Positions 1 through 64,000 of a stretch of DNA of 64,000 nt are shown in pieces. The stretch's first letter is position 1; the number at the start of each line of letters is the position of its first letter. A program made the position numbers and the translations under genes. The notes under the pieces were generated by a model that was not told the origin of the DNA, did not search any database, and saw nothing but the letters and a program-made list of their open reading frames with translations. The DNA is from Bacteroidales bacterium. GTDB lineage: Bacteria; Bacteroidota; Bacteroidia; Bacteroidales; UBA1402. The stretch is taken from NCBI GenBank assembly GCA_028709215.1, contig JAQVXI010000001.1, positions 186,537-250,536 on the forward strand, given 5' to 3'.

Positions 1-368
1 AAGTCTTCGGAAAACCCGGAGGCCAGCGTGTGGGCTTCATCCAAACGGCCGGAAAGAAGTAAGGACCAATAATACCAATACAGAACAAACTCATCGTGCT
101 TGTTCCATTGATGGGCTTTGGAAAAATGCTGACTGGCCAAGCGGTACTTTTTCTGTTCGTATGCGGCTTTTCCTGCACGCAGTCTCAAGTAGTAAAAATC
201 AACTCCCTGGGCAAGACTTTGTTGGGTGGCCAAAAGCACACTGTCCCATTCGGACCGCATATACTGTCCGTAGGTGAGCGAATCAATTTCAGCCCAAGCG
301 GTTTGTGCCGTCAGGTAAAAATGCGATGCCAACAGCCAGCAGCCAAAAACGATCAATCGTTTGTACAT
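1..368 (-). CDS. Exported TPR-like protein, 3' end cut by window edge
   Basis: Only the N-terminal 122 or so codons are inside the window; the gene continues past the left edge. It opens with a signal peptide (MYKRLIVFGCWLLASHF then a small-residue stretch ending near LTAQ), so the product is exported. The mature part alternates short amphipathic helices (YYLRLRAGKAAYEQKKYRLA, then SQHFSKAHQWN), which looks like tetratricopeptide-type repeats. Its start overlaps the end of the urea-transporter/M23 gene by 16 bases, so it is very probably the last visible gene of the operon that begins at 5961. Bacteroidetes often encode a beta-barrel after such N-terminal TPRs, but that part is not visible. 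Confidence 0.75.
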   Translation of the reverse strand, partial: MYKRLIVFGCWLLASHFYLTAQTAWAEIDSLTYGQYMRSEWDSVLLATQQSLAQGVDFYYLRLRAGKAAYEQKKYRLASQHFSKAHQWNKHDEFVLYWYYWSLLLSGRLDEAHTLASGFSED

Positions 369-2515
369 ATTGCTGTAAATTTCGTATGGTTGTATGTTGC
401 ATAAAAATGTGTAATCCCCGTTTGATCCAACTGTAGACGAAACGTTGTATCGCTGCCTTTTTGCCGTGTTACAACCGATATCAATTCGGCAGAAGGATCC
501 AGAAAATCATCACTAAAATGTCCATATTTCATGCGGTAATCAGCGTTCAAAAAAAGATGGAACGGAGCGATAAAATCCTGTAGAAAGCGTTGAATGCCGC
601 CAAACATTTGGTTGGCTGGTAATCGATCGTGCAAGGTCAGTTTGGGTTCGTAAGCCAGAACAACCCGGTAGCAGGCTACATAAAAGAAATAAAGCAACGA
701 TTTATGTGTGCCCAGAAAATTCACAAAGGAGTGTACTTCACCGTTGTTGTAAAACCAAGCGGTTGCACCGGTACGACTGCATTCTAGATAACTGTTGTTG
801 TATTCATCTGTTTTGACCAACCATTCATGACGCCCGTCCAGCCATGCCAGACCACTGTCGTGTACCTCGAAGGTCATCGTACGACCGGGCAAGAGGTGAA
901 AGGCTGCATCCAAAATGGGGTGTTTTTGTATGGCTGTAACGTGCTCATCCAAACGTGGTATGGCGTGTGTGTTTAATTCGACCCCGGATGCCTTTCGAAC
1001 CAGGTAATTGGATAATGGGTACGCTTTGGTTTTGCTTCCGATATGGGGTGTTTCCTGTAGCTGAAAATGAAGGTGCGGATAGGGAGATCGGCCGGAGTTA
1101 CCACACAAAGCGAGCACATCCCCTTTTTTGACAACATCGCCCTTTTTAATTTTGATGGACCCGGGTTTGAGGTGGCTCAGTTGAGCGTATAAATCATCTT
1201 GAAGCTTGATCACAACGGTATTGCCCCAGTTCTGTTGTGTGTTTGCATCGCCAATAAGATTGTCTGGAATGCCATCCAGCACATCTGCAACGATACCATC
1301 CGCCGGAGCGGTAATGGGTTTCTCGTAACAATAATAGTCGCGAACGTCCAAGCCTTTGCCTTTGAACTGCTGAGCATTTTGACCGTAAACGATCAGATCC
1401 AATGCATGTGCCCATTCGCCTTTGTGGGTGTGTTCGCCGTGGTAGGCCTGACTGATCGTCCACTCGCCCAAGACGGGCAAACCCACCGGAATGAACTCCG
1501 AGTTTAAGAACCGAGCGGAGTTGCTGCGTTCCTGGTAGACGTTTTTTTCCGGACTGAATAATTGGATGGGTGTTTCCTTCAGGCCTTTTCCTGGGTTTTC
1601 TCGAATCTTTAATATGTATAAAAAAGTCAAAACCAATAGGTTAAAAGGAAGCGAGTACATGCCCAGACCCAACGAAATAAAAAATGACTGCATCCCTAAG
1701 GTGATCACAATGACCATTGGCAACAACAGTATAAGCCATAGATAAGATTTGTATGAAGGTATAATGAAAAATCCGCCCAAGGCAATGCTGGTCAAAATGT
1801 AATTAAACCCAATGTAACTGTAACCCAACGCAGTCAGATCGGCACCGGTGAGTTGATAAAACATCCAAGCCAAGGTAAATCCGAAGATGGAAAGTGAAAA
1901 GGCAATCCTTGAATACATTAAAAGCCCCAAGGCAATGACAAAACCTGCCAGTAAGTTGTACTGAAAAAAGATGGCACCCAATGAAAAAAGGTACGTACGT
2001 AGAGCCTGACCGGTAATCAATGCATCAAACCATTGGAACCATTCGATCAATTGAAGTCCCCCCAATGCGTACAGCTCGTTGTTGATGTAAATACCACGGA
2101 TGCTGAGCCCCAGCAGGCTGAATTCAGCCGAAGCTTTCATGATCAACCAAATGCCCAGCAAAAACGGAATGCTCAGATAGGGTAGCGCATATTTGTACAA
2201 AAAACCCTGTATTCCTATGGTGAAAAATAAGGTTAAAAGTGCGGAAACGACAACGAGTAGATAAAAGGCCGCACTGGGCTGAAACGTGAGGCCAAAACCC
2301 AGACCCACCAGCAATGCATTGTATCCGTAAAAACCCTTTTCAATAAACCAGCGGTTGTATCCCATCCGGGATGCAGCTGTGTTGGCTACAAGTACCGATA
2401 AGGCTCCGGCAATACCGGCCAATGGGTCAAAAAAACTGACGATGACCAAAAGCCAGGCCAACCAACGGTGATCGGAAAAAAAGACTTGTGCATAACTGTT
2501 TAGAAAAGCGTTCAT
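353..2515 (-). CDS. Urea transporter-like membrane domain fused to an M23 metallopeptidase domain
   Basis: A 720-residue two-part protein. Residues about 1-305 are strongly hydrophobic with many membrane segments and two urea-transporter (UT family) style repeats: GFYGYNALLVGLGFGL near 61-76 and GFNYILTSIALGG near 236-248. Residues about 340-490 form an M23 (lysostaphin-type) zinc peptidase domain: H370-x-x-D373, H448 and H481-L-H483 supply the expected metal and catalytic residues, and APADGIVADV is the usual beta-strand entry. About 230 further residues follow without a recognised domain. Urea channels are normally 300-400 residues and stand alone. The gene lies 6 bases after the decarboxylase gene and overlaps the next gene. 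Whether the channel half moves urea or another small amide is unknown. The M23 half may cleave peptidoglycan or a peptide made by the operon. Confidence 0.85.
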   Translation of the reverse strand: MNAFLNSYAQVFFSDHRWLAWLLVIVSFFDPLAGIAGALSVLVANTAASRMGYNRWFIEKGFYGYNALLVGLGFGLTFQPSAAFYLLVVVSALLTLFFTIGIQGFLYKYALPYLSIPFLLGIWLIMKASAEFSLLGLSIRGIYINNELYALGGLQLIEWFQWFDALITGQALRTYLFSLGAIFFQYNLLAGFVIALGLLMYSRIAFSLSIFGFTLAWMFYQLTGADLTALGYSYIGFNYILTSIALGGFFIIPSYKSYLWLILLLPMVIVITLGMQSFFISLGLGMYSLPFNLLVLTFLYILKIRENPGKGLKETPIQLFSPEKNVYQERSNSARFLNSEFIPVGLPVLGEWTISQAYHGEHTHKGEWAHALDLIVYGQNAQQFKGKGLDVRDYYCYEKPITAPADGIVADVLDGIPDNLIGDANTQQNWGNTVVIKLQDDLYAQLSHLKPGSIKIKKGDVVKKGDVLALCGNSGRSPYPHLHFQLQETPHIGSKTKAYPLSNYLVRKASGVELNTHAIPRLDEHVTAIQKHPILDAAFHLLPGRTMTFEVHDSGLAWLDGRHEWLVKTDEYNNSYLECSRTGATAWFYNNGEVHSFVNFLGTHKSLLYFFYVACYRVVLAYEPKLTLHDRLPANQMFGGIQRFLQDFIAPFHLFLNADYRMKYGHFSDDFLDPSAELISVVTRQKGSDTTFRLQLDQTGITHFYATYNHTKFTAICTND

Positions 2516-2521
2516 GGGCCG

Positions 2522-3868
2522 TTATTTCAAGTAATCGGGGACAAGCTCGTTCTGTTGGAAGGTTTCAAGTGATTCCTTTTTACGTATGATATACGGATTG
2601 CCGTCATCGGCCAAAAGGACAACGTTGGGACGATACGCAATGAATTGCATCCATTGGGTCATGTTGTAGGCTCCAATTCGTTCAATGACCACCGGATCAC
2701 CCGGTTGCAAGAGTGGGAATCGAATGGCTTGACGTATGACGTCTATATTCATGCACAAAGGGCCGCATATTTGTGTATCCTCCGCATCCGCATTGACCGG
2801 GATCCCCGGCATGATGCTGTGTTCGTACCAAAAGGATGTAAACAGATTGTTGACACCGATATCGATGATCATGCCTCTTCTTCCCGACGCCATGCGTTTG
2901 TTTGCAATCACTGTGCCTAGAAGGTATCCGGCATCATCGATGAGCGCTCGTCCTGTCTCTAAGATGAGCAGGGGCATGTCTTCCGGACGAATCTCTGAAT
3001 GAAACAATGCCCCGGTAATGGCGTCGGCGTATTCGTCAAACGTCGGACAGGTATCGGATCCGGGTAGGTAGGCGCCTTTAAGGGTGTTTCGAGTGGCAAA
3101 ACCACCACCCATATCGATGTATTTCAGTTTATGGGCAAATTTGCGATCGGTACGTACTGCGAGTTCGGCCAGCTTGGATGCAGCAACCGCATAACCCGAC
3201 GGGCTCATGATGTATGTCCCAATGTGTGTATGTAGGCCTACCAACTCCATGCCTTCACTGGCCATGATGCGATTGATGGCGTTCCATGCCTCACCGTTTT
3301 CGTAATTAAAACCGAATCGTTCCCATTGAGGATAAATCCCGGTGTCCATATTGATGCGAATGGCGACCTTGGCTTTTGTTCCATCGTGTTGGGTCATCTG
3401 AATAATTTGATACAGCTCGTCAAAATGATCAATGTGGATGAGTGAGCCGTTTTGTATGGCTGCTTTCAGTTCCTCTTGGCTTTTGTGTGGGCCGTTGAAG
3501 ATGATTTTTTTTGGGTCGACCCCATTGTGCACCGCTTTCTCGTATTCAAACCAGGAAACCACTTCGGCCCAAGATCCTTCTTGATGATAAATGCGACAGA
3601 CTGCATCCAAGTAGTTTGTTTTGTACGACCAGGCCATCTGTACTTTTGGGTAGCGCGTAGTAAATGCCTGAATCAGTTCTCGATAGGTACTTCGTATGGT
3701 ATTTTCGGACAGGACGTATAGTGGGCTTCCGAACGTATTCAGTAGTTCGGTCACAGAATGACCTTCGATGTCTGTCTTGGATTCCAATACAAATTTGGCT
3801 CCGAATTTGTCGGGCAGACCGCTTTGAATTTTGTTGATAACCGGTCGTTCGTAGCGTATTTTTTCCAT
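2522..3868 (-). CDS. Fold-III PLP-dependent decarboxylase (diaminopimelate/ornithine decarboxylase-like)
   Basis: A 448-residue enzyme of the alanine racemase-fold decarboxylase family. The PLP lysine is K83 in SYKTNY. H215 lies in THIGT, the phosphate-binding glycines are at 254-256 (MGGGFA), E304 is in ETGR where LysA has EPGR, the active-site cysteine region is CGPLC (368-372), and Y401 follows in AYN. These indicate a catalytically complete enzyme. The gene lies in an operon with an ATP-grasp ligase and an M23 peptidase and not with lysine genes, so I do not call it lysA. A role in decarboxylating a free or ligated amino acid is an inference. It starts 4 bases after the T9SS-tagged gene and ends 6 bases before the transporter fusion. 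Confidence 0.85.
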   Translation of the reverse strand: MEKIRYERPVINKIQSGLPDKFGAKFVLESKTDIEGHSVTELLNTFGSPLYVLSENTIRSTYRELIQAFTTRYPKVQMAWSYKTNYLDAVCRIYHQEGSWAEVVSWFEYEKAVHNGVDPKKIIFNGPHKSQEELKAAIQNGSLIHIDHFDELYQIIQMTQHDGTKAKVAIRINMDTGIYPQWERFGFNYENGEAWNAINRIMASEGMELVGLHTHIGTYIMSPSGYAVAASKLAELAVRTDRKFAHKLKYIDMGGGFATRNTLKGAYLPGSDTCPTFDEYADAITGALFHSEIRPEDMPLLILETGRALIDDAGYLLGTVIANKRMASGRRGMIIDIGVNNLFTSFWYEHSIMPGIPVNADAEDTQICGPLCMNIDVIRQAIRFPLLQPGDPVVIERIGAYNMTQWMQFIAYRPNVVLLADDGNPYIIRKKESLETFQQNELVPDYLK

Positions 3869-3872
3869 GGTA

Positions 3873-4655
3873 TTATGGTTTGACGATAAATTTTTTGGGT
3901 TCGATGGTTTTGGCGCTTCCTACAATGCGGTACGTATAAACCCCGGGGGTCCATTCACTTGTATGGAGATGTATTTGTTCCTGTTGTTGAATGTCCTGTT
4001 CACATTTGAGCTGTCCGGAAGCAGTATATACGAGTAATTTGCCCGATTCGATTTTTTCGGGAAGGGGTATGTTGATTCCGGAAACTGCAGGGTTGGGATA
4101 AGGATCGAGTGTGCCGAGGTAGGTTTGTGCCAGTATTGTGGCCGATCCCGGTAAGGCATAAACGTAGGTTTTGACCGATCCCGGATAAAAGGAGTTGTCG
4201 TATGCGTAGATGTTGAGTTTGTATACGTCTGTACCTGCTTGTTGTATGTAGGCATAAGTGCCACCGGTAATGGTGGCCAGTGTCGTTCCGGTTTCACTGA
4301 TGATTTTTGACAAATGCTGGTAGTAACCGTCGGTGGTTGTTGCAATCCATTTGTAGGCAGAATACCATAATTCAATGTTTGAATCACTGTTGAATAGGGT
4401 CTGTGTTACAAATTTGATGTCGTACAGGTAATAGTCAACCGGTAGGCTGATGGGGATGGTTTTCCACAGGCTGTGATCCAGATTGTATAGTCGGCATTCG
4501 CTTTTTGCTACATCCATCAGAAAGTATTTGTATTCGTTGTCGTTGATGCGTGTAACCGTAAGGGAATGGCTGTATGTCTGCTCCAATGCAAACTGAGCTT
4601 GCAGAGGCTTGCTGGCGAAGAGCAGCAGTATGAAGAGGCTTATATAGGTTTTCAT
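3873..4655 (-). CDS. Secreted protein with type IX secretion C-terminal sorting domain
   Basis: A 260-residue protein. It has a signal peptide (MKTYISLFILLLFASKPLQA) and a C-terminal block typical of T9SS type A sorting domains: LDPYPNPAVSG near 183, then a beta-rich stretch with LLVYTASGQL, a GVYTYRIV strand, and a final KKFIVKP. The central 160 residues are beta-rich, aromatic and unlike any family I recognise. Known biology: such tails direct cargo through the outer membrane, often to the cell surface. The gene sits between the ATP-grasp and decarboxylase genes with gaps of 11 and 4 bases, so it is co-transcribed with cytoplasmic enzymes, an unusual pairing. It might be the substrate, receptor or surface partner of the operon's product. 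Confidence 0.8.
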   Translation of the reverse strand: MKTYISLFILLLFASKPLQAQFALEQTYSHSLTVTRINDNEYKYFLMDVAKSECRLYNLDHSLWKTIPISLPVDYYLYDIKFVTQTLFNSDSNIELWYSAYKWIATTTDGYYQHLSKIISETGTTLATITGGTYAYIQQAGTDVYKLNIYAYDNSFYPGSVKTYVYALPGSATILAQTYLGTLDPYPNPAVSGINIPLPEKIESGKLLVYTASGQLKCEQDIQQQEQIHLHTSEWTPGVYTYRIVGSAKTIEPKKFIVKP

Positions 4656-4666
4656 CGTTGTTTGAT

Positions 4667-5713
4667 TTAGAGTACGCCGTCCATTGAAATTTTTTCAAAT
4701 TGACTGATGTCTCCCAGCATATCCCAGGAATATCGGATAAACATTTTTCCAACCTGGTAGGGGGGATACGAGGGGACTTCCCTTTGCATGGCCAACTTGA
4801 CCAGCGCTTCCGGAATGTTCTGGCCGGCTCCAACGGCCAGATAAACCCAGGCCGGAATTCTTGGATTAATCTCAATTAAGTAATACCCACCCGACGTGGT
4901 TTTGATCATTTCAAGTTCCATGCCACCTCTCCAGTTGGTACGGGCAATGAGGTTGTGTGTAATTTCCATCATTTTCGGATCATTGATGGTAATGCCGCCC
5001 CAAGCTTTGCCTTTGTCGGTGATGTATTGCTTGCGCATGGATACAGCGGCAACCGTTCGTCCGCTGCCGTCTCCCAAAGCGACGACGTTGACCTCTGTCC
5101 CTTTGATAAATTCTTGTACAATAACCGGTAGCCCCCATTTGGCGGCGATTTTGTTGAAATGGTTGATGACCTGTTCGGAATTGTAGGCCAGATAGGCGTC
5201 GTAAAATTTTCCTTTGACCAGAACCGGATAATCAAACTCTTCTCTCAGGGAAGGGATGTCGTTGAGGCTGGTAAGCTCTTTTGAACGGGGCACTTGTACC
5301 TCATATTTCTTGCCGTAGGCCGGTAGGTTGATTTTGCTGCGTTCGTCCAATTGTTCCAGGGTGGGCAGGTAGGTACGAATGCCGTGTTCGGCCAAAAGTT
5401 TTTCGGATTTGATGAAGGTATACAACTCTGCATCAAAATTGGGAATGATCAGGTCGATGCGTTCAATCCGATGAATTTCCAGGATGCGGTTAAAAAATAC
5501 TTTCGTTCCTGCCGAGGGGTAGGGGATCAGGTAGGTTTTGTCGGTGATGCCCGGCATGTAGATACCTGGTTCGAGATTTTCGTAAGCCAAACCGATGATG
5601 CGTACATCCAGGTCTGTTGATTCACGAATGCCGCGTATAACAGGTACTCCCGGTCCCGGATTGTCGGTGTTGTTGAGTCCGGTTACGGCAATGGTTATGT
5701 GTTGTTTTGTCAT
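4667..5713 (-). CDS. ATP-grasp ligase, carbamoyl-phosphate-synthase-like
   Basis: A 348-residue stand-alone ATP-grasp enzyme. The N-terminal Rossmann-like part (ITIAVTGLNN, PGVPVIRGIR) is followed by the ATP-grasp core: K167 in YPVLVKGK, E201 in VQEFIKGTEVNV, the acidic metal ligands in GMELEM (264-269), and E281 and N283 in IEINPR. It probably couples a carboxylate to an amine using ATP, as the family does. Substrates cannot be read from sequence. Its start codon overlaps the stop of the PqqD-like gene (ATGA), so the two are translationally coupled and may work as a pair, much as PqqD-like domains present peptides to modifying enzymes. A peptide ligase is one possibility; a small-molecule amide ligase is another. 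Confidence 0.85.
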   Translation of the reverse strand: MTKQHITIAVTGLNNTDNPGPGVPVIRGIRESTDLDVRIIGLAYENLEPGIYMPGITDKTYLIPYPSAGTKVFFNRILEIHRIERIDLIIPNFDAELYTFIKSEKLLAEHGIRTYLPTLEQLDERSKINLPAYGKKYEVQVPRSKELTSLNDIPSLREEFDYPVLVKGKFYDAYLAYNSEQVINHFNKIAAKWGLPVIVQEFIKGTEVNVVALGDGSGRTVAAVSMRKQYITDKGKAWGGITINDPKMMEITHNLIARTNWRGGMELEMIKTTSGGYYLIEINPRIPAWVYLAVGAGQNIPEALVKLAMQREVPSYPPYQVGKMFIRYSWDMLGDISQFEKISMDGVL

Positions 5714-5961
5714 GGGTTACAGTCTTCACAAAGGTTGTAATGTTGTAGCATCGCAAGAAAATCAATGAGGTTTTTCTCAAACGTAACGGATTCGACTTCG
5801 TATCGTTCCAGCATGCTTACCTTGATTTGTTCGATTGTCTTGCCTTGTTTCATCAAAAAGATGATCTCACGTGCAACGGCGTTGGTGGTATAGGAGTCAC
5901 CTGTGCCGGGGTCAAATAAAAACCCGTTGTCATTGATGGCTATGGTTGGTTTGATCTTCAT
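5710..5961 (-). CDS. PqqD-like small protein (RiPP recognition element fold)
   Basis: An 83-residue protein with the PqqD layout: a beta hairpin (AINDNGFLFDPGTGDSY), TTNAVAREIIFLMKQGKTIE as the conserved helix and turn, then EQIKVSMLERYEV and a final helix FEKNLIDFLAMLQHYNL. PqqD-family domains bind leader peptides of ribosomally made peptides and hand them to a tailoring enzyme. No radical-SAM gene is nearby. The partner appears to be the overlapping ATP-grasp gene. The tail carries CEDC (two cysteines), which is uncommon. It is the first gene of the operon, with a promoter -7 box 38 bases upstream. I found no convincing precursor peptide in the 91 bases between it and the AraC gene. Confidence 0.75.
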   Translation of the reverse strand: MKIKPTIAINDNGFLFDPGTGDSYTTNAVAREIIFLMKQGKTIEQIKVSMLERYEVESVTFEKNLIDFLAMLQHYNLCEDCNP

Positions 5962-5998
5962 CGTGTTTCGATTTTGAGGTTCGTTTGGATCATTAACA

Positions 5999-6006
5999 CA
6001 AAAATA
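5999..6006 (-). promoter_or_regulatory. Bacteroidetes -7 promoter box for the pqqD-like operon
   Basis: On the minus strand this reads TATTTTTG, matching TAnnTTTG. It predicts transcription starting near 5994 and a leader of about 33 bases before the ATG at 5961. I see no good TTTG at the -33 distance, so an activator may be needed. The AraC-type gene directly upstream is a candidate. Confidence 0.5.
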
Positions 6007-6052
6007 AGGGCTGTTGCCCCGGGGATTGGTATGGAATTTTGTAAAAGATGTG

Positions 6053-6634
6053 TCAAATGTTGTTTTTGGAGCGATAATCGCGTACGCTTAGCCCGGTATG
6101 TTTCTTAAACTGATTGGACAAATATTGCACGCTGCTGTAATCCATCATGTAAGCGATTTCACTTAGACTAAATTCTCCTTCGTTGATGAGTTGTTTGATG
6201 CGTTCGATTTTGTGTTGAATAATGTATTTTTCGAGTGTCATGCCTTCGTGTTTGGAAAATAATCGGGATAATTTTTGGTAACTTACCCCGAGTCTTTCTA
6301 CCAGGTAATCGGATTTCTGTACGATGGAATTGACGTTGTTCATGCGATGAATTAAGTCAACGACCGCTTTTTTTGTATCGTCAACCAATTGTTCCTCACT
6401 TGAATGGATTAGGAACATGTCGTAGGCTTGAAGTTGTCGGTTGAGGCTGTTTCGATCAAAGGTTTGCTGATTGATGAGTACCTCTGCTTGTCCCATTTCC
6501 AGTTGTTTTATTTGTATGTTGTTGATTATCAGAATGTCCTCTACGACCTTAAGGCAGCTTTTGCACAACATGTTCCCGATTCGAAGGGTTTCTCGAAGGT
6601 AGGGCGTCGAGTGTAGGTAGACGAGGTCTGACAT
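6053..6634 (-). CDS. AraC-family regulator with N-terminal CxxC, HMA-like domain
   Basis: A 193-residue regulator starting at MSDLVYLHS; the longer frame to 6775 would run into the divergent promoter. The first 80 residues resemble the heavy-metal-associated-like fold used by a family of small Bacteroidetes AraC proteins, with MLCKSC near 20-25. The C-terminal 100 residues hold the two-helix-turn-helix AraC domain, clearest in SLSEIAYMMDYSSVQYLSNQ and FKKHTGLSVRDYR. It lies 91 bases upstream of the pqqD-like operon on the same strand and is divergent from the SGNH hydrolase. Either could be its target. The ligand is unknown; in this family the CxxC is often described as metal- or redox-sensing, but here that is inference. 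Confidence 0.85.
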   Translation of the reverse strand: MSDLVYLHSTPYLRETLRIGNMLCKSCLKVVEDILIINNIQIKQLEMGQAEVLINQQTFDRNSLNRQLQAYDMFLIHSSEEQLVDDTKKAVVDLIHRMNNVNSIVQKSDYLVERLGVSYQKLSRLFSKHEGMTLEKYIIQHKIERIKQLINEGEFSLSEIAYMMDYSSVQYLSNQFKKHTGLSVRDYRSKNNI

Positions 6635-6681
6635 GGTAACAAAGGTTCTATTGTTTATTAACCCATGAAACGGCCAAATTG

Positions 6682-6711
6682 TTTGTTTGGAATGTAAAAT
6701 AACTATCTTTG
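6682..6711 (+). promoter_or_regulatory. Promoter for the SGNH hydrolase gene
   Basis: TTTG at 6682-6685 and TATCTTTG at 6704-6711 match the Bacteroidetes -33/-7 elements with 18 bases between. The -7 box ends only 5 bases before the ATG at 6717, which would give an almost leaderless mRNA. Confidence 0.6.
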
Positions 6712-6716
6712 CAAAC

Positions 6717-7388
6717 ATGAAAAAAGGAATTCGATTGTCTTTGTTTATCGTTCTCTTGATGTTTTTTGTCGACACAATGGTGGCTCAGGCGCTTTGTGAT
6801 GCTCCGTTGTATGGGAAAACGATTCACGTGATCGGTGACAGCTATGTGCGCAATCACAAGCGTCCTTATACGGAAACATGGCATTACAAAGTGGCTGAAA
6901 AGTATCAGATGACGTATCGGAATTATGGCAGGAATGGCAATTGCATCGCCTTTGACCGGGAGCGTTTTGGTCAATCCATGCTGCATCGGTTTGAGGAAAT
7001 GAACGATACGGCGGATTATGTGTTGGTGATTGCCGGGCACAACGATGCGGGAATGATCGGGGTAGAGGGCACGATGGAGCAGTTTCGTTTGGGCTTGGAC
7101 TCGTTGTGTCAGGGATTGATACGCAAATATCCGGCCGCCAAACTGGCTTTTGTGACTCCCTGGCGGGTGCCAAGAGCCAATTTTCCGGAGGTTACTCAGC
7201 AAATTGTGGAGGTCTGTGCTCAGTATTCCATTCCGGTGTACAATGCGGCTCAGGAGAGTGGCATCTATGTTTGGGAGGAAGCATTTCGTGCTCGCTTTTT
7301 TCAGGGACGCAACGATACGGCTCATTTGAATGCCGAGGGTCATGCCTTGTTTATGAATAAGGGAGAGCGCTTTTTATTGGAACTTTAA
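6717..7388 (+). CDS. Exported SGNH/GDSL-type hydrolase
   Basis: A 223-residue protein. I start it at MKKGIRLSLF because this gives a clean signal peptide ending near MVAQA; the frame is open back to 6687. Block I is HVIGDSYV with S42 as the likely nucleophile, block III is AGHND, and block V is NDTAHLNAEGH with Asp and His. All catalytic elements of an SGNH esterase or acylhydrolase are therefore visible. Export suggests action on cell-envelope or dietary glycans in the periplasm. Esterases of this kind remove acetyl or other acyl groups; the substrate cannot be assigned. It is followed 12 bases later by a small exported protein, probably on the same transcript. Confidence 0.85.
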   Translation: MKKGIRLSLFIVLLMFFVDTMVAQALCDAPLYGKTIHVIGDSYVRNHKRPYTETWHYKVAEKYQMTYRNYGRNGNCIAFDRERFGQSMLHRFEEMNDTADYVLVIAGHNDAGMIGVEGTMEQFRLGLDSLCQGLIRKYPAAKLAFVTPWRVPRANFPEVTQQIVEVCAQYSIPVYNAAQESGIYVWEEAFRARFFQGRNDTAHLNAEGHALFMNKGERFLLEL

Positions 7389-7400
7389 CCACCGTATACC

Positions 7401-7892
7401 ATGAAAAAAACACTGTTTGTCTTGTTTGGATGGATGATGCTGACCTTCGCATCTGCTCAGGAGTATGATTTTTTGAACGAGGAAGAGCCTGCCACGATTG
7501 ATCGTGGCGCTTTGACCATTGGTCTTTTTAACGGGGGAGGCGGTATTTTGGGTGCCGACTTGGAAATCATGATGAGCAGTCGTATCGGTGTGCAAGCGGG
7601 TCTGGGGTTGTATAGCTACGGAGCTGGCATCAACTTTCATTTGGAGCCAGGCATTCGAAGCTCCTTGATGAACTTTGGGTATTGGCACCAGGGTATCGGA
7701 GATTTACATACACAAACGGTAATCGGCCCCAGCTATGTTTACCGTAGTCGCAAAAACTTTACTTCACAAATCGGATTGGGTTTTCTGATCGAAGAAGGTC
7801 CGGCGTGGCCATCGGATAAAAAACATCTTCCGGTGATGCTTGTGTATTCACTCGGCTTCTATTTTCCCTGCCTCAATACGCCTGTGCGCTGA
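7401..7892 (+). CDS. Small exported, outer-membrane-like protein
   Basis: A 163-residue protein with a signal peptide (MKKTLFVLFGWMMLTFASAQ). The mature part is glycine-rich with alternating hydrophobic strands (LGADLEIMMSSRIGVQAGLG, IGPSYVYRSRKN, SQIGLGFLI), as in small beta-barrels, and the end VYSLGFYFP could be a final barrel strand. I recognise no family. The frame stops at 7890 with a polar CLNTPVR, somewhat abrupt for a barrel. The 146 bases after it carry nothing I can assign. Confidence 0.65.
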   Translation: MKKTLFVLFGWMMLTFASAQEYDFLNEEEPATIDRGALTIGLFNGGGGILGADLEIMMSSRIGVQAGLGLYSYGAGINFHLEPGIRSSLMNFGYWHQGIGDLHTQTVIGPSYVYRSRKNFTSQIGLGFLIEEGPAWPSDKKHLPVMLVYSLGFYFPCLNTPVR

Positions 7893-8038
7893 GGGCTGAT
7901 GCGGCTCCGTTGCTCACTCTGCAGCGCGTTGTCACATTTGATAATAAAAGGATGCCTGAAAAGCGCATGCTTTGGAGACATCTGCTGGGGTAGCGATCCC
8001 ACCAAAGTGGAAAACTATTTACAAAACACCTTTATACT

Positions 8039-8971
8039 ATGAAAAATTATTTTGGATTCACCTTGACAGGGAAGAAGTTACTTCCGTTTTGGATGCTAAT
8101 GTATGGTTCCATACTAGCCTTGTACTTTGTCCTGTTTTTTGTCATGAGGCAGACTCAGTTTGGAGCATCTCATGTAGGAATCATGCCTTTGATCCTGTTG
8201 TTGCTGATGCTTCTTGTGTATTCCCTTTCGTTTTTTCTTATTAAACCAATCCTGAACCACATCCGATACAAGGAGGATGCCTTGTCTTTTGACGGAACTT
8301 TTGGACGTTTTTTTGGGGTTTTGATTGGTGGTTTGCTTCTAACCATAATCACTCTGGGTGTTTATTTGGCTTGGTATATTCGAAATGTATTTCGATTTTT
8401 TGTAGACAACACGACGTTAAAGGGTGATGCGTTTTCGTTTAAGGGTACCGGGGGACGCTTGTTTCTGATTCTACTGTTGAGTATGGTTTTGCCGATTGCT
8501 TTATTCTCGGTTGTCGTCGTAAGTATGCAAGCGATGCATGCATCCAGTGAACTCCTTGTAGCTGGTTCGGTAATCTATCAATTGGTTATGTCATTCATTA
8601 TGATACCGTATATGTATTTGGTGTACCAATGGATGACGAATGTTACCTATAAACATTATACAATTCAATGGCAAACGAGCTTTTGGAGCTCTATCGGCAA
8701 AATCTTTATTGAAATCCTCTTGAGTACAATCACGTTGGGTATTTATGCGCCTTTCGCTTTCGTGCGATTGTATGCGTATTTCATTCATCGTACTGTAGCC
8801 CAATCGGATGAGGCAACCAGATCGTTTGGCTTCGAGCCCGATCCGTTCAACGATTTTTTGTTCTTATGGGGGCAAATTCTATTGACGATAGTCACCCTGG
8901 GAGTCTATTATCCTTGGATGATTTGTAAGGTGAGTTCAAGATTTCTTGGGCGGACGTATTTGGAATTGTGA
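8039..8971 (+). CDS. DUF898 (YjgN-like) multi-pass membrane protein
   Basis: A 310-residue integral membrane protein with about six to eight hydrophobic segments. It shows the repeated DUF898 signature: FDGTFGRFFGVLIGGLLLTI followed by TLGVYLAWY, then a second FKGTGGRLFLILLL and TLGIYAPFAF, and a third TLGVYYPWM. Repeats of a Phe-x-Gly strand, a membrane helix and TLGxYxPW are typical. The function of the family is not established. No partner gene is obvious; the next feature downstream is a decayed transposase. Confidence 0.85.
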   Translation: MKNYFGFTLTGKKLLPFWMLMYGSILALYFVLFFVMRQTQFGASHVGIMPLILLLLMLLVYSLSFFLIKPILNHIRYKEDALSFDGTFGRFFGVLIGGLLLTIITLGVYLAWYIRNVFRFFVDNTTLKGDAFSFKGTGGRLFLILLLSMVLPIALFSVVVVSMQAMHASSELLVAGSVIYQLVMSFIMIPYMYLVYQWMTNVTYKHYTIQWQTSFWSSIGKIFIEILLSTITLGIYAPFAFVRLYAYFIHRTVAQSDEATRSFGFEPDPFNDFLFLWGQILLTIVTLGVYYPWMICKVSSRFLGRTYLEL

Positions 8972-9021
8972 AATGTTTTATCTGATAAACGCTTGAGTAT
9001 TGTAGCCAAGGATAACTGCGG

Positions 9022-9160
9022 TATGTGCGACGAGTAGAAGAAAGCCTTTGCCATGCAAAAGGAAACGCTCGGTCAAGACAGGCTCAGAGCCTGGTCCGAA
9101 ACCAGCAAGCATGGTCGTATGTTGATCACTTTCATCGGAAAGACGATTTTGGTGTGCTAA
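9022..9160 (+). pseudogene. Relic of an IS4/IS1634-like transposase C-terminus
   Basis: One frame reads YVRRVEES and, after a shift, another reads KAFAMQKETLGQDRLRAWSE followed by TSKHGRMLITFIGKTI and a stop at 9158-9160. The order (Y-x-R-R-x-x-E-E/K, then RLRAxSE, then GRMLITFI) is the C-terminal part of DDE transposases of the IS4/IS1634 type, where E is the last catalytic residue and GRLFIxFIALI follows. No upstream catalytic part is present and the frame is broken, so it is a dead remnant. It marks the left side of an accessory patch. Confidence 0.55.
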
Positions 9161-9186
9161 AAATCCACAAAAGATAGAACAAGAAA

Positions 9187-10194
9187 ATGAACAATAGTGA
9201 AATCCTTATTTATCAAAATTCCGAGGGCAATATTAAGATAGATGTTCGGTTGGAAGAAGAAAGCGTTTGGCTAAATCAATCGCAAATGGCAGAACTGTTC
9301 GGAAAAGGAAGAACAACCATTACCGAACACATTCAGAATGTTTTTAGTGAAGGCGAATTGGACGAAAATGTGGTATGTCGGAATTTCCGACACACCACTC
9401 AGCACGGTGCAATTGAAGGAAAAACCCAAGAAACAACCACAAAATACTACAATCTGGATGTTATTATTTCGGTTGGCTATCGTGTAAAATCGCCACAAGG
9501 TACGCAGTTCCGCATTTGGGCTACACAACGGCTGAAAGAATATATTATAAAGGGTTTTACCTTGAATGATGACCGTTTCAAGTCTGGCAGTTCGATGAAC
9601 TATTTCAACGAATTACAGGAACGCATTCGCGAGATACGTCTTTCGGAGCGGTTTTTCTACCAGAAAATCAAAGATATATACACCACAAGCATTGATTACG
9701 ATGCAAAAGATGAACGAACCATTGAGTTTTTCAAAGTGGTACAAAATAAATTACTTTGGGCTATCAGCCAACAAACCGCTGCCGAATTGGTCTATCGCAG
9801 GGTGGATGCTTCCTTGCCTTTAATGGGGATGCAGTCATTAGACAAAAAAAATACGTTGGCAGTAAAGAAAACGGATATTAGCGTTGCCAAAAACTACTTA
9901 AAGGAAGATGAAATAAAGTTGTTGGGCTTGTTGGTTGAACAGTATCTGGCTTTTGCCGAAACAATGGCACAACAGCACACACCCATGTATATGAAAGATT
10001 GGATTCAACGTTTGGATGTGATTCTTCAATTAAATGGCAGAGAGTTACTCACCCATGCCGGAAAAATAAGCCATGATAGGGCGTTGAAAAAATCGAATGA
10101 GGAATATGAAAAATACAAGATAGCTCAACAAGCAATAGAAAAGGAGCAAAGCCTGAAAGAAATTGAAGAGGATATCAAGAAATTGAAAAAGTAA
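9187..10194 (+). CDS. RhuM-family protein
   Basis: A 335-residue protein matching the RhuM (virulence_RhuM) family over its whole length. The N-terminal part LEEESVWLNQSQMAELFGKG with TTITEHIQNVFSEGEL is a helix-turn-helix-like segment. YYNLDVIISVGYRVKSPQGT and FRIWATQRLKEYIIKGFTLN form the conserved core. The C-terminus is a charged coiled coil ending EEDIKKLKK. RhuM was named from a Salmonella pathogenicity island; its biochemistry is unclear and it is common on mobile islands beside restriction or toxin genes. Base composition is more A-rich than in neighbouring genes, and it lies between a transposase relic and repeat arrays, so recent transfer is likely. Confidence 0.9.
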   Translation: MNNSEILIYQNSEGNIKIDVRLEEESVWLNQSQMAELFGKGRTTITEHIQNVFSEGELDENVVCRNFRHTTQHGAIEGKTQETTTKYYNLDVIISVGYRVKSPQGTQFRIWATQRLKEYIIKGFTLNDDRFKSGSSMNYFNELQERIREIRLSERFFYQKIKDIYTTSIDYDAKDERTIEFFKVVQNKLLWAISQQTAAELVYRRVDASLPLMGMQSLDKKNTLAVKKTDISVAKNYLKEDEIKLLGLLVEQYLAFAETMAQQHTPMYMKDWIQRLDVILQLNGRELLTHAGKISHDRALKKSNEEYEKYKIAQQAIEKEQSLKEIEEDIKKLKK

Positions 10195-10196
10195 GT

Positions 10197-10239
10197 AATT
10201 GCCTCAATTGGCTCACAATTGACTCATAATTGACTCAAT
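10197..10239. repeat. Four-unit short tandem array, ATTGRCTCA-like
   Basis: Directly after the RhuM stop. The ATTG cores begin at 10098+100, that is 10198, 10207, 10218 and 10229, giving spacings of 9, 11 and 11 bases. Units read ATTGCCTCA, ATTGGCTCA, ATTGACTCA, ATTGACTCA. Confidence 0.75.
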
Positions 10240-10352
10240 CGCTAAATGCTGAAAGCCCACAAGGCAGGTAATATTGAGTCCTATAAAGAATCGAAACTGC
10301 CGATAAACGACCGAAACAACCGGATCATACGAAAAACGTATTTATCGGAATG

Positions 10353-10388
10353 GGGCAAAATGGGCAACGATTGGGCAATAGTTGGGCA
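10353..10388. repeat. Four-unit short tandem array, TGGGCAA-like
   Basis: GGGCA cores begin at 10353, 10362, 10373 and 10384, again with spacings of 9, 11 and 11 bases. The units differ in sequence from the array at 10197 but the phasing is the same. Confidence 0.7.
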
Positions 10389-10418
10389 TTCTGAACAATG
10401 TCAGGTGGTCAGATGGAT

Positions 10419-10464
10419 ATTTCGGTGATATGCACCCACTGATTTCGGTCATACCCACCCAGTT
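10419..10464. mobile_element. Pair of 23-base direct repeats resembling an IS21-type end
   Basis: Two adjacent imperfect copies, 10419-10441 and 10442-10464, each begin ATTTCGGT and contain CACCCA. Serial repeats of about 20 bases at the termini are a hallmark of IS21 elements, and this wording looks like Bacteroidetes IS21 ends that I remember. No istA or istB is present, so at most it is an orphan end. Confidence 0.35.
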
Positions 10465-10529
10465 TGTGGCTTGACGAAACCGTTAAAGACCTGACAAAAT
10501 TACTGTTTTTTTCTTAGAGTATCTCCTTC

Positions 10530-10551
10530 GTTATGGAAAGCTTTCCATAAC
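10530..10551. repeat. Perfect 22-base palindrome
   Basis: Half-site GTTATGGAAAG is followed at once by its exact complement CTTTCCATAAC with no spacer. It is flanked by AT-rich DNA with no T-run, so it is not a usual terminator. It could be an operator or recombinase site. Confidence 0.8.
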
Positions 10552-10725
10552 AGCGGACCCAGTTTTAGAATGGAAAACAGAAAAAATATATTTTAATCAA
10601 TTATTAACCCGATCAGGTCTACTATCAGAATCAGAAAACTGTTGGTTGAATTTTTCCGAAAAACGTTGATTTGAAATTTGCTTATTACATACTGGAACAG
10701 CCATTATCCGCTAAGCTGCATATTT

Positions 10726-11511
10726 TCATACGTTTGGTTGTGGTTTTCCGTCTGCACCGATCCGGTAGTTGATGTTGGCTTTGTAGGCTTGAGCGATTTG
10801 AAACTTGCGGGGGATGCGGTAGATTCTGCCGTTTTTGAGGAGTTTGGCGCCTGTCTGATGAAAGCGGAAAGGGACATTGCTTTCCAGGCATTGGCGGCGA
10901 ATATTCAGGATCCAGTCGTAGTCACAGATGCGTGCTTCTACGCCGGACTCGCCGCTCACCGATACTTCCTCGATGTCTTGATTGAGGTAGGGGCTCAGGT
11001 CGATGGCTTCCAAAAGGGGAGCCACGATGATGGCGCGGTGTCGGATGGGGAGTTGCAGGAAAATAGGAAGTCGGTAGTCGGCCATGGCCTGATTTTCGAC
11101 CGTACATCCGATGATGACATTGGGATAGCCGTCGCCCCAATCGGCAGGGAGGTGGTCGGCCATGCGGTCAATGCGTTTGGTAAAAAAGAAAAACATCAGA
11201 TCACTGCGCTGACGCATCATGGCCCAGGCTTCGGCGCGCCAGGCATCGGCGCCGTCAACGAAAAAATCGGACGTAAAGCAGGTGAAGACAACGGTGCCCG
11301 GAGCCAGTTTCCAGCTTTTGTCCCGCTTGCGCTTGAGCGGTAGGGTAAAGTCGGCATTCTTGCGAACTTCCCAACTGCTTTTAGCGGAGCCATACATCGC
11401 ATCCTGTCGGTAGACGTAACAGTATGCGCAGCCGGGGCTGATTTTACTGCAGCCGTGCCATGGATTCCAATCGCTGTATGTCTGTGTGCGTTTCGTTGGG
11501 TTCTTTCTCAT
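10726..11511 (-). CDS. DUF5131 (phage Gp37/Gp68-like) protein
   Basis: A 261-residue protein when started at MRKNPTKRTQ; a start 12 codons earlier is possible. It carries the family signature SDWNPWHGCSKISPGCAYCY: the three cysteines (C-x6-C-x2-C) resemble a radical-SAM iron-sulfur motif. FFFFTKRIDRM, VIIGCTVENQAMADYRLP and VSVSGESGVEARICDYDWI are also typical. The family is widespread in phages and plasmids and is thought to include radical-SAM-like enzymes, but no reaction is established. G+C content is higher than in the spacer next to it. No phage gene accompanies it here. Confidence 0.85.
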   Translation of the reverse strand: MRKNPTKRTQTYSDWNPWHGCSKISPGCAYCYVYRQDAMYGSAKSSWEVRKNADFTLPLKRKRDKSWKLAPGTVVFTCFTSDFFVDGADAWRAEAWAMMRQRSDLMFFFFTKRIDRMADHLPADWGDGYPNVIIGCTVENQAMADYRLPIFLQLPIRHRAIIVAPLLEAIDLSPYLNQDIEEVSVSGESGVEARICDYDWILNIRRQCLESNVPFRFHQTGAKLLKNGRIYRIPRKFQIAQAYKANINYRIGADGKPQPNV

Positions 11512-11612
11512 AAGATTCGTGATACAAACGTACGGATTATTCGGCATTTTTTTTCCATCCCGTTAAACCCTTTCGTTTTTAATCAATCTAATATTGAATA
11601 TTTAATTTATAG

Positions 11613-13925
<2,313 letters not shown>

Positions 13926-13931
13926 AAATCA

Positions 13932-13963
13932 CAAAATCCCGTCAATGTATTGACGGGATTTTG
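13932..13963. terminator. Bidirectional rho-independent terminator
   Basis: A 15-base stem (CAAAATCCCGTCAAT with its complement) and a minimal loop, T-rich on both sides. It serves the esterase pair on the plus strand and the hip locus on the minus strand. The hipT-like stop codon lies inside the stem. Confidence 0.85.
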
Positions 13964-14880
13964 TTTTGTATGATTTGTTTGTATCGCTCTTTCGCCTCAT
14001 CGGGTAAAAACGAAAGATCGATAAAGTTGAACCATTTTTCGGAGACTTTTTCAAATTTGGCAAACATCTTCTCAATGATCTTTTCTTCTAAACCGCTGCC
14101 ATACATTGCGCGCTCAAAATCGTTACGCTTTATATTGCTTTTCTTTCCACTGAGCGTTAAGGCCAATTCTTCCTTATCTTCGGGCATAACAAGGGCTGTT
14201 GAGACCAAATCATACGCGGGGGTGAGTGTATAAGCGTCTTTTCGTCTACTGTACAGCGAGAAATTCTTCAAGTGCATATCGGCATTCCCTGTAATCCAGG
14301 AAAACAGAACCTGCTCCCAAAAGTTCACAACATCGAGTTTAGGAGTAGCGGAGTATTGCATAATAATTTTGGCAATCTGCTCGTAGGATCCTTTGTATTT
14401 ATACTCAGTTAAGCGTTCCGATAGCTGGCACATATCTTCCATGGACAACTTTTTGCCCTGTGCTCCTCGATCGATACGTTTGGTTATATAGGCCAATTCT
14501 CCATCTTTAAAGCGTACAAGCGTGTGAGGAACGACCTTAATCTTCGCCAATTCAGCCAAGTGCATGGTCAAATCTTCCACCTCGGGAAGATGTTCAAATC
14601 GCTCTGTTTGAGGTTTTAAAATATAACGTCCCCATAATCCAACAATGGTAAACCGCTGAGATGCTCCTTTTGTTTTTTCTAAATCAAGTGAGAGTTTTGC
14701 TTGTACTCCGGTTAGTGTTGTCTGTGAACGTACAATTTTTTCAGCCAACGATTCAATTTCATCTTTTGCGTAGGGTAAGAGTGGAGTATCGGCACTGCCA
14801 AATATCTTTTTTGAACATCGAGGATGAAAATCGGTAGTTTCCTCGGTCAATTCTTGATAACAATACAGACATCGTTTCAT
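13942..14880 (-). CDS. hipT: HipA C-lobe kinase, HipT-like toxin
   Basis: A 312-residue HipA-type serine/threonine kinase lacking the usual N-terminal subdomain, which is encoded separately just upstream. The Gly-rich loop region is TTLTGVQAKLSL (54-65), the ATP lysine is K89 in YILKP, the catalytic motif is N199-A-D201-M-H-L-K-N206, and the metal-binding Asp is D224 in AYDLV, so the kinase looks intact. The first 28 residues form a putative zinc knuckle (C4-x2-C7, H19, C22). HipA-family kinases phosphorylate aminoacyl-tRNA synthetases and stop growth; in E. coli HipT targets TrpS. The target here is unknown. The start overlaps the hipS-like gene by ATGA. Confidence 0.85.
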   Translation of the reverse strand: MKRCLYCYQELTEETTDFHPRCSKKIFGSADTPLLPYAKDEIESLAEKIVRSQTTLTGVQAKLSLDLEKTKGASQRFTIVGLWGRYILKPQTERFEHLPEVEDLTMHLAELAKIKVVPHTLVRFKDGELAYITKRIDRGAQGKKLSMEDMCQLSERLTEYKYKGSYEQIAKIIMQYSATPKLDVVNFWEQVLFSWITGNADMHLKNFSLYSRRKDAYTLTPAYDLVSTALVMPEDKEELALTLSGKKSNIKRNDFERAMYGSGLEEKIIEKMFAKFEKVSEKWFNFIDLSFLPDEAKERYKQIIQNKIPSIH

Positions 14881-15221
14881 AGTGGCTCTCTATTTAGTAA
14901 CGGTTCGACACTCACCGAACCAATGCAATCTTTGCAGGTGGCAAGCAGCAACGACATTCGATCTCGTCGATCGATTTTCCAACTCTTTTGAGTAATATCC
15001 AAAAGCCAACCTTCGGGAATCAATCCGTCAAAGAATGGGAATAGTATCTTTTCGGTGTATGCTTTGCTTCTAAGAGGCAGCGTGAGGCTGATCGCTTCTG
15101 CATCGTTTGATTGTAGATAATTGGCATTATACTCAAAAGTATAGCCGTTCTCATCTTCTGTTAATATCCCAGCAAAGATGTTGTGCATATAAATTTTGGC
15201 TTGTCTCATCGGTTGAATCAT
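14877..15221 (-). CDS. hipS: HipA N-terminal subdomain protein, HipS-like
   Basis: A 114-residue protein equal to the N-terminal 'couple_hipA' domain of HipA: AKIYMHNIFAGILTEDENGY, then ISLTLPLRSKAYTEKILFPF, FDGLIPEGWLLDI, and a C-terminal segment with GSVSVEPL. In the E. coli HipBST system the protein of this kind (HipS) is the antitoxin that neutralises HipT. Overlapping ATGA junctions on both sides couple its synthesis to HipB and HipT. The short form may start at MRQAKIYM, four codons in. Confidence 0.8.
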   Translation of the reverse strand: MIQPMRQAKIYMHNIFAGILTEDENGYTFEYNANYLQSNDAEAISLTLPLRSKAYTEKILFPFFDGLIPEGWLLDITQKSWKIDRRDRMSLLLATCKDCIGSVSVEPLLNREPL

Positions 15222-15424
15222 TTATCCATAGGAATCACGCCTACTTTTACTCCGAAGAGATTTAGAACTTGATTGACTTTGTCGAGGCGCAACGTTTCTT
15301 TGCCTTGCTCCAACTCTCGTACAAATCGCAATCCAACTCCCGATTTTTCTGAGAGATCCACTTGAGTAAGTCCGTACTCCTTACGCATCGACTTTACATA
15401 TTCAGATAAAGATGCCGTATTCAT
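15218..15424 (-). CDS. hipB: HipB-like XRE-family DNA-binding protein
   Basis: A 68-residue helix-turn-helix protein from MNTASLSEYV; an upstream ATG at 15445 is in frame but would fall inside the operator. The HTH is YGLTQVDLSEKSGVGLRFVR, followed by ELEQGKETLRLDKVNQVLNL and a short strand VKVGVIPMD. It is the first gene of the three-gene locus. By analogy with HipB it should bind the TATACCC/GGGTATA sites just upstream and repress the operon, with strength set by the HipS/HipT complex. Confidence 0.85.
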   Translation of the reverse strand: MNTASLSEYVKSMRKEYGLTQVDLSEKSGVGLRFVRELEQGKETLRLDKVNQVLNLFGVKVGVIPMDK

Positions 15425-15426
15425 AT

Positions 15427-15526
15427 TATACCCTTTAGGGTGCAAATATAGGGTATATAATCGGTATTACAACCTTTCGGGTATAATAATTTATTTTAGG
15501 ATGGTTTATATACCCGATGGGGTATA
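15427..15526. promoter_or_regulatory. Operator array upstream of hipBST
   Basis: At least three palindromic sites are built from TATACCC and GGGTATA halves: 15427-15441 (left half plus GGGT), 15468-15485 (degenerate left half, perfect right half) and 15509-15526 (perfect TATACCC-N4-GGGTATA). A further lone half GGGTATA lies at 15451-15457. The first site touches the hipB start codon. Arrangement and half-site type resemble known HipB operators. Confidence 0.7.
15464..15487 (+). repeat. 24-base direct repeat, copy 1
   Basis: Matches 15782-15805 at 23 of 24 positions, with T at 15474+1 replaced by C in copy 2. It contains the operator right half GGGTATA. Confidence 0.85.
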
Positions 15527-15565
15527 GTTGGGGTGGACGTTTGATATACTGCTTGATTCATTTAG

Positions 15566-15751
15566 CTATACTATTCCCGATAAATCAACCTTAAAGAATG
15601 TAGGTGCCTCCATTCTTTTCTCAATAATCATTACCATATAGATAGGGGCATATACGATCTTATTATCTATTCGCAGATTGTCGTTGTTGAACACGACCGC
15701 TTTTCCAAGATTAATATCCTCCTTCAAACTAATTATATATTGTTTTATCTC
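15566..15751 (-). pseudogene. C-terminal remnant of an unknown protein
   Basis: This minus-strand frame is open for 61 codons and ends at 15566. It reads like real protein, for example INLGKAVVFNNDNLRIDN and KIVYAPIYMVMIIEKR, but has no proper start. The neighbouring frame just upstream (about 15755-15800) reads ELDQCKDNLRDKTIYN then stops, suggesting one gene broken by a frameshift. It lies between the two 24-base repeats. Family not recognised. Confidence 0.4.
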
Positions 15752-15781
15752 TTAGATTGTCCTTGCATTGATCCAATTCTC

Positions 15782-15805
15782 GTATTACAACCCTTCGGGT
15801 ATAAT
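15782..15805 (+). repeat. 24-base direct repeat, copy 2
   Basis: Near-identical to 15464-15487, 318 bases away. The core is ACCC-TTC-GGGT within a hip-like operator. Confidence 0.85.
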
Positions 15806-15948
15806 TCATGGAGTGGCTTAAAATGCCGTCGTCCATCGGACAAAATATTACACAAAATGGACGCTGGAATCAAACGAGTAAGTCTTCGTGCATTTTGTGT
15901 AAACTTTCTGGTGGTTTTGACGTACTTTTATCCTCAAATCTAAAAGGA

Positions 15949-17274
15949 ATGAAAAGTACACGAAGCGTCTTGATGTGTTTGAGTGTTCTGCTGTCTTTTA
16001 ATCCGTGTTCTCAGGCAGAAAATTATCCATATAAAAGTGATTATTTGTGGGTCGCGGTTCCGGATCACGACAATTGGGTGTATGCGGTCGGGGAAAAGGC
16101 TGTTGTAGAAATTATGTTTTTTAAGTATGGTATTCCACAGGAAGCAACCGTCGAATATGAAATTGCGGATGAGGCTTGCCAAGCGGATGTTAGAGGAATT
16201 CTGGAGTTGAAAAAGGGGAGGGCGGTGCTGGATGCCGGAACCGTTTCGATGCCGAGATTTCGAGACATTCGTCTTGCGTTGAGATTGGATGGGGTTACAT
16301 ACAGGCACCACGTCAAGATAGGCTTTTCACCGGAAAAAATTCAACCGTATACACAGGAACCGGACGATTTCAGAGCATGGTGGGATTCGCTTTTGACCGA
16401 TAACAAACGGTATCCGTTAAGGTCAAGCCGTGAATTGTATACGCCGTATTGTACCGATAAGGTGGATTGTTATTTGGTTCGATTGGAGGTCAATCGCAGC
16501 CGGCAGGCGTTTTACGGTTTTTTATTTTATCCGAAAAACGCAACAAAGGGTGGGCATCCCGTCGTGTTAACACCTCCGGGAGCCGGTATCAAGGCCAATC
16601 GTGTAGCGGATAGTAAGAATTATTATCCTGAAAACGGCTGCATTCGTTTTGTCATCGAAATCCATGGCATGAATCCGACCCATTCCGAAGCGGTTTTTGA
16701 GGATGTCCGGCGTGCTTTTGATGGTCGTGTAAAAGGTTATCTGTATCAGGGATTGAATCATCTCGACCATTATTATATGAAACATGTGTACTTGGGTTTG
16801 GTCAAGTGCATCGATTACCTAACCTCGTTGCCGGAATGGGATGGCATAAACGTGGCTGTACAGGGTGGAAGCCAGGGTGGTGGATTGGCGTTGGTTGCTG
16901 CCGGCTTGGATGCGCGTGTAACGCAGTGCATTGTAAATCATCCGGCCTTGAGTGATATGGCTCGTGCCGCGACGGGCGGTGTAAGCGGTTACCCGCATTT
17001 TTCCGGGAAGGACGGTTTTCTGACACCGGCTCATTTGAAGACGATGGCATACTACGATGTTGTAAATTTTGCCCGTTATGTACAGGCCAAGACATTTATG
17101 ACCTGGGGATTTAACGACGATACTTGTCCGCCTACCACAAGCTATGCGGTTTGGAATACCCTGAAAGGCAATAAAGAATCACTGATTACACCCATCAATG
17201 AACATTGGACTTCGGAATCGACCAATCGATTGCAGTTGGATTGGCTATTACAAAATCGAATAATCAATAAATAA
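15949..17274 (+). CDS. Exported CE7-type acetyl xylan esterase / cephalosporin-C deacetylase homologue
   Basis: A 441-residue protein started at MKSTRSVLMC, which has a signal peptide ending near SQAE and a purine-rich AAAAGGA just upstream. The N-terminal 130 residues are a beta-rich extension. The rest is an AXE1-type alpha/beta-hydrolase: nucleophile S308 in VQGGSQGGGLA, acid D390/D391 in GFNDDTCPPTTSY and H419 in NEHW. CE7 enzymes deacetylate xylo-oligosaccharides and related acetylated sugars, fitting the GH43-like gene 2 bases downstream. Probably periplasmic. There is no regulator in the same direction; the AraC-type sensor ending at 19049 faces it. Confidence 0.85.
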   Translation: MKSTRSVLMCLSVLLSFNPCSQAENYPYKSDYLWVAVPDHDNWVYAVGEKAVVEIMFFKYGIPQEATVEYEIADEACQADVRGILELKKGRAVLDAGTVSMPRFRDIRLALRLDGVTYRHHVKIGFSPEKIQPYTQEPDDFRAWWDSLLTDNKRYPLRSSRELYTPYCTDKVDCYLVRLEVNRSRQAFYGFLFYPKNATKGGHPVVLTPPGAGIKANRVADSKNYYPENGCIRFVIEIHGMNPTHSEAVFEDVRRAFDGRVKGYLYQGLNHLDHYYMKHVYLGLVKCIDYLTSLPEWDGINVAVQGGSQGGGLALVAAGLDARVTQCIVNHPALSDMARAATGGVSGYPHFSGKDGFLTPAHLKTMAYYDVVNFARYVQAKTFMTWGFNDDTCPPTTSYAVWNTLKGNKESLITPINEHWTSESTNRLQLDWLLQNRIINK

Positions 17275-17276
17275 CC

Positions 17277-19034
17277 ATGAGAAAGACGTACTTAGTATTA
17301 TTGTTTGTCCTAGTTGCTTTTCATTCTTCCTTCGCTCAGCAACTTGATTCTACGATTACCAACGATGTGTTTTGGTATACGACAAAAGGAAATCCGATTT
17401 ATAGTCAGGGAGGGGGAATTTTCCGGTTGCCGGATCCGGCAACCGGTGAAGAACATTATTATTGGTACGGGGTGCACTATCAGGGTGCCGAGGAATATCT
17501 GAAAAGCCCGTTGAAGAAGTCGTCAAATACGGGTTTTGTTTCGGTCACTTGTTATAAATCGGATGATTTGGTCCATTGGACATTTGTTAGCGACGTATTG
17601 ACGTCTGCCTCATTCAACGGATATGGTTGGCCTTGGTGGTTGGGGCGGTTGGGGGTTGCCTACGTGCCAGAAGCAAAGAAATATGCCTTGTTCGTTCAGT
17701 ATAATAGCAGCGTGTTGGTTGCGTTGTGCAGTACGCCGACCGGATCGTTTGTTTATCACGATGCCATCGATATGACTTCACGTATTGGGACTTCGAATAC
17801 AGGAGACCAAACGGTGTTTACGGACGATAACGGCAAATCGTATCTGGTCTATTCGTACGGAAGTGGACGTTCACGTATTTATCTTTCAGAGATTGGTGTC
17901 AAGGACAATAAGGTGACTTTGCTGGATTGTATACAGATATATAAGGGTTCGGGCAGGGAAGGGAATTGTATGTTTAAATACAAAGGCAAATATTATGTCT
18001 GTGCTTCGGATCTGTATGGTTGGAATTCGTCCAACGTATATTTCCTTGAATCAAACAGTATTTATGGACCGTACACACCGGCCAATAGCATGAAGGTGAT
18101 GGCCGGTTCGGGGATGGATTATGGTCATGTGACGCAAACGGGTTTCTTTTATACGGTCAAAGGTACGAAGGAAGAAACAGTCATCTATTGTGGAGACCGA
18201 TGGGCCGATTTTGCCGGAAACGGGAACGGATATAATCAATGGTGTCCTTTGTCTTTTGTCCATGGAGAACCGTATTTTAACTCACTTAGTCAATGGGTTC
18301 TCAATGAAGAAACCGGAGAATGGAAAGTTGGATCAAATAATAATTACGCGCTAAACGGGAGTTTTGAAGCCGATCGTGTGAACATACCGAGTGGCAAGAA
18401 GCCTGTGCAGGATTTTTTAAGAGGTTGGACAACCCGAGTGGTTAAAGGCAATTCGGTCGCAGTAGGTTCGGTGGATTCACCCGTGTTGAATGCGTCCAAT
18501 TCAAGTACGGATCGTGCCGTTGTTATTGGCAATCACTGTCTGAATATTACGGATAAAGTGGACTTTAAGCGTACGGTTTATCAACAAGTAACGTCCAGTC
18601 CCAATGTACCTCTACCCGATGGAAAGTATACGTTGTCTGCCATGTTTAAGAGTGGAAGTTTTTTTGACCAATTGTATGTGTATGCAGTAAGCGATAACAC
18701 AAAACAGAAGGTGGATGTGCCGTTTTCGGATGGAGAATGGCATCGGGTAACGTTGAAGGATGTCGTTGTAAAAGGTGGGGCAGCCGAGATTGGTTTTGAG
18801 GCGGAGGCAGTAGCCAATTCCTGGTGCAGGATTGATGATGTGCATTTTGTGCGAACCGGTGATCTGGATGATCCGACCGATTTGAAGAAGCTTACCCTAC
18901 TAACGGATGTGGGTGCGCAAAAAGCGTATTATTTACCGAACGGCATGCGGACACAAAGCCTGCAAAAAGGATTGAACATTGTTCGGTACATGCAGAATGG
19001 CAGGGTATTGACATCAAAGATCTTTAATAAATAA
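17277..19034 (+). CDS. Exported GH43-like glycosidase with C-terminal carbohydrate-binding-like domain
   Basis: A 585-residue protein with a signal peptide (MRKTYLVLLFVLVAFHSSFA). Residues about 30-350 look like the five-bladed propeller of family GH43, close to the subfamilies with NPIxAHGGGI: here GNPIYSQGGGIFRLPDP, then HYYWYGVHYQG, YKSDDLVHWTFVSDVL, SRIYLSE and EGNCMFKYKGKYYVCASD. Residues about 365-530 form a beta-sandwich like a CBM4/CBM22 module (NGSFEADRV start, WCRIDDVHFV end). The last 35 residues (YLPNGMRTQSL, SKIFNK) may be a short sorting tail. Substrate is not readable; arabinan, xylan or galactan side chains are typical for the family. Co-transcribed with the CE7 gene (2-base gap). 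Confidence 0.75.
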   Translation: MRKTYLVLLFVLVAFHSSFAQQLDSTITNDVFWYTTKGNPIYSQGGGIFRLPDPATGEEHYYWYGVHYQGAEEYLKSPLKKSSNTGFVSVTCYKSDDLVHWTFVSDVLTSASFNGYGWPWWLGRLGVAYVPEAKKYALFVQYNSSVLVALCSTPTGSFVYHDAIDMTSRIGTSNTGDQTVFTDDNGKSYLVYSYGSGRSRIYLSEIGVKDNKVTLLDCIQIYKGSGREGNCMFKYKGKYYVCASDLYGWNSSNVYFLESNSIYGPYTPANSMKVMAGSGMDYGHVTQTGFFYTVKGTKEETVIYCGDRWADFAGNGNGYNQWCPLSFVHGEPYFNSLSQWVLNEETGEWKVGSNNNYALNGSFEADRVNIPSGKKPVQDFLRGWTTRVVKGNSVAVGSVDSPVLNASNSSTDRAVVIGNHCLNITDKVDFKRTVYQQVTSSPNVPLPDGKYTLSAMFKSGSFFDQLYVYAVSDNTKQKVDVPFSDGEWHRVTLKDVVVKGGAAEIGFEAEAVANSWCRIDDVHFVRTGDLDDPTDLKKLTLLTDVGAQKAYYLPNGMRTQSLQKGLNIVRYMQNGRVLTSKIFNK

Positions 19035-19048
19035 AAGTTGTATGTGTT

Positions 19049-21418
19049 TTATTCCCCTTTCGGATGCGCTGCGGGGTATTCCGAAGGGGGAATGTTGTAT
19101 GCTTCCGAAAAGCATCGTGTAAAATACCCGGAATTGGAAAACCCGACCCGGTACATGACTTCTGCTACGGAAAAACGGCCTTTGGACAATAATAAAGCAG
19201 CCTTTTTCAAGCGCAAATCACGAATGTACGTGACGGTTGACATGCCTGTTGTCGCTTTGATTTTTCGATAGAGTTGCTTTTCTGTAACCCCACTGAGTTT
19301 GCTGAGCATTTGAACATTGAGGTTCGGGTCTGAAATGCGCGCTTCGATGAGTTTCGTAATCCTTAATACGAATTTCTCGTCATCGGAAAGAATGTTTTCT
19401 TCATCGGATTGAGCCTGCATACGGATTCTTAACTGATTGGAAAGGCACTCTTTTTCATGGAGAAGGGTGCGATGTGATGCACGTTCTTGTTTTAGCTTTT
19501 TCTTTTGTTGCAGATACCGGTAGATTCCCAACGAGAGGGCAAGGCACGTCAGTAGGTATGCTAACTTTGCCAGGGTTGATTTATACCAGGGGGCTTTGAT
19601 CACAAGTTTGAGGCAGGGTCTGTTTTGTTTTGTGTTTTCTGAGAGAAGCGTAAGCGTATGTGTTCCACTCCTGATATTTGACAAACGGATGGATTGTGTT
19701 GTGGATGGGATGGGCATTTCTGTCGCTCCGTTGAGTTGATACCGTTGTCCGGTAGATGAAATACCCGAATAACTAAAATCGGAAAGCAAGATTTCGATCC
19801 ATGCATCCTGAGGTTCGAAAACGATTTTCCCCAGTTTAATATCGTTATGGTTTACATATCGATTCGGATGGATGCGTATATCCGTAATCTGCCATGGATG
19901 TAGGGCGTTACGTACCTTCCATTGCCTGGTATCCAGCAGTGCGAAGCGATCGGTTCCACCCAGTAAAACCAAGCCGGTTCCCGGTTCGGAATAGGCAGAA
20001 AGGAAGCTGTCGGTCAGTCCATACTGTTTAAGTAGCCTTTTTCCGTTGTTGTTTTCTGCTGCCTGTGTTTCTTTTAGCTGAGTGCCTATTACGGTTGCGG
20101 TATGTGTTTCAAAATGCGGTTCAATGGTGTAAGTGGCAGTATATGTAGCTATTTGTAGTTGGTTGTCGTTGATTTCACGAATGTTGTATACCCAGTTGTT
20201 TGGATCTTCCTGAATGTATATGGGTTCAAATTGCCTGGTTTTTTCGTTGTGGATCATTAGGCCCATATCACCACCAATCAGAATGTTGCCTTTGCTGTCT
20301 TCAATGATGCACCGTAAGCGGTTGTGGGGTAGAGGAAAGTGGGCATCGTTCATTTGGTACCAACGATATTCCTGTCGTTTGCTTCCGAACCGCTCGATGC
20401 AAAGGATACCATCGGATCCTCCCATCCAAAGCCGTTTCTTTTGATCCGTATATACACAAAAAAACTGATTGCCACGTCCTTCACCCGTAAGGGATGGCAG
20501 GTCATGGATTTTTAGTATTGGATTGTTGTGTGCAAGGGAAAGTCCGCTGTTTGTGCCGATCCACAGGTTTTGATCTTGATCCCGAAAGAAACTCCAGACT
20601 GCATTTCCGGCCAATGAATTTGTTCGTCTGGCATCGTGTGTAATATGACTGATTTGCAGCATGGAGTCCAGAAGGTACAGGCCGTTATCCGTTCCAATCA
20701 GTAGGTTGCCAGTCGGGTCGGATTGCAGGGCTTTTACGACAGGCATGGGAATGTGATGCGTTATTTTATCCGTTGCCTGGTTCCAGGCTATCAAATGACT
20801 GGCTGTTCCGATCCAGAGTGTCGAGTCTTGGGGCATGGTGAGAAGAGATGTGACGTATGTGCTGTTTTTCACAATCTTTTCAAATTGTTTTTTTGTATGG
20901 GAGTAACGAAATACGGCATTCCTTGTGCCTATGTAGACATATGCTTCGTCGTAGGCCAATGAAGTGATTCCATCGATGTTAGCAGGCATTTTTTTGCCAT
21001 TGATATACAGTCCGGTTTCTGTGGCCACCCAAAGAGTTCCCCGTATACGTGCAATGTCGTTGATGGGTTCGTTGATGGCGTACGTCAATGGTTTTAGTTC
21101 TAGTTTGTTGCGTTTGAAGGAACTGATGCCGGAGTTGCTTCCGATCAAGATGGAATCACCATCGATCAGAAGGCTATTGTAACTGTTTTGAAAGGACTCC
21201 GTTCGTTGAATCAGGTGATATCCGTCGTAACTGAAGAGCCCGTTTTCGGTTCCCAGCCAAAGCATGCCGTCTTCTGTTTGATCGATGCTTCGGATGCAAA
21301 GATTTTGTGTTGCCTGCTCCAGGTTGTCAAACGAAGCATAATCCTGTGTCCATGCGTTCTCTGTTTGCAGACACCACAATAAGGCGATGCCTATTCGGAG
21401 GTATGGTTGTGTTTTCAT
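19049..21418 (-). CDS. Membrane-spanning propeller sensor with AraC DNA-binding domain, no kinase
   Basis: A 789-residue regulator from MKTQPYLRIG. After a signal peptide come about 12-14 propeller repeats of the Reg_prop type (for example DGMLWLGTENGLFSYDG, QNLWIGTNSGLSL, KGNILIGGDMGL), then a Y_Y_Y-like domain, one membrane helix (LAYLLTCLALSLGIYRYL, near residue 640), a coiled segment, and an AraC domain (VQMLSKLSGVTEKQLYRKIK, FSVAEVMYRVGFSNSGYFTR). Classical hybrid two-component systems have a histidine kinase and receiver between membrane and HTH; both are absent here. It therefore probably senses a periplasmic sugar and acts directly on DNA from the membrane. It faces the CE7/GH43 pair, its likely target. 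Confidence 0.85.
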   Translation of the reverse strand: MKTQPYLRIGIALLWCLQTENAWTQDYASFDNLEQATQNLCIRSIDQTEDGMLWLGTENGLFSYDGYHLIQRTESFQNSYNSLLIDGDSILIGSNSGISSFKRNKLELKPLTYAINEPINDIARIRGTLWVATETGLYINGKKMPANIDGITSLAYDEAYVYIGTRNAVFRYSHTKKQFEKIVKNSTYVTSLLTMPQDSTLWIGTASHLIAWNQATDKITHHIPMPVVKALQSDPTGNLLIGTDNGLYLLDSMLQISHITHDARRTNSLAGNAVWSFFRDQDQNLWIGTNSGLSLAHNNPILKIHDLPSLTGEGRGNQFFCVYTDQKKRLWMGGSDGILCIERFGSKRQEYRWYQMNDAHFPLPHNRLRCIIEDSKGNILIGGDMGLMIHNEKTRQFEPIYIQEDPNNWVYNIREINDNQLQIATYTATYTIEPHFETHTATVIGTQLKETQAAENNNGKRLLKQYGLTDSFLSAYSEPGTGLVLLGGTDRFALLDTRQWKVRNALHPWQITDIRIHPNRYVNHNDIKLGKIVFEPQDAWIEILLSDFSYSGISSTGQRYQLNGATEMPIPSTTQSIRLSNIRSGTHTLTLLSENTKQNRPCLKLVIKAPWYKSTLAKLAYLLTCLALSLGIYRYLQQKKKLKQERASHRTLLHEKECLSNQLRIRMQAQSDEENILSDDEKFVLRITKLIEARISDPNLNVQMLSKLSGVTEKQLYRKIKATTGMSTVTYIRDLRLKKAALLLSKGRFSVAEVMYRVGFSNSGYFTRCFSEAYNIPPSEYPAAHPKGE

Positions 21419-21526
21419 GTTTGAATGTGTAGGCGGTTGTATGTACGGCGCGAAAATAGCGAATCCCAATTCTTTGAACCATCGGAAAAAGTTGTTCGAT
21501 CTCAAATATATACTTCTGTTATCGAT

Positions 21527-22918
21527 TTATTTCCCAATACAGAAATGCTGAAAGATGTTGCCGAGGACTTCGTCGGTCGTGATTGTTCCGGTGATTTGAC
21601 CCAGATAATGGATGCATTCGCGTAAGTCCTGCGAAAGAAACTCGCCCGATTGCTGATCGAGCAATCCCTGATGTACGCGCTGTATGGCTTCGAGTGCAGC
21701 GGAGAGTGCCTCGTAATGGCGCAGGTTGGTAATGACCACATCCTGTCGATGCAGGTCAGGCAAACCGGCGCGTTCCAACAACAGGGCACGCAAGACATCC
21801 AGGTTTTGGTTCTGCTTGGCCGATATGTGCAGACGATGCTTGGAATAGGGCAGAAAGAGCTGATCCAAGACTTTTTGCTCGTCTTTGCTGATCTTGTCCA
21901 TCTTGTTAAAAAGCACCATCAAGGTTTTGTCCTGTGTGCGGGGTACAATGCGGTTGGCCATCCATTCGATGTGCTCGTTGACGCAGGTCGCATCGATGAG
22001 CCATAGGACAATGCTCGCTTGTTCGATTTTCTGATAGGTGCGTTCGATGCCCAGTTGCTCGATTTGATCCTGGGTCTCACGGATTCCGGCGGTGTCGATA
22101 AATCGAAACGTAAACCCGCCGATGTGTGTGGTGTCTTCGATGACGTCTCGGGTGGTGCCGTGAATGTTGGAAACGATGGCCTTTTCCTCGTTGAGCAAAC
22201 GGTTGAGCAGGGTAGACTTACCGGCATTGGTTTCACCGACAATGGCTACGGGAATGCCGTTTTTGATGGCGTTGCCCAGACGAAACGAATCAGTGAGCTT
22301 GCGTAAGGATTTTTCCAGGTTGACGCTGCGTTCCAACAGTGCTTTGCGGTCGGCAAACTCAACTTCTTCTTCACTGAAATCCAATTCCAGTTCAATCAAC
22401 GAAACAAAGTGCAACAAATCGGCACGGAGTCGTCCCAATTCTTTGGAAACGCCTCCCCGCATTTGCTGCATGGCCAGACGGTGGTTGGCCGCTGAAGTGG
22501 ATGCAATCAAATCGGCAACGGCTTCCGCTTGGGCCAGATCCATTTTGCCATTGGCAAAGGCACGGCGGGTGAATTCACCGGGCTCGGCCATGCGACAGCC
22601 GGCTTCCAGGAGTAGACGAATGATTTTTTGCTGGATGTAGGTGGATCCGTGGCAGGAAAACTCGACCACGTCTTCACCGGTAAAGGAGTGTGGATTGCGG
22701 AAAAGGGTTGCTACGACTTCATCCACAATCGTTTCTTTTTCAACGATGCGTCCAAACAAGGCTGTATGGCTTTCTTGCGTGATCAGGGATTTGTCTTTGC
22801 CGGCAGGACGAAACAGTTGGTCTGCAATCGGAAAAGCTTGTGCACCCGAAAGTCGTATTACGGCAATAGCCCCTGCGCCCGGGGCTGTAGCGATGGCGCA
22901 GATGGTTTCTTTGTTCAT
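21527..22918 (-). CDS. mnmE: tRNA uridine-34 modification GTPase MnmE
   Basis: A full-length 463-residue MnmE. The N-terminal tetrahydrofolate-binding domain starts ETICAIATAPGAGAIAVIRLSG. The G domain has G1 GETNAGKST, the switch TTRDV, DTAG, and NKMD for guanine specificity. The protein ends in the required CIGK motif, whose cysteine is essential. With MnmG it installs the 5-carboxymethylaminomethyl group (or its relatives) at the wobble uridine of certain tRNAs. It lies 10 bases downstream of the nucleoside phosphorylase gene, with which it may be co-transcribed. Confidence 0.97.
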   Translation of the reverse strand: MNKETICAIATAPGAGAIAVIRLSGAQAFPIADQLFRPAGKDKSLITQESHTALFGRIVEKETIVDEVVATLFRNPHSFTGEDVVEFSCHGSTYIQQKIIRLLLEAGCRMAEPGEFTRRAFANGKMDLAQAEAVADLIASTSAANHRLAMQQMRGGVSKELGRLRADLLHFVSLIELELDFSEEEVEFADRKALLERSVNLEKSLRKLTDSFRLGNAIKNGIPVAIVGETNAGKSTLLNRLLNEEKAIVSNIHGTTRDVIEDTTHIGGFTFRFIDTAGIRETQDQIEQLGIERTYQKIEQASIVLWLIDATCVNEHIEWMANRIVPRTQDKTLMVLFNKMDKISKDEQKVLDQLFLPYSKHRLHISAKQNQNLDVLRALLLERAGLPDLHRQDVVITNLRHYEALSAALEAIQRVHQGLLDQQSGEFLSQDLRECIHYLGQITGTITTDEVLGNIFQHFCIGK

Positions 22919-22928
22919 AAGCTTTTGG

Positions 22929-23798
22929 TTAAAGGCGATCCAGCACGTTTTGAATCAGATTACGCATCGCCGTTTGATAATCCGTTTTGGCTTCACCGGC
23001 AAAACGGTTGGCAATGACCACACAGACGGTCATGGCTTGGTGTCCCAGTAAGGCTCCCAGGCCGGCTACCGCCGCACTTTCCATTTCGTAGTTGGTGATG
23101 CGGAGGGATCCGTAGCGAAACGATCGCAACAGGGAATTGATGTCTTTTTTTGCCAAATCGCAGCGCAGCGTACGTCCTTGTGGACCGTAAAATCCATTGG
23201 CTGTAATGGTTACACCCCGCATCATGTCTTTGCGACCGATCTGTTGTACCAACGCCGGATCGGCTGTTACGACATAGGGATGATTCAGTGGTGAGGTCCA
23301 CTGTTGCTGTGCAACGAAGGCGTTTTCAAAGCCCATATCCCGAATCTGCTCGTTGCCTTCGTAAAAATAAATCAGGCCGTCAAGACCCAGCGATTTTTCA
23401 GAAATAAGGAAACTTCCTACCGGTATATCCGGTTGCAAGCCTCCGCACGTTCCGATCCGGATCAGGCGCAGGGAGGTCTTCTCAGACTTCTCCCGGCGCG
23501 TATCCAAATCAATGTTTACCAGCGCATCCAGCTCGTTGAGTACAATGTCGATGTTGTCTGTCCCGATGCCGGTGGCGACCACCGAAATCCGTTTTTGGCG
23601 GTAGTATCCGGTAACGGTTACAAACTCTCGATTTTGTACCCGGTGCTCAATGGAATCCATGTAGCCGGCAATCAAATCCACCCGACCCGGATCGCCGACC
23701 AACAACACGGTGTTGGCGAGCTGCTTGGGCTTCAGATGGAGATGAAAAATACTGCCGTCGGCATTTATGATGAGCTCTGAGTCTGGAAAGTGTCGCAT
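22929..23798 (-). CDS. Nucleoside phosphorylase (uridine phosphorylase-like)
   Basis: A 289-residue member of the PNP_UDP_1 family. VLLVGDPGRVDLIAGYM is the phosphate-binding start, VVATGIGTDNIDIVLNEL and RIGTCGGLQPDIPVGSFLIS are the conserved central motifs, and YEMESAAVAGLGALLGH is the ribose/base-binding motif. These enzymes split nucleosides with phosphate into base and ribose 1-phosphate in salvage. It is slightly longer than bacterial uridine phosphorylase (about 250), as is usual in Bacteroidetes. Uridine is more likely than purine, but the base is not certain. Confidence 0.85.
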   Translation of the reverse strand: MRHFPDSELIINADGSIFHLHLKPKQLANTVLLVGDPGRVDLIAGYMDSIEHRVQNREFVTVTGYYRQKRISVVATGIGTDNIDIVLNELDALVNIDLDTRREKSEKTSLRLIRIGTCGGLQPDIPVGSFLISEKSLGLDGLIYFYEGNEQIRDMGFENAFVAQQQWTSPLNHPYVVTADPALVQQIGRKDMMRGVTITANGFYGPQGRTLRCDLAKKDINSLLRSFRYGSLRITNYEMESAAVAGLGALLGHQAMTVCVVIANRFAGEAKTDYQTAMRNLIQNVLDRL

Positions 23799-23818
23799 GT
23801 CACTACGTACGGTTAGGT

Positions 23819-24808
23819 TTATTTTTTGTCCGTTTTGGGTGCATTGGATGAAGATGGCTTGGCAATGGCGTCACGCATATTGGTGTCCGACTCAATGTTT
23901 TTCATCTTATAATAGTCCATAATACCCAGGTTTCCGCTGCGGAAGGCTTCTGCCATGGCTTTGGGCACTTCGGCTTCGGCTTCGATGACCTTCGCACGTG
24001 CTTCCTGCGCTTTGGCTTTCATTTCCTGTTCCAGGGCTACGGCCATGGCACGACGTTCTTCGGCCTTGGCCTGAGCAATGTTTTTATCGGCATTGGCCTG
24101 ATCCATTTGCAATTCGGCACCGATGTTTTTACCCACGTCGATGTCGGCGATGTCAATGGAAAGGATTTCAAACGCCGTTCCGGCATCCAAACCTTTTTTG
24201 AGTACGACTTTCGAAATGGAATCCGGATTTTCCAGCACCGCTTTGTGGGTCGCTGCCGAACCGATTGCCGTCACAATCCCTTCACCGACACGGGCCAGGA
24301 TGGTTTCTTCACCGGCTCCACCGACCAACTGACGAATGTTTGCACGTACGGTTACACGGGCCTTGGCAATCAACTGAATCCCATCAATGGCTACGGCTGC
24401 AACCGGAGGGGTGTCAATCACTTTCGGGTTGACCGACATTTGAACGGCTTGAAAGACGTCGCGACCGGCCAGGTCGATGGCGGTTGCCATTTGGAAGGTC
24501 AATTCGATGTTGGCTTTTGAGGCAGAGACCAGCGAATGGACCACTTTCTCTACATGACCGCCGGCCAAATAATGCGCTTCGAGGTCGTCGCGCGTCAACG
24601 TTTTCAAGCCCGCTTTGTGTCCTTCAATCATGGCGTTTACAATGACGGAGGGCGGTACTTTACGGATGCGCATCAGAAACAACTGCAATAGTGAGATGTT
24701 TACGCCCGAAACTTTGGCAGAAAGCCAGAGGAAGAAGGGGATGTAGTAGAAAAATAAGATCACCAGTAAGATGATCAACGCAATGAGTAAGGTTGCAATC
24801 CAATCCAT
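23819..24808 (-). CDS. floA: Flotillin-like membrane-microdomain protein FloA
   Basis: A 329-residue protein of the FloA (YqfA, UPF0365) family. An N-terminal membrane hairpin ([20 protein letters not shown]) is followed by [20 protein letters not shown], the SPFH-like domain with [20 protein letters not shown], and an Ala/Glu-rich coiled coil ([20 protein letters not shown]). The length is typical. FloA scaffolds functional membrane microdomains. It is encoded 11 bases after the NfeD gene, the usual pairing. Confidence 0.95.
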
Positions 24809-24819
24809 AATATTCGAAT

Positions 24820-25305
24820 TTAAAGTGAAGTTGATTCAGGAACTATTTTCTTGACGGTCACGTTGTTGTTGCTTACTTCAATGATTTCCACCTCGGTGTC
24901 TTCATCGATCATTTCGTTTTCGCTTTTGCCCTCGATGCTGTACCCGTTGATCAGAATCGTGCCCATGGGAGCCAGACGGGAGAGGGTTTTTCCCCGATCA
25001 CCGACCTGTACATGCGAACCTTTTAGCGGGTCAACATGCGATTCGATTTCCGTTTTGAGGGTCATGCGATCCAGTGTTTTGGATTTGTAAAACCAGTACA
25101 ATACACCGGCCAAGGCAACGGCCGAAATGCCAAATGTTGCTGTTCCGCCCGAACTTCCCCAATGTATGTATGCCATCACCACTCCGCCTGCCATACAACC
25201 AAATCCGGCAATGCCGGCGATGGAAATACCGGGTAGGAAATACACTTCCAAGACCATAAAAAAGATTCCAAGGAGAATCAGTCCAACGATAAACGCTACT
25301 TCCAT
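24820..25305 (-). CDS. NfeD-like membrane protein
   Basis: A 161-residue protein started at [10 protein letters not shown]; a start 13 codons earlier would place the promoter inside the gene. It has three or four membrane segments ([52 protein letters not shown]), then a soluble OB-fold domain ([35 protein letters not shown]). This is the short NfeD form without the ClpP-like protease. Such proteins work with flotillins, and floA follows after 11 bases. Confidence 0.88.
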
Positions 25306-25341
25306 GTCGCGAAAATTTTTGGAAAGATACAGAAAAAAATA

Positions 25342-25349
25342 CAAACGTA
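25342..25349 (-). promoter_or_regulatory. Promoter -7 box for nfeD-floA
   Basis: Minus-strand TACGTTTG matches TAnnTTTG and lies about 37 bases before the chosen NfeD start. No clear -33 element was seen. Confidence 0.45.
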
Positions 25350-25363
25350 AGCTTTTTTAAGGC

Positions 25364-26770
25364 TTATTTTAAGCCTTCGGATATTTCCAGATTGCGTGCG
25401 TCCCGTTCCAGTTGTTCGACCTCCTGTTGCAACATAGGAAGCTGCTTTTCCAGGTCAAGAATGTCCTGTGTCAACGTGGCCCGCGTTGCATCGTCTGCTT
25501 GAGCGTAGCGTTTGCGCAATTGGGATAGGCGTTCCGTTTGCTCGTTGTATTGTTTGGAGCGTTCCCGGTAACGGATGTAAATCATTTTGGCTGTTTGCGA
25601 GCGAAACGAGTCGGCTGAATCGTAGTAGAAATTGTCTCGAATAAAAAAAAGCTCCCGTACGCTGTCCGATGTACTCGATGGATTGGGATTTACTGGGACA
25701 AGATCCTGTGATTCATCGATCCGGCTGCGGTCGATGTCGAGTATCTGTGCCAGTGCGACCCGTTCTTCCGGTGTTTTGTCTTTGTGTAAGACGGTCGTCT
25801 TGTTGGGAATGAAGGTATACAAGTAGACGGAGTCTCGGGGACAATTGCGATCGCTGGCAAGGTAGCCCCGATTGCGCAATTCATCGATGACCAGAAAATA
25901 ATCGTTCGCGGTGGAATTGAATGGTATATTCAGGCGATCGGGCAGGAAGTAACTGTTTGTGTTGGGGTTGGATCGGGTAACGTACAAATCCAGACCACCC
26001 AAACCGCCCGGACGATTGGATGCAAAATAAAACGTGGAGCCGTCCTGAAGAAAAAAGGGATTTAGATCATCCTGAAGGCTGTTGACCGGTTTTGGGAGCC
26101 GTTCCGGTTTACTCCAATAACCCAGTAGTTTGTGTTTGACAAATAGATCCAGACCGGCTGTATCGGTATGGGTCGCATAATAGCGGCGGTCATCTTTTTC
26201 AGGGGCGTACGTCATTCCTGTATGTGCACTGCTGTCCGGGTGTTCTGAGGTGAGGGCTTCGATGTGTCCCGATTCTTTGGACAGTCGGATGCGTTCAAAC
26301 AGCTCCGTTTTTGCCAGTTGGAGGCGATCGATAAACCGGATGTTTTCGATGCGCTCCAGTTGTTGTTGCAGGCGTTCAATCTCTGTTTGGAGTGCCTCCG
26401 CTCTTTGTTGATTCGCTTCGGATAAACGCTTGTTGGCACGATAGGTTTCCAAGGCTTCAGCGGCTTTTTCCGGCATCAGATCCCGATAATGAAGTACCGC
26501 CAAATAATAATCGGCATTTTGAACACGACGTGATTTGGCGTACTCCAACAGGGGTAATGCCGCCGAATGATCTCCGGTCTCCAGCAAACAAACCGCGTAC
26601 CAGTAGCTGATGCTGCCGTCACGTCGGTTTTTTTGATGTTCCCGTTCAAAAACAGGCAGCGCCAGCTCGTATTTTTCTTCCAAAAACCACGCCCTGGCCT
26701 GATCCAGTGATTGAGCATTGATCCGGCCGAGTAAGGTTGTCAGTAGGCATAAAAATACGAGTCGTTTCAT
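25364..26770 (-). CDS. Exported TPR and PD40-propeller protein
   Basis: A 468-residue protein with signal peptide MKRLVFLCLLTTLLGRINA. Residues 20-130 are TPR helices (ARAWFLEEKYELALPVFERE, ISYWYAVCLLETGDHSAALP). A short coiled coil follows, then PD40-type propeller blades (DDLNPFFLQDGSTFYFASNR with PGGLGGLDLYVTR, NDYFLVIDELRNRGYLASDR). The end is a long Gln/Glu-rich coiled coil. The TPR-PD40 order recalls PorE-like and OmpA-linked proteins of the T9SS, but the OmpA domain is missing, so I give no function. It is 1 base after serS and probably co-transcribed. Confidence 0.8.
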   Translation of the reverse strand: MKRLVFLCLLTTLLGRINAQSLDQARAWFLEEKYELALPVFEREHQKNRRDGSISYWYAVCLLETGDHSAALPLLEYAKSRRVQNADYYLAVLHYRDLMPEKAAEALETYRANKRLSEANQQRAEALQTEIERLQQQLERIENIRFIDRLQLAKTELFERIRLSKESGHIEALTSEHPDSSAHTGMTYAPEKDDRRYYATHTDTAGLDLFVKHKLLGYWSKPERLPKPVNSLQDDLNPFFLQDGSTFYFASNRPGGLGGLDLYVTRSNPNTNSYFLPDRLNIPFNSTANDYFLVIDELRNRGYLASDRNCPRDSVYLYTFIPNKTTVLHKDKTPEERVALAQILDIDRSRIDESQDLVPVNPNPSSTSDSVRELFFIRDNFYYDSADSFRSQTAKMIYIRYRERSKQYNEQTERLSQLRKRYAQADDATRATLTQDILDLEKQLPMLQQEVEQLERDARNLEISEGLK

Positions 26771-26771
26771 G

Positions 26772-28046
26772 TTAATCGATGCGGTCGAAACCGGTGTAGG
26801 GTTGCAGTGCTTTTGGGATGCGGATGCTACCGTCGGCTTCTTGATTGTTTTCTAAAAGAGCAGCCACGATGCGTGGTAGGGCCAGTGCACTTCCGTTTAA
26901 TGTATGACACAATTGAGGTTTGCCACCTTCGTTTTTGTACCGGCATTTCAGGCGGTTTGCCTGGTAGCTTTCAAAGTTTGAAACCGAACTGACTTCCAAC
27001 CAACGTTCCTGGGCGGCCGAGTAGACTTCGAAGTCAAAGGTAAGGGCAGAGGTAAAGCTCATATCGCCCCCGCAAAGACGAAGGATGCGCCAAGGCAATT
27101 CCAGCTCGTCGACCAGGGATTGAACGTAGTTGACCATTTCAATCAGGGAATCGTACGAATGTTCCGGTGTGTCAATGCGTACAATTTCTACTTTATCAAA
27201 TTGATGCAGGCGGTTGAGTCCGCGCACGTCTTTGCCGTATGAACCGGCTTCCCGTCGGAAACAGGCTGAATAGGCTGTGTTTTTGATGGGAAGTTCGCTC
27301 TCGCTGAGGATGACATCGCGGTAGATGTTGGTGACCGGAACCTCGGCCGTGGGAATTAAGTAATAGTCATCCAGTGTTGCGTGATACATTTGGCCTTCTT
27401 TGTCCGGAAGTTGTCCCGTACCATAACCCGAGGCGGCATTGACGACGTAGGGCGGTTGCACTTCCAAATAACCGGCATCACGCGCACGATCCAGGAAGAA
27501 ATTGATCAGGGCGCGTTGCAACCGGGCACCTTTGCCTTTGTAAACCGGAAATCCGGCGCCGGTGATTTTGACACCCAGTTCAAAGTCGATCAAATCAAAC
27601 TTTTTGGCCAAATCCCAGTGGGGCACGGCGTTCTCGGGTAGATTGGGCAGGACACCCCCTGTACGTTCGATCACGTTGTCTTCGGCATGCTTGCCTTCCG
27701 GTACACTCGAGTGGGGAAGGTTTGGAATCTGAACCAACAGATCCACAAGGTCGGTTTCGGCTTTTTTTAAGGTTGCGTCCAAGGACTTGTTGTTTTCCTT
27801 GATTTCAGCCGTTCTTGTTTTGGCTGATTCGGCAGCTTCCTTGTCGCCGGATTTCATCCATTGTCCGATGCTTCGGGACAATTGGTTGAGCTCGGCCAGG
27901 TTGGCGTCCAATTGGGTTTGTGTTGTGCGACGGGTGTTGTCGAGGTTCAAGACATCGTCAATCAACTCCGGTTGGTTGAATCCTTTTTTCTGGAGCCCCT
28001 TCAAAACGAGTTCCCGATTTTCTGCGATATACTTTACGGTAAGCAT
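26772..28046 (-). CDS. serS: Seryl-tRNA synthetase
   Basis: A complete 424-residue class II synthetase. It has the N-terminal coiled-coil arm for tRNA-Ser (residues 30-100), motif 2 around CFRREAGSYGKDVRGLNRLH with QFDKVEIV, and motif 3 LNGSALALPRIVAALLENNQ. It charges tRNA-Ser and the selenocysteine tRNA if present. A full promoter lies upstream. Confidence 0.97.
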   Translation of the reverse strand: MLTVKYIAENRELVLKGLQKKGFNQPELIDDVLNLDNTRRTTQTQLDANLAELNQLSRSIGQWMKSGDKEAAESAKTRTAEIKENNKSLDATLKKAETDLVDLLVQIPNLPHSSVPEGKHAEDNVIERTGGVLPNLPENAVPHWDLAKKFDLIDFELGVKITGAGFPVYKGKGARLQRALINFFLDRARDAGYLEVQPPYVVNAASGYGTGQLPDKEGQMYHATLDDYYLIPTAEVPVTNIYRDVILSESELPIKNTAYSACFRREAGSYGKDVRGLNRLHQFDKVEIVRIDTPEHSYDSLIEMVNYVQSLVDELELPWRILRLCGGDMSFTSALTFDFEVYSAAQERWLEVSSVSNFESYQANRLKCRYKNEGGKPQLCHTLNGSALALPRIVAALLENNQEADGSIRIPKALQPYTGFDRID

Positions 28047-28073
28047 GCGTGTAAATATGATATAAATGGTTCA

Positions 28074-28105
28074 CAAAGGTACATGCAATTCGCAATTCGG
28101 CCAAA
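28074..28105 (-). promoter_or_regulatory. Promoter of serS
   Basis: Minus strand: TTTG (28105-28102), 20 bases, then TACCTTTG (28081-28074). Near-perfect Bacteroidetes consensus, about 28 bases upstream of the ATG. Confidence 0.8.
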
Positions 28106-28155
28106 AATCTAAGGTTTTTTATCACTTTTATATGCTCGCTTCGTAGGGAGGTCAC

Positions 28156-28163
28156 TACTTTTG
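28156..28163 (+). promoter_or_regulatory. Promoter -7 box of the PL11 lyase gene
   Basis: TACTTTTG, 28 bases before the start at 28192. The -33 position shows no clear TTG, so transcription may need an activator. Confidence 0.6.
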
Positions 28164-28191
28164 CTTTGTGTAATTGATCAAACTCACAACC

Positions 28192-31100
28192 ATGAAAAAA
28201 AACTACTTTTTTTACGTACTGATTTTTTTGCTGGCCGGATCCGTTGGGTCGATGTTGGCGCAACGTAAATATCAGGATTTGAATCGGGGGGTGGTTGCCG
28301 TCAATAATGGCAACGCGGCATCGTCTCCTGTCTTTATTAGTTGGCGATATCTGATTGAGGATCCGGAAAATGTGTCGTACAACCTGTATTGCAATCCGGG
28401 AGGGACGGGAAGCTATGTGAAACTCAATCAGCAAGCTCCGTTGCATGCCAGTAATTTTACAACCACGCTGGCTCAGGTTCCCGATCAAAGTTTGCTTGCC
28501 GTTCGAACGGTCGTGGATGGTGTGGAAGGTCCGTTGAGTACACCCTTCTTGTTTCGGACCCGCAGTCATCGAAGTATTTTTATTGAAATCAATTACGATG
28601 GTTTTCTGCCCAATGCAGACTACAGTACAAAATTTATTTGGCCGGCCGATTTGGACGGTGACGGCACGTACGATTACGTGGTAGATCGTCGCTCCAATGT
28701 GGGCGGCAGTCACAAGATTGAAGGCTATCTAAGTAGCGGTGAACGTCTTTGGACGGTCGATATGGGCCCCAACGTAGATATATCGGCAGGACACAACGAC
28801 ATGGTCATTGCCTACGATATGACCAACGACGGCAAGTCGGAGGTGGTGATCAAGAGCAGTGACGGTACCCGGTTCTGGAACAAGGAGTCCAATGCATGGG
28901 GTGCCTATCTGCTGAATGCAACGAATGGAGATACGGACGGCGACGGCATAATCGATTATGCAAGCAGTGCAACGCGTGTCCCACCACAATACATCACGGT
29001 ACTCAACGGGATGACCGGTGCCGAAATGAATACCCTTGAAATGTCCTATCCCAACGATTCGTATCTGCAGTATACCCGTGACAGCAAGCAACTGTTTATG
29101 GATGCAGACTACGCCAATTTAAATGGACATATGGGCATTGCCTATCTGGATGGGATCAATCCCAGTGTGGTTATGGAATACATGTGTCGTACAAAGGACG
29201 GGTATCACTGGTATTACGCTTCGGCATGGGGTTATCGATTTGTTCAAGGGCTTCCGATCCAGTGGGAAGAAAAATATACATGGAATCGCAACCGACAGAA
29301 TGCAGCAGAGTTCCATCACATTCGCGTAGGAGACGTCGATTTTGACGGCAAAGACGAAATGCTTGAAGGCGGTTATACCCTCAATAACGATGGTTCGCTC
29401 TTGTTTTCTGCAGGAATCTCGCACGGAGACCGTTTTCGTGTGGGGGACATTGACCCCGACCGTCCCGGATTGGAAACCTTTGCCATCCAGCAGAATGCGG
29501 GTGATATGCTGGGGATGATTCTCTACGATGCATCCACGGGTGAAGCCATAAAAAAATGGTATTTGTCCAGTGTCGGAGATGTCGGAAGGGGAGAGTGCAT
29601 CGATTTTGACCCCAATCACAAGGGTTATGAGATGTGGTCGACCATGGGCAATATGTACAACGCCAAAGGCGAATTGATTTATAAGGGAAGCGTACAGTTT
29701 CCGCGTGAAGGTATGTGGTGGGACGGAGAGTTGGATCGGGAGATTCTTTCGGCTCCCGATGGTAGTGGTTTCAATGCAATGATTTGTAAGTATAGTGGCG
29801 ATGGTTTTTTTGGAAATCGCCTGATTGAATTCTCTAAAATGATGGACTGGCGGGTACATACAGAGTATGGCGCTCGGCCGGCATTTTTTGGAGATATTAT
29901 CGGTGACTGGCGTGAAGAAATTGTTTTAAAACGAAACGCCTATCTCGATGGGGTCGAAGTGAACATCGGTTTCGTGGGCTTTAGTACCGATTATGCAACG
30001 GAACATCGTTTGTATTGTTTGATGCAAAATCCGATGTATCGCATGCAAACCACTACGCGTGGTTACTACCAATCGGCTTATCCCGATTATTATTTGGGGT
30101 ATGAGATGTCCATGCCTGCTTTGCCTCCGATGATCAAAGCCGATTATGTTTGGAAAAGCGGCAGCGCATGGGATCTTTCCGCCGCTGCGTTTACCGATTA
30201 CAGTGCTTCTGTTTCAAAACCATATGCGAACGGGGCCTCGGTCATGTTTGATCTTTCCGGTGACAACCGCGATACCATTCGATTGTCCGGCGATTTGAAT
30301 GCGTCGACGGTCTATGTAATGAGTCCGGTCGGACACGACTATGTCTTTGGAGGCAACGGTCGTTTGACCGGTGAAACGCGTTTCTGGAAAAGTCAACTGG
30401 GACGTGCCACCGTATTGGGTGATCATACGTATACCGGCAAAACCATCGTGGATGAAGGCATTCTGGAAGTACAGGGAAGCCTTCAGAGCCTGGTCGAAGT
30501 GCGTGCAAAAGGGACGTTGGCTGGCAATCCCGTGTTGAACGGGGGATTGACCGTCCTTCCCGGTTTAAATGACGAAGGCGGTCGATTGTCACCCGGTGAC
30601 AACCGAAATGCCTTTGGCCGTTTGCTTGTAAACGGAGACCTGGCTTTGCAGGGAGGGGTTCGTTTGGAATTTGATTTGCAAACGTTGAATGAACTGCGTA
30701 CCGACACCCTTCGAGTCAACGGCAATCTGTCTTTTTCTGGCAGCAATCACGTCCGAGTCGTGTCGGAGGAGACAAAACCCGAACCTGGACGCTATGCCTT
30801 GATTGTAGCATCCGGATCGGTTTCGGGTACGGCGGACTCGTTGATCCTAAGCGGTTTGCAGAGCTTATCCAAAGAGCTGATCTGGTCCAACGATACCTTG
30901 TATTTGGCCATCTATGGTCAACGTGCACCGCAAACCGGCGTGCGTTGGAATGCTACGACAACGGGCTTGTGGAATTATCTGGATCAAAACTTTGAGTTGG
31001 CTGCTGAATCCGTTTCGTTTGTAAACGGAGATCAGGTGGTCTTTACCGATGAAGCCGCTGTCAAAGACGTCACCTTGACCGATTTTATGGAAACGACCGG

Positions 31101-32955
31101 TGTGTTGGTCGATAATAGTGGCGCAACGTACACGTTTGCCTCGGCTGAGGGTGGATTGAGTGGTACGGGTGGTTTGATCAAACGGGGATCCGGGACCTTA
31201 CGCCTGTTGGCCAATCAAAGTAATTTTACCGGCGCGGTTTCCATCGAAGGTGGTGTGCTGGAAGTAACGGATCTTGCCGATGCAGGACAAGCCAGTTGTT
31301 TGGGTGCTGCGATCGGTGTCGATTCCGACATTCGTATGCAGTCGGCCGTTTTGCGCGTCGATCACATCAATACGTTTACCAATCGGAATGTGGTCTTGTC
31401 CGATACCTGTGCCTTGGATATCAGTCAATCAAACTCCAATATCTCGTTCAAAGGCTTGATTTCGGGAAGCGGTCGGTTGGTCAAAACCGGCATCGGGCAA
31501 TTGAATATGACCTATTCGGGTGCAAATACATACACCGGTGGCACGGAAGTGCTTGGAGGTAGCATTGCCATGGGTACGTGGCGATCGACTTTTGGACAAT
31601 TGGGCAGCCCATTGATGTTGACGGGCAATTCGACGGTACGCATTTTTAACAACAACAGTACCTCTGCAGTGCCTGTGTTCGATTACCAGGTCTCTGTACC
31701 CACGGGAGGAACGGGCACGCTGCGTGGAGGAGATCGTTGCTCTGTTCGTGGCACGTTATCCGGCGGTGGAACGCTCCATTACTATACGCCCTATGTTCGA
31801 TGCGATATGTCCGGCAACTGGTCAGCCTTTGAAGGACGCATCCATGTGTCCGGCCAGGATTTCCGAATGACTACATTCAACGGAATGCCCAAAGCGGTTG
31901 TACATCTTGAAGATGGGGTGACCATGGGACATTGGAAACCCGGTTCCGGTACGGCATTAACCAGCGGTACGACCCAATTGGGTGGCTTGTCTGGAGTAAG
32001 CGGTAGTTACGTATACAATGGCACGTATCAAATCGGGTATGCCAACAAAGACGCACAATATGAGGGTACATTTGGAGCAGGCGTGACATTCAGTAAATAT
32101 GGTACCGCGGTATGGACACTGACGGGAGATAACTCGGCAATGACGTCGACGGTCTCCGTTTTTGGTGGGACGTTGCGTGTGGCCAATGCAACGGGTTCTG
32201 CAACGGGTATGGGAACGGTTGTCGTACACAGTACCGCTACATTGGATGGTTCCGGTGTCTTGTTTGGCGGAGTTCAGGCAGAGACGGGATCGACGTTGGC
32301 CGGGACGCTGACCATTGGTGGTGCAACGACGGTCAAAAGCGGCGCACAACTTCGCGTAGGTCAGGAGGACGATCGTACGACCAGTCAAATGACCTTTGCC
32401 AATCATTTGAATTTACTGAAGGGTTCATCAATCCAGCTGAAAATGTTTGGTGGTGTTTTGGCTAAGGCCGATCAACTTCGTGTTTTGGGCACGTTGAATT
32501 GCGGTGGAACGTTGATTCTGGTCAAACCCACTTCGACACCCATTGTGCCGGGGGCGACCTTGCAATTGTTTGATGCAGCGAGCATAGGTGCCGGTCGATT
32601 TGACTCCATCGTCTATCCGGAAGGAACAACGGCGGCCAACTGGGATACAACCCGGTTGTATACAGAAGGAATACTTAAGGCAATCCAGGTATCATCCATT
32701 GATGGGCTCTCTAACGAGCGCTTATTTGCAATCCAAAACAGTTTGGTGGACGAAGTGTGTACCATCCATGTTTCGGATGCGTTGCAGTCCGGTCGTCTTG
32801 TGCTGATGGATATGGACGGACGTATTCTGATGGAGCGTGCTGTTGAGGCCGGAACGTCAGTTCAGTGGTCCATGCATTCGCTTAAACCGGGTCAGTATCT
32901 GATTGGATTGCAATCAAAACAAAAGATAAATTATTATAAAATCATTAAAAAGTAA
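28192..32955 (+). CDS. Giant T9SS-secreted rhamnogalacturonan lyase (PL11) with autotransporter-type repeats
   Basis: A 1587-residue secreted enzyme. After a signal peptide (MKKNYFFYVLIFLLAGSVGS), residues about 25-640 are a PL11 rhamnogalacturonan lyase: YQDLNRGVVAVNNGNA start, then calcium-binding propeller loops such as DLDGDGTYDYVVDRRSN, DGDGIIDYA, DVDFDGKDEMLEGG and GDWREEIV. Residues about 650-1480 hold repeated beta-strand motifs of the autotransporter-associated type (GGLSGTGGLIKRGSGTLRLL, ITYGGTLRVANATGSATGMG-like). The C-terminus (about 1500-1587) is a T9SS sorting domain (LVLMDMDGRILMERAVEAG, LKPGQYLIGLQSK, YYKIIKK). It cleaves the RG-I backbone of pectin, probably at the cell surface. 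It is followed after 3 bases by a GH2 enzyme. Confidence 0.88.
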   Translation: MKKNYFFYVLIFLLAGSVGSMLAQRKYQDLNRGVVAVNNGNAASSPVFISWRYLIEDPENVSYNLYCNPGGTGSYVKLNQQAPLHASNFTTTLAQVPDQSLLAVRTVVDGVEGPLSTPFLFRTRSHRSIFIEINYDGFLPNADYSTKFIWPADLDGDGTYDYVVDRRSNVGGSHKIEGYLSSGERLWTVDMGPNVDISAGHNDMVIAYDMTNDGKSEVVIKSSDGTRFWNKESNAWGAYLLNATNGDTDGDGIIDYASSATRVPPQYITVLNGMTGAEMNTLEMSYPNDSYLQYTRDSKQLFMDADYANLNGHMGIAYLDGINPSVVMEYMCRTKDGYHWYYASAWGYRFVQGLPIQWEEKYTWNRNRQNAAEFHHIRVGDVDFDGKDEMLEGGYTLNNDGSLLFSAGISHGDRFRVGDIDPDRPGLETFAIQQNAGDMLGMILYDASTGEAIKKWYLSSVGDVGRGECIDFDPNHKGYEMWSTMGNMYNAKGELIYKGSVQFPREGMWWDGELDREILSAPDGSGFNAMICKYSGDGFFGNRLIEFSKMMDWRVHTEYGARPAFFGDIIGDWREEIVLKRNAYLDGVEVNIGFVGFSTDYATEHRLYCLMQNPMYRMQTTTRGYYQSAYPDYYLGYEMSMPALPPMIKADYVWKSGSAWDLSAAAFTDYSASVSKPYANGASVMFDLSGDNRDTIRLSGDLNASTVYVMSPVGHDYVFGGNGRLTGETRFWKSQLGRATVLGDHTYTGKTIVDEGILEVQGSLQSLVEVRAKGTLAGNPVLNGGLTVLPGLNDEGGRLSPGDNRNAFGRLLVNGDLALQGGVRLEFDLQTLNELRTDTLRVNGNLSFSGSNHVRVVSEETKPEPGRYALIVASGSVSGTADSLILSGLQSLSKELIWSNDTLYLAIYGQRAPQTGVRWNATTTGLWNYLDQNFELAAESVSFVNGDQVVFTDEAAVKDVTLTDFMETTGVLVDNSGATYTFASAEGGLSGTGGLIKRGSGTLRLLANQSNFTGAVSIEGGVLEVTDLADAGQASCLGAAIGVDSDIRMQSAVLRVDHINTFTNRNVVLSDTCALDISQSNSNISFKGLISGSGRLVKTGIGQLNMTYSGANTYTGGTEVLGGSIAMGTWRSTFGQLGSPLMLTGNSTVRIFNNNSTSAVPVFDYQVSVPTGGTGTLRGGDRCSVRGTLSGGGTLHYYTPYVRCDMSGNWSAFEGRIHVSGQDFRMTTFNGMPKAVVHLEDGVTMGHWKPGSGTALTSGTTQLGGLSGVSGSYVYNGTYQIGYANKDAQYEGTFGAGVTFSKYGTAVWTLTGDNSAMTSTVSVFGGTLRVANATGSATGMGTVVVHSTATLDGSGVLFGGVQAETGSTLAGTLTIGGATTVKSGAQLRVGQEDDRTTSQMTFANHLNLLKGSSIQLKMFGGVLAKADQLRVLGTLNCGGTLILVKPTSTPIVPGATLQLFDAASIGAGRFDSIVYPEGTTAANWDTTRLYTEGILKAIQVSSIDGLSNERLFAIQNSLVDEVCTIHVSDALQSGRLVLMDMDGRILMERAVEAGTSVQWSMHSLKPGQYLIGLQSKQKINYYKIIKK

Positions 32956-32958
32956 ACA

Positions 32959-35934
32959 ATGAGGAAGGGTAGGTTCTTAGTTCTTATGACTTTGCTGCTT
33001 GCAGCATTACCGGGTATGGCCGGGATAAAGTACAATTTTAATTTGGATTGGAAACTTTTGGTTGACAACGATACCACTGCACGATTGGCATCGTATGACG
33101 ATACATCTTGGAAGGATGTGTGTTTGCCGCATGCATTCAACGAAGCGGAGGCGTACAGTGTTTCCATTGATAAACATACCGGTGCGGTTGTTTGGTATCG
33201 AAAAACATTTTATTTACCCAAAGAACATAAGGGTAAAAAGGTGTTTATCGAATTTGAAGGAGCGCGTCAGGCGGCTGAAGTCTGGGTAAACGGGGAGTGG
33301 ATTGGACTGCACGAAAATGGGGTCATGGCTTTTGGCTTTGATTTGACCGACTACGTTCAATTTGGCAAAAAGCCCAACGTGATTGCCGTTCGCATTGACA
33401 ATAATTGGCGTTACCGTGAACGGGCAACCAACAGTACGTTCCAATGGAACAACAACAACTTTAATGCGAATTACGGAGGATTGCCCAAAAATGTATTTCT
33501 ACATGTGAAGGAACCGGTCTATCAAACCTTGCCATTGTACAGCAATCTTAAGACAACCGGTGTGTACGTCTACGCTCAAAACATCGATGTGAGAAAGAAG
33601 TCTCTGGATTTGAATGTTTCTTCCGAAGTGCGCAACGAATGGAAAAAAGCCAAACAAATGCAATTACACATTTTGGTCAAAGAATTGGATGGTACCTTGT
33701 TGAAGGAGTTTTCGGGAGTGCCCTTTTCCATTCAACCGGGTGAAACCAAACAGGTTCATGCGCGATCCGGTTTGAGCAATGTGGAATTGTGGAGTTGGGG
33801 TTATGGCTATTTGTACGATGTGGTAAGCCAGCTGCGTGAAGGCAATAAGGTTGTTGATGAAGTGTTGATTCGTACGGGGTTCCGCAAAACAGCATTTGAG
33901 AACGGTGAAGTGGTCTTGAACGACCGTGTACTTCAAATGAAAGGCTATGCTCAACGTACCAGTAATGAATGGCCGGGGGTTGGGATGTCAGTCCCTGCAT
34001 GGTTGAGCGATTACAGCAACCATTTGATGGTGGAGAGTAACGGGAATTTGATTCGTTGGATGCACGTAACTCCATGGAAGCAAGATGTCGAATCCTGTGA
34101 TCGAGTGGGTATCATTCATGCGATGCCTGCGGGGGATGCCGAAAAAGATGCACAAGGGCGTCAATGGGAACATCGTGCTGAATTGATGCGCGATGCCATA
34201 ATTTACAACCGCAACAACCCGAGCATCTTGTTTTATGAAGGTGGTAATGAGGATATTTCCGAGCCGCATATGGTGGAACTGAAAGCCATTCGTGATCAAT
34301 ACGATCCGTATGGAGGGCGTGCCATCGGTTCGCGTGAAATGTTGGAAAGCAATACGGCAGAATATGGCGGAGAGATGTTGTACATCAACAAAAGTGCCGG
34401 GAAGCCGGTATGGGCGATGGAATATTGTCGGGATGAGGCGTTGCGTTTGTATTGGGATGATTATTCGTATCCCTTCCACAAGCACGGTGACGGACCAATG
34501 TATCGTGGCGCATCGGCAGCCTCCTACAACCAAAATCAGGACCGGTTTGCCATGGAAACGGTTACCCGTTGGTATGATTACTGGCGTGAACGTCCGGGTA
34601 CGGGTAAACGAGTGAGTTCAGGGGGTACTAGCATCATCTTTTCCGATTCCAACACCCATTACCGCGGTGCCGAAAATTATCGACGCAGTGGTAAAGTCGA
34701 TGCCATGCGCATTGCCAAGGATGCATTTTATGCACATCAGGTGATGTGGGACGGCTGGGTCGATGTGGAAAATTTCCGTACACACTTGGTCGGTCATTGG
34801 AATTATCCTGCGGGAACGGTCAAACCGGTCTATGTGATTTCTTCCGGAGATCGTGTCGAATTGTTTTTGAATCAAAAATCCTTGGGTGAAGGGCGTCAAT
34901 CCGATCGTTTTTGGTTTACGTTTGATTCGGTTTCCTTTGAACCCGGTGTGTTGAAAGCAGTCAGTTACAAAGCCGATGGCAAAAAACTGAGTGAAGCCGT
35001 CCTCTCCACCATAAACGAACCCAAAGCGTTGAAAATGGAATTTGTCGGTGGTCGTACGCAGATGTTTGCTGATGGAGCCGATATGATTCTGCTGGAAGTA
35101 GAAGTGGTGGATACCAATGGCGATCGTCATCCTTTGGCCAACCATTTGGTCGAATACGAAGTGGAAGGACCGGCCGAATGGATCGGTGGGTTGGCAAAAT
35201 ATGGCAACGACAACGGTGTTCGTTCCATGAAATTACCGGTTGATGCAGGTGTGAACCGCGTGCTGTTGCGCGCAACGCGTCAAGCGGGAACGGTTCGTGT
35301 AAAAGCCCGTGCCGCAGGTATCCATGCGTCTGAAATCTCGTTTGAAGTCTTGCCCATTTCTTCCGAAGGCGGTTTGACGCAACACATCCCCGGATTGATG
35401 CAACAACCGCGCCTGGGTCGTGGTCCCACGCCATCTACTCCTTCGTATGTTGTTTCACGACACGCAGTTGAAATCGTATCCGCGGAGGCCGGTGCAAACG
35501 AATCGGATGTACGCAATGCGTTTGACGACAACGAACGCAGTGAATGGCGCAACAGTGGCAGACGTTCGACCGGCTGGATTGTTTTCAAACTGGAGCGTCC
35601 TGCAACGCTAGACGAAGCAACCCTCAAATTGACCGGTTGGAGAAACCGTTCCTACAACATTCGGATCCTTTCCGATGCAGGAGAGGTTCTGTGGGAAGGT
35701 CGAACAGACAGAAGTTTGGGTTACATCACATTGCCTTTTTATAAAAGCGTTTCTACAGAAAGTGTTCGCATTGAACTGATTGGTGCCGGAGAAGAAAAGG
35801 ATGCCTTTGGCGCCATTGTAGAGGTGGAAGAGGGCAAAGATCTGGATCTGTTTGATAAAACCAATCCCGATCAGGGTGACCCCAAAGAAGAATTACGAAT
35901 TGTAGAAGTAGAATTCTATGAAAAAGTAAAATAA
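32959..35934 (+). CDS. Exported GH2 glycosidase (beta-galactosidase type) with discoidin-like C-terminal domain
   Basis: A 991-residue exported enzyme with signal peptide MRKGRFLVLMTLLLAALPGM. It has the GH2 sugar-binding domain (EFEGARQAAEVWVNGEWIGL), immunoglobulin-like domain, and TIM barrel with acid/base E431 in EGGNED and probable nucleophile E488 in AMEYC. A DUF4982-like and a bacterial Ig-like domain follow (ADGADMILLEVEVVDTNGDR), then a discoidin/F5_8-type domain (NAFDDNERSEWRNSGRRSTG). Location 3 bases after the PL11 gene suggests action on galactan or other side groups of rhamnogalacturonan-I. Exact substrate not assignable. Confidence 0.85.
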   Translation: MRKGRFLVLMTLLLAALPGMAGIKYNFNLDWKLLVDNDTTARLASYDDTSWKDVCLPHAFNEAEAYSVSIDKHTGAVVWYRKTFYLPKEHKGKKVFIEFEGARQAAEVWVNGEWIGLHENGVMAFGFDLTDYVQFGKKPNVIAVRIDNNWRYRERATNSTFQWNNNNFNANYGGLPKNVFLHVKEPVYQTLPLYSNLKTTGVYVYAQNIDVRKKSLDLNVSSEVRNEWKKAKQMQLHILVKELDGTLLKEFSGVPFSIQPGETKQVHARSGLSNVELWSWGYGYLYDVVSQLREGNKVVDEVLIRTGFRKTAFENGEVVLNDRVLQMKGYAQRTSNEWPGVGMSVPAWLSDYSNHLMVESNGNLIRWMHVTPWKQDVESCDRVGIIHAMPAGDAEKDAQGRQWEHRAELMRDAIIYNRNNPSILFYEGGNEDISEPHMVELKAIRDQYDPYGGRAIGSREMLESNTAEYGGEMLYINKSAGKPVWAMEYCRDEALRLYWDDYSYPFHKHGDGPMYRGASAASYNQNQDRFAMETVTRWYDYWRERPGTGKRVSSGGTSIIFSDSNTHYRGAENYRRSGKVDAMRIAKDAFYAHQVMWDGWVDVENFRTHLVGHWNYPAGTVKPVYVISSGDRVELFLNQKSLGEGRQSDRFWFTFDSVSFEPGVLKAVSYKADGKKLSEAVLSTINEPKALKMEFVGGRTQMFADGADMILLEVEVVDTNGDRHPLANHLVEYEVEGPAEWIGGLAKYGNDNGVRSMKLPVDAGVNRVLLRATRQAGTVRVKARAAGIHASEISFEVLPISSEGGLTQHIPGLMQQPRLGRGPTPSTPSYVVSRHAVEIVSAEAGANESDVRNAFDDNERSEWRNSGRRSTGWIVFKLERPATLDEATLKLTGWRNRSYNIRILSDAGEVLWEGRTDRSLGYITLPFYKSVSTESVRIELIGAGEEKDAFGAIVEVEEGKDLDLFDKTNPDQGDPKEELRIVEVEFYEKVK

Positions 35935-35945
35935 TACTTATTTTT

Positions 35946-35970
35946 GCATGGAGCGTCCATTGCTCCATGC
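35946..35970 (+). repeat. Hairpin after the GH2 gene
   Basis: A 9-base stem GCATGGAGC/GCTCCATGC with a 7-base loop, 11 bases past the GH2 stop. No T-run follows, so by itself it is more likely an mRNA 3'-end stabiliser than a terminator. Confidence 0.6.
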
Positions 35971-35989
35971 ACTGTATTGAGTGAGCGGG

Positions 35990-36012
35990 CGCATCCATAT
36001 TGCATGGATGCG
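35990..36012 (+). terminator. Terminator hairpin of the PL11-GH2 unit
   Basis: A 9-base stem CGCATCCAT/ATGGATGCG with a 5-base loop, followed by TCTGTGTTTTT. It shares the GCATGGA word with the hairpin just before it. Confidence 0.65.
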
Positions 36013-36052
36013 TCTGTGTTTTTGACCGTTTCACCCCATAACAACTTGAACC

Positions 36053-38218
36053 ATGGAACTATCCGTCTACTCGCTGCTTTTTTTGCTGATGTCCATTCTT
36101 ACGTTTATGGTGTCCGGTGTTGCGTTCTCGCGACGAAGGGTGGTGGGGGCTACCGAGTTGGGATGGCTGATGTTTTCTGTCGCATTCTGGACCTATTTTG
36201 TATTTTTTGAGTCGATGGCCAAGACGGTAGAATTTAAAATCCTGTGGTCCAAGATTTCGTACCTTGGGGTGACGACAACCCCGGTGTTGTATTTTCTATT
36301 TGTGCTTCGTTTGACCCGCCAGTATCGATTGAAAGATCATCGATTGGGCGGTTTGCTTTTTTTGTTACCCCTTGTTACGGTGGTTCTTGCGGCAACCAAT
36401 GAATGGCACCATTTGGTCTGGACCTCTTTTGGCAACATCGACCCGTCGAGCAACATCATGGCATATGAGCACGGAATATGGTTTTATGTCGGATATGTTC
36501 TGTATTCCTATGTGTTGATTGGAATATCCACCATTTTATTGGTTGATTTGATTCGCAAACGAGAAAAGGTGTATCGTCGACAAGGCTTGTTGGTTCTTAT
36601 GGCCGGTTTGATACCAATTTTGGCCAGCTTCATCTATCTTAGTGGATATAAGCCGTTTAATGGCGCGGATATTACGCCGTTGAGTATGGCGCTGAGTGGT
36701 TTTTTATTTACGGTGGCCATTTTTCGTACCAAGCTGATTCATTTGATTCCGGTAGCAAGGCAGTTGTTGGTGGAGACGATGCCCATCGGTATTGTGATTC
36801 TGGACGATGAACGCTGCATTCAGGAAGTCAATCCGGTGGCAGCACGTATGCTGCAGATTGACGAAGTCGTACTGGGTACACCTTTGGCTTCATTGGGATC
36901 TTCTGCCCTGCTACGAGCGATGATCGATCTGAATTTGAAGCGTAAAGAAGAAATGACGGTTCAGTCGGAGCAGGGGCGGACGCTGAGATTGCTCCGACAA
37001 CGGGAACCCCGACTTAAGGGAAACTGCATGTTTACGATCTACGATGTAACCGAAGCACTGCGACAGCAGCAGGAACTTGAACACGCGAGGAATCGTTTTG
37101 AATCGCTCAATAGCTTGTTTCGCCTGATGTCGGACAATTTGACCAATATGTTGTGGGCGAGAGATCTGGATGGACGGTATTTATTTGCGAATAAGGCTTT
37201 GTGTTCGTCGGTGCTGGGCGTAGACTCGTCGGATGATGTCGTTGGTAAAACCATGCACGACCTGATGCAATTGAGCGTGTCGATGAGCGAGCTGGATACA
37301 CGTCGATTGCGTATTGCTGAAATTAGCAATCAAACGGATGCCATTGTCTTGCAAACCGGAAAACCGGGTGTGTTTGATGAAGTTTTCTGGCGTGATGGGG
37401 AAGAGGTGCATTTGAGTGTACATAAGGCTCCTTTACTCGATGATCGAGGGCAGATAATGGGTATCGTGGGAACGGCAAGCGATGTCACGGAGCAAAAAAA
37501 TACAGAACGTGAATTGTTTTTGGCCAAACAGCGGGCGGAAGAAAGCGATCGGTTGAAGACGGCATTTTTGGCCAATATGAGTCACGAAATTCGAACGCCC
37601 ATGAATGGCATCATGGGTTTCATTTCGTTGTTGCAGTCCAATCAACTGTCTGCCGATGAAAAACAGGAATACTTGAATATCGTCGAACAGAGTGGACGTG
37701 AATTGCTTGCGACCATCAACGATATTCTGGAATTGTCAAAAGTACAGTCTGGAGATCTTTCCGTACAACTTCGTCCCTTTAATGTAAACGAGTTGCTGAC
37801 TGCCGTTTACACGATGTGCAAATCCGAAGCGGACTTGAAGGGCTTGGCGTTTGACATGCCGCAGGAGTTGCCGCTGGAGCAAGCCTATATTCGTTCGGAT
37901 CGGGAAAAGATTCATTCGATTTGTCTCCAGTTTGTTCGTATGGCCATCAAGCGCAGTCAAAAAGGCTGTGTTCGTTTTTCCTCTTCCATAGACGGTCGGC
38001 GATTGACCTTAAAATTCCTGGATTCAAATGCAAGCTTACCCGCAACGGGTATTGATGGACTTGGCTTGGGTATGGCTTTGGCAAAAGCCTATGTGGATGT
38101 GTTGGGTGGCAACATACAAATCGAAAACGAAGTGAACCTTGGCTGCCATTTTTACGTTCATGTCTTGGTTGATCCGATCGATGTCTCGGAGGATGCCGCA
38201 GATCTCTTGCGGCAGTAG
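36053..38218 (+). CDS. Membrane sensor histidine kinase with 7TM and PAS domains and eroded ATP-binding site
   Basis: A 721-residue protein. Residues 1-230 form a seven-helix HisK_N-type membrane sensor (LFLLMSILTFMVSGVAFSRR onward). A PAS at 235-340 (IGIVILDDERCIQEVNPVAA) and a second PAS at 355-490 (MLWARDLDGRYLFANKALCS) follow, then the dimerisation domain with H511 in NMSHEIRTPMNGI. The C-terminal HATPase region is degenerate: the N-box reads FVRMAIKRS where NAIKFT is expected, the DxGxG box is replaced by DSNAS, and only GLGLGMALAK of the G2 box is conserved. It may bind ATP poorly or act as a pseudokinase. No response regulator is adjacent. The flavodiiron gene follows from its own promoter. 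Confidence 0.82.
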   Translation: MELSVYSLLFLLMSILTFMVSGVAFSRRRVVGATELGWLMFSVAFWTYFVFFESMAKTVEFKILWSKISYLGVTTTPVLYFLFVLRLTRQYRLKDHRLGGLLFLLPLVTVVLAATNEWHHLVWTSFGNIDPSSNIMAYEHGIWFYVGYVLYSYVLIGISTILLVDLIRKREKVYRRQGLLVLMAGLIPILASFIYLSGYKPFNGADITPLSMALSGFLFTVAIFRTKLIHLIPVARQLLVETMPIGIVILDDERCIQEVNPVAARMLQIDEVVLGTPLASLGSSALLRAMIDLNLKRKEEMTVQSEQGRTLRLLRQREPRLKGNCMFTIYDVTEALRQQQELEHARNRFESLNSLFRLMSDNLTNMLWARDLDGRYLFANKALCSSVLGVDSSDDVVGKTMHDLMQLSVSMSELDTRRLRIAEISNQTDAIVLQTGKPGVFDEVFWRDGEEVHLSVHKAPLLDDRGQIMGIVGTASDVTEQKNTERELFLAKQRAEESDRLKTAFLANMSHEIRTPMNGIMGFISLLQSNQLSADEKQEYLNIVEQSGRELLATINDILELSKVQSGDLSVQLRPFNVNELLTAVYTMCKSEADLKGLAFDMPQELPLEQAYIRSDREKIHSICLQFVRMAIKRSQKGCVRFSSSIDGRRLTLKFLDSNASLPATGIDGLGLGMALAKAYVDVLGGNIQIENEVNLGCHFYVHVLVDPIDVSEDAADLLRQ

Positions 38219-38237
38219 GCAAAAAAGTGTATTTTTG
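38206..38237 (+). promoter_or_regulatory. Promoter of the flavodiiron protein gene
   Basis: CTTG at 38206-38209, 20 bases, TATTTTTG at 38230-38237. The leader is about 32 bases. The -33 element lies inside the end of the kinase gene. Confidence 0.7.
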
Positions 38238-38274
38238 CCCATACAATCGTGTTGCGAATATTTAATCACTCTAT

Positions 38275-39471
38275 ATGAAGAAACATATTAAAAACAACGT
38301 CTACTGGGTAGGCAAAAACCATTGGGATTTGCGTGAGTTTCACGGGTCTGAGTATACGACCACAAAGGGATCTTCATACAATTCCTATTTGATATTGGAG
38401 GAAAAAATCGGCTTAATTGACACGGTTTATGAACCCTTTTCTACCGAATTTATTAAAAATCTGGCCACTGAAATTGATCTCAAAACCATTGATTTTATTG
38501 TGGTCAATCATGCAGAACCCGATCACAGTGGAGCCTTGGAGGCCTTACTGGACTTAATACCCGGTACCCCGGTCTACTGCACGGAGAATGGAATTAAATC
38601 CTTAACGGGTTTGTATCACAAAAAGGATTGGAATTTGGTTCCGGTCAAAACGGGAGACCGCATTTCTGTAGGCAACGGCAAGGAGTTGGTCTTTATACAA
38701 GCGGCAATGATTCACTGGCCCGACAGCATGTTCTGTTTTTTAACGCAGGACAATGTTTTGTTTAGTAACGATGCCTTTGGTCAGCATTATTGTTCGGAGT
38801 TGTTGTTTAATGACTTGGTCGATCAAGGTGAGTTGTGGACGGAAACGATCAAATATTATGCAAACATCATTACCCCCTTCAGTCATTTGGTCAATCGGAA
38901 AATTGAAGAAATAAAGAGTCTGGGCCTTGAAGTAGAATGCATTTGTACAAGTCATGGCATTGTTTGGCGCAAGGATCCGGCTCAGGTGATTGAGAAGTAC
39001 CTGGAATATGCGAACGGGTATCAGGAAAATCAGATTACGGTGATTTACGACACGATGTATGAGGGAACGGCAATGATGGCCAATCAATTTGTCAAAGGCA
39101 TTACCATGGAAGATCCCTTGGTCAATGTAAAACTGTTCAGTGCTTCTCATACCAACATTAGTGATCTGGTTACCGAGATCTTTAAGTCCAAAGCGATACT
39201 TTTGGGTTCGCCCACGGTGCACAATGGGGTACTATATACGATCGCCGGCTTGCTCGAATTTGTCAACGGTTTGAAGTTCAAGAACAAAAAAGCGGCCACC
39301 TTCGGCACCTATGGTTGGAGAGACCTTTCGTCAAAGGTGATTCAGAAATCCTTGCAGGAAGCCGGTTTTGAAATTGTAATGGAACCCATCAGTGCAAATT
39401 GGAGACCTGATGAGCAACTTCAGGAGCGTTGTGTGGAGTATGGAAAAACGTTTGCACGTTCTGTTAAGTAA
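38275..39471 (+). CDS. Flavodiiron protein (FprA-type O2/NO reductase)
   Basis: A 398-residue A-class flavodiiron protein. The N-terminal metallo-beta-lactamase-like domain has the diiron ligands in NHAEPDHSG, the HWPDS region and SNDAFGQHY. The C-terminal flavodoxin domain begins ITVIYDTMYEGTAMMANQFV with SHTNISDLV and GSPTVHNGV for FMN binding. These cytoplasmic enzymes reduce oxygen to water, or nitric oxide to N2O, protecting anaerobes. Electrons usually come from rubredoxin; none is fused or adjacent. It supports an anaerobic or microaerobic lifestyle. Confidence 0.95.
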   Translation: MKKHIKNNVYWVGKNHWDLREFHGSEYTTTKGSSYNSYLILEEKIGLIDTVYEPFSTEFIKNLATEIDLKTIDFIVVNHAEPDHSGALEALLDLIPGTPVYCTENGIKSLTGLYHKKDWNLVPVKTGDRISVGNGKELVFIQAAMIHWPDSMFCFLTQDNVLFSNDAFGQHYCSELLFNDLVDQGELWTETIKYYANIITPFSHLVNRKIEEIKSLGLEVECICTSHGIVWRKDPAQVIEKYLEYANGYQENQITVIYDTMYEGTAMMANQFVKGITMEDPLVNVKLFSASHTNISDLVTEIFKSKAILLGSPTVHNGVLYTIAGLLEFVNGLKFKNKKAATFGTYGWRDLSSKVIQKSLQEAGFEIVMEPISANWRPDEQLQERCVEYGKTFARSVK

Positions 39472-39489
39472 ACGGAAAGCATTGTATAC

Positions 39490-39518
39490 AAAAAAAGCCG
39501 CATAAAGCGGCTTTTTTT
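39490..39518. terminator. Bidirectional terminator between the flavodiiron gene and rpmA
   Basis: A-run plus GCCGC, loop ATAAA, then GCGGC plus T-run: a 12-base stem with U-tracts in both directions. It sits between two convergent genes. Confidence 0.92.
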
Positions 39519-39535
39519 GTTCTGAATGGATCGTA

Positions 39536-39802
39536 TTATTCAGCGGTGGTTGTAGGAACTACCGATACGAATGAACGATCATTTTTCTTGCGACGGAAAA
39601 CGACGGTACCATCAATCAATGCGAAGAGTGTGTGGTCTTTACCAATCCCAACGTTTTCACCCGGGTGGTGTACTGTACCACGTTGACGTACCAAGATGTT
39701 ACCGGCTTTGGCTACTTGACCACCAAATACTTTCACACCCAATCGTTTGCTTTCTGATTCGCGGCCGTTCTTGGAACTACCGACTCCTTTTTTATGTGCC
39801 AT
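39536..39802 (-). CDS. rpmA: Ribosomal protein bL27
   Basis: A complete 88-residue bL27: [20 protein letters not shown] start, then [20 protein letters not shown] and [20 protein letters not shown]. It lines the peptidyl-transferase region of the 50S subunit. It lies 21 bases after rplU in the universal pair. There is no N-terminal extension of the cleavable type known from Firmicutes. Confidence 0.98.
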
Positions 39803-39823
39803 TTTTGTGTAATTTTTTTCGTG

Positions 39824-40135
39824 TTATGCGACAACTTCGTTGATTCTCAATTCAGTCATACATTGACGGTGGCCGTTGAGTTTGCGATAGCCTTTTCTTC
39901 TTTTCTTTTTGAAAATAAGAACTTTGTCACTTTTTACGTGCGACAACACTTCACATACAACTTTGGCGCCTTCTACAGTAGGAACACCAATCTTTACGGA
40001 ACCGTCGTTGTCAACCAACAACACTTTTTCAAATTCTACTACAGAACCACGTTCTGCTTCCAAACGATGGACATACAAGCGTTTGCCGGCTTCTGCCTTG
40101 AACTGTTGTCCCGCGATTTCAACAATTGCGTACAT
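39824..40135 (-). CDS. rplU: Ribosomal protein bL21
   Basis: A complete 103-residue bL21: [20 protein letters not shown] start, the central [20 protein letters not shown] and the C-terminal [20 protein letters not shown]. It binds 23S rRNA. First gene of rplU-rpmA, with a clear promoter upstream. Confidence 0.98.
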
Positions 40136-40213
40136 AAATCAATAATTATTATGTTACTCCGGAAGGTGGGGTGCTCACGCAGTGCCGCTTTAAACCTTAC
40201 ACGAATTAGGCTG

Positions 40214-40245
40214 CAAAAGTAGGAATTCCTACGTAAATAAACAAG
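40214..40245 (-). promoter_or_regulatory. Promoter of rplU-rpmA
   Basis: Minus strand: CTTG (40245-40242), 20 bases, TACTTTTG (40221-40214). The leader of about 75 bases before the rplU ATG could hold regulation, but I see no clear structure in it. Confidence 0.75.
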
Positions 40246-40260
40246 CTTTTTGACTGAAAA

Positions 40261-41211
40261 TCAGAGTTTGTTTGAAGAAAGATAGCGTTCTGCCTCAATT
40301 GCTGCGGCACAGCCACTTCCGGCAGCCGTAACGGCTTGACGGTAATGTGGGTCTGCCACATCGCCGGCAGCAAAGACTCCATCCAATTGGGTGCGCGGTG
40401 TCCCAGGCGTTGTACGAATGTAACCCGTTTCGTCCAATTCAATGTAGTCCTTGAAGATATCGGAGTTTGGCTTATGTCCGATCGCCAGGAAAAATCCGTC
40501 GATGGCTATGTCTACTTTTTCTTCGTCCGATTGCCCCTTGCGTTTGATTAGATGAACACCCTCTACGCCGTTGTCGCCATACAATCCCAGCGTTTCATGT
40601 TCAAACAGGATGGTAATGTTCGGGGTTTCCTGTACGCGGTCTTGCATTATCTGAGAGGCTCTCAGGAAGGGTTTGCGTACAATCATGTAAACGTGCTCCG
40701 CTAAACCGGATAGGTATGCGGCTTCTTCACAGGCGGTATCACCACCCCCTACAACGGCGACCTTTTTCTTGCGATAGAAGAACCCGTCACAGGTTGCACA
40801 GGCGGATACCCCCATGCCTTGATATTTCACTTCGTCTTGTAGTCCCAGGTATTTTGCGGTTGCACCCGTTGCGATAATGAGGCTGTCACAGGTTATCTGT
40901 TTTTCACCATCGATGGTGATTCGATAGGGTTTGGCTGACAGGTCGGCAGCGGTTGCTACACCCCAACGGGCATCACAGCCAAATCGGGTGGCTTGTTTTC
41001 TTAAATCTTCCATCATGTCATTGCCACTGATTCCATCCGGATAGCCGGGGAAGTTTTCGATGTCCGTAGTGGTTGTCAATTGACCACCGGGTTGCATGCC
41101 TTCGTATAAGACGGGTGAAAGGTTGGCACGACCGGCGTAAATTCCGGCGGTAAATCCTGCAGGACCCGATCCGATGATCAGGCAACGAACGTGTTCGGTT
41201 GTTTGTTCCAT
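40261..41211 (-). CDS. trxB: Thioredoxin reductase
   Basis: A complete 316-residue low-Mr reductase. The FAD-binding start is IIGSGPAGFTAGIYAGRAN, the redox pair is C138-A-T-C141 in SACATCDGFF, the NADPH fold is VAVVGGGDTACEEAAYLS, and the C-terminal FAD motif is VFAAGDVADPHYRQAVTAAG. It reduces thioredoxin with NADPH. It is the last gene of the ftsK-lolA-trxB run (22-base gap). Confidence 0.96.
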   Translation of the reverse strand: MEQTTEHVRCLIIGSGPAGFTAGIYAGRANLSPVLYEGMQPGGQLTTTTDIENFPGYPDGISGNDMMEDLRKQATRFGCDARWGVATAADLSAKPYRITIDGEKQITCDSLIIATGATAKYLGLQDEVKYQGMGVSACATCDGFFYRKKKVAVVGGGDTACEEAAYLSGLAEHVYMIVRKPFLRASQIMQDRVQETPNITILFEHETLGLYGDNGVEGVHLIKRKGQSDEEKVDIAIDGFFLAIGHKPNSDIFKDYIELDETGYIRTTPGTPRTQLDGVFAAGDVADPHYRQAVTAAGSGCAAAIEAERYLSSNKL

Positions 41212-41233
41212 ATCGTTTTGTTTCTTTTTTTTG

Positions 41234-41887
41234 TTATCGTAGGTCTATGACCTGGGTATTTGGAAATAGTTTCTGTTGGAAAACAAAGAAGGCATCCAAA
41301 AAGTTCTTTCCGGTTTGGTATGATTTGATCGAAATAATCGATTTTGAATCGTCTTTGTTGATCAATTCAAGGCCCAGTGCTTGGCCGGTGTTGGGGTGAA
41401 AGTAGGCACGGATTTCTTTAAGTGGGCTGTATTTGTCTTGAGGCAGCAACTGAACCCCAGCACTGCTTTTGCCCATAAAGGTTTGGTTGCCCAGATTTTT
41501 ACTGGTGTATCCGTGTTTGTACAATAGGAAAATTTTAATGGGGTTGATCATCAACTGTTCGTCTGCGTCGGGTTCACTCAGGTTGACTTCTTGAGGTCCT
41601 TTCAGATAAACCCATTGATTTCGTCCGTCAAACCAGGTGATCATATCATCCACTTCAATCTTAAACTTATCCGCCTTCATGTAAATGTGTCCTTGGATGC
41701 GTTCGTGTTCTGCCTGTTGTGGGTCCAGAATGGAAAGATCAAAACTTGCTTCCACACCGCCGGCTTTTTCATATGCCTGTGCTGCCTTTTGAAGCACGGC
41801 GATCGCTTTTCCGTCGTTTTGAGCCTGCGTATCCAGTCCAATCATTAGTCCCAAAAAACAGCATGCAAGGGTGATTATTCGTTTCAT
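41234..41887 (-). CDS. LolA-like outer-membrane lipoprotein carrier
   Basis: A 217-residue periplasmic protein with signal peptide MKRIITLACCFLGLMIGLDT then QAQ. It has the LolA-type half-barrel strands: GHIYMKADKFKIEVDDMITW, FDGRNQWVYLKG, EVNLSEPDADEQLMINPIKI and LGLELINKDDSKSIISIKSY. LolA carries lipoproteins from inner to outer membrane. Bacteroidetes carry several relatives, so a role as the main carrier is likely but not proven. It lies 5 bases after ftsK, an arrangement seen widely. Confidence 0.85.
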   Translation of the reverse strand: MKRIITLACCFLGLMIGLDTQAQNDGKAIAVLQKAAQAYEKAGGVEASFDLSILDPQQAEHERIQGHIYMKADKFKIEVDDMITWFDGRNQWVYLKGPQEVNLSEPDADEQLMINPIKIFLLYKHGYTSKNLGNQTFMGKSSAGVQLLPQDKYSPLKEIRAYFHPNTGQALGLELINKDDSKSIISIKSYQTGKNFLDAFFVFQQKLFPNTQVIDLR

Positions 41888-41892
41888 AGACG

Positions 41893-44376
41893 TTATTTAA
41901 GTTGAGACAATACATTCTCGAGATGGTATTCGTCGTCGACGAGTACCTGTCTGGCTTTGCTGCCCTCGTTGGGGCCGATGATTCCTGCCGCCTCCAGCTG
42001 ATCCACGATTCGTCCCGCACGGTTGTAGCCGATGGAAAATTTTCGTTGAATGAGTGAGGTGCTGCCTTGTTGGTGCATCACGATCAGGCGGGCAGCATCT
42101 TCAAACATGGGATCCCGTTCACCCACTTCGCTGGCCAATCCGGTTGAGCCACCTTCGGTTTGTGGTTCCGGCAATTCGAATGCCCTTGAGTAGCCCGGTT
42201 GGTTGCTTATAAAATTGGTTACGTTCAGTACTTCCGGCGTGTCCACAAATGCACACTGTACACGTACCAGGTCGCTGCCTTGTGAAAACAAAAGATCGCC
42301 TCGTCCAATGAGTTGATTGGCTCCGGATGCATCCAGGATGGTTCTTGAATCCGTTACGGAAATCACACGAAAGGCTACGCGTGCCGGGAAGTTGGCTTTG
42401 ATGGTTCCTGTGATAATATTGGTTGTTGGGCGCTGTGTTGCAATGATCATGTGGATTCCTACGGCTCGTGCTTTTTGAGCAATGCGCGCAATGGGCATTT
42501 CGATTTCTTTTCCGGCGGTCATGATTAAATCGCCAAACTCGTCGATGACAACAACGATGTAGGGTAGGAATTTATGTCCTTTTTCCGGGTTGAGGTGTCT
42601 GCTGACGAATTTACTGTTGTATTCTTTGATGTTACGTACGTTTGCCATCATCAATAGATTGTAACGGTCATCCATCTCACGGGTGAGCGAATTGAGCGTT
42701 TGAATCACTTTGGTAAAATCGGTGATAATGGCCTTGCCATCGTCCGGAAGTTTTGCAAGAAAATGCTTTTCGATGCTTGAGTAGATGTTGAACTCAACCA
42801 TTTTCGGGTCAATGAGTACAAATTTTAGTTCCGCCGGATGTTTTTTGTAAAGCAGGGAGGTAATCATGGCATTCAAGCCGACGGATTTACCCTGACCGGT
42901 TGCTCCTGCCACCAAAACGTGGGGCATTTTGCACAAATCGACCATGAATATGTCGTTGGTGATGGTGCGACCCAATGCAATGGGGAGTTCGTATTTGGAG
43001 TCCTTAAATTTGCGTGAATTGAGTACTCCATGCATGGATACGATTTGTGGATCTCGGTTGGGTACTTCAATCCCGATGGTTCCTTTGCCCGGTATAGGGG
43101 CGATGATTCGAATCCCCAAGGCGGCCAAACTTAACGCAATATCGTTTTCCAAACTCTTAATTCGACTGATGCGAATGCCCGGTTCAGGAATGATCTCATA
43201 TAGGGTGACGGTTGCACCAACAGTGGCCGTGATGGAGCTGATGCGTATGCCAAATTGTTCCAGGACTTCCTGGATACGACGTTTGTTGCTGTTTTGTTCT
43301 TCGGTATTGATGACTGTTTCTGATTTCTCATACATGGGAAGCAGGTCGGTATCCGGATATTTGTATCGGGATAAGTCTCTTTTCGGATCGTATTCCCCCA
43401 TATAGGATGCATCGTATTCTTCTCTGCCGTTAACGGTTCGAATGATGGGTTCGGTCGGTAATTCTTCCTCGATGGTTTCGGTCTGATCGTCCTCGGATCC
43501 AACTCGAATCTCAAAGTCGATGTCATCGGGTTCCGGGAGGATTTCTTCTTGTTTAACGGGCTGTTTTTGTTCGTGTTCGGTGTTCCGTTGAACCGTCACG
43601 GCTTGATGTATGGGGCTAGGTTCAGTGGTCCAGCTTTCTTCAAATTCTTCCGGAACGGTTCCGGCTTCGATGTCAACCGCTGCATCCGATTCGGGTTCAA
43701 GGCTCGATTCCTCCAACGTTTCTTTTTGGAATCGGATAGGCGTCCGGTTTGATGCGATTTGCTTCAGTTTCAGTCCTATTTTTTGCACGAATCCGGGTCG
43801 GACAAAGAGCAAAAAGATCAGCAGCGTCGAGAGTAGTATCAGGAAGACTCCCGGCCAACCGATTTGTTTGCGCATCCAAATGCTGGCGAAATGGCCGTGT
43901 GCACCTCCCCAATACAAGAAGCTGCCTTCGTATAAGGTACGGAAGAAAAACCCAAGCGCCAGGCTGGACCAAATTAACGAAAAACTCGTAATGAAAAAGA
44001 GTTGGACGGGCTTGATGCGTTGGATCCCAAACAAGCGCAGTCCCATCGCTCCGACAAAAAGAATGGGAAATAAAATGGGGAAGCCAAACCAGTGATTGAC
44101 GATAAAATTAGAAATCCACGCACCGAATCCGCCGCCAAAATTGCGTATGTTTCCTTCCAATTGGCTGAGTTCAGCGAATGAACGCGTGTTGACTTTGCTG
44201 TAATCCGCACTTCCGGTGAGTAAAAAAGAGAGTACAACAATGCTCAAATAGATGGATACACCAACCAGTAGGATGCCAAGCACAATCTGTGTTTCTCTTT
44301 TTTTGAAGAAAGAAAACAGGCGTAGTCGGGGTTTGTCTGTTTTTGACTGGTTTGTAGTCGTATTCTTTTTTGCCAT
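41893..44376 (-). CDS. ftsK: FtsK/SpoIIIE-type DNA translocase
   Basis: An 827-residue protein started at MAKKNTTTNQ; the 12 codons upstream lie over the promoter region. It has four N-terminal membrane helices (IVLGILLVGVSIYLSIVVLS and others), a Glu/Pro-rich linker (about 230-350), the alpha/beta translocase with Walker A GATGQGKSVGLN and Walker B YIVVVIDEFGDLI, and the C-terminal gamma winged helix (RKFSIGYNRAGRIVDQLEAA). It pumps chromosome ends across the septum and activates XerCD at dif. Length is normal for Bacteroidetes. Confidence 0.96.
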   Translation of the reverse strand: MAKKNTTTNQSKTDKPRLRLFSFFKKRETQIVLGILLVGVSIYLSIVVLSFLLTGSADYSKVNTRSFAELSQLEGNIRNFGGGFGAWISNFIVNHWFGFPILFPILFVGAMGLRLFGIQRIKPVQLFFITSFSLIWSSLALGFFFRTLYEGSFLYWGGAHGHFASIWMRKQIGWPGVFLILLSTLLIFLLFVRPGFVQKIGLKLKQIASNRTPIRFQKETLEESSLEPESDAAVDIEAGTVPEEFEESWTTEPSPIHQAVTVQRNTEHEQKQPVKQEEILPEPDDIDFEIRVGSEDDQTETIEEELPTEPIIRTVNGREEYDASYMGEYDPKRDLSRYKYPDTDLLPMYEKSETVINTEEQNSNKRRIQEVLEQFGIRISSITATVGATVTLYEIIPEPGIRISRIKSLENDIALSLAALGIRIIAPIPGKGTIGIEVPNRDPQIVSMHGVLNSRKFKDSKYELPIALGRTITNDIFMVDLCKMPHVLVAGATGQGKSVGLNAMITSLLYKKHPAELKFVLIDPKMVEFNIYSSIEKHFLAKLPDDGKAIITDFTKVIQTLNSLTREMDDRYNLLMMANVRNIKEYNSKFVSRHLNPEKGHKFLPYIVVVIDEFGDLIMTAGKEIEMPIARIAQKARAVGIHMIIATQRPTTNIITGTIKANFPARVAFRVISVTDSRTILDASGANQLIGRGDLLFSQGSDLVRVQCAFVDTPEVLNVTNFISNQPGYSRAFELPEPQTEGGSTGLASEVGERDPMFEDAARLIVMHQQGSTSLIQRKFSIGYNRAGRIVDQLEAAGIIGPNEGSKARQVLVDDEYHLENVLSQLK

Positions 44377-44409
44377 ATGTCGGATTCTGCTCGATTGGTA
44401 AACTGAAAA

Positions 44410-44417
44410 CAAAGATA
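44410..44417 (-). promoter_or_regulatory. Promoter -7 box of ftsK
   Basis: Minus-strand TATCTTTG, 34 bases before the chosen start. It lies back to back with the DUF5063 promoter. Confidence 0.6.
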
Positions 44418-44423
44418 CCGATA

Positions 44424-44458
44424 TTTGAGGAGATTGTATATGATTTTTTGTACTTTTG
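44424..44458 (+). promoter_or_regulatory. Promoter of the DUF5063 gene
   Basis: TTTG at 44424-44427 and TACTTTTG at 44451-44458, spaced 23 bases, slightly long. The start codon is 22 bases downstream. Confidence 0.6.
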
Positions 44459-44479
44459 CGTCAACCTGAAGGTTATGAT

Positions 44480-45055
44480 ATGACAAAGACGATGAAGCGC
44501 GATAAACCCGATAAACCCATTTACTCGAAAAACACCTTGGAATTTTTGGCGGTTGCCAAGAGTTACTGCGATGTGATGGAGCAATCCTCGGCTTTGTCCA
44601 CAGAGAAATTGGTTGAAACCGTTCGCCACCTGCTACCCTTATTATATTTAAAAGGCTCGCTATTGCCCGAAGGCAAGAGTGAATTGGATGAAGCAGTCGA
44701 GCTGTTTGCAACGGAGACTCAATATGCATACATTGCTTCTTCCATTGCGGATATTCTTGGGGAGAAAGATGCTTACTTAGAAGTGTTCCATCCGGATATG
44801 CCGCTTTCGGACACTCCGGTCGCTGCGTTTATTTCAGAAAGTCTTGCCGATATTTGGCAGGATTTGTACAATTTTGTAGAAACGTTTCGTATGGGGCATG
44901 AGCCCACGATGAATGAAGCGTTGTCTGTTTGTCGTGCAGGTTTTGGTCCTTTTTGGGGACAGACGATTGTGAATGTGTTGCGCGCATTGCATCAAGTTCA
45001 ATTTGATGCAGACGAGCCGGCAACGGAGGATGAAAACACCTATGACGACTTATAA
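44480..45055 (+). CDS. DUF5063-family protein
   Basis: A 191-residue, all-alpha acidic protein started at MTKTMKRDKP; an earlier in-frame ATG at 44456 lies inside the promoter box. It shows the DUF5063 pattern: TLEFLAVAKSYCDVMEQSSA, LPLLYLKGSLLP, SLADIWQDLYNFVETFRMGH and FGPFWGQTIVNVLRALHQVQ. Function unknown. It overlaps the following exonuclease gene by 14 bases, a pairing I believe is common in Bacteroidetes, so it may act in the same RNA process. Confidence 0.88.
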   Translation: MTKTMKRDKPDKPIYSKNTLEFLAVAKSYCDVMEQSSALSTEKLVETVRHLLPLLYLKGSLLPEGKSELDEAVELFATETQYAYIASSIADILGEKDAYLEVFHPDMPLSDTPVAAFISESLADIWQDLYNFVETFRMGHEPTMNEALSVCRAGFGPFWGQTIVNVLRALHQVQFDADEPATEDENTYDDL

Positions 45056-45671
45056 CACCTATATAGATAAAGAAGAAATCAATCAGTTGCCTCCCGCATT
45101 TTTTCCGGGGTCGATTGTAACGGTTGATACGCAAGATGCATTGGATAAAGCGCTGGCTTATCTCAATCAGCAGACCATTGTAGGGTTTGATACGGAGACC
45201 AAGCCGGTTTTTACCCGAGGTAAGCGCAACAAAGTGGCCTTGCTGCAGTTGTCGACGATGGATGTCTGTTTTTTGATTCGTATGAATTTGCTTGGTTTTC
45301 CCAAGGAACTCAATGATTTTTTTCGTAATTCCAACGTAAAAAAAATCGGCCTTTCCATAAAGGATGACTATTTGATGTTGCGGGGACGCAACGCTGAATT
45401 CAAGGCAGTGCGTTTTGTTGAACTGCAGGATTATTGCAAGAATCTTGGCATCGAGGTGAGCAGTCTTCAGAAGATATATGCGCTTCTTTTTGCTCAACGA
45501 ATATCAAAGTCGCAACGATTATCCAATTGGGAAGCTGAAAAACTGACTCCGGCGCAACAAAATTATGCAGCACTGGATGCGTATGCATGCCTGAAAATAT
45601 ACAATGAACTGGAGCGGGGAGAGGCTGTTTTTGTCGTCAATTCCAGCGATGATAAAGCGACACAAGAATAA
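45042..45671 (+). CDS. RNase D-like 3'-5' exonuclease
   Basis: A 209-residue DEDD-superfamily nuclease. I chose the start at MTTYNTYIDK; an in-frame ATG 12 bases earlier directly follows GGAGG. Exo I is TIVGFDTETKP, Exo II is VKKIGLSIKDDYLMLRG, Exo III is NYAALDAYACLKIYNEL, giving the D-E-D-D set and the tyrosine of the DEDDy class. No HRDC domain, so it is shorter than E. coli RNase D (375) and resembles single-domain 3'-5' exonucleases. Its start lies inside the end of the DUF5063 gene. Confidence 0.9.
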   Translation: MTTYNTYIDKEEINQLPPAFFPGSIVTVDTQDALDKALAYLNQQTIVGFDTETKPVFTRGKRNKVALLQLSTMDVCFLIRMNLLGFPKELNDFFRNSNVKKIGLSIKDDYLMLRGRNAEFKAVRFVELQDYCKNLGIEVSSLQKIYALLFAQRISKSQRLSNWEAEKLTPAQQNYAALDAYACLKIYNELERGEAVFVVNSSDDKATQE

Positions 45672-45872
45672 GACACAATAGCAATATCTATGTTGTGAAA
45701 CATTTTTTACGCTATTTCGAATCGAATATATTTTTATACACCTATTTTGTTGTTAGGATCTAAGTGATTTATATTCAATGATATAGGTTATTTTTAGCCC
45801 TTGAATAATAAGTGTATAGTTGACACGAAAAGTTAAAACGTGTTAATGCTCTGATTTTTTTCTTCAAAAGAC

Positions 45873-45903
45873 TTGCAGGATTACAAGAACGCCCGTATAT
45901 TTG
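45873..45903 (+). promoter_or_regulatory. Promoter of a small RNA or rsmE leader
   Basis: TTG at 45873-45875, 20 bases, then TATATTTG at 45896-45903. It predicts a start near 45908, 83 bases before rsmE. Confidence 0.7.
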
Positions 45904-45907
45904 AACT

Positions 45908-45975
45908 GTGTTTTTCATGGTATTAGATTTAAGGTTAAGGAAGATTGGTTGTCGTGAGACAACCTTCTTTTTTTT
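45908..45975 (+). ncRNA. Short terminated transcript, putative sRNA or attenuating leader
   Basis: A transcript of about 68 bases is predicted between the promoter and an intrinsic terminator: stem GGTTGTC (45947-45953), loop GTGA, GACAACC (45958-45964), then a run of eight or nine T from 45968. The segment upstream of the stem contains GGTATTAGATTTAAGGTTAA, a wording I remember from other Bacteroidales intergenic regions, though I cannot verify this. It ends 16 bases before the rsmE ATG, so it may be an independent sRNA or a leader with read-through control. Confidence 0.55.
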
Positions 45976-45990
45976 ATACCCTTTTGTAAT

Positions 45991-46689
45991 ATGGCAATCT
46001 TTTATACTCCCGATATTTTACAGAATCCCGTTCTCCCTGAAGACGAGTCAAAACACTGTGTACGTGTACTGCGTAAACAGGTAGGTGATCGCATTGAACT
46101 CATTGATGGATTGGGCTCGTTTTACGAAGCTGAGATTGTGGAAGCAAACCCCAAACGTTGTCTTGTTCAGGTTCTATCCAAGCGTCCGGATCCATCCGAA
46201 CGTTTTCAATCGTATATAGCGGTTGCACCGACAAAGAATCCGGAACGCATCGAATGGTTTTTGGAAAAAGCAACCGAAGTGGGTTTGGGTGGAATTGCAT
46301 TTATTCAATCCCAACATTCAGAACGAAAAACGATCAAAGTGGAGCGAATGGATCGCATTTTGATATCAGCCCTGAAGCAGTCAATCAAGGCATTGAAGCC
46401 GGAACTAAGAACGGGTTTGACGTTTAAACAATATGTATCTGAGCCTTTTGAGGGACAAAAAATTATTTGTCATTGTCACCCGGAGCCCAAACCTTTTTTG
46501 CAGGAAATCTGTGCCTCCGGCATTCCTGTACGTGTTTTGATTGGGCCGGAAGGGGATTTTAGCCCGGAGGAAGTCACTTTTGCTCGTGAGCAGGGTTATG
46601 TTGCTGCCTCGCTGGGAGATACGCGTCTACGCACGGAAACTGCCGCTTTTGTTGCCGCCCACATCGTTGCTTTAAAAAATCAACGATGA
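45991..46689 (+). CDS. rsmE: 16S rRNA m3U1498 methyltransferase RsmE
   Basis: A complete 232-residue SPOUT methyltransferase: the PUA-like N-terminus has SKHCVRVLRKQVGDRIELID, and the knot domain has ATEVGLGGIAFIQSQHSERK, LIGPEGDFSPEEV and LGDTRLRTETAAFVAAHIV, the SAM-binding trefoil. It methylates U1498 near the decoding site. Its last 10 bases overlap the end of the convergent fetB-like gene. Confidence 0.95.
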   Translation: MAIFYTPDILQNPVLPEDESKHCVRVLRKQVGDRIELIDGLGSFYEAEIVEANPKRCLVQVLSKRPDPSERFQSYIAVAPTKNPERIEWFLEKATEVGLGGIAFIQSQHSERKTIKVERMDRILISALKQSIKALKPELRTGLTFKQYVSEPFEGQKIICHCHPEPKPFLQEICASGIPVRVLIGPEGDFSPEEVTFAREQGYVAASLGDTRLRTETAAFVAAHIVALKNQR

Positions 46690-47495
46690 TAATTCTGCGA
46701 ACTGTTTGAATGGAGGATATCCTTACGGAGCATCCCGTTTCGGTCAAAGGCGATGCGCGTGGTAAATATTAAACTCAGTGCGATGCCAATGACGGTGGAC
46801 GTTAAAATGGCGACCATAATGGCAATCTGGTACTTGATTGCTGTCATAGGAACGGATCCACCCAGTAGTTGTCCGGTCATCATACCCGGAACCGAAACGA
46901 TGCCCATGGTTGCCATCGAGGCAATGCCGGGCATGATCGCTGCCTTGAAACTTTGTTTTGCAAAGGGCAGCAGTGCTTCGTAGGAACTGGCGCCCAAGCC
47001 GAGTTTGTAGGTATATAAATGTTCTTCTTTTGCGATGGATTGGTAGAAATCCCCCAGTCCGACAACATTTCCTCTCAAGGAATTCCCCAAAATCATGCCT
47101 CCAATTGCAATGATGTATTTCGCATCAAAAAGGCTGTCCAATCGCACAACCAAACCATTGAAATAGAGTAGGATAAAGAGGTTGGTCAGCGCAAAAGACG
47201 CCAAAACAGGCCACGCCAGTCGTTTTGCATTCAATTGACTGTTTTTTAGTACGGAAAACATGGCCGCGGTCATCATGGCCAAAAACCAAAGCAAGTTGAT
47301 CCATCCTACATTCCATTTAAATAGAAGTTCCAAGTATACGCCCATAAGCACTAGTTGCACCACCATTCGAATGGATGAAATCAATACGTTTTTGACCAAA
47401 CCCAATCGAAAATACCATACGGCAGCCAGTGGGAGTAGCATGAGCAGGGCGCAAAAAAGAAGCGATAGGGGGGATAAATCTTGAGCGGCTTCCAT
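46680..47495 (-). CDS. fetB: ABC exporter permease, FetB/UPF0014 family
   Basis: A 271-residue inner-membrane protein with about seven helices. Family features include RMVVQLVLMGVYLELLF, the AIGGMILGNSLRGNVVGLGD segment, LLPFAKQSFKAAIMPGIASM, ATMGIVSVPGMMTGQLLGGS and PMTAIKYQIAIMVAIL. In E. coli FetAB exports iron and raises peroxide resistance. It is translationally coupled with the ATPase: the two genes overlap by one base. Confidence 0.9.
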   Translation of the reverse strand: MEAAQDLSPLSLLFCALLMLLPLAAVWYFRLGLVKNVLISSIRMVVQLVLMGVYLELLFKWNVGWINLLWFLAMMTAAMFSVLKNSQLNAKRLAWPVLASFALTNLFILLYFNGLVVRLDSLFDAKYIIAIGGMILGNSLRGNVVGLGDFYQSIAKEEHLYTYKLGLGASSYEALLPFAKQSFKAAIMPGIASMATMGIVSVPGMMTGQLLGGSVPMTAIKYQIAIMVAILTSTVIGIALSLIFTTRIAFDRNGMLRKDILHSNSSQNYHR

Positions 47496-48124
47496 TACTT
47501 TCCGAGGGTTAGGGTTTGCGTATTTGGATACGTGGTTGAATGCAAATCGTGTGAAATGGATAGCACCGTCCAGTCATTCTGTGTAAAAAAAAGATCTCTG
47601 GTCCTGATTTTCATCCTACCATCCAAGGCGGATGTCATTTCATCCAAAAAGAAAATGGTTCTGTTTAACATCAATGCATTGATCAGCGCAATGCGTTGCT
47701 TTTCTCCTCCGGACAGTTGTTCCAACGGTTTGTTGAGGATGCCGGGATTTAATTCGAAGAAGTCCAAATGCATGGCGAGCTGTTCCCGAGTTTGGTACCT
47801 CGAATGGTTGTTTTTGTAGCCTGCTGTTTCGATAAATAATTCGTTTACAAGTCCATGTCCAATGTGTGCATCCTGACTCACGTAGGCTACATCCTTGCGA
47901 ACCTGCCAGACCTGCTTGCTGGTGAGCGCTTTGCCCTTATAATGAATGCTGCCTGATTCCGGTTGAATAAAACCCAGTAATAACTTGAACAGCGTCGTCT
48001 TGCCAATCCCTGATGCGCCCCGGATATCCCATTTATCACCTGCTGCTACGCTGAAATCAAAATTGTTCAGCACGAATTGTGTTGAAAACTGCTTGCTTAT
48101 CCCAGTGCATTCGAATAGAGTCAT
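47495..48124 (-). CDS. fetA: ABC exporter ATPase, FetA-like
   Basis: A 209-residue ATPase with Walker A GASGIGKTTL, Q-loop YVSQDAHIGHG, signature LSGGEKQRIALI, Walker B FFLDEMTSALD and switch H in SISHDLHS. It powers the adjacent permease, probably for iron export. The C-terminus is short, as in FetA. Confidence 0.9.
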   Translation of the reverse strand: MTLFECTGISKQFSTQFVLNNFDFSVAAGDKWDIRGASGIGKTTLFKLLLGFIQPESGSIHYKGKALTSKQVWQVRKDVAYVSQDAHIGHGLVNELFIETAGYKNNHSRYQTREQLAMHLDFFELNPGILNKPLEQLSGGEKQRIALINALMLNRTIFFLDEMTSALDGRMKIRTRDLFFTQNDWTVLSISHDLHSTTYPNTQTLTLGK

Positions 48125-48143
48125 TGCTGTATGGTTCGTCGAT

Positions 48144-48151
48144 CAAAGATA
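48144..48151 (-). promoter_or_regulatory. Promoter -7 box of fetAB
   Basis: Minus-strand TATCTTTG, 20 bases before the fetA ATG. No -33 match and no obvious Fur-like palindrome. Confidence 0.5.
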
Positions 48152-48176
48152 GGGCATTTGCTCTAAAGATAAAAAG

Positions 48177-48210
48177 GAAAGCCCCGAAAGTCTGAACCTT
48201 CGGGGCTTTC
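48177..48210 (-). terminator. Terminator of the LruC lipoprotein gene
   Basis: A 12-base stem GAAAGCCCCGAA with its complement, 10-base loop, followed on the minus strand by a U-run (A48171-A48175). It ends the gene whose stop lies at 48225. Confidence 0.88.
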
Positions 48211-48224
48211 TGTGTAGTTAAATA

Positions 48225-50636
48225 TTAGTTCTCTGAGAACGTGTATATTTTGTCTGTTTCCGGTGTGTTGTACCAATCGGTGTTGGTCGATCCGCTGGAT
48301 TTTGCCCATTCCGTAAAACCTGGGTAGGCCTCACGTACGTTGGTAAATTCCTTCGGGTATTGGAAATCAACCGGTAGCATCAAACCCCAAACCAAATTGT
48401 CTTTGCTACTGAAAGGCACGATGGAGAATTGATCCATGGCAGTGTTCAGTAGATTGGTGTTGACTTTGTTTGTGGGTTGATAGCCTCTCAAATGCACTTC
48501 CTGACGTTGCGTGGCAACTCCATTGGTTACTAAGAAGAAGTTGAGTTTGGACGGATCAATGTCGGCGAGCGTAACATTGGATCCGGTAAAGTCTACTTCA
48601 ATGCCAAATGTTTTTGGGGTAAGCCGTGCACCGCCGATGATGGTGTTGATCATGGATTGTGCACTTGCACCCATAAAACTGTGCGCATTGTCAAATAAAG
48701 GAATCACGGCCTTGTCCTGATCGGTTTCCACTCCAACGGAGTTGAGCATAAAGACCGAACCGTTGAGTGCTCCATCGTTGTCTTGGTAACGAACGGCTCC
48801 CACTTGGTTGACCAGAATGTTGTCCAGCTGAATGGCTGCAGATATGGTTTTGCTTGCTCCAATCGCTTTGATGGTTGCACTGGCAAACCACTGGGTAATC
48901 TTGTTGTCTGTATTGATGTAGTAGCCGGGTGTCAATGTGACAACAAGGTCATTCACATCGTAGTCGCCGTACATGGGCCACATATCTTCAAACGCATAAG
49001 TGTATGAAATGCCCGGGTTTACCAGTACAGGCCCTGTAGGACTGGTTGGCTCTTCGGGTTCTTCAGGATCTGTCGGATCCTCTGGGTCTGTCGAGGGTGC
49101 ATTGTTTCCGGCGCTGCATTCGCTCGAAGGAATAATCAGTGGCGATTCGCCTTGGTCGTACATCGTTACGCTCGGGTCAATGGTATAATGGATATTCCAT
49201 GGATCCTTTTGTAGGTCAAAATGCTTCTTATTTTCAATATGAAGATTGCCCCCGTAATGCATAACGTCGTAAGTCTTGTTTTTCTTTTGTGCGATGTTGA
49301 CGCGAAGTAGGGCAGGTGTACTTCCTGTGCCGTAGAATCCGTAACCCCTTGCTTGTGGGTTCCATCCGTAATCGGCTGTATTCTCAACCTCGAAAATGGA
49401 ATTGGACTCCATTTCTACAATGGCATTGGTGATTTCCAAATGCTTGGTATACGCATAGGAGCCTTCACCCATCTGCAATCCGTGACTGGAAAGCAAGAAG
49501 TCGTTTTCAACAATCAACTTACAGGCATTGTAGGAATTGCCGTAGTTGCTGGCGGTCATGCTCATCGTTCGGGTGGTGTACGTGCCGAAATTCTGCCATA
49601 CCGCATGTGTGCTATTGATGATGGATGAATTTATGATGCTTATCGTGCCTATGTTGGTTATATCGGAACTGCCTTGTTGAGCAAAATTTTGAGCAGTCAG
49701 CGTGCCTTCGTTATAGAAGTAAGCCTGGTCGTTTTGTAACGAAAAAAGCTCGTTCACGGAGATGTTACCCTGATTGTAGAGGGAGCCGTTGACTGCCAGT
49801 TGAATGGCTGTAGATGCATTGATGTTGCCTTTGTTGTAAATGACTGCCGAATTACCAATTTGGAGGGATTGTACATTCAACGTGCCGCTGGGTGCGATAT
49901 AAACAGCATTTCCGGATTGACTGAAACTGTAATTGTTGGTAAAAGTTAAGCTGGCGTTGGGTAAGACGTAAAAGACACCGTTTGGCCCGATGTAGGTTAG
50001 ATTAACCTGGGCATCTCCGGCAACGTAGAATGTTCCCCCGCCGGCGCTGATGCTTCCGGAGAAACCATCCGGCAGATAGAAGACTCCGCTGCTCACCCAC
50101 ATATTGGATGTGTAGGCAGCCGCATCGTTGGGAACGACGGTCGGATAACTGTCTTCGTGAAAGGGGTCAAACATGCGCAATTGGGGCGCAGAGGCACTGC
50201 GTGTGCCTACTTGTGCTGCCGGTTGGCTACCAAAGTCGCACGTCGTCTGCGCTTGAATGGCAACGACTTTTACCGCTTGTTTGCCCGTTGGGCTGGTTTG
50301 GCGGATGAACAGGCTGCTTAAGTTGCTCGGTACGCTGAGGCTTGTTTGAAAGAGGTTGTTCTGATTGGCAAAGCCTTTGGCCAGTAATTTGGCATTTTCG
50401 TTGTTGATGGGGTTATCACTCCATGTCTCAACGCTGTAATAATAGGCGCCTGCGTATTGATCGTCCACATCAACCATCAGGTCCACCGGACGGATGGTAC
50501 TCCAGTTAAAATCAGAAGAGACTCCTTCAACAAGTAGGTTCGTTTCCTTCTCGTCCAATCCCGTATTGGTATTGGTCACGCAACTCGCCAGAATTAAGGT
50601 TGTGGCAAGTAAACCGGGTAAGATTCGTTTATTCAT
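48225..50636 (-). CDS. LruC-domain surface lipoprotein
   Basis: An 803-residue protein from MNKRILPGLL. It has a lipoprotein signal with LILASC lipobox. The N-terminal third has a beta sandwich (VDLMVDVDDQYAGAYYYSVE), the middle has repeated beta-helix-like segments (NAVYIAPSGTLNVQSLQIGN, INASTAIQLAVNGSLYNQGN), then a Pro/Asp/Glu spacer (near 555-575) and an LruC domain with YTYAFEDMWPMYGDYDVNDL and VVTLTPGYYI. LruC proteins of Bacteroidetes are large secreted or surface lipoproteins of unknown role, with calcium-like DxDxND loops. The 5'-extended frame to 50774 crosses the promoter and is not used. Confidence 0.88.
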   Translation of the reverse strand: MNKRILPGLLATTLILASCVTNTNTGLDEKETNLLVEGVSSDFNWSTIRPVDLMVDVDDQYAGAYYYSVETWSDNPINNENAKLLAKGFANQNNLFQTSLSVPSNLSSLFIRQTSPTGKQAVKVVAIQAQTTCDFGSQPAAQVGTRSASAPQLRMFDPFHEDSYPTVVPNDAAAYTSNMWVSSGVFYLPDGFSGSISAGGGTFYVAGDAQVNLTYIGPNGVFYVLPNASLTFTNNYSFSQSGNAVYIAPSGTLNVQSLQIGNSAVIYNKGNINASTAIQLAVNGSLYNQGNISVNELFSLQNDQAYFYNEGTLTAQNFAQQGSSDITNIGTISIINSSIINSTHAVWQNFGTYTTRTMSMTASNYGNSYNACKLIVENDFLLSSHGLQMGEGSYAYTKHLEITNAIVEMESNSIFEVENTADYGWNPQARGYGFYGTGSTPALLRVNIAQKKNKTYDVMHYGGNLHIENKKHFDLQKDPWNIHYTIDPSVTMYDQGESPLIIPSSECSAGNNAPSTDPEDPTDPEEPEEPTSPTGPVLVNPGISYTYAFEDMWPMYGDYDVNDLVVTLTPGYYINTDNKITQWFASATIKAIGASKTISAAIQLDNILVNQVGAVRYQDNDGALNGSVFMLNSVGVETDQDKAVIPLFDNAHSFMGASAQSMINTIIGGARLTPKTFGIEVDFTGSNVTLADIDPSKLNFFLVTNGVATQRQEVHLRGYQPTNKVNTNLLNTAMDQFSIVPFSSKDNLVWGLMLPVDFQYPKEFTNVREAYPGFTEWAKSSGSTNTDWYNTPETDKIYTFSEN

Positions 50637-50672
50637 AATGTACGGTTGTTTTATCTGTACAGATTTCGAGGA

Positions 50673-50680
50673 CAAAGATA
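50673..50680 (-). promoter_or_regulatory. Promoter -7 box of the LruC gene
   Basis: Minus-strand TATCTTTG, 37 bases before the ATG at 50636. Confidence 0.6.
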
Positions 50681-50841
50681 CGATTAAATTAGAACAATCC
50701 GACGGTTTTTGGGAAGTATTTTTCTTTGGAAAGTAAATGTTGATTTGAGCCTCAAAGGACTGCCCCTTACGCACATTCGTCGGTGATCAATTTTTTTTAT
50801 TCAAAGAATTGTAACATCTTTGAAAGCATTAACAAAGAAGC

Positions 50842-51873
50842 ATGCGTTCTGGTTTTTGTGGTTTCATCTTTTTGTTTGTTTTTTCTGCTTTGCTTGTCGC
50901 AAGTGATGCAGAACGCAGTCAATTCCTTCGCGATGCCGATTACGCGTTGGCTTCTACGTATGGCCAACTGCTGTCGTTGCTTCAGTCGAATGCGCCCGAA
51001 AAGGCTTACGGTTACGGGGAAGACCTTTTGCGCCTTTATCCCGACGCAGCAATATTTACGGATGTTTTGTTTTTGCAAGCATGGGCGCTGCATCAGATGG
51101 GGGAGAGCGAGCAGGCAAGAATCTATTCAGAGCGATTTGTACAAAGCAGTCTTCAAGTGTTTTCACATTCCATGCGTGGTTATCGAGATGCCGATAGAGA
51201 TCGATTTCTGTGGATGGAGCAAAAGGAGCGGGCCATGCGTTACGTACAGGGAGATACCTCTGCCTTTGACGGACTCGAACGCAAATCGATCCACCCCAAT
51301 TATTACTATTCGAGTACCTTCCCCGGTTTTAACGAAAATCCGGAAGATTATGCGCCCAATCAGCGGCAATTCCTTCGTTTCATACTTGGAAATACCCGTA
51401 CTACCGGATTGGGTGTTGGCTTGCAGTGGGGTGGATGGCAGGAGGATCGAGTCTCGTATGCTGTTTCGGCCATGCTGTATCGGCACCATCAGGAATTGGA
51501 ACTGCGTCTTCCGCTGCCTGTTTATTCAACGGTTGATCACCGATTCGGGCTCCTGCTTACACCTCGTGTCGGTCTGTTGAGGTCTGATGCGGATGTGTCT
51601 ATAAGCGGAGTGGCTGGCTTGACGTTGTCTGCGGGTTATTTTTTGCGGCCTGCATGGCTGCTGGCCGGATATTATTCGTCTGCGTTGGATTGGAGTACCG
51701 GAGATGTTTTGCATCAGTGGGAGTTGGCCATCCATCGCCCCTTAATGAAACGCATCGATCTGAAAATTGGGCTGTGGAATGCGGATCCCATGCTGGGTTT
51801 GATCTTGAACCGCACCGAATGCATGTATATTTTTCCTGAGAATCGATTCGTGTTTAGAACGGTAATTTATTAA
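50842..51873 (+). CDS. Exported TPR protein with C-terminal beta-barrel-like half
   Basis: A 343-residue protein starting MRSGFCGFIFLFVFSALLVA (signal peptide). Residues 25-130 are TPR-like helices (YGYGEDLLRLYPDAAIFTDV, LFLQAWALHQMGESEQARIY). The remaining 200 residues have alternating strands with aromatic ends (TGLGVGLQWGGWQ, VSYAVSAMLYRHH, FGLLLTPRVGLL, SVSGVAGLTLSAGYFLRP-like, RFVFRTVIY end), as in an outer-membrane barrel. No family recognised. It has the same overall design as the truncated protein at 1-368. It lies 3 bases before the SDR gene. Confidence 0.7.
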   Translation: MRSGFCGFIFLFVFSALLVASDAERSQFLRDADYALASTYGQLLSLLQSNAPEKAYGYGEDLLRLYPDAAIFTDVLFLQAWALHQMGESEQARIYSERFVQSSLQVFSHSMRGYRDADRDRFLWMEQKERAMRYVQGDTSAFDGLERKSIHPNYYYSSTFPGFNENPEDYAPNQRQFLRFILGNTRTTGLGVGLQWGGWQEDRVSYAVSAMLYRHHQELELRLPLPVYSTVDHRFGLLLTPRVGLLRSDADVSISGVAGLTLSAGYFLRPAWLLAGYYSSALDWSTGDVLHQWELAIHRPLMKRIDLKIGLWNADPMLGLILNRTECMYIFPENRFVFRTVIY

Positions 51874-51876
51874 GCT

Positions 51877-52608
51877 ATGAATGTAATCGTTGTTACTGGA
51901 GCGGCCAAAGGTTTGGGAGCCGCTATTTCGAAACGCTTTGCTCAACAGGGGGATGTTGTTGTCCTGGTTGACATCGATGCAATTGCATTGGATGACACCG
52001 TATCTGTGTTGAAACAAGCGGGTTGTTCGGTGTACAAACGTGTATGTGACGTACGTAACACCAACGAAGTGGATGCGTTGTTTGAATGGATTCGAACGAA
52101 ATGGGATCGATTGGATGGATTGGTCAACAATGCAGGTATTTCCCGTTGGAAATCACCCTATGAGTTGAGTGTGGACGAATGGAACGACGTCATTCAGACC
52201 AATTTATCGAGTGTCTTCTTTTGCACGCGTGCAGCAGCAAAACAGATGCGTACTCAAGGCGGATTTGTCATAAACATTGCATCCACACGGGCACTCATGT
52301 CTGAGCCCGACACCGAAGCATATGCCGCCAGTAAAGGTGGGATTCTTGCGCTGACCCATGCCTTTGCCGCATCGTTGGCTCCGGATCGCATTCGAGTCAA
52401 TTGCATCAGTCCGGGTTGGATCGAAACCGGAGACTACGATGCCATTAAGCCCGATGATCATCGGCAACACTTCTCCGGACGTGTGGGTAAGCCGGAGGAC
52501 GTTGCGCGTGCCTGTTTGTTTTTATCGCATGCAGAAAACGATTTCATCAACGGCATCAATTTGATACTGGACGGAGGAATGACCCACAAAATGATCTATT
52601 TAGAATAA
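51877..52608 (+). CDS. Short-chain dehydrogenase/reductase
   Basis: A 243-residue classical SDR: nucleotide-binding VVTGAAKGLGAAISKRFA, NNAG, the catalytic Tyr/Lys in Y149-AAS-K153, IRVNCISPGWIETGDYD and a C-terminal NGINLILDGGMT. Asp in VVLVDID suggests NAD rather than NADP. Substrate unknown. Members of this set are often annotated as 3-oxoacyl-ACP or sugar dehydrogenases, but neither is supported here. Confidence 0.88.
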   Translation: MNVIVVTGAAKGLGAAISKRFAQQGDVVVLVDIDAIALDDTVSVLKQAGCSVYKRVCDVRNTNEVDALFEWIRTKWDRLDGLVNNAGISRWKSPYELSVDEWNDVIQTNLSSVFFCTRAAAKQMRTQGGFVINIASTRALMSEPDTEAYAASKGGILALTHAFAASLAPDRIRVNCISPGWIETGDYDAIKPDDHRQHFSGRVGKPEDVARACLFLSHAENDFINGINLILDGGMTHKMIYLE

Positions 52609-52611
52609 GTT

Positions 52612-52974
52612 CTATCGACAGAAGGATTCCCATTCCGTTGGTTTAAACCCAACGACGAGTTCATTTGTGTTCGAAATCAAAAGGGGACGTTTGACCAACA
52701 TTCCATTGCCGGAAAGGAGCTGGATTTGCTCAGAATCACTCATGTCCGGTAATTTACGGCTCAGTTCCAGACTTCGGTATTGCAATCCACTGGTGTTAAA
52801 GAAACGCTTCAAAGGAAGGCCGCTTGTCGATTGCCAGGCACTCAATTCTGCTTCGTTGGGTGGATCGTTTACGATATGACGTTCTGTGTAACGAATGTTG
52901 TGTTCGTCCAGCCATGATTTGGCTTTCTGACACGTTCCACATTTGGGGTAACAAATAAAAAGGTACGTAGCCAT
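52612..52974 (-). CDS. ArsC/Spx-like thioredoxin-fold protein (YffB type)
   Basis: A 120-residue member of the ArsC/Spx family. The N-terminal motif is YPKCGTCQKAKSWLDEHNI with C12 and C15, followed by LKRFFNTSGLQYRSLELSRK and the C-terminal VKRPLLISNTNELVVGFKPT. Real arsenate reductases need further cysteines or arginines that are not evident, so a disulfide or unknown regulatory role is as likely. It overlaps nothing and is convergent with the SDR gene (3-base gap). Confidence 0.85.
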   Translation of the reverse strand: MATYLFICYPKCGTCQKAKSWLDEHNIRYTERHIVNDPPNEAELSAWQSTSGLPLKRFFNTSGLQYRSLELSRKLPDMSDSEQIQLLSGNGMLVKRPLLISNTNELVVGFKPTEWESFCR

Positions 52975-52987
52975 AAAAGTTCGGTGT

Positions 52988-53629
52988 TTAAATATAATAA
53001 TCTGCTTGGTCGATCAATCCGGCCCGTAAGGCATAGCGGGTTGCTTCATGGACGGAGTTGACTCCAATTTTGCGAAAAATATTTTTTCGATGAGTGGTGA
53101 TGGTATGAATGCTGGAAAAACGTTCGGATGCAATCTCCTTTGTGCTTTTACCCAACGCGATGCGCATAAGGATTTCCCGTTCGGTATGGGTTAAACGAAA
53201 CGCGGCCGCATCGGCTGCTTGTGTGGATTGCATCTTTAATTGGCTGGCGGCACGCGTGCAGATATACCGTTCGCCTTTTTCTGCCGCACGGTAGGCCATC
53301 TTTGTTTCTTGAATGCTTGCATCCTTATATAAAATGCCAAAATGAGTGCTACTGAAAAGTAGTTGACGTACAAATCCATCACTGAGTTCGTCGCATACGA
53401 GCAGCCAAATGGACTTGGAATAGCGAGCCTGAACAACCAGCAAATCGTCTACGCCGGTAAAGTCAAATCGCGTGTAGTCCAGAACAATCCATGCATTCGC
53501 CGCTTCGTTCAATGCATGAAGCAACGCCTTTTTGTCAAAAGCGTCTTCGATGGTTGCGTCTTGTGGCAATATGGAACGAAAGCCAAGCCGGGTCAGATCT
53601 TGCGGGTCCGCTAGGATGATCGGTCTCAT
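52988..53629 (-). CDS. LuxR/NarL-type response regulator-like protein
   Basis: A 213-residue protein. The receiver-like half has D8 in LADPQD, D51 in IVLDYTRFDF and the lysine in GILYKDAS; the acidic pair is weaker than usual (DP instead of DD/ED). The C-terminal LuxR HTH is LTHTEREILMRIALGKSTKE with SIHTITTHRKNIFRKIGV. No kinase is adjacent. Its start overlaps the stop of the sulfur-amino-acid enzyme by ATGA, so they are co-expressed. The link to sulfur metabolism is not understood. Confidence 0.85.
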   Translation of the reverse strand: MRPIILADPQDLTRLGFRSILPQDATIEDAFDKKALLHALNEAANAWIVLDYTRFDFTGVDDLLVVQARYSKSIWLLVCDELSDGFVRQLLFSSTHFGILYKDASIQETKMAYRAAEKGERYICTRAASQLKMQSTQAADAAAFRLTHTEREILMRIALGKSTKEIASERFSSIHTITTHRKNIFRKIGVNSVHEATRYALRAGLIDQADYYI

Positions 53630-54843
53630 AGGGCTGAAAGGCTTTGTTGTATGTCTTGAAGCAAGTCCTCATACGGTTCCAACCCAATGGAAAAACGAAG
53701 GGTTTCCGGACGAATGCCCATCTGTTGACGCAATTCATCGCTGTAACTTCCATAAATGGTACTGGCCGGATGTAAAGCCAAGGATTTGTTGTCAAATAAA
53801 TTGGTGGCGCGCTTGATTGTCTTGAGCTTGTTTAAAAAGCGGAAGCACGTTTGACGATCTTCAAGATCGAGGGTAAACATGGAGCCGGGCAACGGACCAA
53901 ACATCTCCGAACTGAGTTTATGAAACGGATTATCCGGAAGACCGGTATAGCCAACGGCTCGAACGCCTTTGGTTTGCTGCAGCTCCAACGCCAGCCGTTT
54001 ACAGGTTGTCGCCGATTGGCGAAAGCGAAGCTCCAGTGTCTCCATGCCGATAACATGCGTGTAAGCAGCCTGAGGAGACATGTATCCCCCCAGATTTCGT
54101 AAAATCTCCTTGTGCAATCGAATGTCAAAACCCTGTTTGTTTTCCTGTTTGCACCATTTGCCTAAAACCGGACTGTGCGTCCAGTCAAAACGACCGTAGT
54201 CTACGATGAGGCCACCCAGGCTGGTGCCACCCCCCGAAAGGTATTTGGTACTGGATATGACTTCAATGTCTACCCCGAAATCGACTGCCTTCCAAGCGCA
54301 AAAGGGTATGAGCGTTGTGTCGGCGATGACCGGAACTCCCTTCTTATGAGCCAATTGGGATAACAAACGAAGAGGGGCTATCTCCAATTGTGGATTGGTT
54401 AACACTTCCAAAAAGAGGGCGCAGGTTTTTGAATCGATCTGAGCAGAAACTTCCTCCGGATTTGTCAAATCACAAAATCGAACTTCTACCCCCAATTCTC
54501 TGAGCGTGTTCTGCAAAAAACTGTGCGAATTTCCAAAAAGGTGCGGCGAACTGACAAGGTTGCCTCCTTTACCGGCTAGCGTAAGCAAACAATGGCTGAT
54601 GGCAGCCATGCCGGTATGAACCGCAGTAACCTGCATGGCTCCGGTAATGTTGCGCACGCGTTCTTCGTAAAAACGAACCGTAGGATTGCTGATGCGCGAA
54701 TAAAAGTGCGCATCCGTTTTGCCGGTAAACGCTTCTGACATGGACTCTGCGCTGTCAAATTCAAAAGCAATGGACGGGTAAATGGGGACTTGAAGCGCCT
54801 GATACGGGTCGGGTTTTTGATAGGGGCTGTGTTGATATTGCAT
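53626..54843 (-). CDS. PLP enzyme of Cys/Met metabolism (O-acetylhomoserine sulfhydrylase / gamma-synthase type)
   Basis: A 405-residue fold-I enzyme. PLP lysine K200 is in ISSTKYLSGGG, D175 in IADTTLIP binds the pyridine nitrogen, and YSRISNPT (48-55) plus HTGMAAISHCL are typical. It could be an O-acetylhomoserine sulfhydrylase, cystathionine gamma-synthase or methionine gamma-lyase; these are hard to separate by eye. The lyase-type Tyr/Cys features are not clear. It is divergent from cysK across a shared 100-base region with a palindromic operator, fitting sulfur regulation. Confidence 0.85.
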   Translation of the reverse strand: MQYQHSPYQKPDPYQALQVPIYPSIAFEFDSAESMSEAFTGKTDAHFYSRISNPTVRFYEERVRNITGAMQVTAVHTGMAAISHCLLTLAGKGGNLVSSPHLFGNSHSFLQNTLRELGVEVRFCDLTNPEEVSAQIDSKTCALFLEVLTNPQLEIAPLRLLSQLAHKKGVPVIADTTLIPFCAWKAVDFGVDIEVISSTKYLSGGGTSLGGLIVDYGRFDWTHSPVLGKWCKQENKQGFDIRLHKEILRNLGGYMSPQAAYTHVIGMETLELRFRQSATTCKRLALELQQTKGVRAVGYTGLPDNPFHKLSSEMFGPLPGSMFTLDLEDRQTCFRFLNKLKTIKRATNLFDNKSLALHPASTIYGSYSDELRQQMGIRPETLRFSIGLEPYEDLLQDIQQSLSAL

Positions 54844-54857
54844 AGATATCGCATTTT

Positions 54858-54875
54858 ATACCCTATGAAGGGTAT
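54858..54875. promoter_or_regulatory. Palindromic operator between the PLP enzyme and cysK
   Basis: ATACCCT-ATGA-AGGGTAT: a perfect 7-base inverted repeat with a 4-base centre. It lies 22 bases before the cysK -7 box, thus over the -33 zone. It resembles the hip operator half-sites but with T/A next to the centre. Confidence 0.6.
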
Positions 54876-54897
54876 TTTTTTTTTACTGATTAGACTT

Positions 54898-54905
54898 TAT
54901 CTTTG
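54898..54905 (+). promoter_or_regulatory. Promoter -7 box of cysK
   Basis: TATCTTTG, 38 bases before the ATG at 54944. Confidence 0.6.
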
Positions 54906-54943
54906 TGCTACATACAAGAGAACAAACATAACACAATAGAACG

Positions 54944-55891
54944 ATGACAAAAATAGCAAAAAAACTCACCGATTTGGTCGGAAAAACGCCTTTATTGGAA
55001 TTAGGAAGCTACAGCGCTGAAAAAGGCTTGGAGCAAGCCATTGTTGCCAAATTGGAATATTATAACCCCGCAGGGAGTGTAAAAGATCGCATTGCATTGG
55101 CGATGATCGAAGATGCGGAGAAGAAAGGACTGCTTAAGCCCGGTGCAATCATTATTGAACCAACCAGTGGGAATACGGGGATCGGTTTGGCTTTTGTTTC
55201 CGCGTCAAAGGGATATAAGTTGATCTTGAGTATGCCGGAGACCATGAGTCTGGAACGTAGGAGTCTACTTAAGGCATTGGGTGCTCAGCTGGTGCTTACT
55301 CCCGGTTCGGAAGGTATGAAAGGAGCCATTGCAAAAGCAAAAGAACTGAACGCGGATACTCCGAATTCCATCATACTTCAGCAATTTGAGAATGCAGCAA
55401 ATCCGGAAATTCACCGATTGACGACCGCGAAGGAAATCTGGGAGGATACCGATGGGCAAATTGATATTTTCGTTGCCGGTGTGGGTACGGGAGGTACGAT
55501 CAGTGGCGTTGGGGCCTTTCTGAAATCCAAGCGTTCGGACATCCAGGTGGTTGCTGTGGAACCGGATGAATCGCCTGTGTTATCGGGTGGAAAGCCCGGT
55601 CCGCACAAAATACAAGGGATTGGAGCCGGCTTTGTTCCGGGAACCTACAATGCCCAACCCGTCGATGAAGTTTTTCGGGTCCCTCAGGATGCAGCCATAT
55701 TAACGGCGCGCGAATTGGCCTGGAAAGAAGGTCTGCTTGTGGGTATTTCATCGGGTGCGGCCGTATACGCAGCAAAAGAATTGGCAAAGCGTCCCGAGAA
55801 TCATGGCAAACGCATCGTGACCCTATTGCCGGATTCCGGTGAACGTTACTTGAGCAGTGTTTTGTATGCTTTTGAAGAGTATCCATTATAA
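54944..55891 (+). CDS. cysK: Cysteine synthase A
   Basis: A complete 315-residue fold-II PLP enzyme. PLP lysine K47 in NPAGSVKDR, phosphate loop and substrate motif [45 protein letters not shown] and GISSGAA near the end. It makes cysteine from O-acetylserine and sulfide. Divergent from the Cys/Met enzyme gene and likely controlled by the intervening operator. Confidence 0.96.
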
Positions 55892-55933
55892 TAAGGTGTC
55901 GAAACGTTAAAAAACAAGCCTAAAGCGAAACAT

Positions 55934-55967
55934 ATTGTAGAAAATTCCGTTTTTTTTGGTACTTTTG
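55934..55967 (+). promoter_or_regulatory. Promoter of carAB
   Basis: ATTG at 55934-55937, 22 bases, TACTTTTG at 55960-55967. The start codon is 40 bases downstream. Confidence 0.65.
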
Positions 55968-56007
55968 CACACGAGAATAAAGGTTTAATCTACAATATTG
56001 TTTTTGC

Positions 56008-57084
56008 ATGAATACATCAAAGCCTGTCCAACTCGTGTTGGAAAACGGGGCTGTCTTTGAAGGAAAAGCATTTGGATACGATAAACCCACAGCGGGTGAG
56101 GTCGTTTTTTCAACCGCCATGGTGGGCTATCCCGAAAGTTTGACAGACCCCTCGTATGCGGGGCAGATTTTAACGGTTACGTATCCGCTTATCGGGAATT
56201 ACGGAGTACCCGAAGATCGAATCGAAAACCAATTATCTGTATTTTATGAATCGGAAATAATTCACGTCAAGGGACTGATTATTTCCGATTATTCGTTTCA
56301 ATACAGTCACTGGAATGCAAAACGCAGTCTGGATGAATGGTTGAAGGAACAACAGATTCCGGGCATCTACGGCGTTGATACCCGCGAGCTTACAAAAATG
56401 TTGCGTGAAGTCGGATCGCTCAAAGGTCGATTTGTCTATCCCGATCAGGAGGATGTGCCCTTTCTCGATGCGGATGCAATCAATTGGGTGGCTGAGGTCA
56501 GTTGCAAGGACGTGTTGACCTATGGAAGCGGCAGCAAAAAGATCGTTCTGGTTGACTGTGGCGTAAAACACAACATTGTGCGTTGTTTGCTTAAACGCGA
56601 TGTGACCTTGTATCGGGTACCTTGGGATTATGATTACTCCCAAATTGAATACGACGGTTTGTTTGTCTCCAACGGTCCGGGCAATCCGGAACATTGTCAG
56701 GCAACCATAAAGCACCTGAAAAAGTCCTTGAACGAAACGAAGCCGATTTTTGGCATTTGCATGGGTAATCAATTGCTGAGCTTGGCGGGCGGAGCCAAAA
56801 CCTATAAATTAAAGTATGGACATCGAAGCCACAATCAACCGGTTCAAATGGTTGGTACGGATCGTTGTTTCATAACTTCACAAAACCACGGTTATGCTGT
56901 GGATCATACGACAATGGGTGCTGAATGGCAACCGTTGTTTTTGAACCTGAACGACGAAACCAATGAAGGCGTACGTCACGTCTCCAAGCCGTTTTTCTCA
57001 GCACAATTCCATCCAGAAGCCTCCAGTGGACCGACGGATACAGAATTTTTGTTTGACGATTTTCTGGATTTGATTCAGAAATGA
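56008..57084 (+). CDS. carA: Carbamoyl-phosphate synthase small subunit
   Basis: A complete 358-residue glutaminase subunit. Family blocks include GEVVFSTAMVGYPESLTDPS, YAGQILTVTYPLIGNYGV and the class-I GATase triad with nucleophile C251 in FGICMGNQLL, and H and E in QFHPEAS. It hydrolyses glutamine and channels ammonia to CarB. The stop overlaps an ATG in frame with carB. Confidence 0.97.
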   Translation: MNTSKPVQLVLENGAVFEGKAFGYDKPTAGEVVFSTAMVGYPESLTDPSYAGQILTVTYPLIGNYGVPEDRIENQLSVFYESEIIHVKGLIISDYSFQYSHWNAKRSLDEWLKEQQIPGIYGVDTRELTKMLREVGSLKGRFVYPDQEDVPFLDADAINWVAEVSCKDVLTYGSGSKKIVLVDCGVKHNIVRCLLKRDVTLYRVPWDYDYSQIEYDGLFVSNGPGNPEHCQATIKHLKKSLNETKPIFGICMGNQLLSLAGGAKTYKLKYGHRSHNQPVQMVGTDRCFITSQNHGYAVDHTTMGAEWQPLFLNLNDETNEGVRHVSKPFFSAQFHPEASSGPTDTEFLFDDFLDLIQK

Positions 57085-57110
57085 TGGATTCACTTTTACA
57101 CAGCAGTTTT

Positions 57111-60100
57111 ATGTCAGATAATAACATCAAAAAAGTACTGATACTTGGATCAGGAGCCTTAAAAATCGGTGAAGCCGGTGAGTTTGATTATTCCGGTTCA
57201 CAGGCCCTTAAGGCACTCAAGGAAGAAGGAATCTATACGATTCTAATCAACCCGAATATCGCAACCGTACAGACGTCCGAAGGCGTTGCCGATCAGATTT
57301 ATTTTCTTCCCGTAACCCCTTTTTTTGTCGAAAAGGTGATTGAAAAAGAAAAACCGGATGGCTTGTTGCTTTCGTTTGGAGGTCAGACTGCGCTCAATTG
57401 CGGTGTGGCCTTGTATCAATCCGGTGTCTTGGAAAAACACGGCTTGCGTGTTTTGGGTACACCGGTGCAGTCCATCATCAACACCGAAGACCGTGAATTA
57501 TTTGTGGATCGACTGGATGAAATCGATGTGCATACCATCAAAAGTGTGGCCGTTGCAACCATGTCTGAAGCACAACAGGCCGCAGAAATGTTGGGATACC
57601 CCATTATTGTTCGGGCTGCCTATGCATTGGGTGGTCTGGGGAGCGGTTTTTGCAACAATCCACAGGAGTTGCAGCAATTGGCCGAAAAGGCATTTAACTA
57701 TTCAAGTCAGCTGTTGATTGAAAAGTCGTTGAAAGGTTGGAAGGAAATAGAGTATGAAGTGGTGCGCGATCGTTTTGATAATTGCATCACGGTCTGCAAT
57801 ATGGAAAATTTTGACCCCCTGGGTATACACACCGGTGAGAGTATTGTGGTAGCGCCGTCTCAAACGTTGACCAACAGCGAGTACCATAAACTGCGTGAAA
57901 TTGCGGTTCGAATTGTTCGCCATATCGGTATTGTAGGAGAGTGCAATGTTCAGTACGCATTTGATCCAACCTCAGAAGATTATCGGGTCATTGAAGTAAA
58001 TGCCCGCTTGAGTCGCTCATCGGCATTGGCTTCAAAAGCAACGGGATACCCCTTAGCCTTTGTGGCTGCAAAGCTGGCATTGGGCTATGGATTGCATCAA
58101 CTCAAAAACTCCGTAACCAAAACGACCACTGCGTTTTTTGAGCCGGCTTTGGATTACGTGGTCGTTAAGATTCCTCGGTGGGATTTGGCCAAATTTCACG
58201 GCGTTTCCCGTGAGATCGGTTCATCGATGAAGAGTGTAGGCGAAGTCATGGCCATTGGACGCAGTTTTGAAGAAGCTTTCCAAAAAGGTTTGCGCATGAT
58301 TCAACAGGGCATGCATGGTTTTATGGGCAACAAGCAGTTGTCTACACCCGATTTGGACGCATCCCTGTCAACACCTACCGATATGCGTGTGTTCTACTTA
58401 GCTCAAGCATTTGAGGCGGGATATTCGGTGGAACGCCTGTATGAATTGACGAAAATTGATCGTTGGTTTCTGCAAAAACTGGAACGGTTGACCTGGCTAG
58501 CTAGCGAACTCAGGAACGTAAAAAAATTGAACGAACTTCCCCTGGACTTGCTCGTGCAAGTAAAACAGGCCGGATTTTCCGACTATCAGTTGGCTACGCT
58601 TATGTCCATCGAGGGCGATGTGGATGCCTTGAATGTGGATGTCCGTGCGTATCGAAAAGCCTGTGGTGTACTTCCTGTGGTGAAGCAGATTGATACCCTG
58701 GCTGGAGAATTTCCGGCACAAACCAACTATTTGTACTTAACCTACAACGGTACGGCCAACGACGTACATTACTTAGGTGATCACCGTTCTGCCATCGTGC
58801 TTGGTTCAGGGGCATACCGTATCGGAAGCAGTGTCGAATTTGACTGGTGTAGTGTAAATGCGTTGAATACCATTCGAAAAGAAGGCCTACGCTCCGTAAT
58901 GATCAATTACAACCCGGAAACGGTATCGACCGATTACGATATGTGTGATCGATTGTATTTTGACGAGTTGAGTTACGAGCGTGTGATGGATATCATTGAG
59001 CTGGAAAACCCCATGGGGGTCATTGTTTCTGTGGGTGGTCAAATCCCCAATAATCTAGCCGTCCGTTTGGATGCCGCCGGCGTACCCATTCTTGGGACAT
59101 CTGCTGCCTCCATTGATAACGCAGAAGACCGACACAAGTTTTCTTCCATGCTCGATCGGTTGGGCATTGATCAGCCGGCTTGGAAGGAATTGCGCTCGAT
59201 GGATGAAATCAACGGGTTTGTCGATTCGGTGGGTTTCCCGGTGTTGGTCCGACCTTCGTACGTGCTTTCGGGTGCTGCCATGAATGTCTGTTCCAATCCG
59301 GAAGAATTAGAACAATTCCTGAAGCTGGCAACCGATGTCTCCTCCAAACACCCCGTTGTGGTGAGCGAATTTATCGAGCATGCCAAGGAAATTGAGATTG
59401 ATGCCGTAGCCAACAAGGGAGAGATCGTTGTCTACACCATTTCGGAGCACGTCGAGTTTGCAGGAGTACACTCGGGGGATGCCACCATTCAATTCCCTCC
59501 TCAAAAGATTTACATCGAAACGGTACGCCGCATCAAACACGTGGCGCGTGACATAGCAAGGGCACTGAATATTACCGGTCCGTTTAATATACAGTTTTTG
59601 GCCAAAGATAATTCCATCAAAGTCATTGAATGTAATTTACGCGCTTCCAGAAGTTTTCCCTTTGTTTCCAAGGTTTTAAAACTCAATTTGATCGAAATGG
59701 CCACCCAGGTCATGCTGGGCATTGATGTACCCAAACCGGAAAAGTCCGAATTCGAATTGGATTACGTGGGGATTAAGGCTTCACAGTTCTCGTTTACGCG
59801 TTTGCAGAAAGCGGATCCCGTCTTGGGTGTTGATATGGCTTCGACCGGCGAAGTCGGTTGTATCGGTCGAAATTTTGACGATGCGTTGCTTACTTCGATG
59901 CTATCCGTGGGATATCGAATTCCTGAAAAGAACATTATGGTTTCGTCCGGACCGACAAAATCCAAAGTCGAATTGCTTGAGCCGTGCACCTTGCTGCAGA
60001 GCAAAGGGTACAACATTTATGCAACGGGAGGCACCTTGCGTTTCTTACAGGATAACGGCATCAATGCCATTCCGGTTGCATGGCCGGACGAGGAAGGCGA

Positions 60101-60329
60101 TCGGAAAGTCATGGACATGATCCACCAGAAAAAATTTGATCTGGTCATCAATATTCCCAAAAATCTAACTAAGAGGGAGTTGACAAACGGGTACTTGATA
60201 CGTCGGGGAGCCATTGATTTCAACATTCCATTATTGACCAACGCGCGTTTGGCCTCCGCTTTTATCAAAGCTTTCTGCAGCGTTCGAATGGAAGAAATTC
60301 AGATAAAAAGTTGGCAAGAATATCATTAA
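57111..60329 (+). CDS. carB: Carbamoyl-phosphate synthase large subunit
   Basis: A complete 1072-residue protein from MSDNNIKKVL; an in-frame ATG at 57081 overlaps the carA stop (ATGA) and could serve instead, adding ten residues. It has two ATP-grasp halves (LGSGALKIGEAGEFDYSGSQ near the start, LGSGAYRIGSSVEFDWCSVN near the middle) and an MGS-like allosteric domain at the end (VSSGPTKSKVELLEPCTLLQ, YNIYATGGTLRFLQDNGI). It makes carbamoyl phosphate for pyrimidines and arginine. Confidence 0.97.
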   Translation: MSDNNIKKVLILGSGALKIGEAGEFDYSGSQALKALKEEGIYTILINPNIATVQTSEGVADQIYFLPVTPFFVEKVIEKEKPDGLLLSFGGQTALNCGVALYQSGVLEKHGLRVLGTPVQSIINTEDRELFVDRLDEIDVHTIKSVAVATMSEAQQAAEMLGYPIIVRAAYALGGLGSGFCNNPQELQQLAEKAFNYSSQLLIEKSLKGWKEIEYEVVRDRFDNCITVCNMENFDPLGIHTGESIVVAPSQTLTNSEYHKLREIAVRIVRHIGIVGECNVQYAFDPTSEDYRVIEVNARLSRSSALASKATGYPLAFVAAKLALGYGLHQLKNSVTKTTTAFFEPALDYVVVKIPRWDLAKFHGVSREIGSSMKSVGEVMAIGRSFEEAFQKGLRMIQQGMHGFMGNKQLSTPDLDASLSTPTDMRVFYLAQAFEAGYSVERLYELTKIDRWFLQKLERLTWLASELRNVKKLNELPLDLLVQVKQAGFSDYQLATLMSIEGDVDALNVDVRAYRKACGVLPVVKQIDTLAGEFPAQTNYLYLTYNGTANDVHYLGDHRSAIVLGSGAYRIGSSVEFDWCSVNALNTIRKEGLRSVMINYNPETVSTDYDMCDRLYFDELSYERVMDIIELENPMGVIVSVGGQIPNNLAVRLDAAGVPILGTSAASIDNAEDRHKFSSMLDRLGIDQPAWKELRSMDEINGFVDSVGFPVLVRPSYVLSGAAMNVCSNPEELEQFLKLATDVSSKHPVVVSEFIEHAKEIEIDAVANKGEIVVYTISEHVEFAGVHSGDATIQFPPQKIYIETVRRIKHVARDIARALNITGPFNIQFLAKDNSIKVIECNLRASRSFPFVSKVLKLNLIEMATQVMLGIDVPKPEKSEFELDYVGIKASQFSFTRLQKADPVLGVDMASTGEVGCIGRNFDDALLTSMLSVGYRIPEKNIMVSSGPTKSKVELLEPCTLLQSKGYNIYATGGTLRFLQDNGINAIPVAWPDEEGDRKVMDMIHQKKFDLVINIPKNLTKRELTNGYLIRRGAIDFNIPLLTNARLASAFIKAFCSVRMEEIQIKSWQEYH

Positions 60330-60336
60330 GGATTGT

Positions 60337-60344
60337 TACCTTTG
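60337..60344 (+). promoter_or_regulatory. Promoter -7 box of glmS
   Basis: TACCTTTG, 23 bases before the glmS ATG, in the 37-base gap after carB. A weak TTG lies 23 bases upstream inside carB. No room for a glmS ribozyme. Confidence 0.55.
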
Positions 60345-60366
60345 TGACATTAAAACCGAAAAAATT

Positions 60367-62211
60367 ATGTGTGGTATTGTAGGATATATCGGAAGCAAAG
60401 ATGCGTTCCCCATTTTGATCAAAGGATTGCAACGTCTTGAATACAGAGGATACGATAGTGCAGGGGTGGCCCTCATTACAGAGGCATCCAATCTGGCCGT
60501 CTATAAAACCAGAGGTAAAGTGTCTGATCTGGAAAGTTTTACCCAGCACAAGGATGTGAGTGGAAGCATAGGTATTGCACACACACGTTGGGCAACCCAC
60601 GGTGAGCCCAATGATGTAAATGCACATCCACATTATTCGCAATCCGAATCGTTGGCATTGATTCACAATGGAATCATCGAGAACTACGCCGTGCTGAAGG
60701 AAGATCTGATGAGTAGAGGCTATACGTTCAAAAGCAATACCGATACCGAAGTGCTGGTTCAATTGATTGAATACGTAAAAGTTTCAAATAACGTCGATTT
60801 ATTTACTGCAGTACAGTTGGCTCTGACGCAAGTCGTTGGAGCCTACGCGATTGCAGTCTTGGAACGCGGTCATCCCGATTGCATCATCGCTGCCCGTAAA
60901 TCCAGTCCCCTGGTTGTTGGCATCGGTGACGATGAATATTTCCTGGGATCGGATGCTTCTCCCATCATCGAATATACCAATCGGGTAATCTACATCGATG
61001 ACGACGAGGTCGTTCGTTTGAAACGGGATTCCGAGCCGCGTATTTGCAACTTGAATAACGTGGAAAAGAGTCACGAAATCAAGGAATTGGAGATGAGTTT
61101 GAGCCAACTCGAAAAAGGTGGTTTCCCTCATTTTATGATCAAGGAGATTTTTGAACAGCCCAACACCGTTCGTGAATGCATGCGGGGTCGCATCAATGTA
61201 GAACGCAACCGTGTTGCCCTTTCCGGCATTATAGATCACAAAGAACGTTTTCTAAATGCCAAACGCATCATTATCGTAGCCTGTGGTACGTCGTGGCATG
61301 CCGGTCTAATCGGTGAATATTTATTGGAGGAATTTGCCCGAATTCCGGTTGAAGTAGAATACGCATCCGAGTTTCGCTACCGCAATCCCGTACTATGTCC
61401 GGATGACATCGTGATTGCCATATCGCAATCCGGAGAAACGGCCGATACGTTGGCTGCGGCGGAACTGGCCAAACGTCAGGGTGCATTTGTCTATGGAATA
61501 TGCAACGTGGTGGGCTCTTCCATTCCGCGCATGACGCATACAGGTTCGTATACACATGCCGGCCCGGAAATCGGAGTCGCCTCTACCAAAGCCTTTACTG
61601 CACAGGTTACCGTTTTAACACTGATGGCGTTGACCATCGCCGAAGAAAAGGGCGAAATGAGCAAAGATGTGTTTGAACAGTATGTACAGGAGTTGGCTTT
61701 GATTCCCGATAAGATGGAACAAACGCTGTCCGTTGCGGGATACATCGAAGACTTTTCCAGTATTTTTACCTATGCCAAGAACTTCATTTATCTGGGACGT
61801 GGTTATAGTTATCCTGTAGCTTTGGAAGGCGCACTTAAACTAAAAGAAATTTCCTATATCCATGCAGAAGGCTATCCTGCAGCTGAAATGAAACACGGCC
61901 CGATTGCATTGATTGACCGTGAGATGCCCACCGTCGTGATTGCTCCCAAAAAAGGGATGTACGATAAAGTGGTCAGCAACATCCAGGAAATCAAAGCCCG
62001 CAAAGGCCGTGTGGTTGCCATTGTCACCGAAGGCGATACCGTCATACGGGATTTGGCCGATTATTATATTGAAATCCCCGATACCGAAGATTGTTTTTCT
62101 CCTTTACTTTCCGCGTTGCCTTTGCAATTGATGGCCTACTATATAGCGGTTGTAAAAGGATGTAATGTGGATCAACCCAGAAATTTAGCCAAATCGGTTA
62201 CCGTAGAATAA
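60367..62211 (+). CDS. glmS: Glutamine:fructose-6-phosphate aminotransferase
   Basis: A complete 614-residue enzyme. The N-terminal Ntn glutaminase begins MCGIVGYIG with Cys2 as nucleophile, followed by LEYRGYDSAGVAL and HTRWATHG. Two SIS isomerase domains follow (VACGTSWHAGLIGEYLLEEF, AISQSGETADTLAAAELAKR, FIYLGRGYSYPVALEGALKL) and the end is PRNLAKSVTVE. It makes glucosamine-6-phosphate for the wall and LPS. Its neighbours also use glutamine amide nitrogen. Confidence 0.98.
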   Translation: MCGIVGYIGSKDAFPILIKGLQRLEYRGYDSAGVALITEASNLAVYKTRGKVSDLESFTQHKDVSGSIGIAHTRWATHGEPNDVNAHPHYSQSESLALIHNGIIENYAVLKEDLMSRGYTFKSNTDTEVLVQLIEYVKVSNNVDLFTAVQLALTQVVGAYAIAVLERGHPDCIIAARKSSPLVVGIGDDEYFLGSDASPIIEYTNRVIYIDDDEVVRLKRDSEPRICNLNNVEKSHEIKELEMSLSQLEKGGFPHFMIKEIFEQPNTVRECMRGRINVERNRVALSGIIDHKERFLNAKRIIIVACGTSWHAGLIGEYLLEEFARIPVEVEYASEFRYRNPVLCPDDIVIAISQSGETADTLAAAELAKRQGAFVYGICNVVGSSIPRMTHTGSYTHAGPEIGVASTKAFTAQVTVLTLMALTIAEEKGEMSKDVFEQYVQELALIPDKMEQTLSVAGYIEDFSSIFTYAKNFIYLGRGYSYPVALEGALKLKEISYIHAEGYPAAEMKHGPIALIDREMPTVVIAPKKGMYDKVVSNIQEIKARKGRVVAIVTEGDTVIRDLADYYIEIPDTEDCFSPLLSALPLQLMAYYIAVVKGCNVDQPRNLAKSVTVE

Positions 62212-62214
62212 GTC

Positions 62215-64000
62215 ATGAGTGATACAATCAAACACGAATGTGGAGTGGCGATGATTCGCCTGTTAAAACCGTTGGAGTATTATCAAATCAAGTACGGCAC
62301 CTGGCAGTACGGAATGCAGAAACTCTATCTGTTGATGGAAAAACAGCACAATCGTGGACAGGAAGGAGCGGGTATGGCCAGCATCAAACTGGATATGAAA
62401 CCCGGATTCGAGTACATCCATCGGGAACGCGCTGAAGGCAGCAATGCCATCAACGTTTGTTTTCAGTCTGCGTATGCGCAGTATGCGCAGCATTCGCGTG
62501 AAAATCAGCGGGATGCAGCCTACGCAAAGGAAAATCTTCCCTTTGCCGGGGAGCTGTTGATGGGGCATTTGCGTTACAGTACAACGGGTAAGGAGGGTTT
62601 ACAATATGTGCATCCCTTTTTGCGCCGAAACAATTGGAAATCCCGCAACCTGTGTTTGTGTGGCAATTTCAATCTAACCAACGTGGATCAGATTACCGCC
62701 CGATTGGTCGATAAAGGACAGCACCCCAGGGATTTGGGCGATACGTTTCTGATGTTGGAAACCTTGGGTCATTATCTGGATCGGGAGGTTCAAAAAGAAT
62801 TTGATCAATTGGAGGGTAAGAATGTTCAGAATATAGCCAAGGTTATTGAAGAACAAGTTGATATCCCCGCTGTTTTACGCAAATCATCCGAAGATTGGGA
62901 TGGTGGTTACACCATTTGTGGAATGATGGGACATGGAGATGCCTTCGTGTTTCGGGATCCCTGGGGCATCCGCCCGGCCTTTTGGTATGCGGACGATGAG
63001 ATCGTAGTGGTCACTTCTGAGCGCCCGGTGATACAAACGGTCATGGATGTGGAGAAAGAACACGTCAAGGAATTGGAACCGGGTCAGGCGCTGATCATCA
63101 AAAAGAATGGACGGGTTTATACCGATGTCGTTCGCAAACCGGAAGCGCGTCAGTCCTGTTCGTTTGAACGCATCTATTTTTCTCGAGGAAGTGACGAGGA
63201 TATTTACCGTGAACGCAAAGCGTTGGGTGCCCTGTTGACCGACTCCATACTGAAGGCGGTGGACTATGACATCGAACATTCGGTTTTTTCCTTCATTCCG
63301 AATACGGCCGAAGTCGCCTTCTATGGCATGTGTGAAGGGTTGGATGCGTATGTGGATCAGCAGAAAAAAAACCTGGTTGCTCAAAAAGCCGGTCAGTTGA
63401 CGGTGGAAGAACTGGAGCATATATTGGCATTAAAGCCCAGAGTAGAAAAGGTAGCCATTAAGGACATCAAACTACGCACCTTTATTGCGCAGCAGGGAGG
63501 ACGCAACGATTTGGCAGCCCACGTATACGATGTGACTTGGGGGTCTATCAAAGCCTGGGAAGACAATCTGGTTGTCATCGATGATTCCATTGTACGTGGA
63601 ACCACGTTAAAACAAAGTATCCTGAAGATTCTGGATCGATTGCATCCCAAAAAGATTGTGGTTGTTTCGTCTTCGCCTCAGGTGCGGTATCCGGACTGTT
63701 ATGGCATCGATATGTCGCGAATGCGCGAGTTTATTGCGTTTCAGGCGGCCATTGAGTTGTTGAAAGAAACCGGTCGATCCAAATGCATCAACGAAATCTA
63801 TGCAAAAATTAAAGCACAACAGCTGAAGCCCCTGGAAAAGCAAACGATCAACTACGTCAAAGAAATATACGAACCGTTCAGCATTGAGGAATTATCGGAT
63901 AAAATCGCCCGCATGCTGAAACCGGATGCTTGTTTGGCCGAGGTACAGATTGTGTATCAAAAACCGGAGGATTTGCTTCGTGCTTGTCCCGGACACACCG
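62215..64000 (+). CDS. Amidophosphoribosyltransferase-like protein, cut by the window end
   Basis: At least 595 residues are visible with no stop before the window edge. The frame starts MSDTIKHECGVAMIRLLKPL, 3 bases after glmS. The N-terminal Ntn glutaminase has Cys near residue 9 in ECGVAMI and GQEGAGMASIKL; FRDPWGIRPAFWY and SFERIYFSRGSDEDIYRERK are PurF-type, and the PRPP-binding loop is VIDDSIVRGTTLKQ (near 460). This is the elongated PurF homologue of Bacteroidales, longer than the E. coli enzyme (505). Either purF or a paralogue; another gene could be the main PurF. Confidence 0.9.
   Translation, partial: MSDTIKHECGVAMIRLLKPLEYYQIKYGTWQYGMQKLYLLMEKQHNRGQEGAGMASIKLDMKPGFEYIHRERAEGSNAINVCFQSAYAQYAQHSRENQRDAAYAKENLPFAGELLMGHLRYSTTGKEGLQYVHPFLRRNNWKSRNLCLCGNFNLTNVDQITARLVDKGQHPRDLGDTFLMLETLGHYLDREVQKEFDQLEGKNVQNIAKVIEEQVDIPAVLRKSSEDWDGGYTICGMMGHGDAFVFRDPWGIRPAFWYADDEIVVVTSERPVIQTVMDVEKEHVKELEPGQALIIKKNGRVYTDVVRKPEARQSCSFERIYFSRGSDEDIYRERKALGALLTDSILKAVDYDIEHSVFSFIPNTAEVAFYGMCEGLDAYVDQQKKNLVAQKAGQLTVEELEHILALKPRVEKVAIKDIKLRTFIAQQGGRNDLAAHVYDVTWGSIKAWEDNLVVIDDSIVRGTTLKQSILKILDRLHPKKIVVVSSSPQVRYPDCYGIDMSRMREFIAFQAAIELLKETGRSKCINEIYAKIKAQQLKPLEKQTINYVKEIYEPFSIEELSDKIARMLKPDACLAEVQIVYQKPEDLLRACPGHT

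Follow-up and report, generated by a model that had tools for sequence, protein, structure and literature searches.

In RiPP pathways RREs are the proteins that grip the peptide, and in borosins a methyltransferase modifies its own C-terminal segment. The locus described here resembles the borosins in having an enzyme with its own RiPP-like segment, but here a separate ligase and an RRE would act on it. Lasso-peptide systems are closer: their RREs TbiB1 and TfuB1/FusB1 are alike in fold, sequence and the YxxPx[hydrophobic] motif, which they have on a short precursor, whereas here it lies on a 448-aa enzyme. Butirosin BtrI/BtrJ/BtrK likewise joins a ligase (BtrJ, which we take to be the ATP-grasp ligase of butirosin side-chain assembly) to an alanine-racemase-fold decarboxylase whose amino-acid substrate is held on a carrier; butirosin uses a carrier protein, while none was found in our cluster, where an RRE is present. 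According to PMC7857480, which covers BtrI and BtrK, BtrK decarboxylates glutamate carried by BtrI and MccE a modified peptide, the clade of FigC/FslC, SbnH, AcsE, MccE and BtrK acts on conjugated amino acids, and substrates in the N-citrylornithine decarboxylase clade include carrier-protein and modified-peptide forms. Furthermore, the linear polyphosphorylated peptides made with LppB and LppA share a separate RRE and a YxxP leader, the leader Tyr being held by an RRE Asp in the solved LppB-LppA complex; there the client, LppA, is a cleaved precursor peptide, whereas here it is an enzyme (PMC13381572).

Gene content and conservation of the cluster

The window, which is the whole 64,000-nucleotide stretch of DNA analysed, carries at positions 1-5961 six tightly packed ORFs, all on the minus strand. 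ORF coordinates gave intergenic gaps of -4, 11, 4, 6 and -16 bases, the same positions and gaps as in the initial annotation, and because of this tight spacing the six genes probably form one transcript. A promoter scan returned 13 matches (15.8 expected) and a terminator scan 10 (10.0 expected). The family calls of that annotation were also recovered, with Pfam matches above curated cutoffs for genes 1 to 5 and a TPR match under the cutoff for gene 6 (20.6 against 25 bits). The operon extends beyond the window edge, since gene 6 continues in the same contig and is followed by a seventh gene encoding a TPR protein. On the other side, 91 bases upstream of the first gene, lies an AraC-type regulator (6709-6053, minus; PF12833, 66.1 against a cutoff of 33.6 bits), a frequent neighbour whose family is present in 10 of the 34 loci of the class, this locus counted.

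The first gene (5961-5710, minus) encodes an 83-aa PqqD-family protein (PF05402, 39.9 against 23.4 bits). Its best solved relatives by sequence are TbiB1 (E 9.7e-12) and TfuB1, and its predicted model has just six PDB matches at E<=0.001, each a lasso RRE solved together with its leader, so that by sequence and predicted fold it is closest to lasso RREs of this kind. The second (5713-4667, minus; 348 aa) has an ATP-grasp domain (PF15632, 42.2 against 29.1 bits; PF02655, 33.4 against 23.2), and residues K167, E207, E266, E268, E281, N283 and R285, presumably the catalytic ATP/Mg residues of the ligase, are intact in 141/141 loci. No family model beyond these broad Pfam ones scored above cutoff, and carbamoyl-phosphate and biotin-carboxylase profiles gave weak, generic matches. 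The fourth gene (3868-2522, minus; 448 aa) encodes a PLP-dependent decarboxylase of the alanine-racemase fold (PF02784, 112.3 against 23.4 bits; PF00278, 52.5 against 23). N-citrylornithine decarboxylase (7kh2) is its nearest solved structure, ranking first by sequence and by model; FigC/FslC is thus the nearest solved relative, but at 30% identity and with the N-terminal tail outside the alignment. K83 was kept in 141/141 loci and C372 in 138/138 loci with a residue there; we take both to be PLP-site residues, and by best matches rather than by a tree the enzyme has the nearest relatives and the intact PLP site of conjugate-acting decarboxylases of this fold. A housekeeping LysA identity was discarded: lysA (TIGR01048) is the best NCBIfam model, but it scores 236.9 bits against an equivalog cutoff of 297.9. 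A second LysA-like homologue is encoded elsewhere in the same genome.

The fifth gene (2515-353, minus) encodes a 720-aa fusion of a urea-transporter part (1610-2512, minus; PF03253, 178.8 against 25 bits) and an M23 peptidase part (1052-1327, minus; PF01551, 51.8 against 28.7 bits). The solved transporters dvUT (3k3f) and UT-A/UT-B could be aligned, with the urea-transporter profile covering the whole domain, but here the domain is fused to the peptidase and to an extra C-terminal part, and the bacterial urea-transporter equivalog TIGR03441 gave 113 bits against a cutoff of 275. Residues H364, D373, H448, H481 and H483 of the M23 part, presumably its zinc and catalytic residues, are invariant in 26/26 sequences. 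The sixth gene (368-<1, minus, cut by the window edge) starts a TPR protein whose long C-terminal part matched no Pfam family and may form an outer-membrane barrel. The third gene (4655-3873, minus) encodes a 260-aa protein with a T9SS C-terminal sorting domain (PF18962, 35.5 against 27 bits; TIGR04183, 38.5 against 23). It had been listed as an operon member like the others; none of the 33 other class loci has a relative, and among the 80 named loci (the best 80 of at least 584) 11 have one that is similar outside the sorting domain as well, so neither core membership nor uniqueness to this genome, a further idea that we dropped, holds, and this cargo is an occasional accessory.

Gene order, counted on all ORFs of at least 45 aa, is kept across the Bacteroidota phylum. 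The ATP-grasp gene is flanked by the PqqD and decarboxylase genes in 33/33 other class loci, the urea-transporter/M23 fusion is next in order in 32 of these 33, and the PqqD gene is absent beside the ligase in 1/20 phylum loci. TPR counts were left unused because the two TPR profiles may cross-match. The named loci are the best 80 of at least 584 confirmed loci, and this set is therefore skewed to close relatives. In a set of 149 genomes, ligase and decarboxylase occur in the identical 36, and matches covering the urea-transporter part were confined to those 36 and three more, in which the fusion lies beside a different ligase/decarboxylase pair. This conserved order excludes a chance association. 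The initial annotation had read the operon as a system, a view to be dropped if the order were not conserved beyond this strain or if each gene's relatives occurred alone; the order is conserved and the relatives do not live alone, which supports a system. No published description of the gene set was found among the open-licence literature matches listed, an absence that is no proof of novelty.

The decarboxylase tail and its covariation with the RRE protein

The first 25 residues of the decarboxylase (3794-3868, minus) form a leader-like tail with the conserved motif MEKxxYERPxI...GxxxKFG, here with YERPVI at 3836-3853, which fits the YxxP motif of the leaders that lasso-peptide RREs recognise. 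Alignments with 18 solved homologues do not reach into the tail, and its pLDDT is <50 throughout in the predicted model, so it is apparently disordered, although these low values may partly reflect the thin alignment of 27 sequences behind the model. Within it, Lys21 (codon 3806-3808) is invariant in 141/141 loci and G23 is kept in 140/141. On the RRE side, N27 (codon 5881-5883) is invariant in 141/141 loci and residue 64 (codon 5770-5772) is Asp or Asn in 99/100 loci with Tyr6. Lasso RREs are alike, by alignment, in pairing the leader Tyr with an RRE Asp and the leader Pro with an RRE Asn, so the Asn and the Asp, or its equivalent, expected to hold the two leader residues are present. N27 and residue 64 also align to N33 and D70 of LppB, which places residues 6 and 64 at a contact pair position of the LppB-LppA complex, in an LppB alignment that is weak (E 0.13).

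Additionally, the two proteins covary. Tail residue 6 (Tyr or Phe) and RRE residue 64 (Asp/Asn or other) are concordant in 139/140 loci, the strongest among 2407 tail-RRE pairs, and residue 64 is the best predictor of residue 6 among 849 columns, accounting for 98% of its entropy (next best, 53%). Phe, which falls outside the published [Y/W] motif, occupies residue 6 in 40/140 loci. Residue 6 changed independently eight times on the whole tree, but on well-supported branches only three changes remain, and these three are all concordant (p 0.25). Of the 117 stretches in an early set, 113 encode both proteins, and one (L139) had an X at residue 6; an apparent ATP-grasp/decarboxylase fusion in L139 was rejected, as the ORF crosses a run of N. 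The final set has 141 rows, without L139, without L198 and L205, which come from the genomes of L034 and L066, and without L227-L243, from the genomes of L199-L225; the rows are not all independent, because some genomes may be duplicates of named ones, and residue 6 counts have n=140 because L209 has a gap there from a late called start. Since covariation, fold and motif agree, binding of the decarboxylase tail by the lasso-type RRE protein is strongly supported, and we regard it as very probable on these sequence and model data. The cluster thus appears to re-use an RRE-type peptide gripper to hold the tail of a decarboxylase.

Proposed mechanism and alternative explanations

We favour, with somewhat better than even confidence, a conserved Bacteroidota system of RRE-scaffolded biosynthesis and envelope handling. 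The RRE protein would bind the decarboxylase tail, and this clamp would unite ATP-grasp ligase and decarboxylase in one complex. The ligase would couple an acceptor with an amino acid, and the decarboxylase would take the alpha-carboxylate off this conjugate and so yield an amine conjugate, a chemistry that we infer because the nearest characterised decarboxylases have such substrates; Lys21 may be a ligase-docking residue or the acceptor itself. Because the urea-transporter/M23 and TPR genes constantly co-occur with the others, the proteins they encode may convey the pathway product across the envelope, set it free or trim it.

What the tail does beyond binding can be read in two ways. It could merely tether PqqD protein and ATP-grasp ligase to the decarboxylase, a free small intermediate being handed over and the tail staying unmodified, which we hold to be a serious candidate at slightly less than even chances. 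Motif and covariation require binding alone, and in LppA/LppS distal leader residues also serve a partner enzyme (PMC13381572); docking by itself, however, leaves Lys21 without explanation, given its invariance in 141/141 loci amid varying neighbour positions. That invariance, together with G23 in 140/141, within a disordered tail would suit a second and more doubtful reading, in which the RRE-guided ligase would acylate Lys21 with an amino acid and the decarboxylase would act, BtrK-like, on the residue tethered to the tail of itself or of its dimer partner, as BtrK and MccE act on a carrier-held glutamate and a modified peptide (PMC7857480). In that case, and with the same tentative standing for charging and export taken together, the product, an amine, would go through a urea-type channel bearing its own peptidase. 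An invariant Lys is equally consistent with a docking residue, however, and the cluster has no obvious cytosolic peptidase or hydrolase as release enzyme.

Two further explanations are improbable. In a conventional RiPP pathway a short precursor would have been missed and the resemblance of the tail would be coincidental. RRE, ligase and decarboxylase families are all known from RiPP pathways, ATP-grasp PF02222 is among the RiPP markers of PMC12710340, and the initial annotation had suggested looking for a shared small precursor ORF. A tail-profile search of 119 genomes, however, found nothing but the decarboxylase above noise and so no short precursor of leader and core, and the YxxP motif near the start occurred in 0/506 other ORFs of at least 60 aa in the first loci. 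Neither a lasso cyclase nor a B2 peptidase turned up for the conserved genes in profile searches or neighbour lists. The RRE-type recognition sequence is on the decarboxylase itself and the RRE covaries with it, which makes a missed precursor quite improbable; the suggested logic of a peptide-binding RRE, a ligase and a decarboxylase does find support. Less probable still, with only a very slight chance, are unrelated co-travelling genes with separate roles, one encoding for instance a LysA paralogue and another a urea channel. All the families are common in other settings, and lysA is the best NCBIfam model (237 bits, cutoff 298), but the shared 36 of 149 genomes, the urea-transporter part recurring otherwise only in three genomes with another ligase/decarboxylase pair, and the second LysA-like gene contradict it.

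In the RRE-scaffolded system that we favour, what appears new is the arrangement; the parts all come from known families, and the mode of recognition is a borrowed one. If true, it would widen the range of RRE roles to the gripping of a metabolic enzyme and give urea-transporter/M23 fusions their first functional context. In addition, it would be a warning for genome mining, as clusters with a 'missing precursor' may carry their leader on an enzyme.

Organization and conservation of the operon

Our analysis bore out an operon of six tightly packed minus-strand genes at the start of the window, coding for a PqqD-type peptide-binding (RRE) protein, an ATP-grasp ligase, a T9SS cargo, a PLP decarboxylase, a urea-transporter/M23-peptidase fusion protein (UT-M23) and a TPR protein, with gaps of -4, 11, 4, 6 and -16 bases. 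Pfam families were found above cutoff in every protein except the TPR gene product; the TPR gene is truncated by the window edge but continues in the contig, where a second TPR gene follows. None of the five non-cargo proteins reached an NCBIfam equivalog cutoff, and therefore the enzymes are given no named function. An AraC-type regulator gene lies upstream of the operon (6053-6709), and a relative (L036:2969-3571) showed a weak copper-chaperone/HMA-like N-terminal match, below cutoffs.

Of the 149 Bacteroidia genomes sampled, 36 have the ATP-grasp protein (E<=1e-30), and the set with the decarboxylase (E<=1e-60) is identical. The UT-M23 profile (E<=1e-30) matched these genomes and five more, at full length in G041, G100 and G115 and with the M23 part only in G036 and G075; in genome G026, UT-M23 is on a different contig from the remaining operon genes. 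In a phylum-wide draw the ligase was found in 34 of 395 genomes (E<=1e-60). Gene order was also kept. All 33 other loci of the class have PqqD upstream of the ligase gene and the decarboxylase right after it, followed by UT-M23 in 32; the corresponding figures for 20 loci of the phylum were 19, 20 and 20. Of the best 80 of at least 584 confirmed loci, a set biased towards close relatives, 78 have PqqD in the upstream place (the other two are contig ends) and 79 the decarboxylase directly after the ligase gene (one contig end), and UT-M23 follows directly in 68 (nine contig ends; in two it is not next). Since both gene order and co-occurrence are conserved, the operon can be regarded as a system, a view that the initial annotation would have given up had the order been confined to this strain or had relatives of each gene stood by themselves with known separate roles.

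The decarboxylase tail and the PqqD-type RRE

Profile alignments of the decarboxylase with 18 solved homologues begin at profile positions 31-39, leaving out about 30 residues at its start, and AlphaFold pLDDT was below 50 at residues 1-25 (the tail) and in a short loop at 265-269 (whole-protein mean, 83.7). Despite this low pLDDT the tail has a clear consensus, MEKxxYERPxIxKINAGxPxKFG, with P9 kept in all 140 rows having a residue there, K21 in 141/141 loci and G23 in 140/141. Mean conservation was 0.64 over residues 2-25, fell to 0.41 over residues 26-33 and stood at 0.73 over the remainder (34-448). According to published work, discrete lasso RREs read the motif [Y/W]xxPx[L/V/I/F/A] (PMC13381572), also given as YxxP with hydrophobic substitutions (PMC12710340). 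The tail fitted the longer motif in 99 of 141 loci, and 41 had a Phe-type match instead.

The PqqD protein is itself closest to lasso RREs. The best solved relatives of its profile were TbiB1 (E 9.7e-12) and TfuB1 (9.6e-8), ahead of PQQ proteins (0.11 and 0.41), and at E<=0.001 its predicted model (pLDDT 88.7) had six matches in the PDB, each a lasso RRE solved with a leader peptide. In the LppB-LppA complex the leader Tyr is held by D70 and the leader Pro by N33, in a pocket that also has F74, M78 and L83 (PMC13381572). An ungapped but weak alignment (E 0.13) places these N, D, F, M and L residues of LppB (chain 9x8z) at N27, residue 64, F68, L72 and L77 of the PqqD protein; TbiB1, a far stronger match than LppB, likewise has Asp at the residue 64 position.

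Tail residue 6 and PqqD residue 64 change together. Of 140 loci, the 100 with Tyr6 have D at residue 64 in 71 cases, N in 28 and H in one, and the 40 with Phe6 have Y in 32, S in seven and H in one. Divided into D/N and other letters, residue 64 agreed with residue 6 in 139, the exception being locus L089 (Tyr with His). By APC-corrected mutual information this pair ranked first of the 2407 between tail and RRE (z 12.2). Shared ancestry could produce such a signal, and as a control the entropy of residue 6 was compared with 849 columns from PqqD, ATP-grasp and the decarboxylase body: residue 64 explained 98.3% of it and the next column 52.8%. A tree of the ATP-grasp proteins requires at least 8 changes at residue 6, with 8 for the residue-64 class; well-supported branches hold three independent change pairs, which agree throughout but are too few to be significant by themselves (7, 7 and 3, respectively, in an earlier 112-row set). 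It is very likely that the PqqD RRE binds the decarboxylase tail. The second strongest pair was residue 20/residue 64 (z 8.4), residue 20 adjoining the invariant Lys21; either shared ancestry or a second contact may account for it.

The initial annotation had envisaged a route that makes and modifies a peptide or amino-acid conjugate. This was right in outline, and the separate precursor is the part that was not recovered: in the first 35 stretches, 506 other ORFs of at least 60 aa all lacked the motif near the start, and in 119 genomes the tail profile gave 25 strong matches (E<=6e-11; next best, 0.026), all long frames at positions of the operon's decarboxylase. The ATP-grasp gene is present in 26 of these genomes, and among those 26 only G042, whose decarboxylase is truncated by a contig end before its tail, had no strong match. 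We found no description of the RRE and enzyme-tail pairing, or of the whole gene set, in our searches of the open-licence PMC literature.

Proposed chemistry and envelope module

All parts of the operon belong to known families, and we infer for its proteins roles in chemistry and in an envelope module. The nearest relative of the decarboxylase by sequence and fold is N-citrylornithine decarboxylase, which has been grouped with SbnH, AcsE, MccE and BtrK. The substrates that these enzymes decarboxylate are conjugated amino acids, one of them on a carrier protein and another on microcin C; diaminopimelate decarboxylases are in the clade as well (PMC7857480). Because these relatives act on conjugated amino acids and both the ATP-grasp and the PLP enzyme keep their conserved residues, an amine conjugate would be the likeliest type of product, by analogy. 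Lys21 could be the ligase acceptor or a docking residue.

The UT-M23 peptidase residues were kept in 26 of 26 aligned members, and the C-terminal part of the TPR gene product is a putative outer-membrane barrel. UT-M23 is in two ORFs in genome G057 (L055:5290-5817 and 5931-7373), the break falling between the UT-plus-M23 start and the rest, as either a frameshift or a true split. The M23 proteins of G075 (L196:7706, 321 aa) and G036 (L197:3911, 350 aa) are relatives of its M23 part and have no UT part.

Three genomes (G041, G100 and G115) have these UT-M23 and TPR genes placed back to back with another decarboxylase/ligase pair (type B), and the divergent arrangement is seen at L179:5764-14828, L180:2948-12953 and L181:6113-15126, loci that also encode a 145-aa protein with no Pfam match. 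The type B decarboxylase is of the fold-type-I Orn/Lys/Arg type (PF01276; G115 protein tested), and the ligase is again of the ATP-grasp kind but belongs to NCBIfam PRK06524, which carries the label biotin carboxylase. Such a ligase was found in 9 of 149 genomes (E<=1e-60), none of them among the 36 with the operon's own ATP-grasp protein, and three of the nine have full-length UT-M23. At L194:5644-10041, the last 489 residues of a 1465-aa ORF are a PRK06524-type ATP-grasp, and BLASTP at 1e-5 gave no match between the first part of this ORF and the type B decarboxylase. Three further type B pairs (L190, L191 and L195) have no UT-M23 nearby, and their neighbours, presumably an aminotransferase and a nitrilase-like protein as judged by eye, would suggest amine metabolism. 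Within the 149-genome sample, the UT part was seen only in genomes with one or other ligase/decarboxylase pair, which suggests a common type of product.
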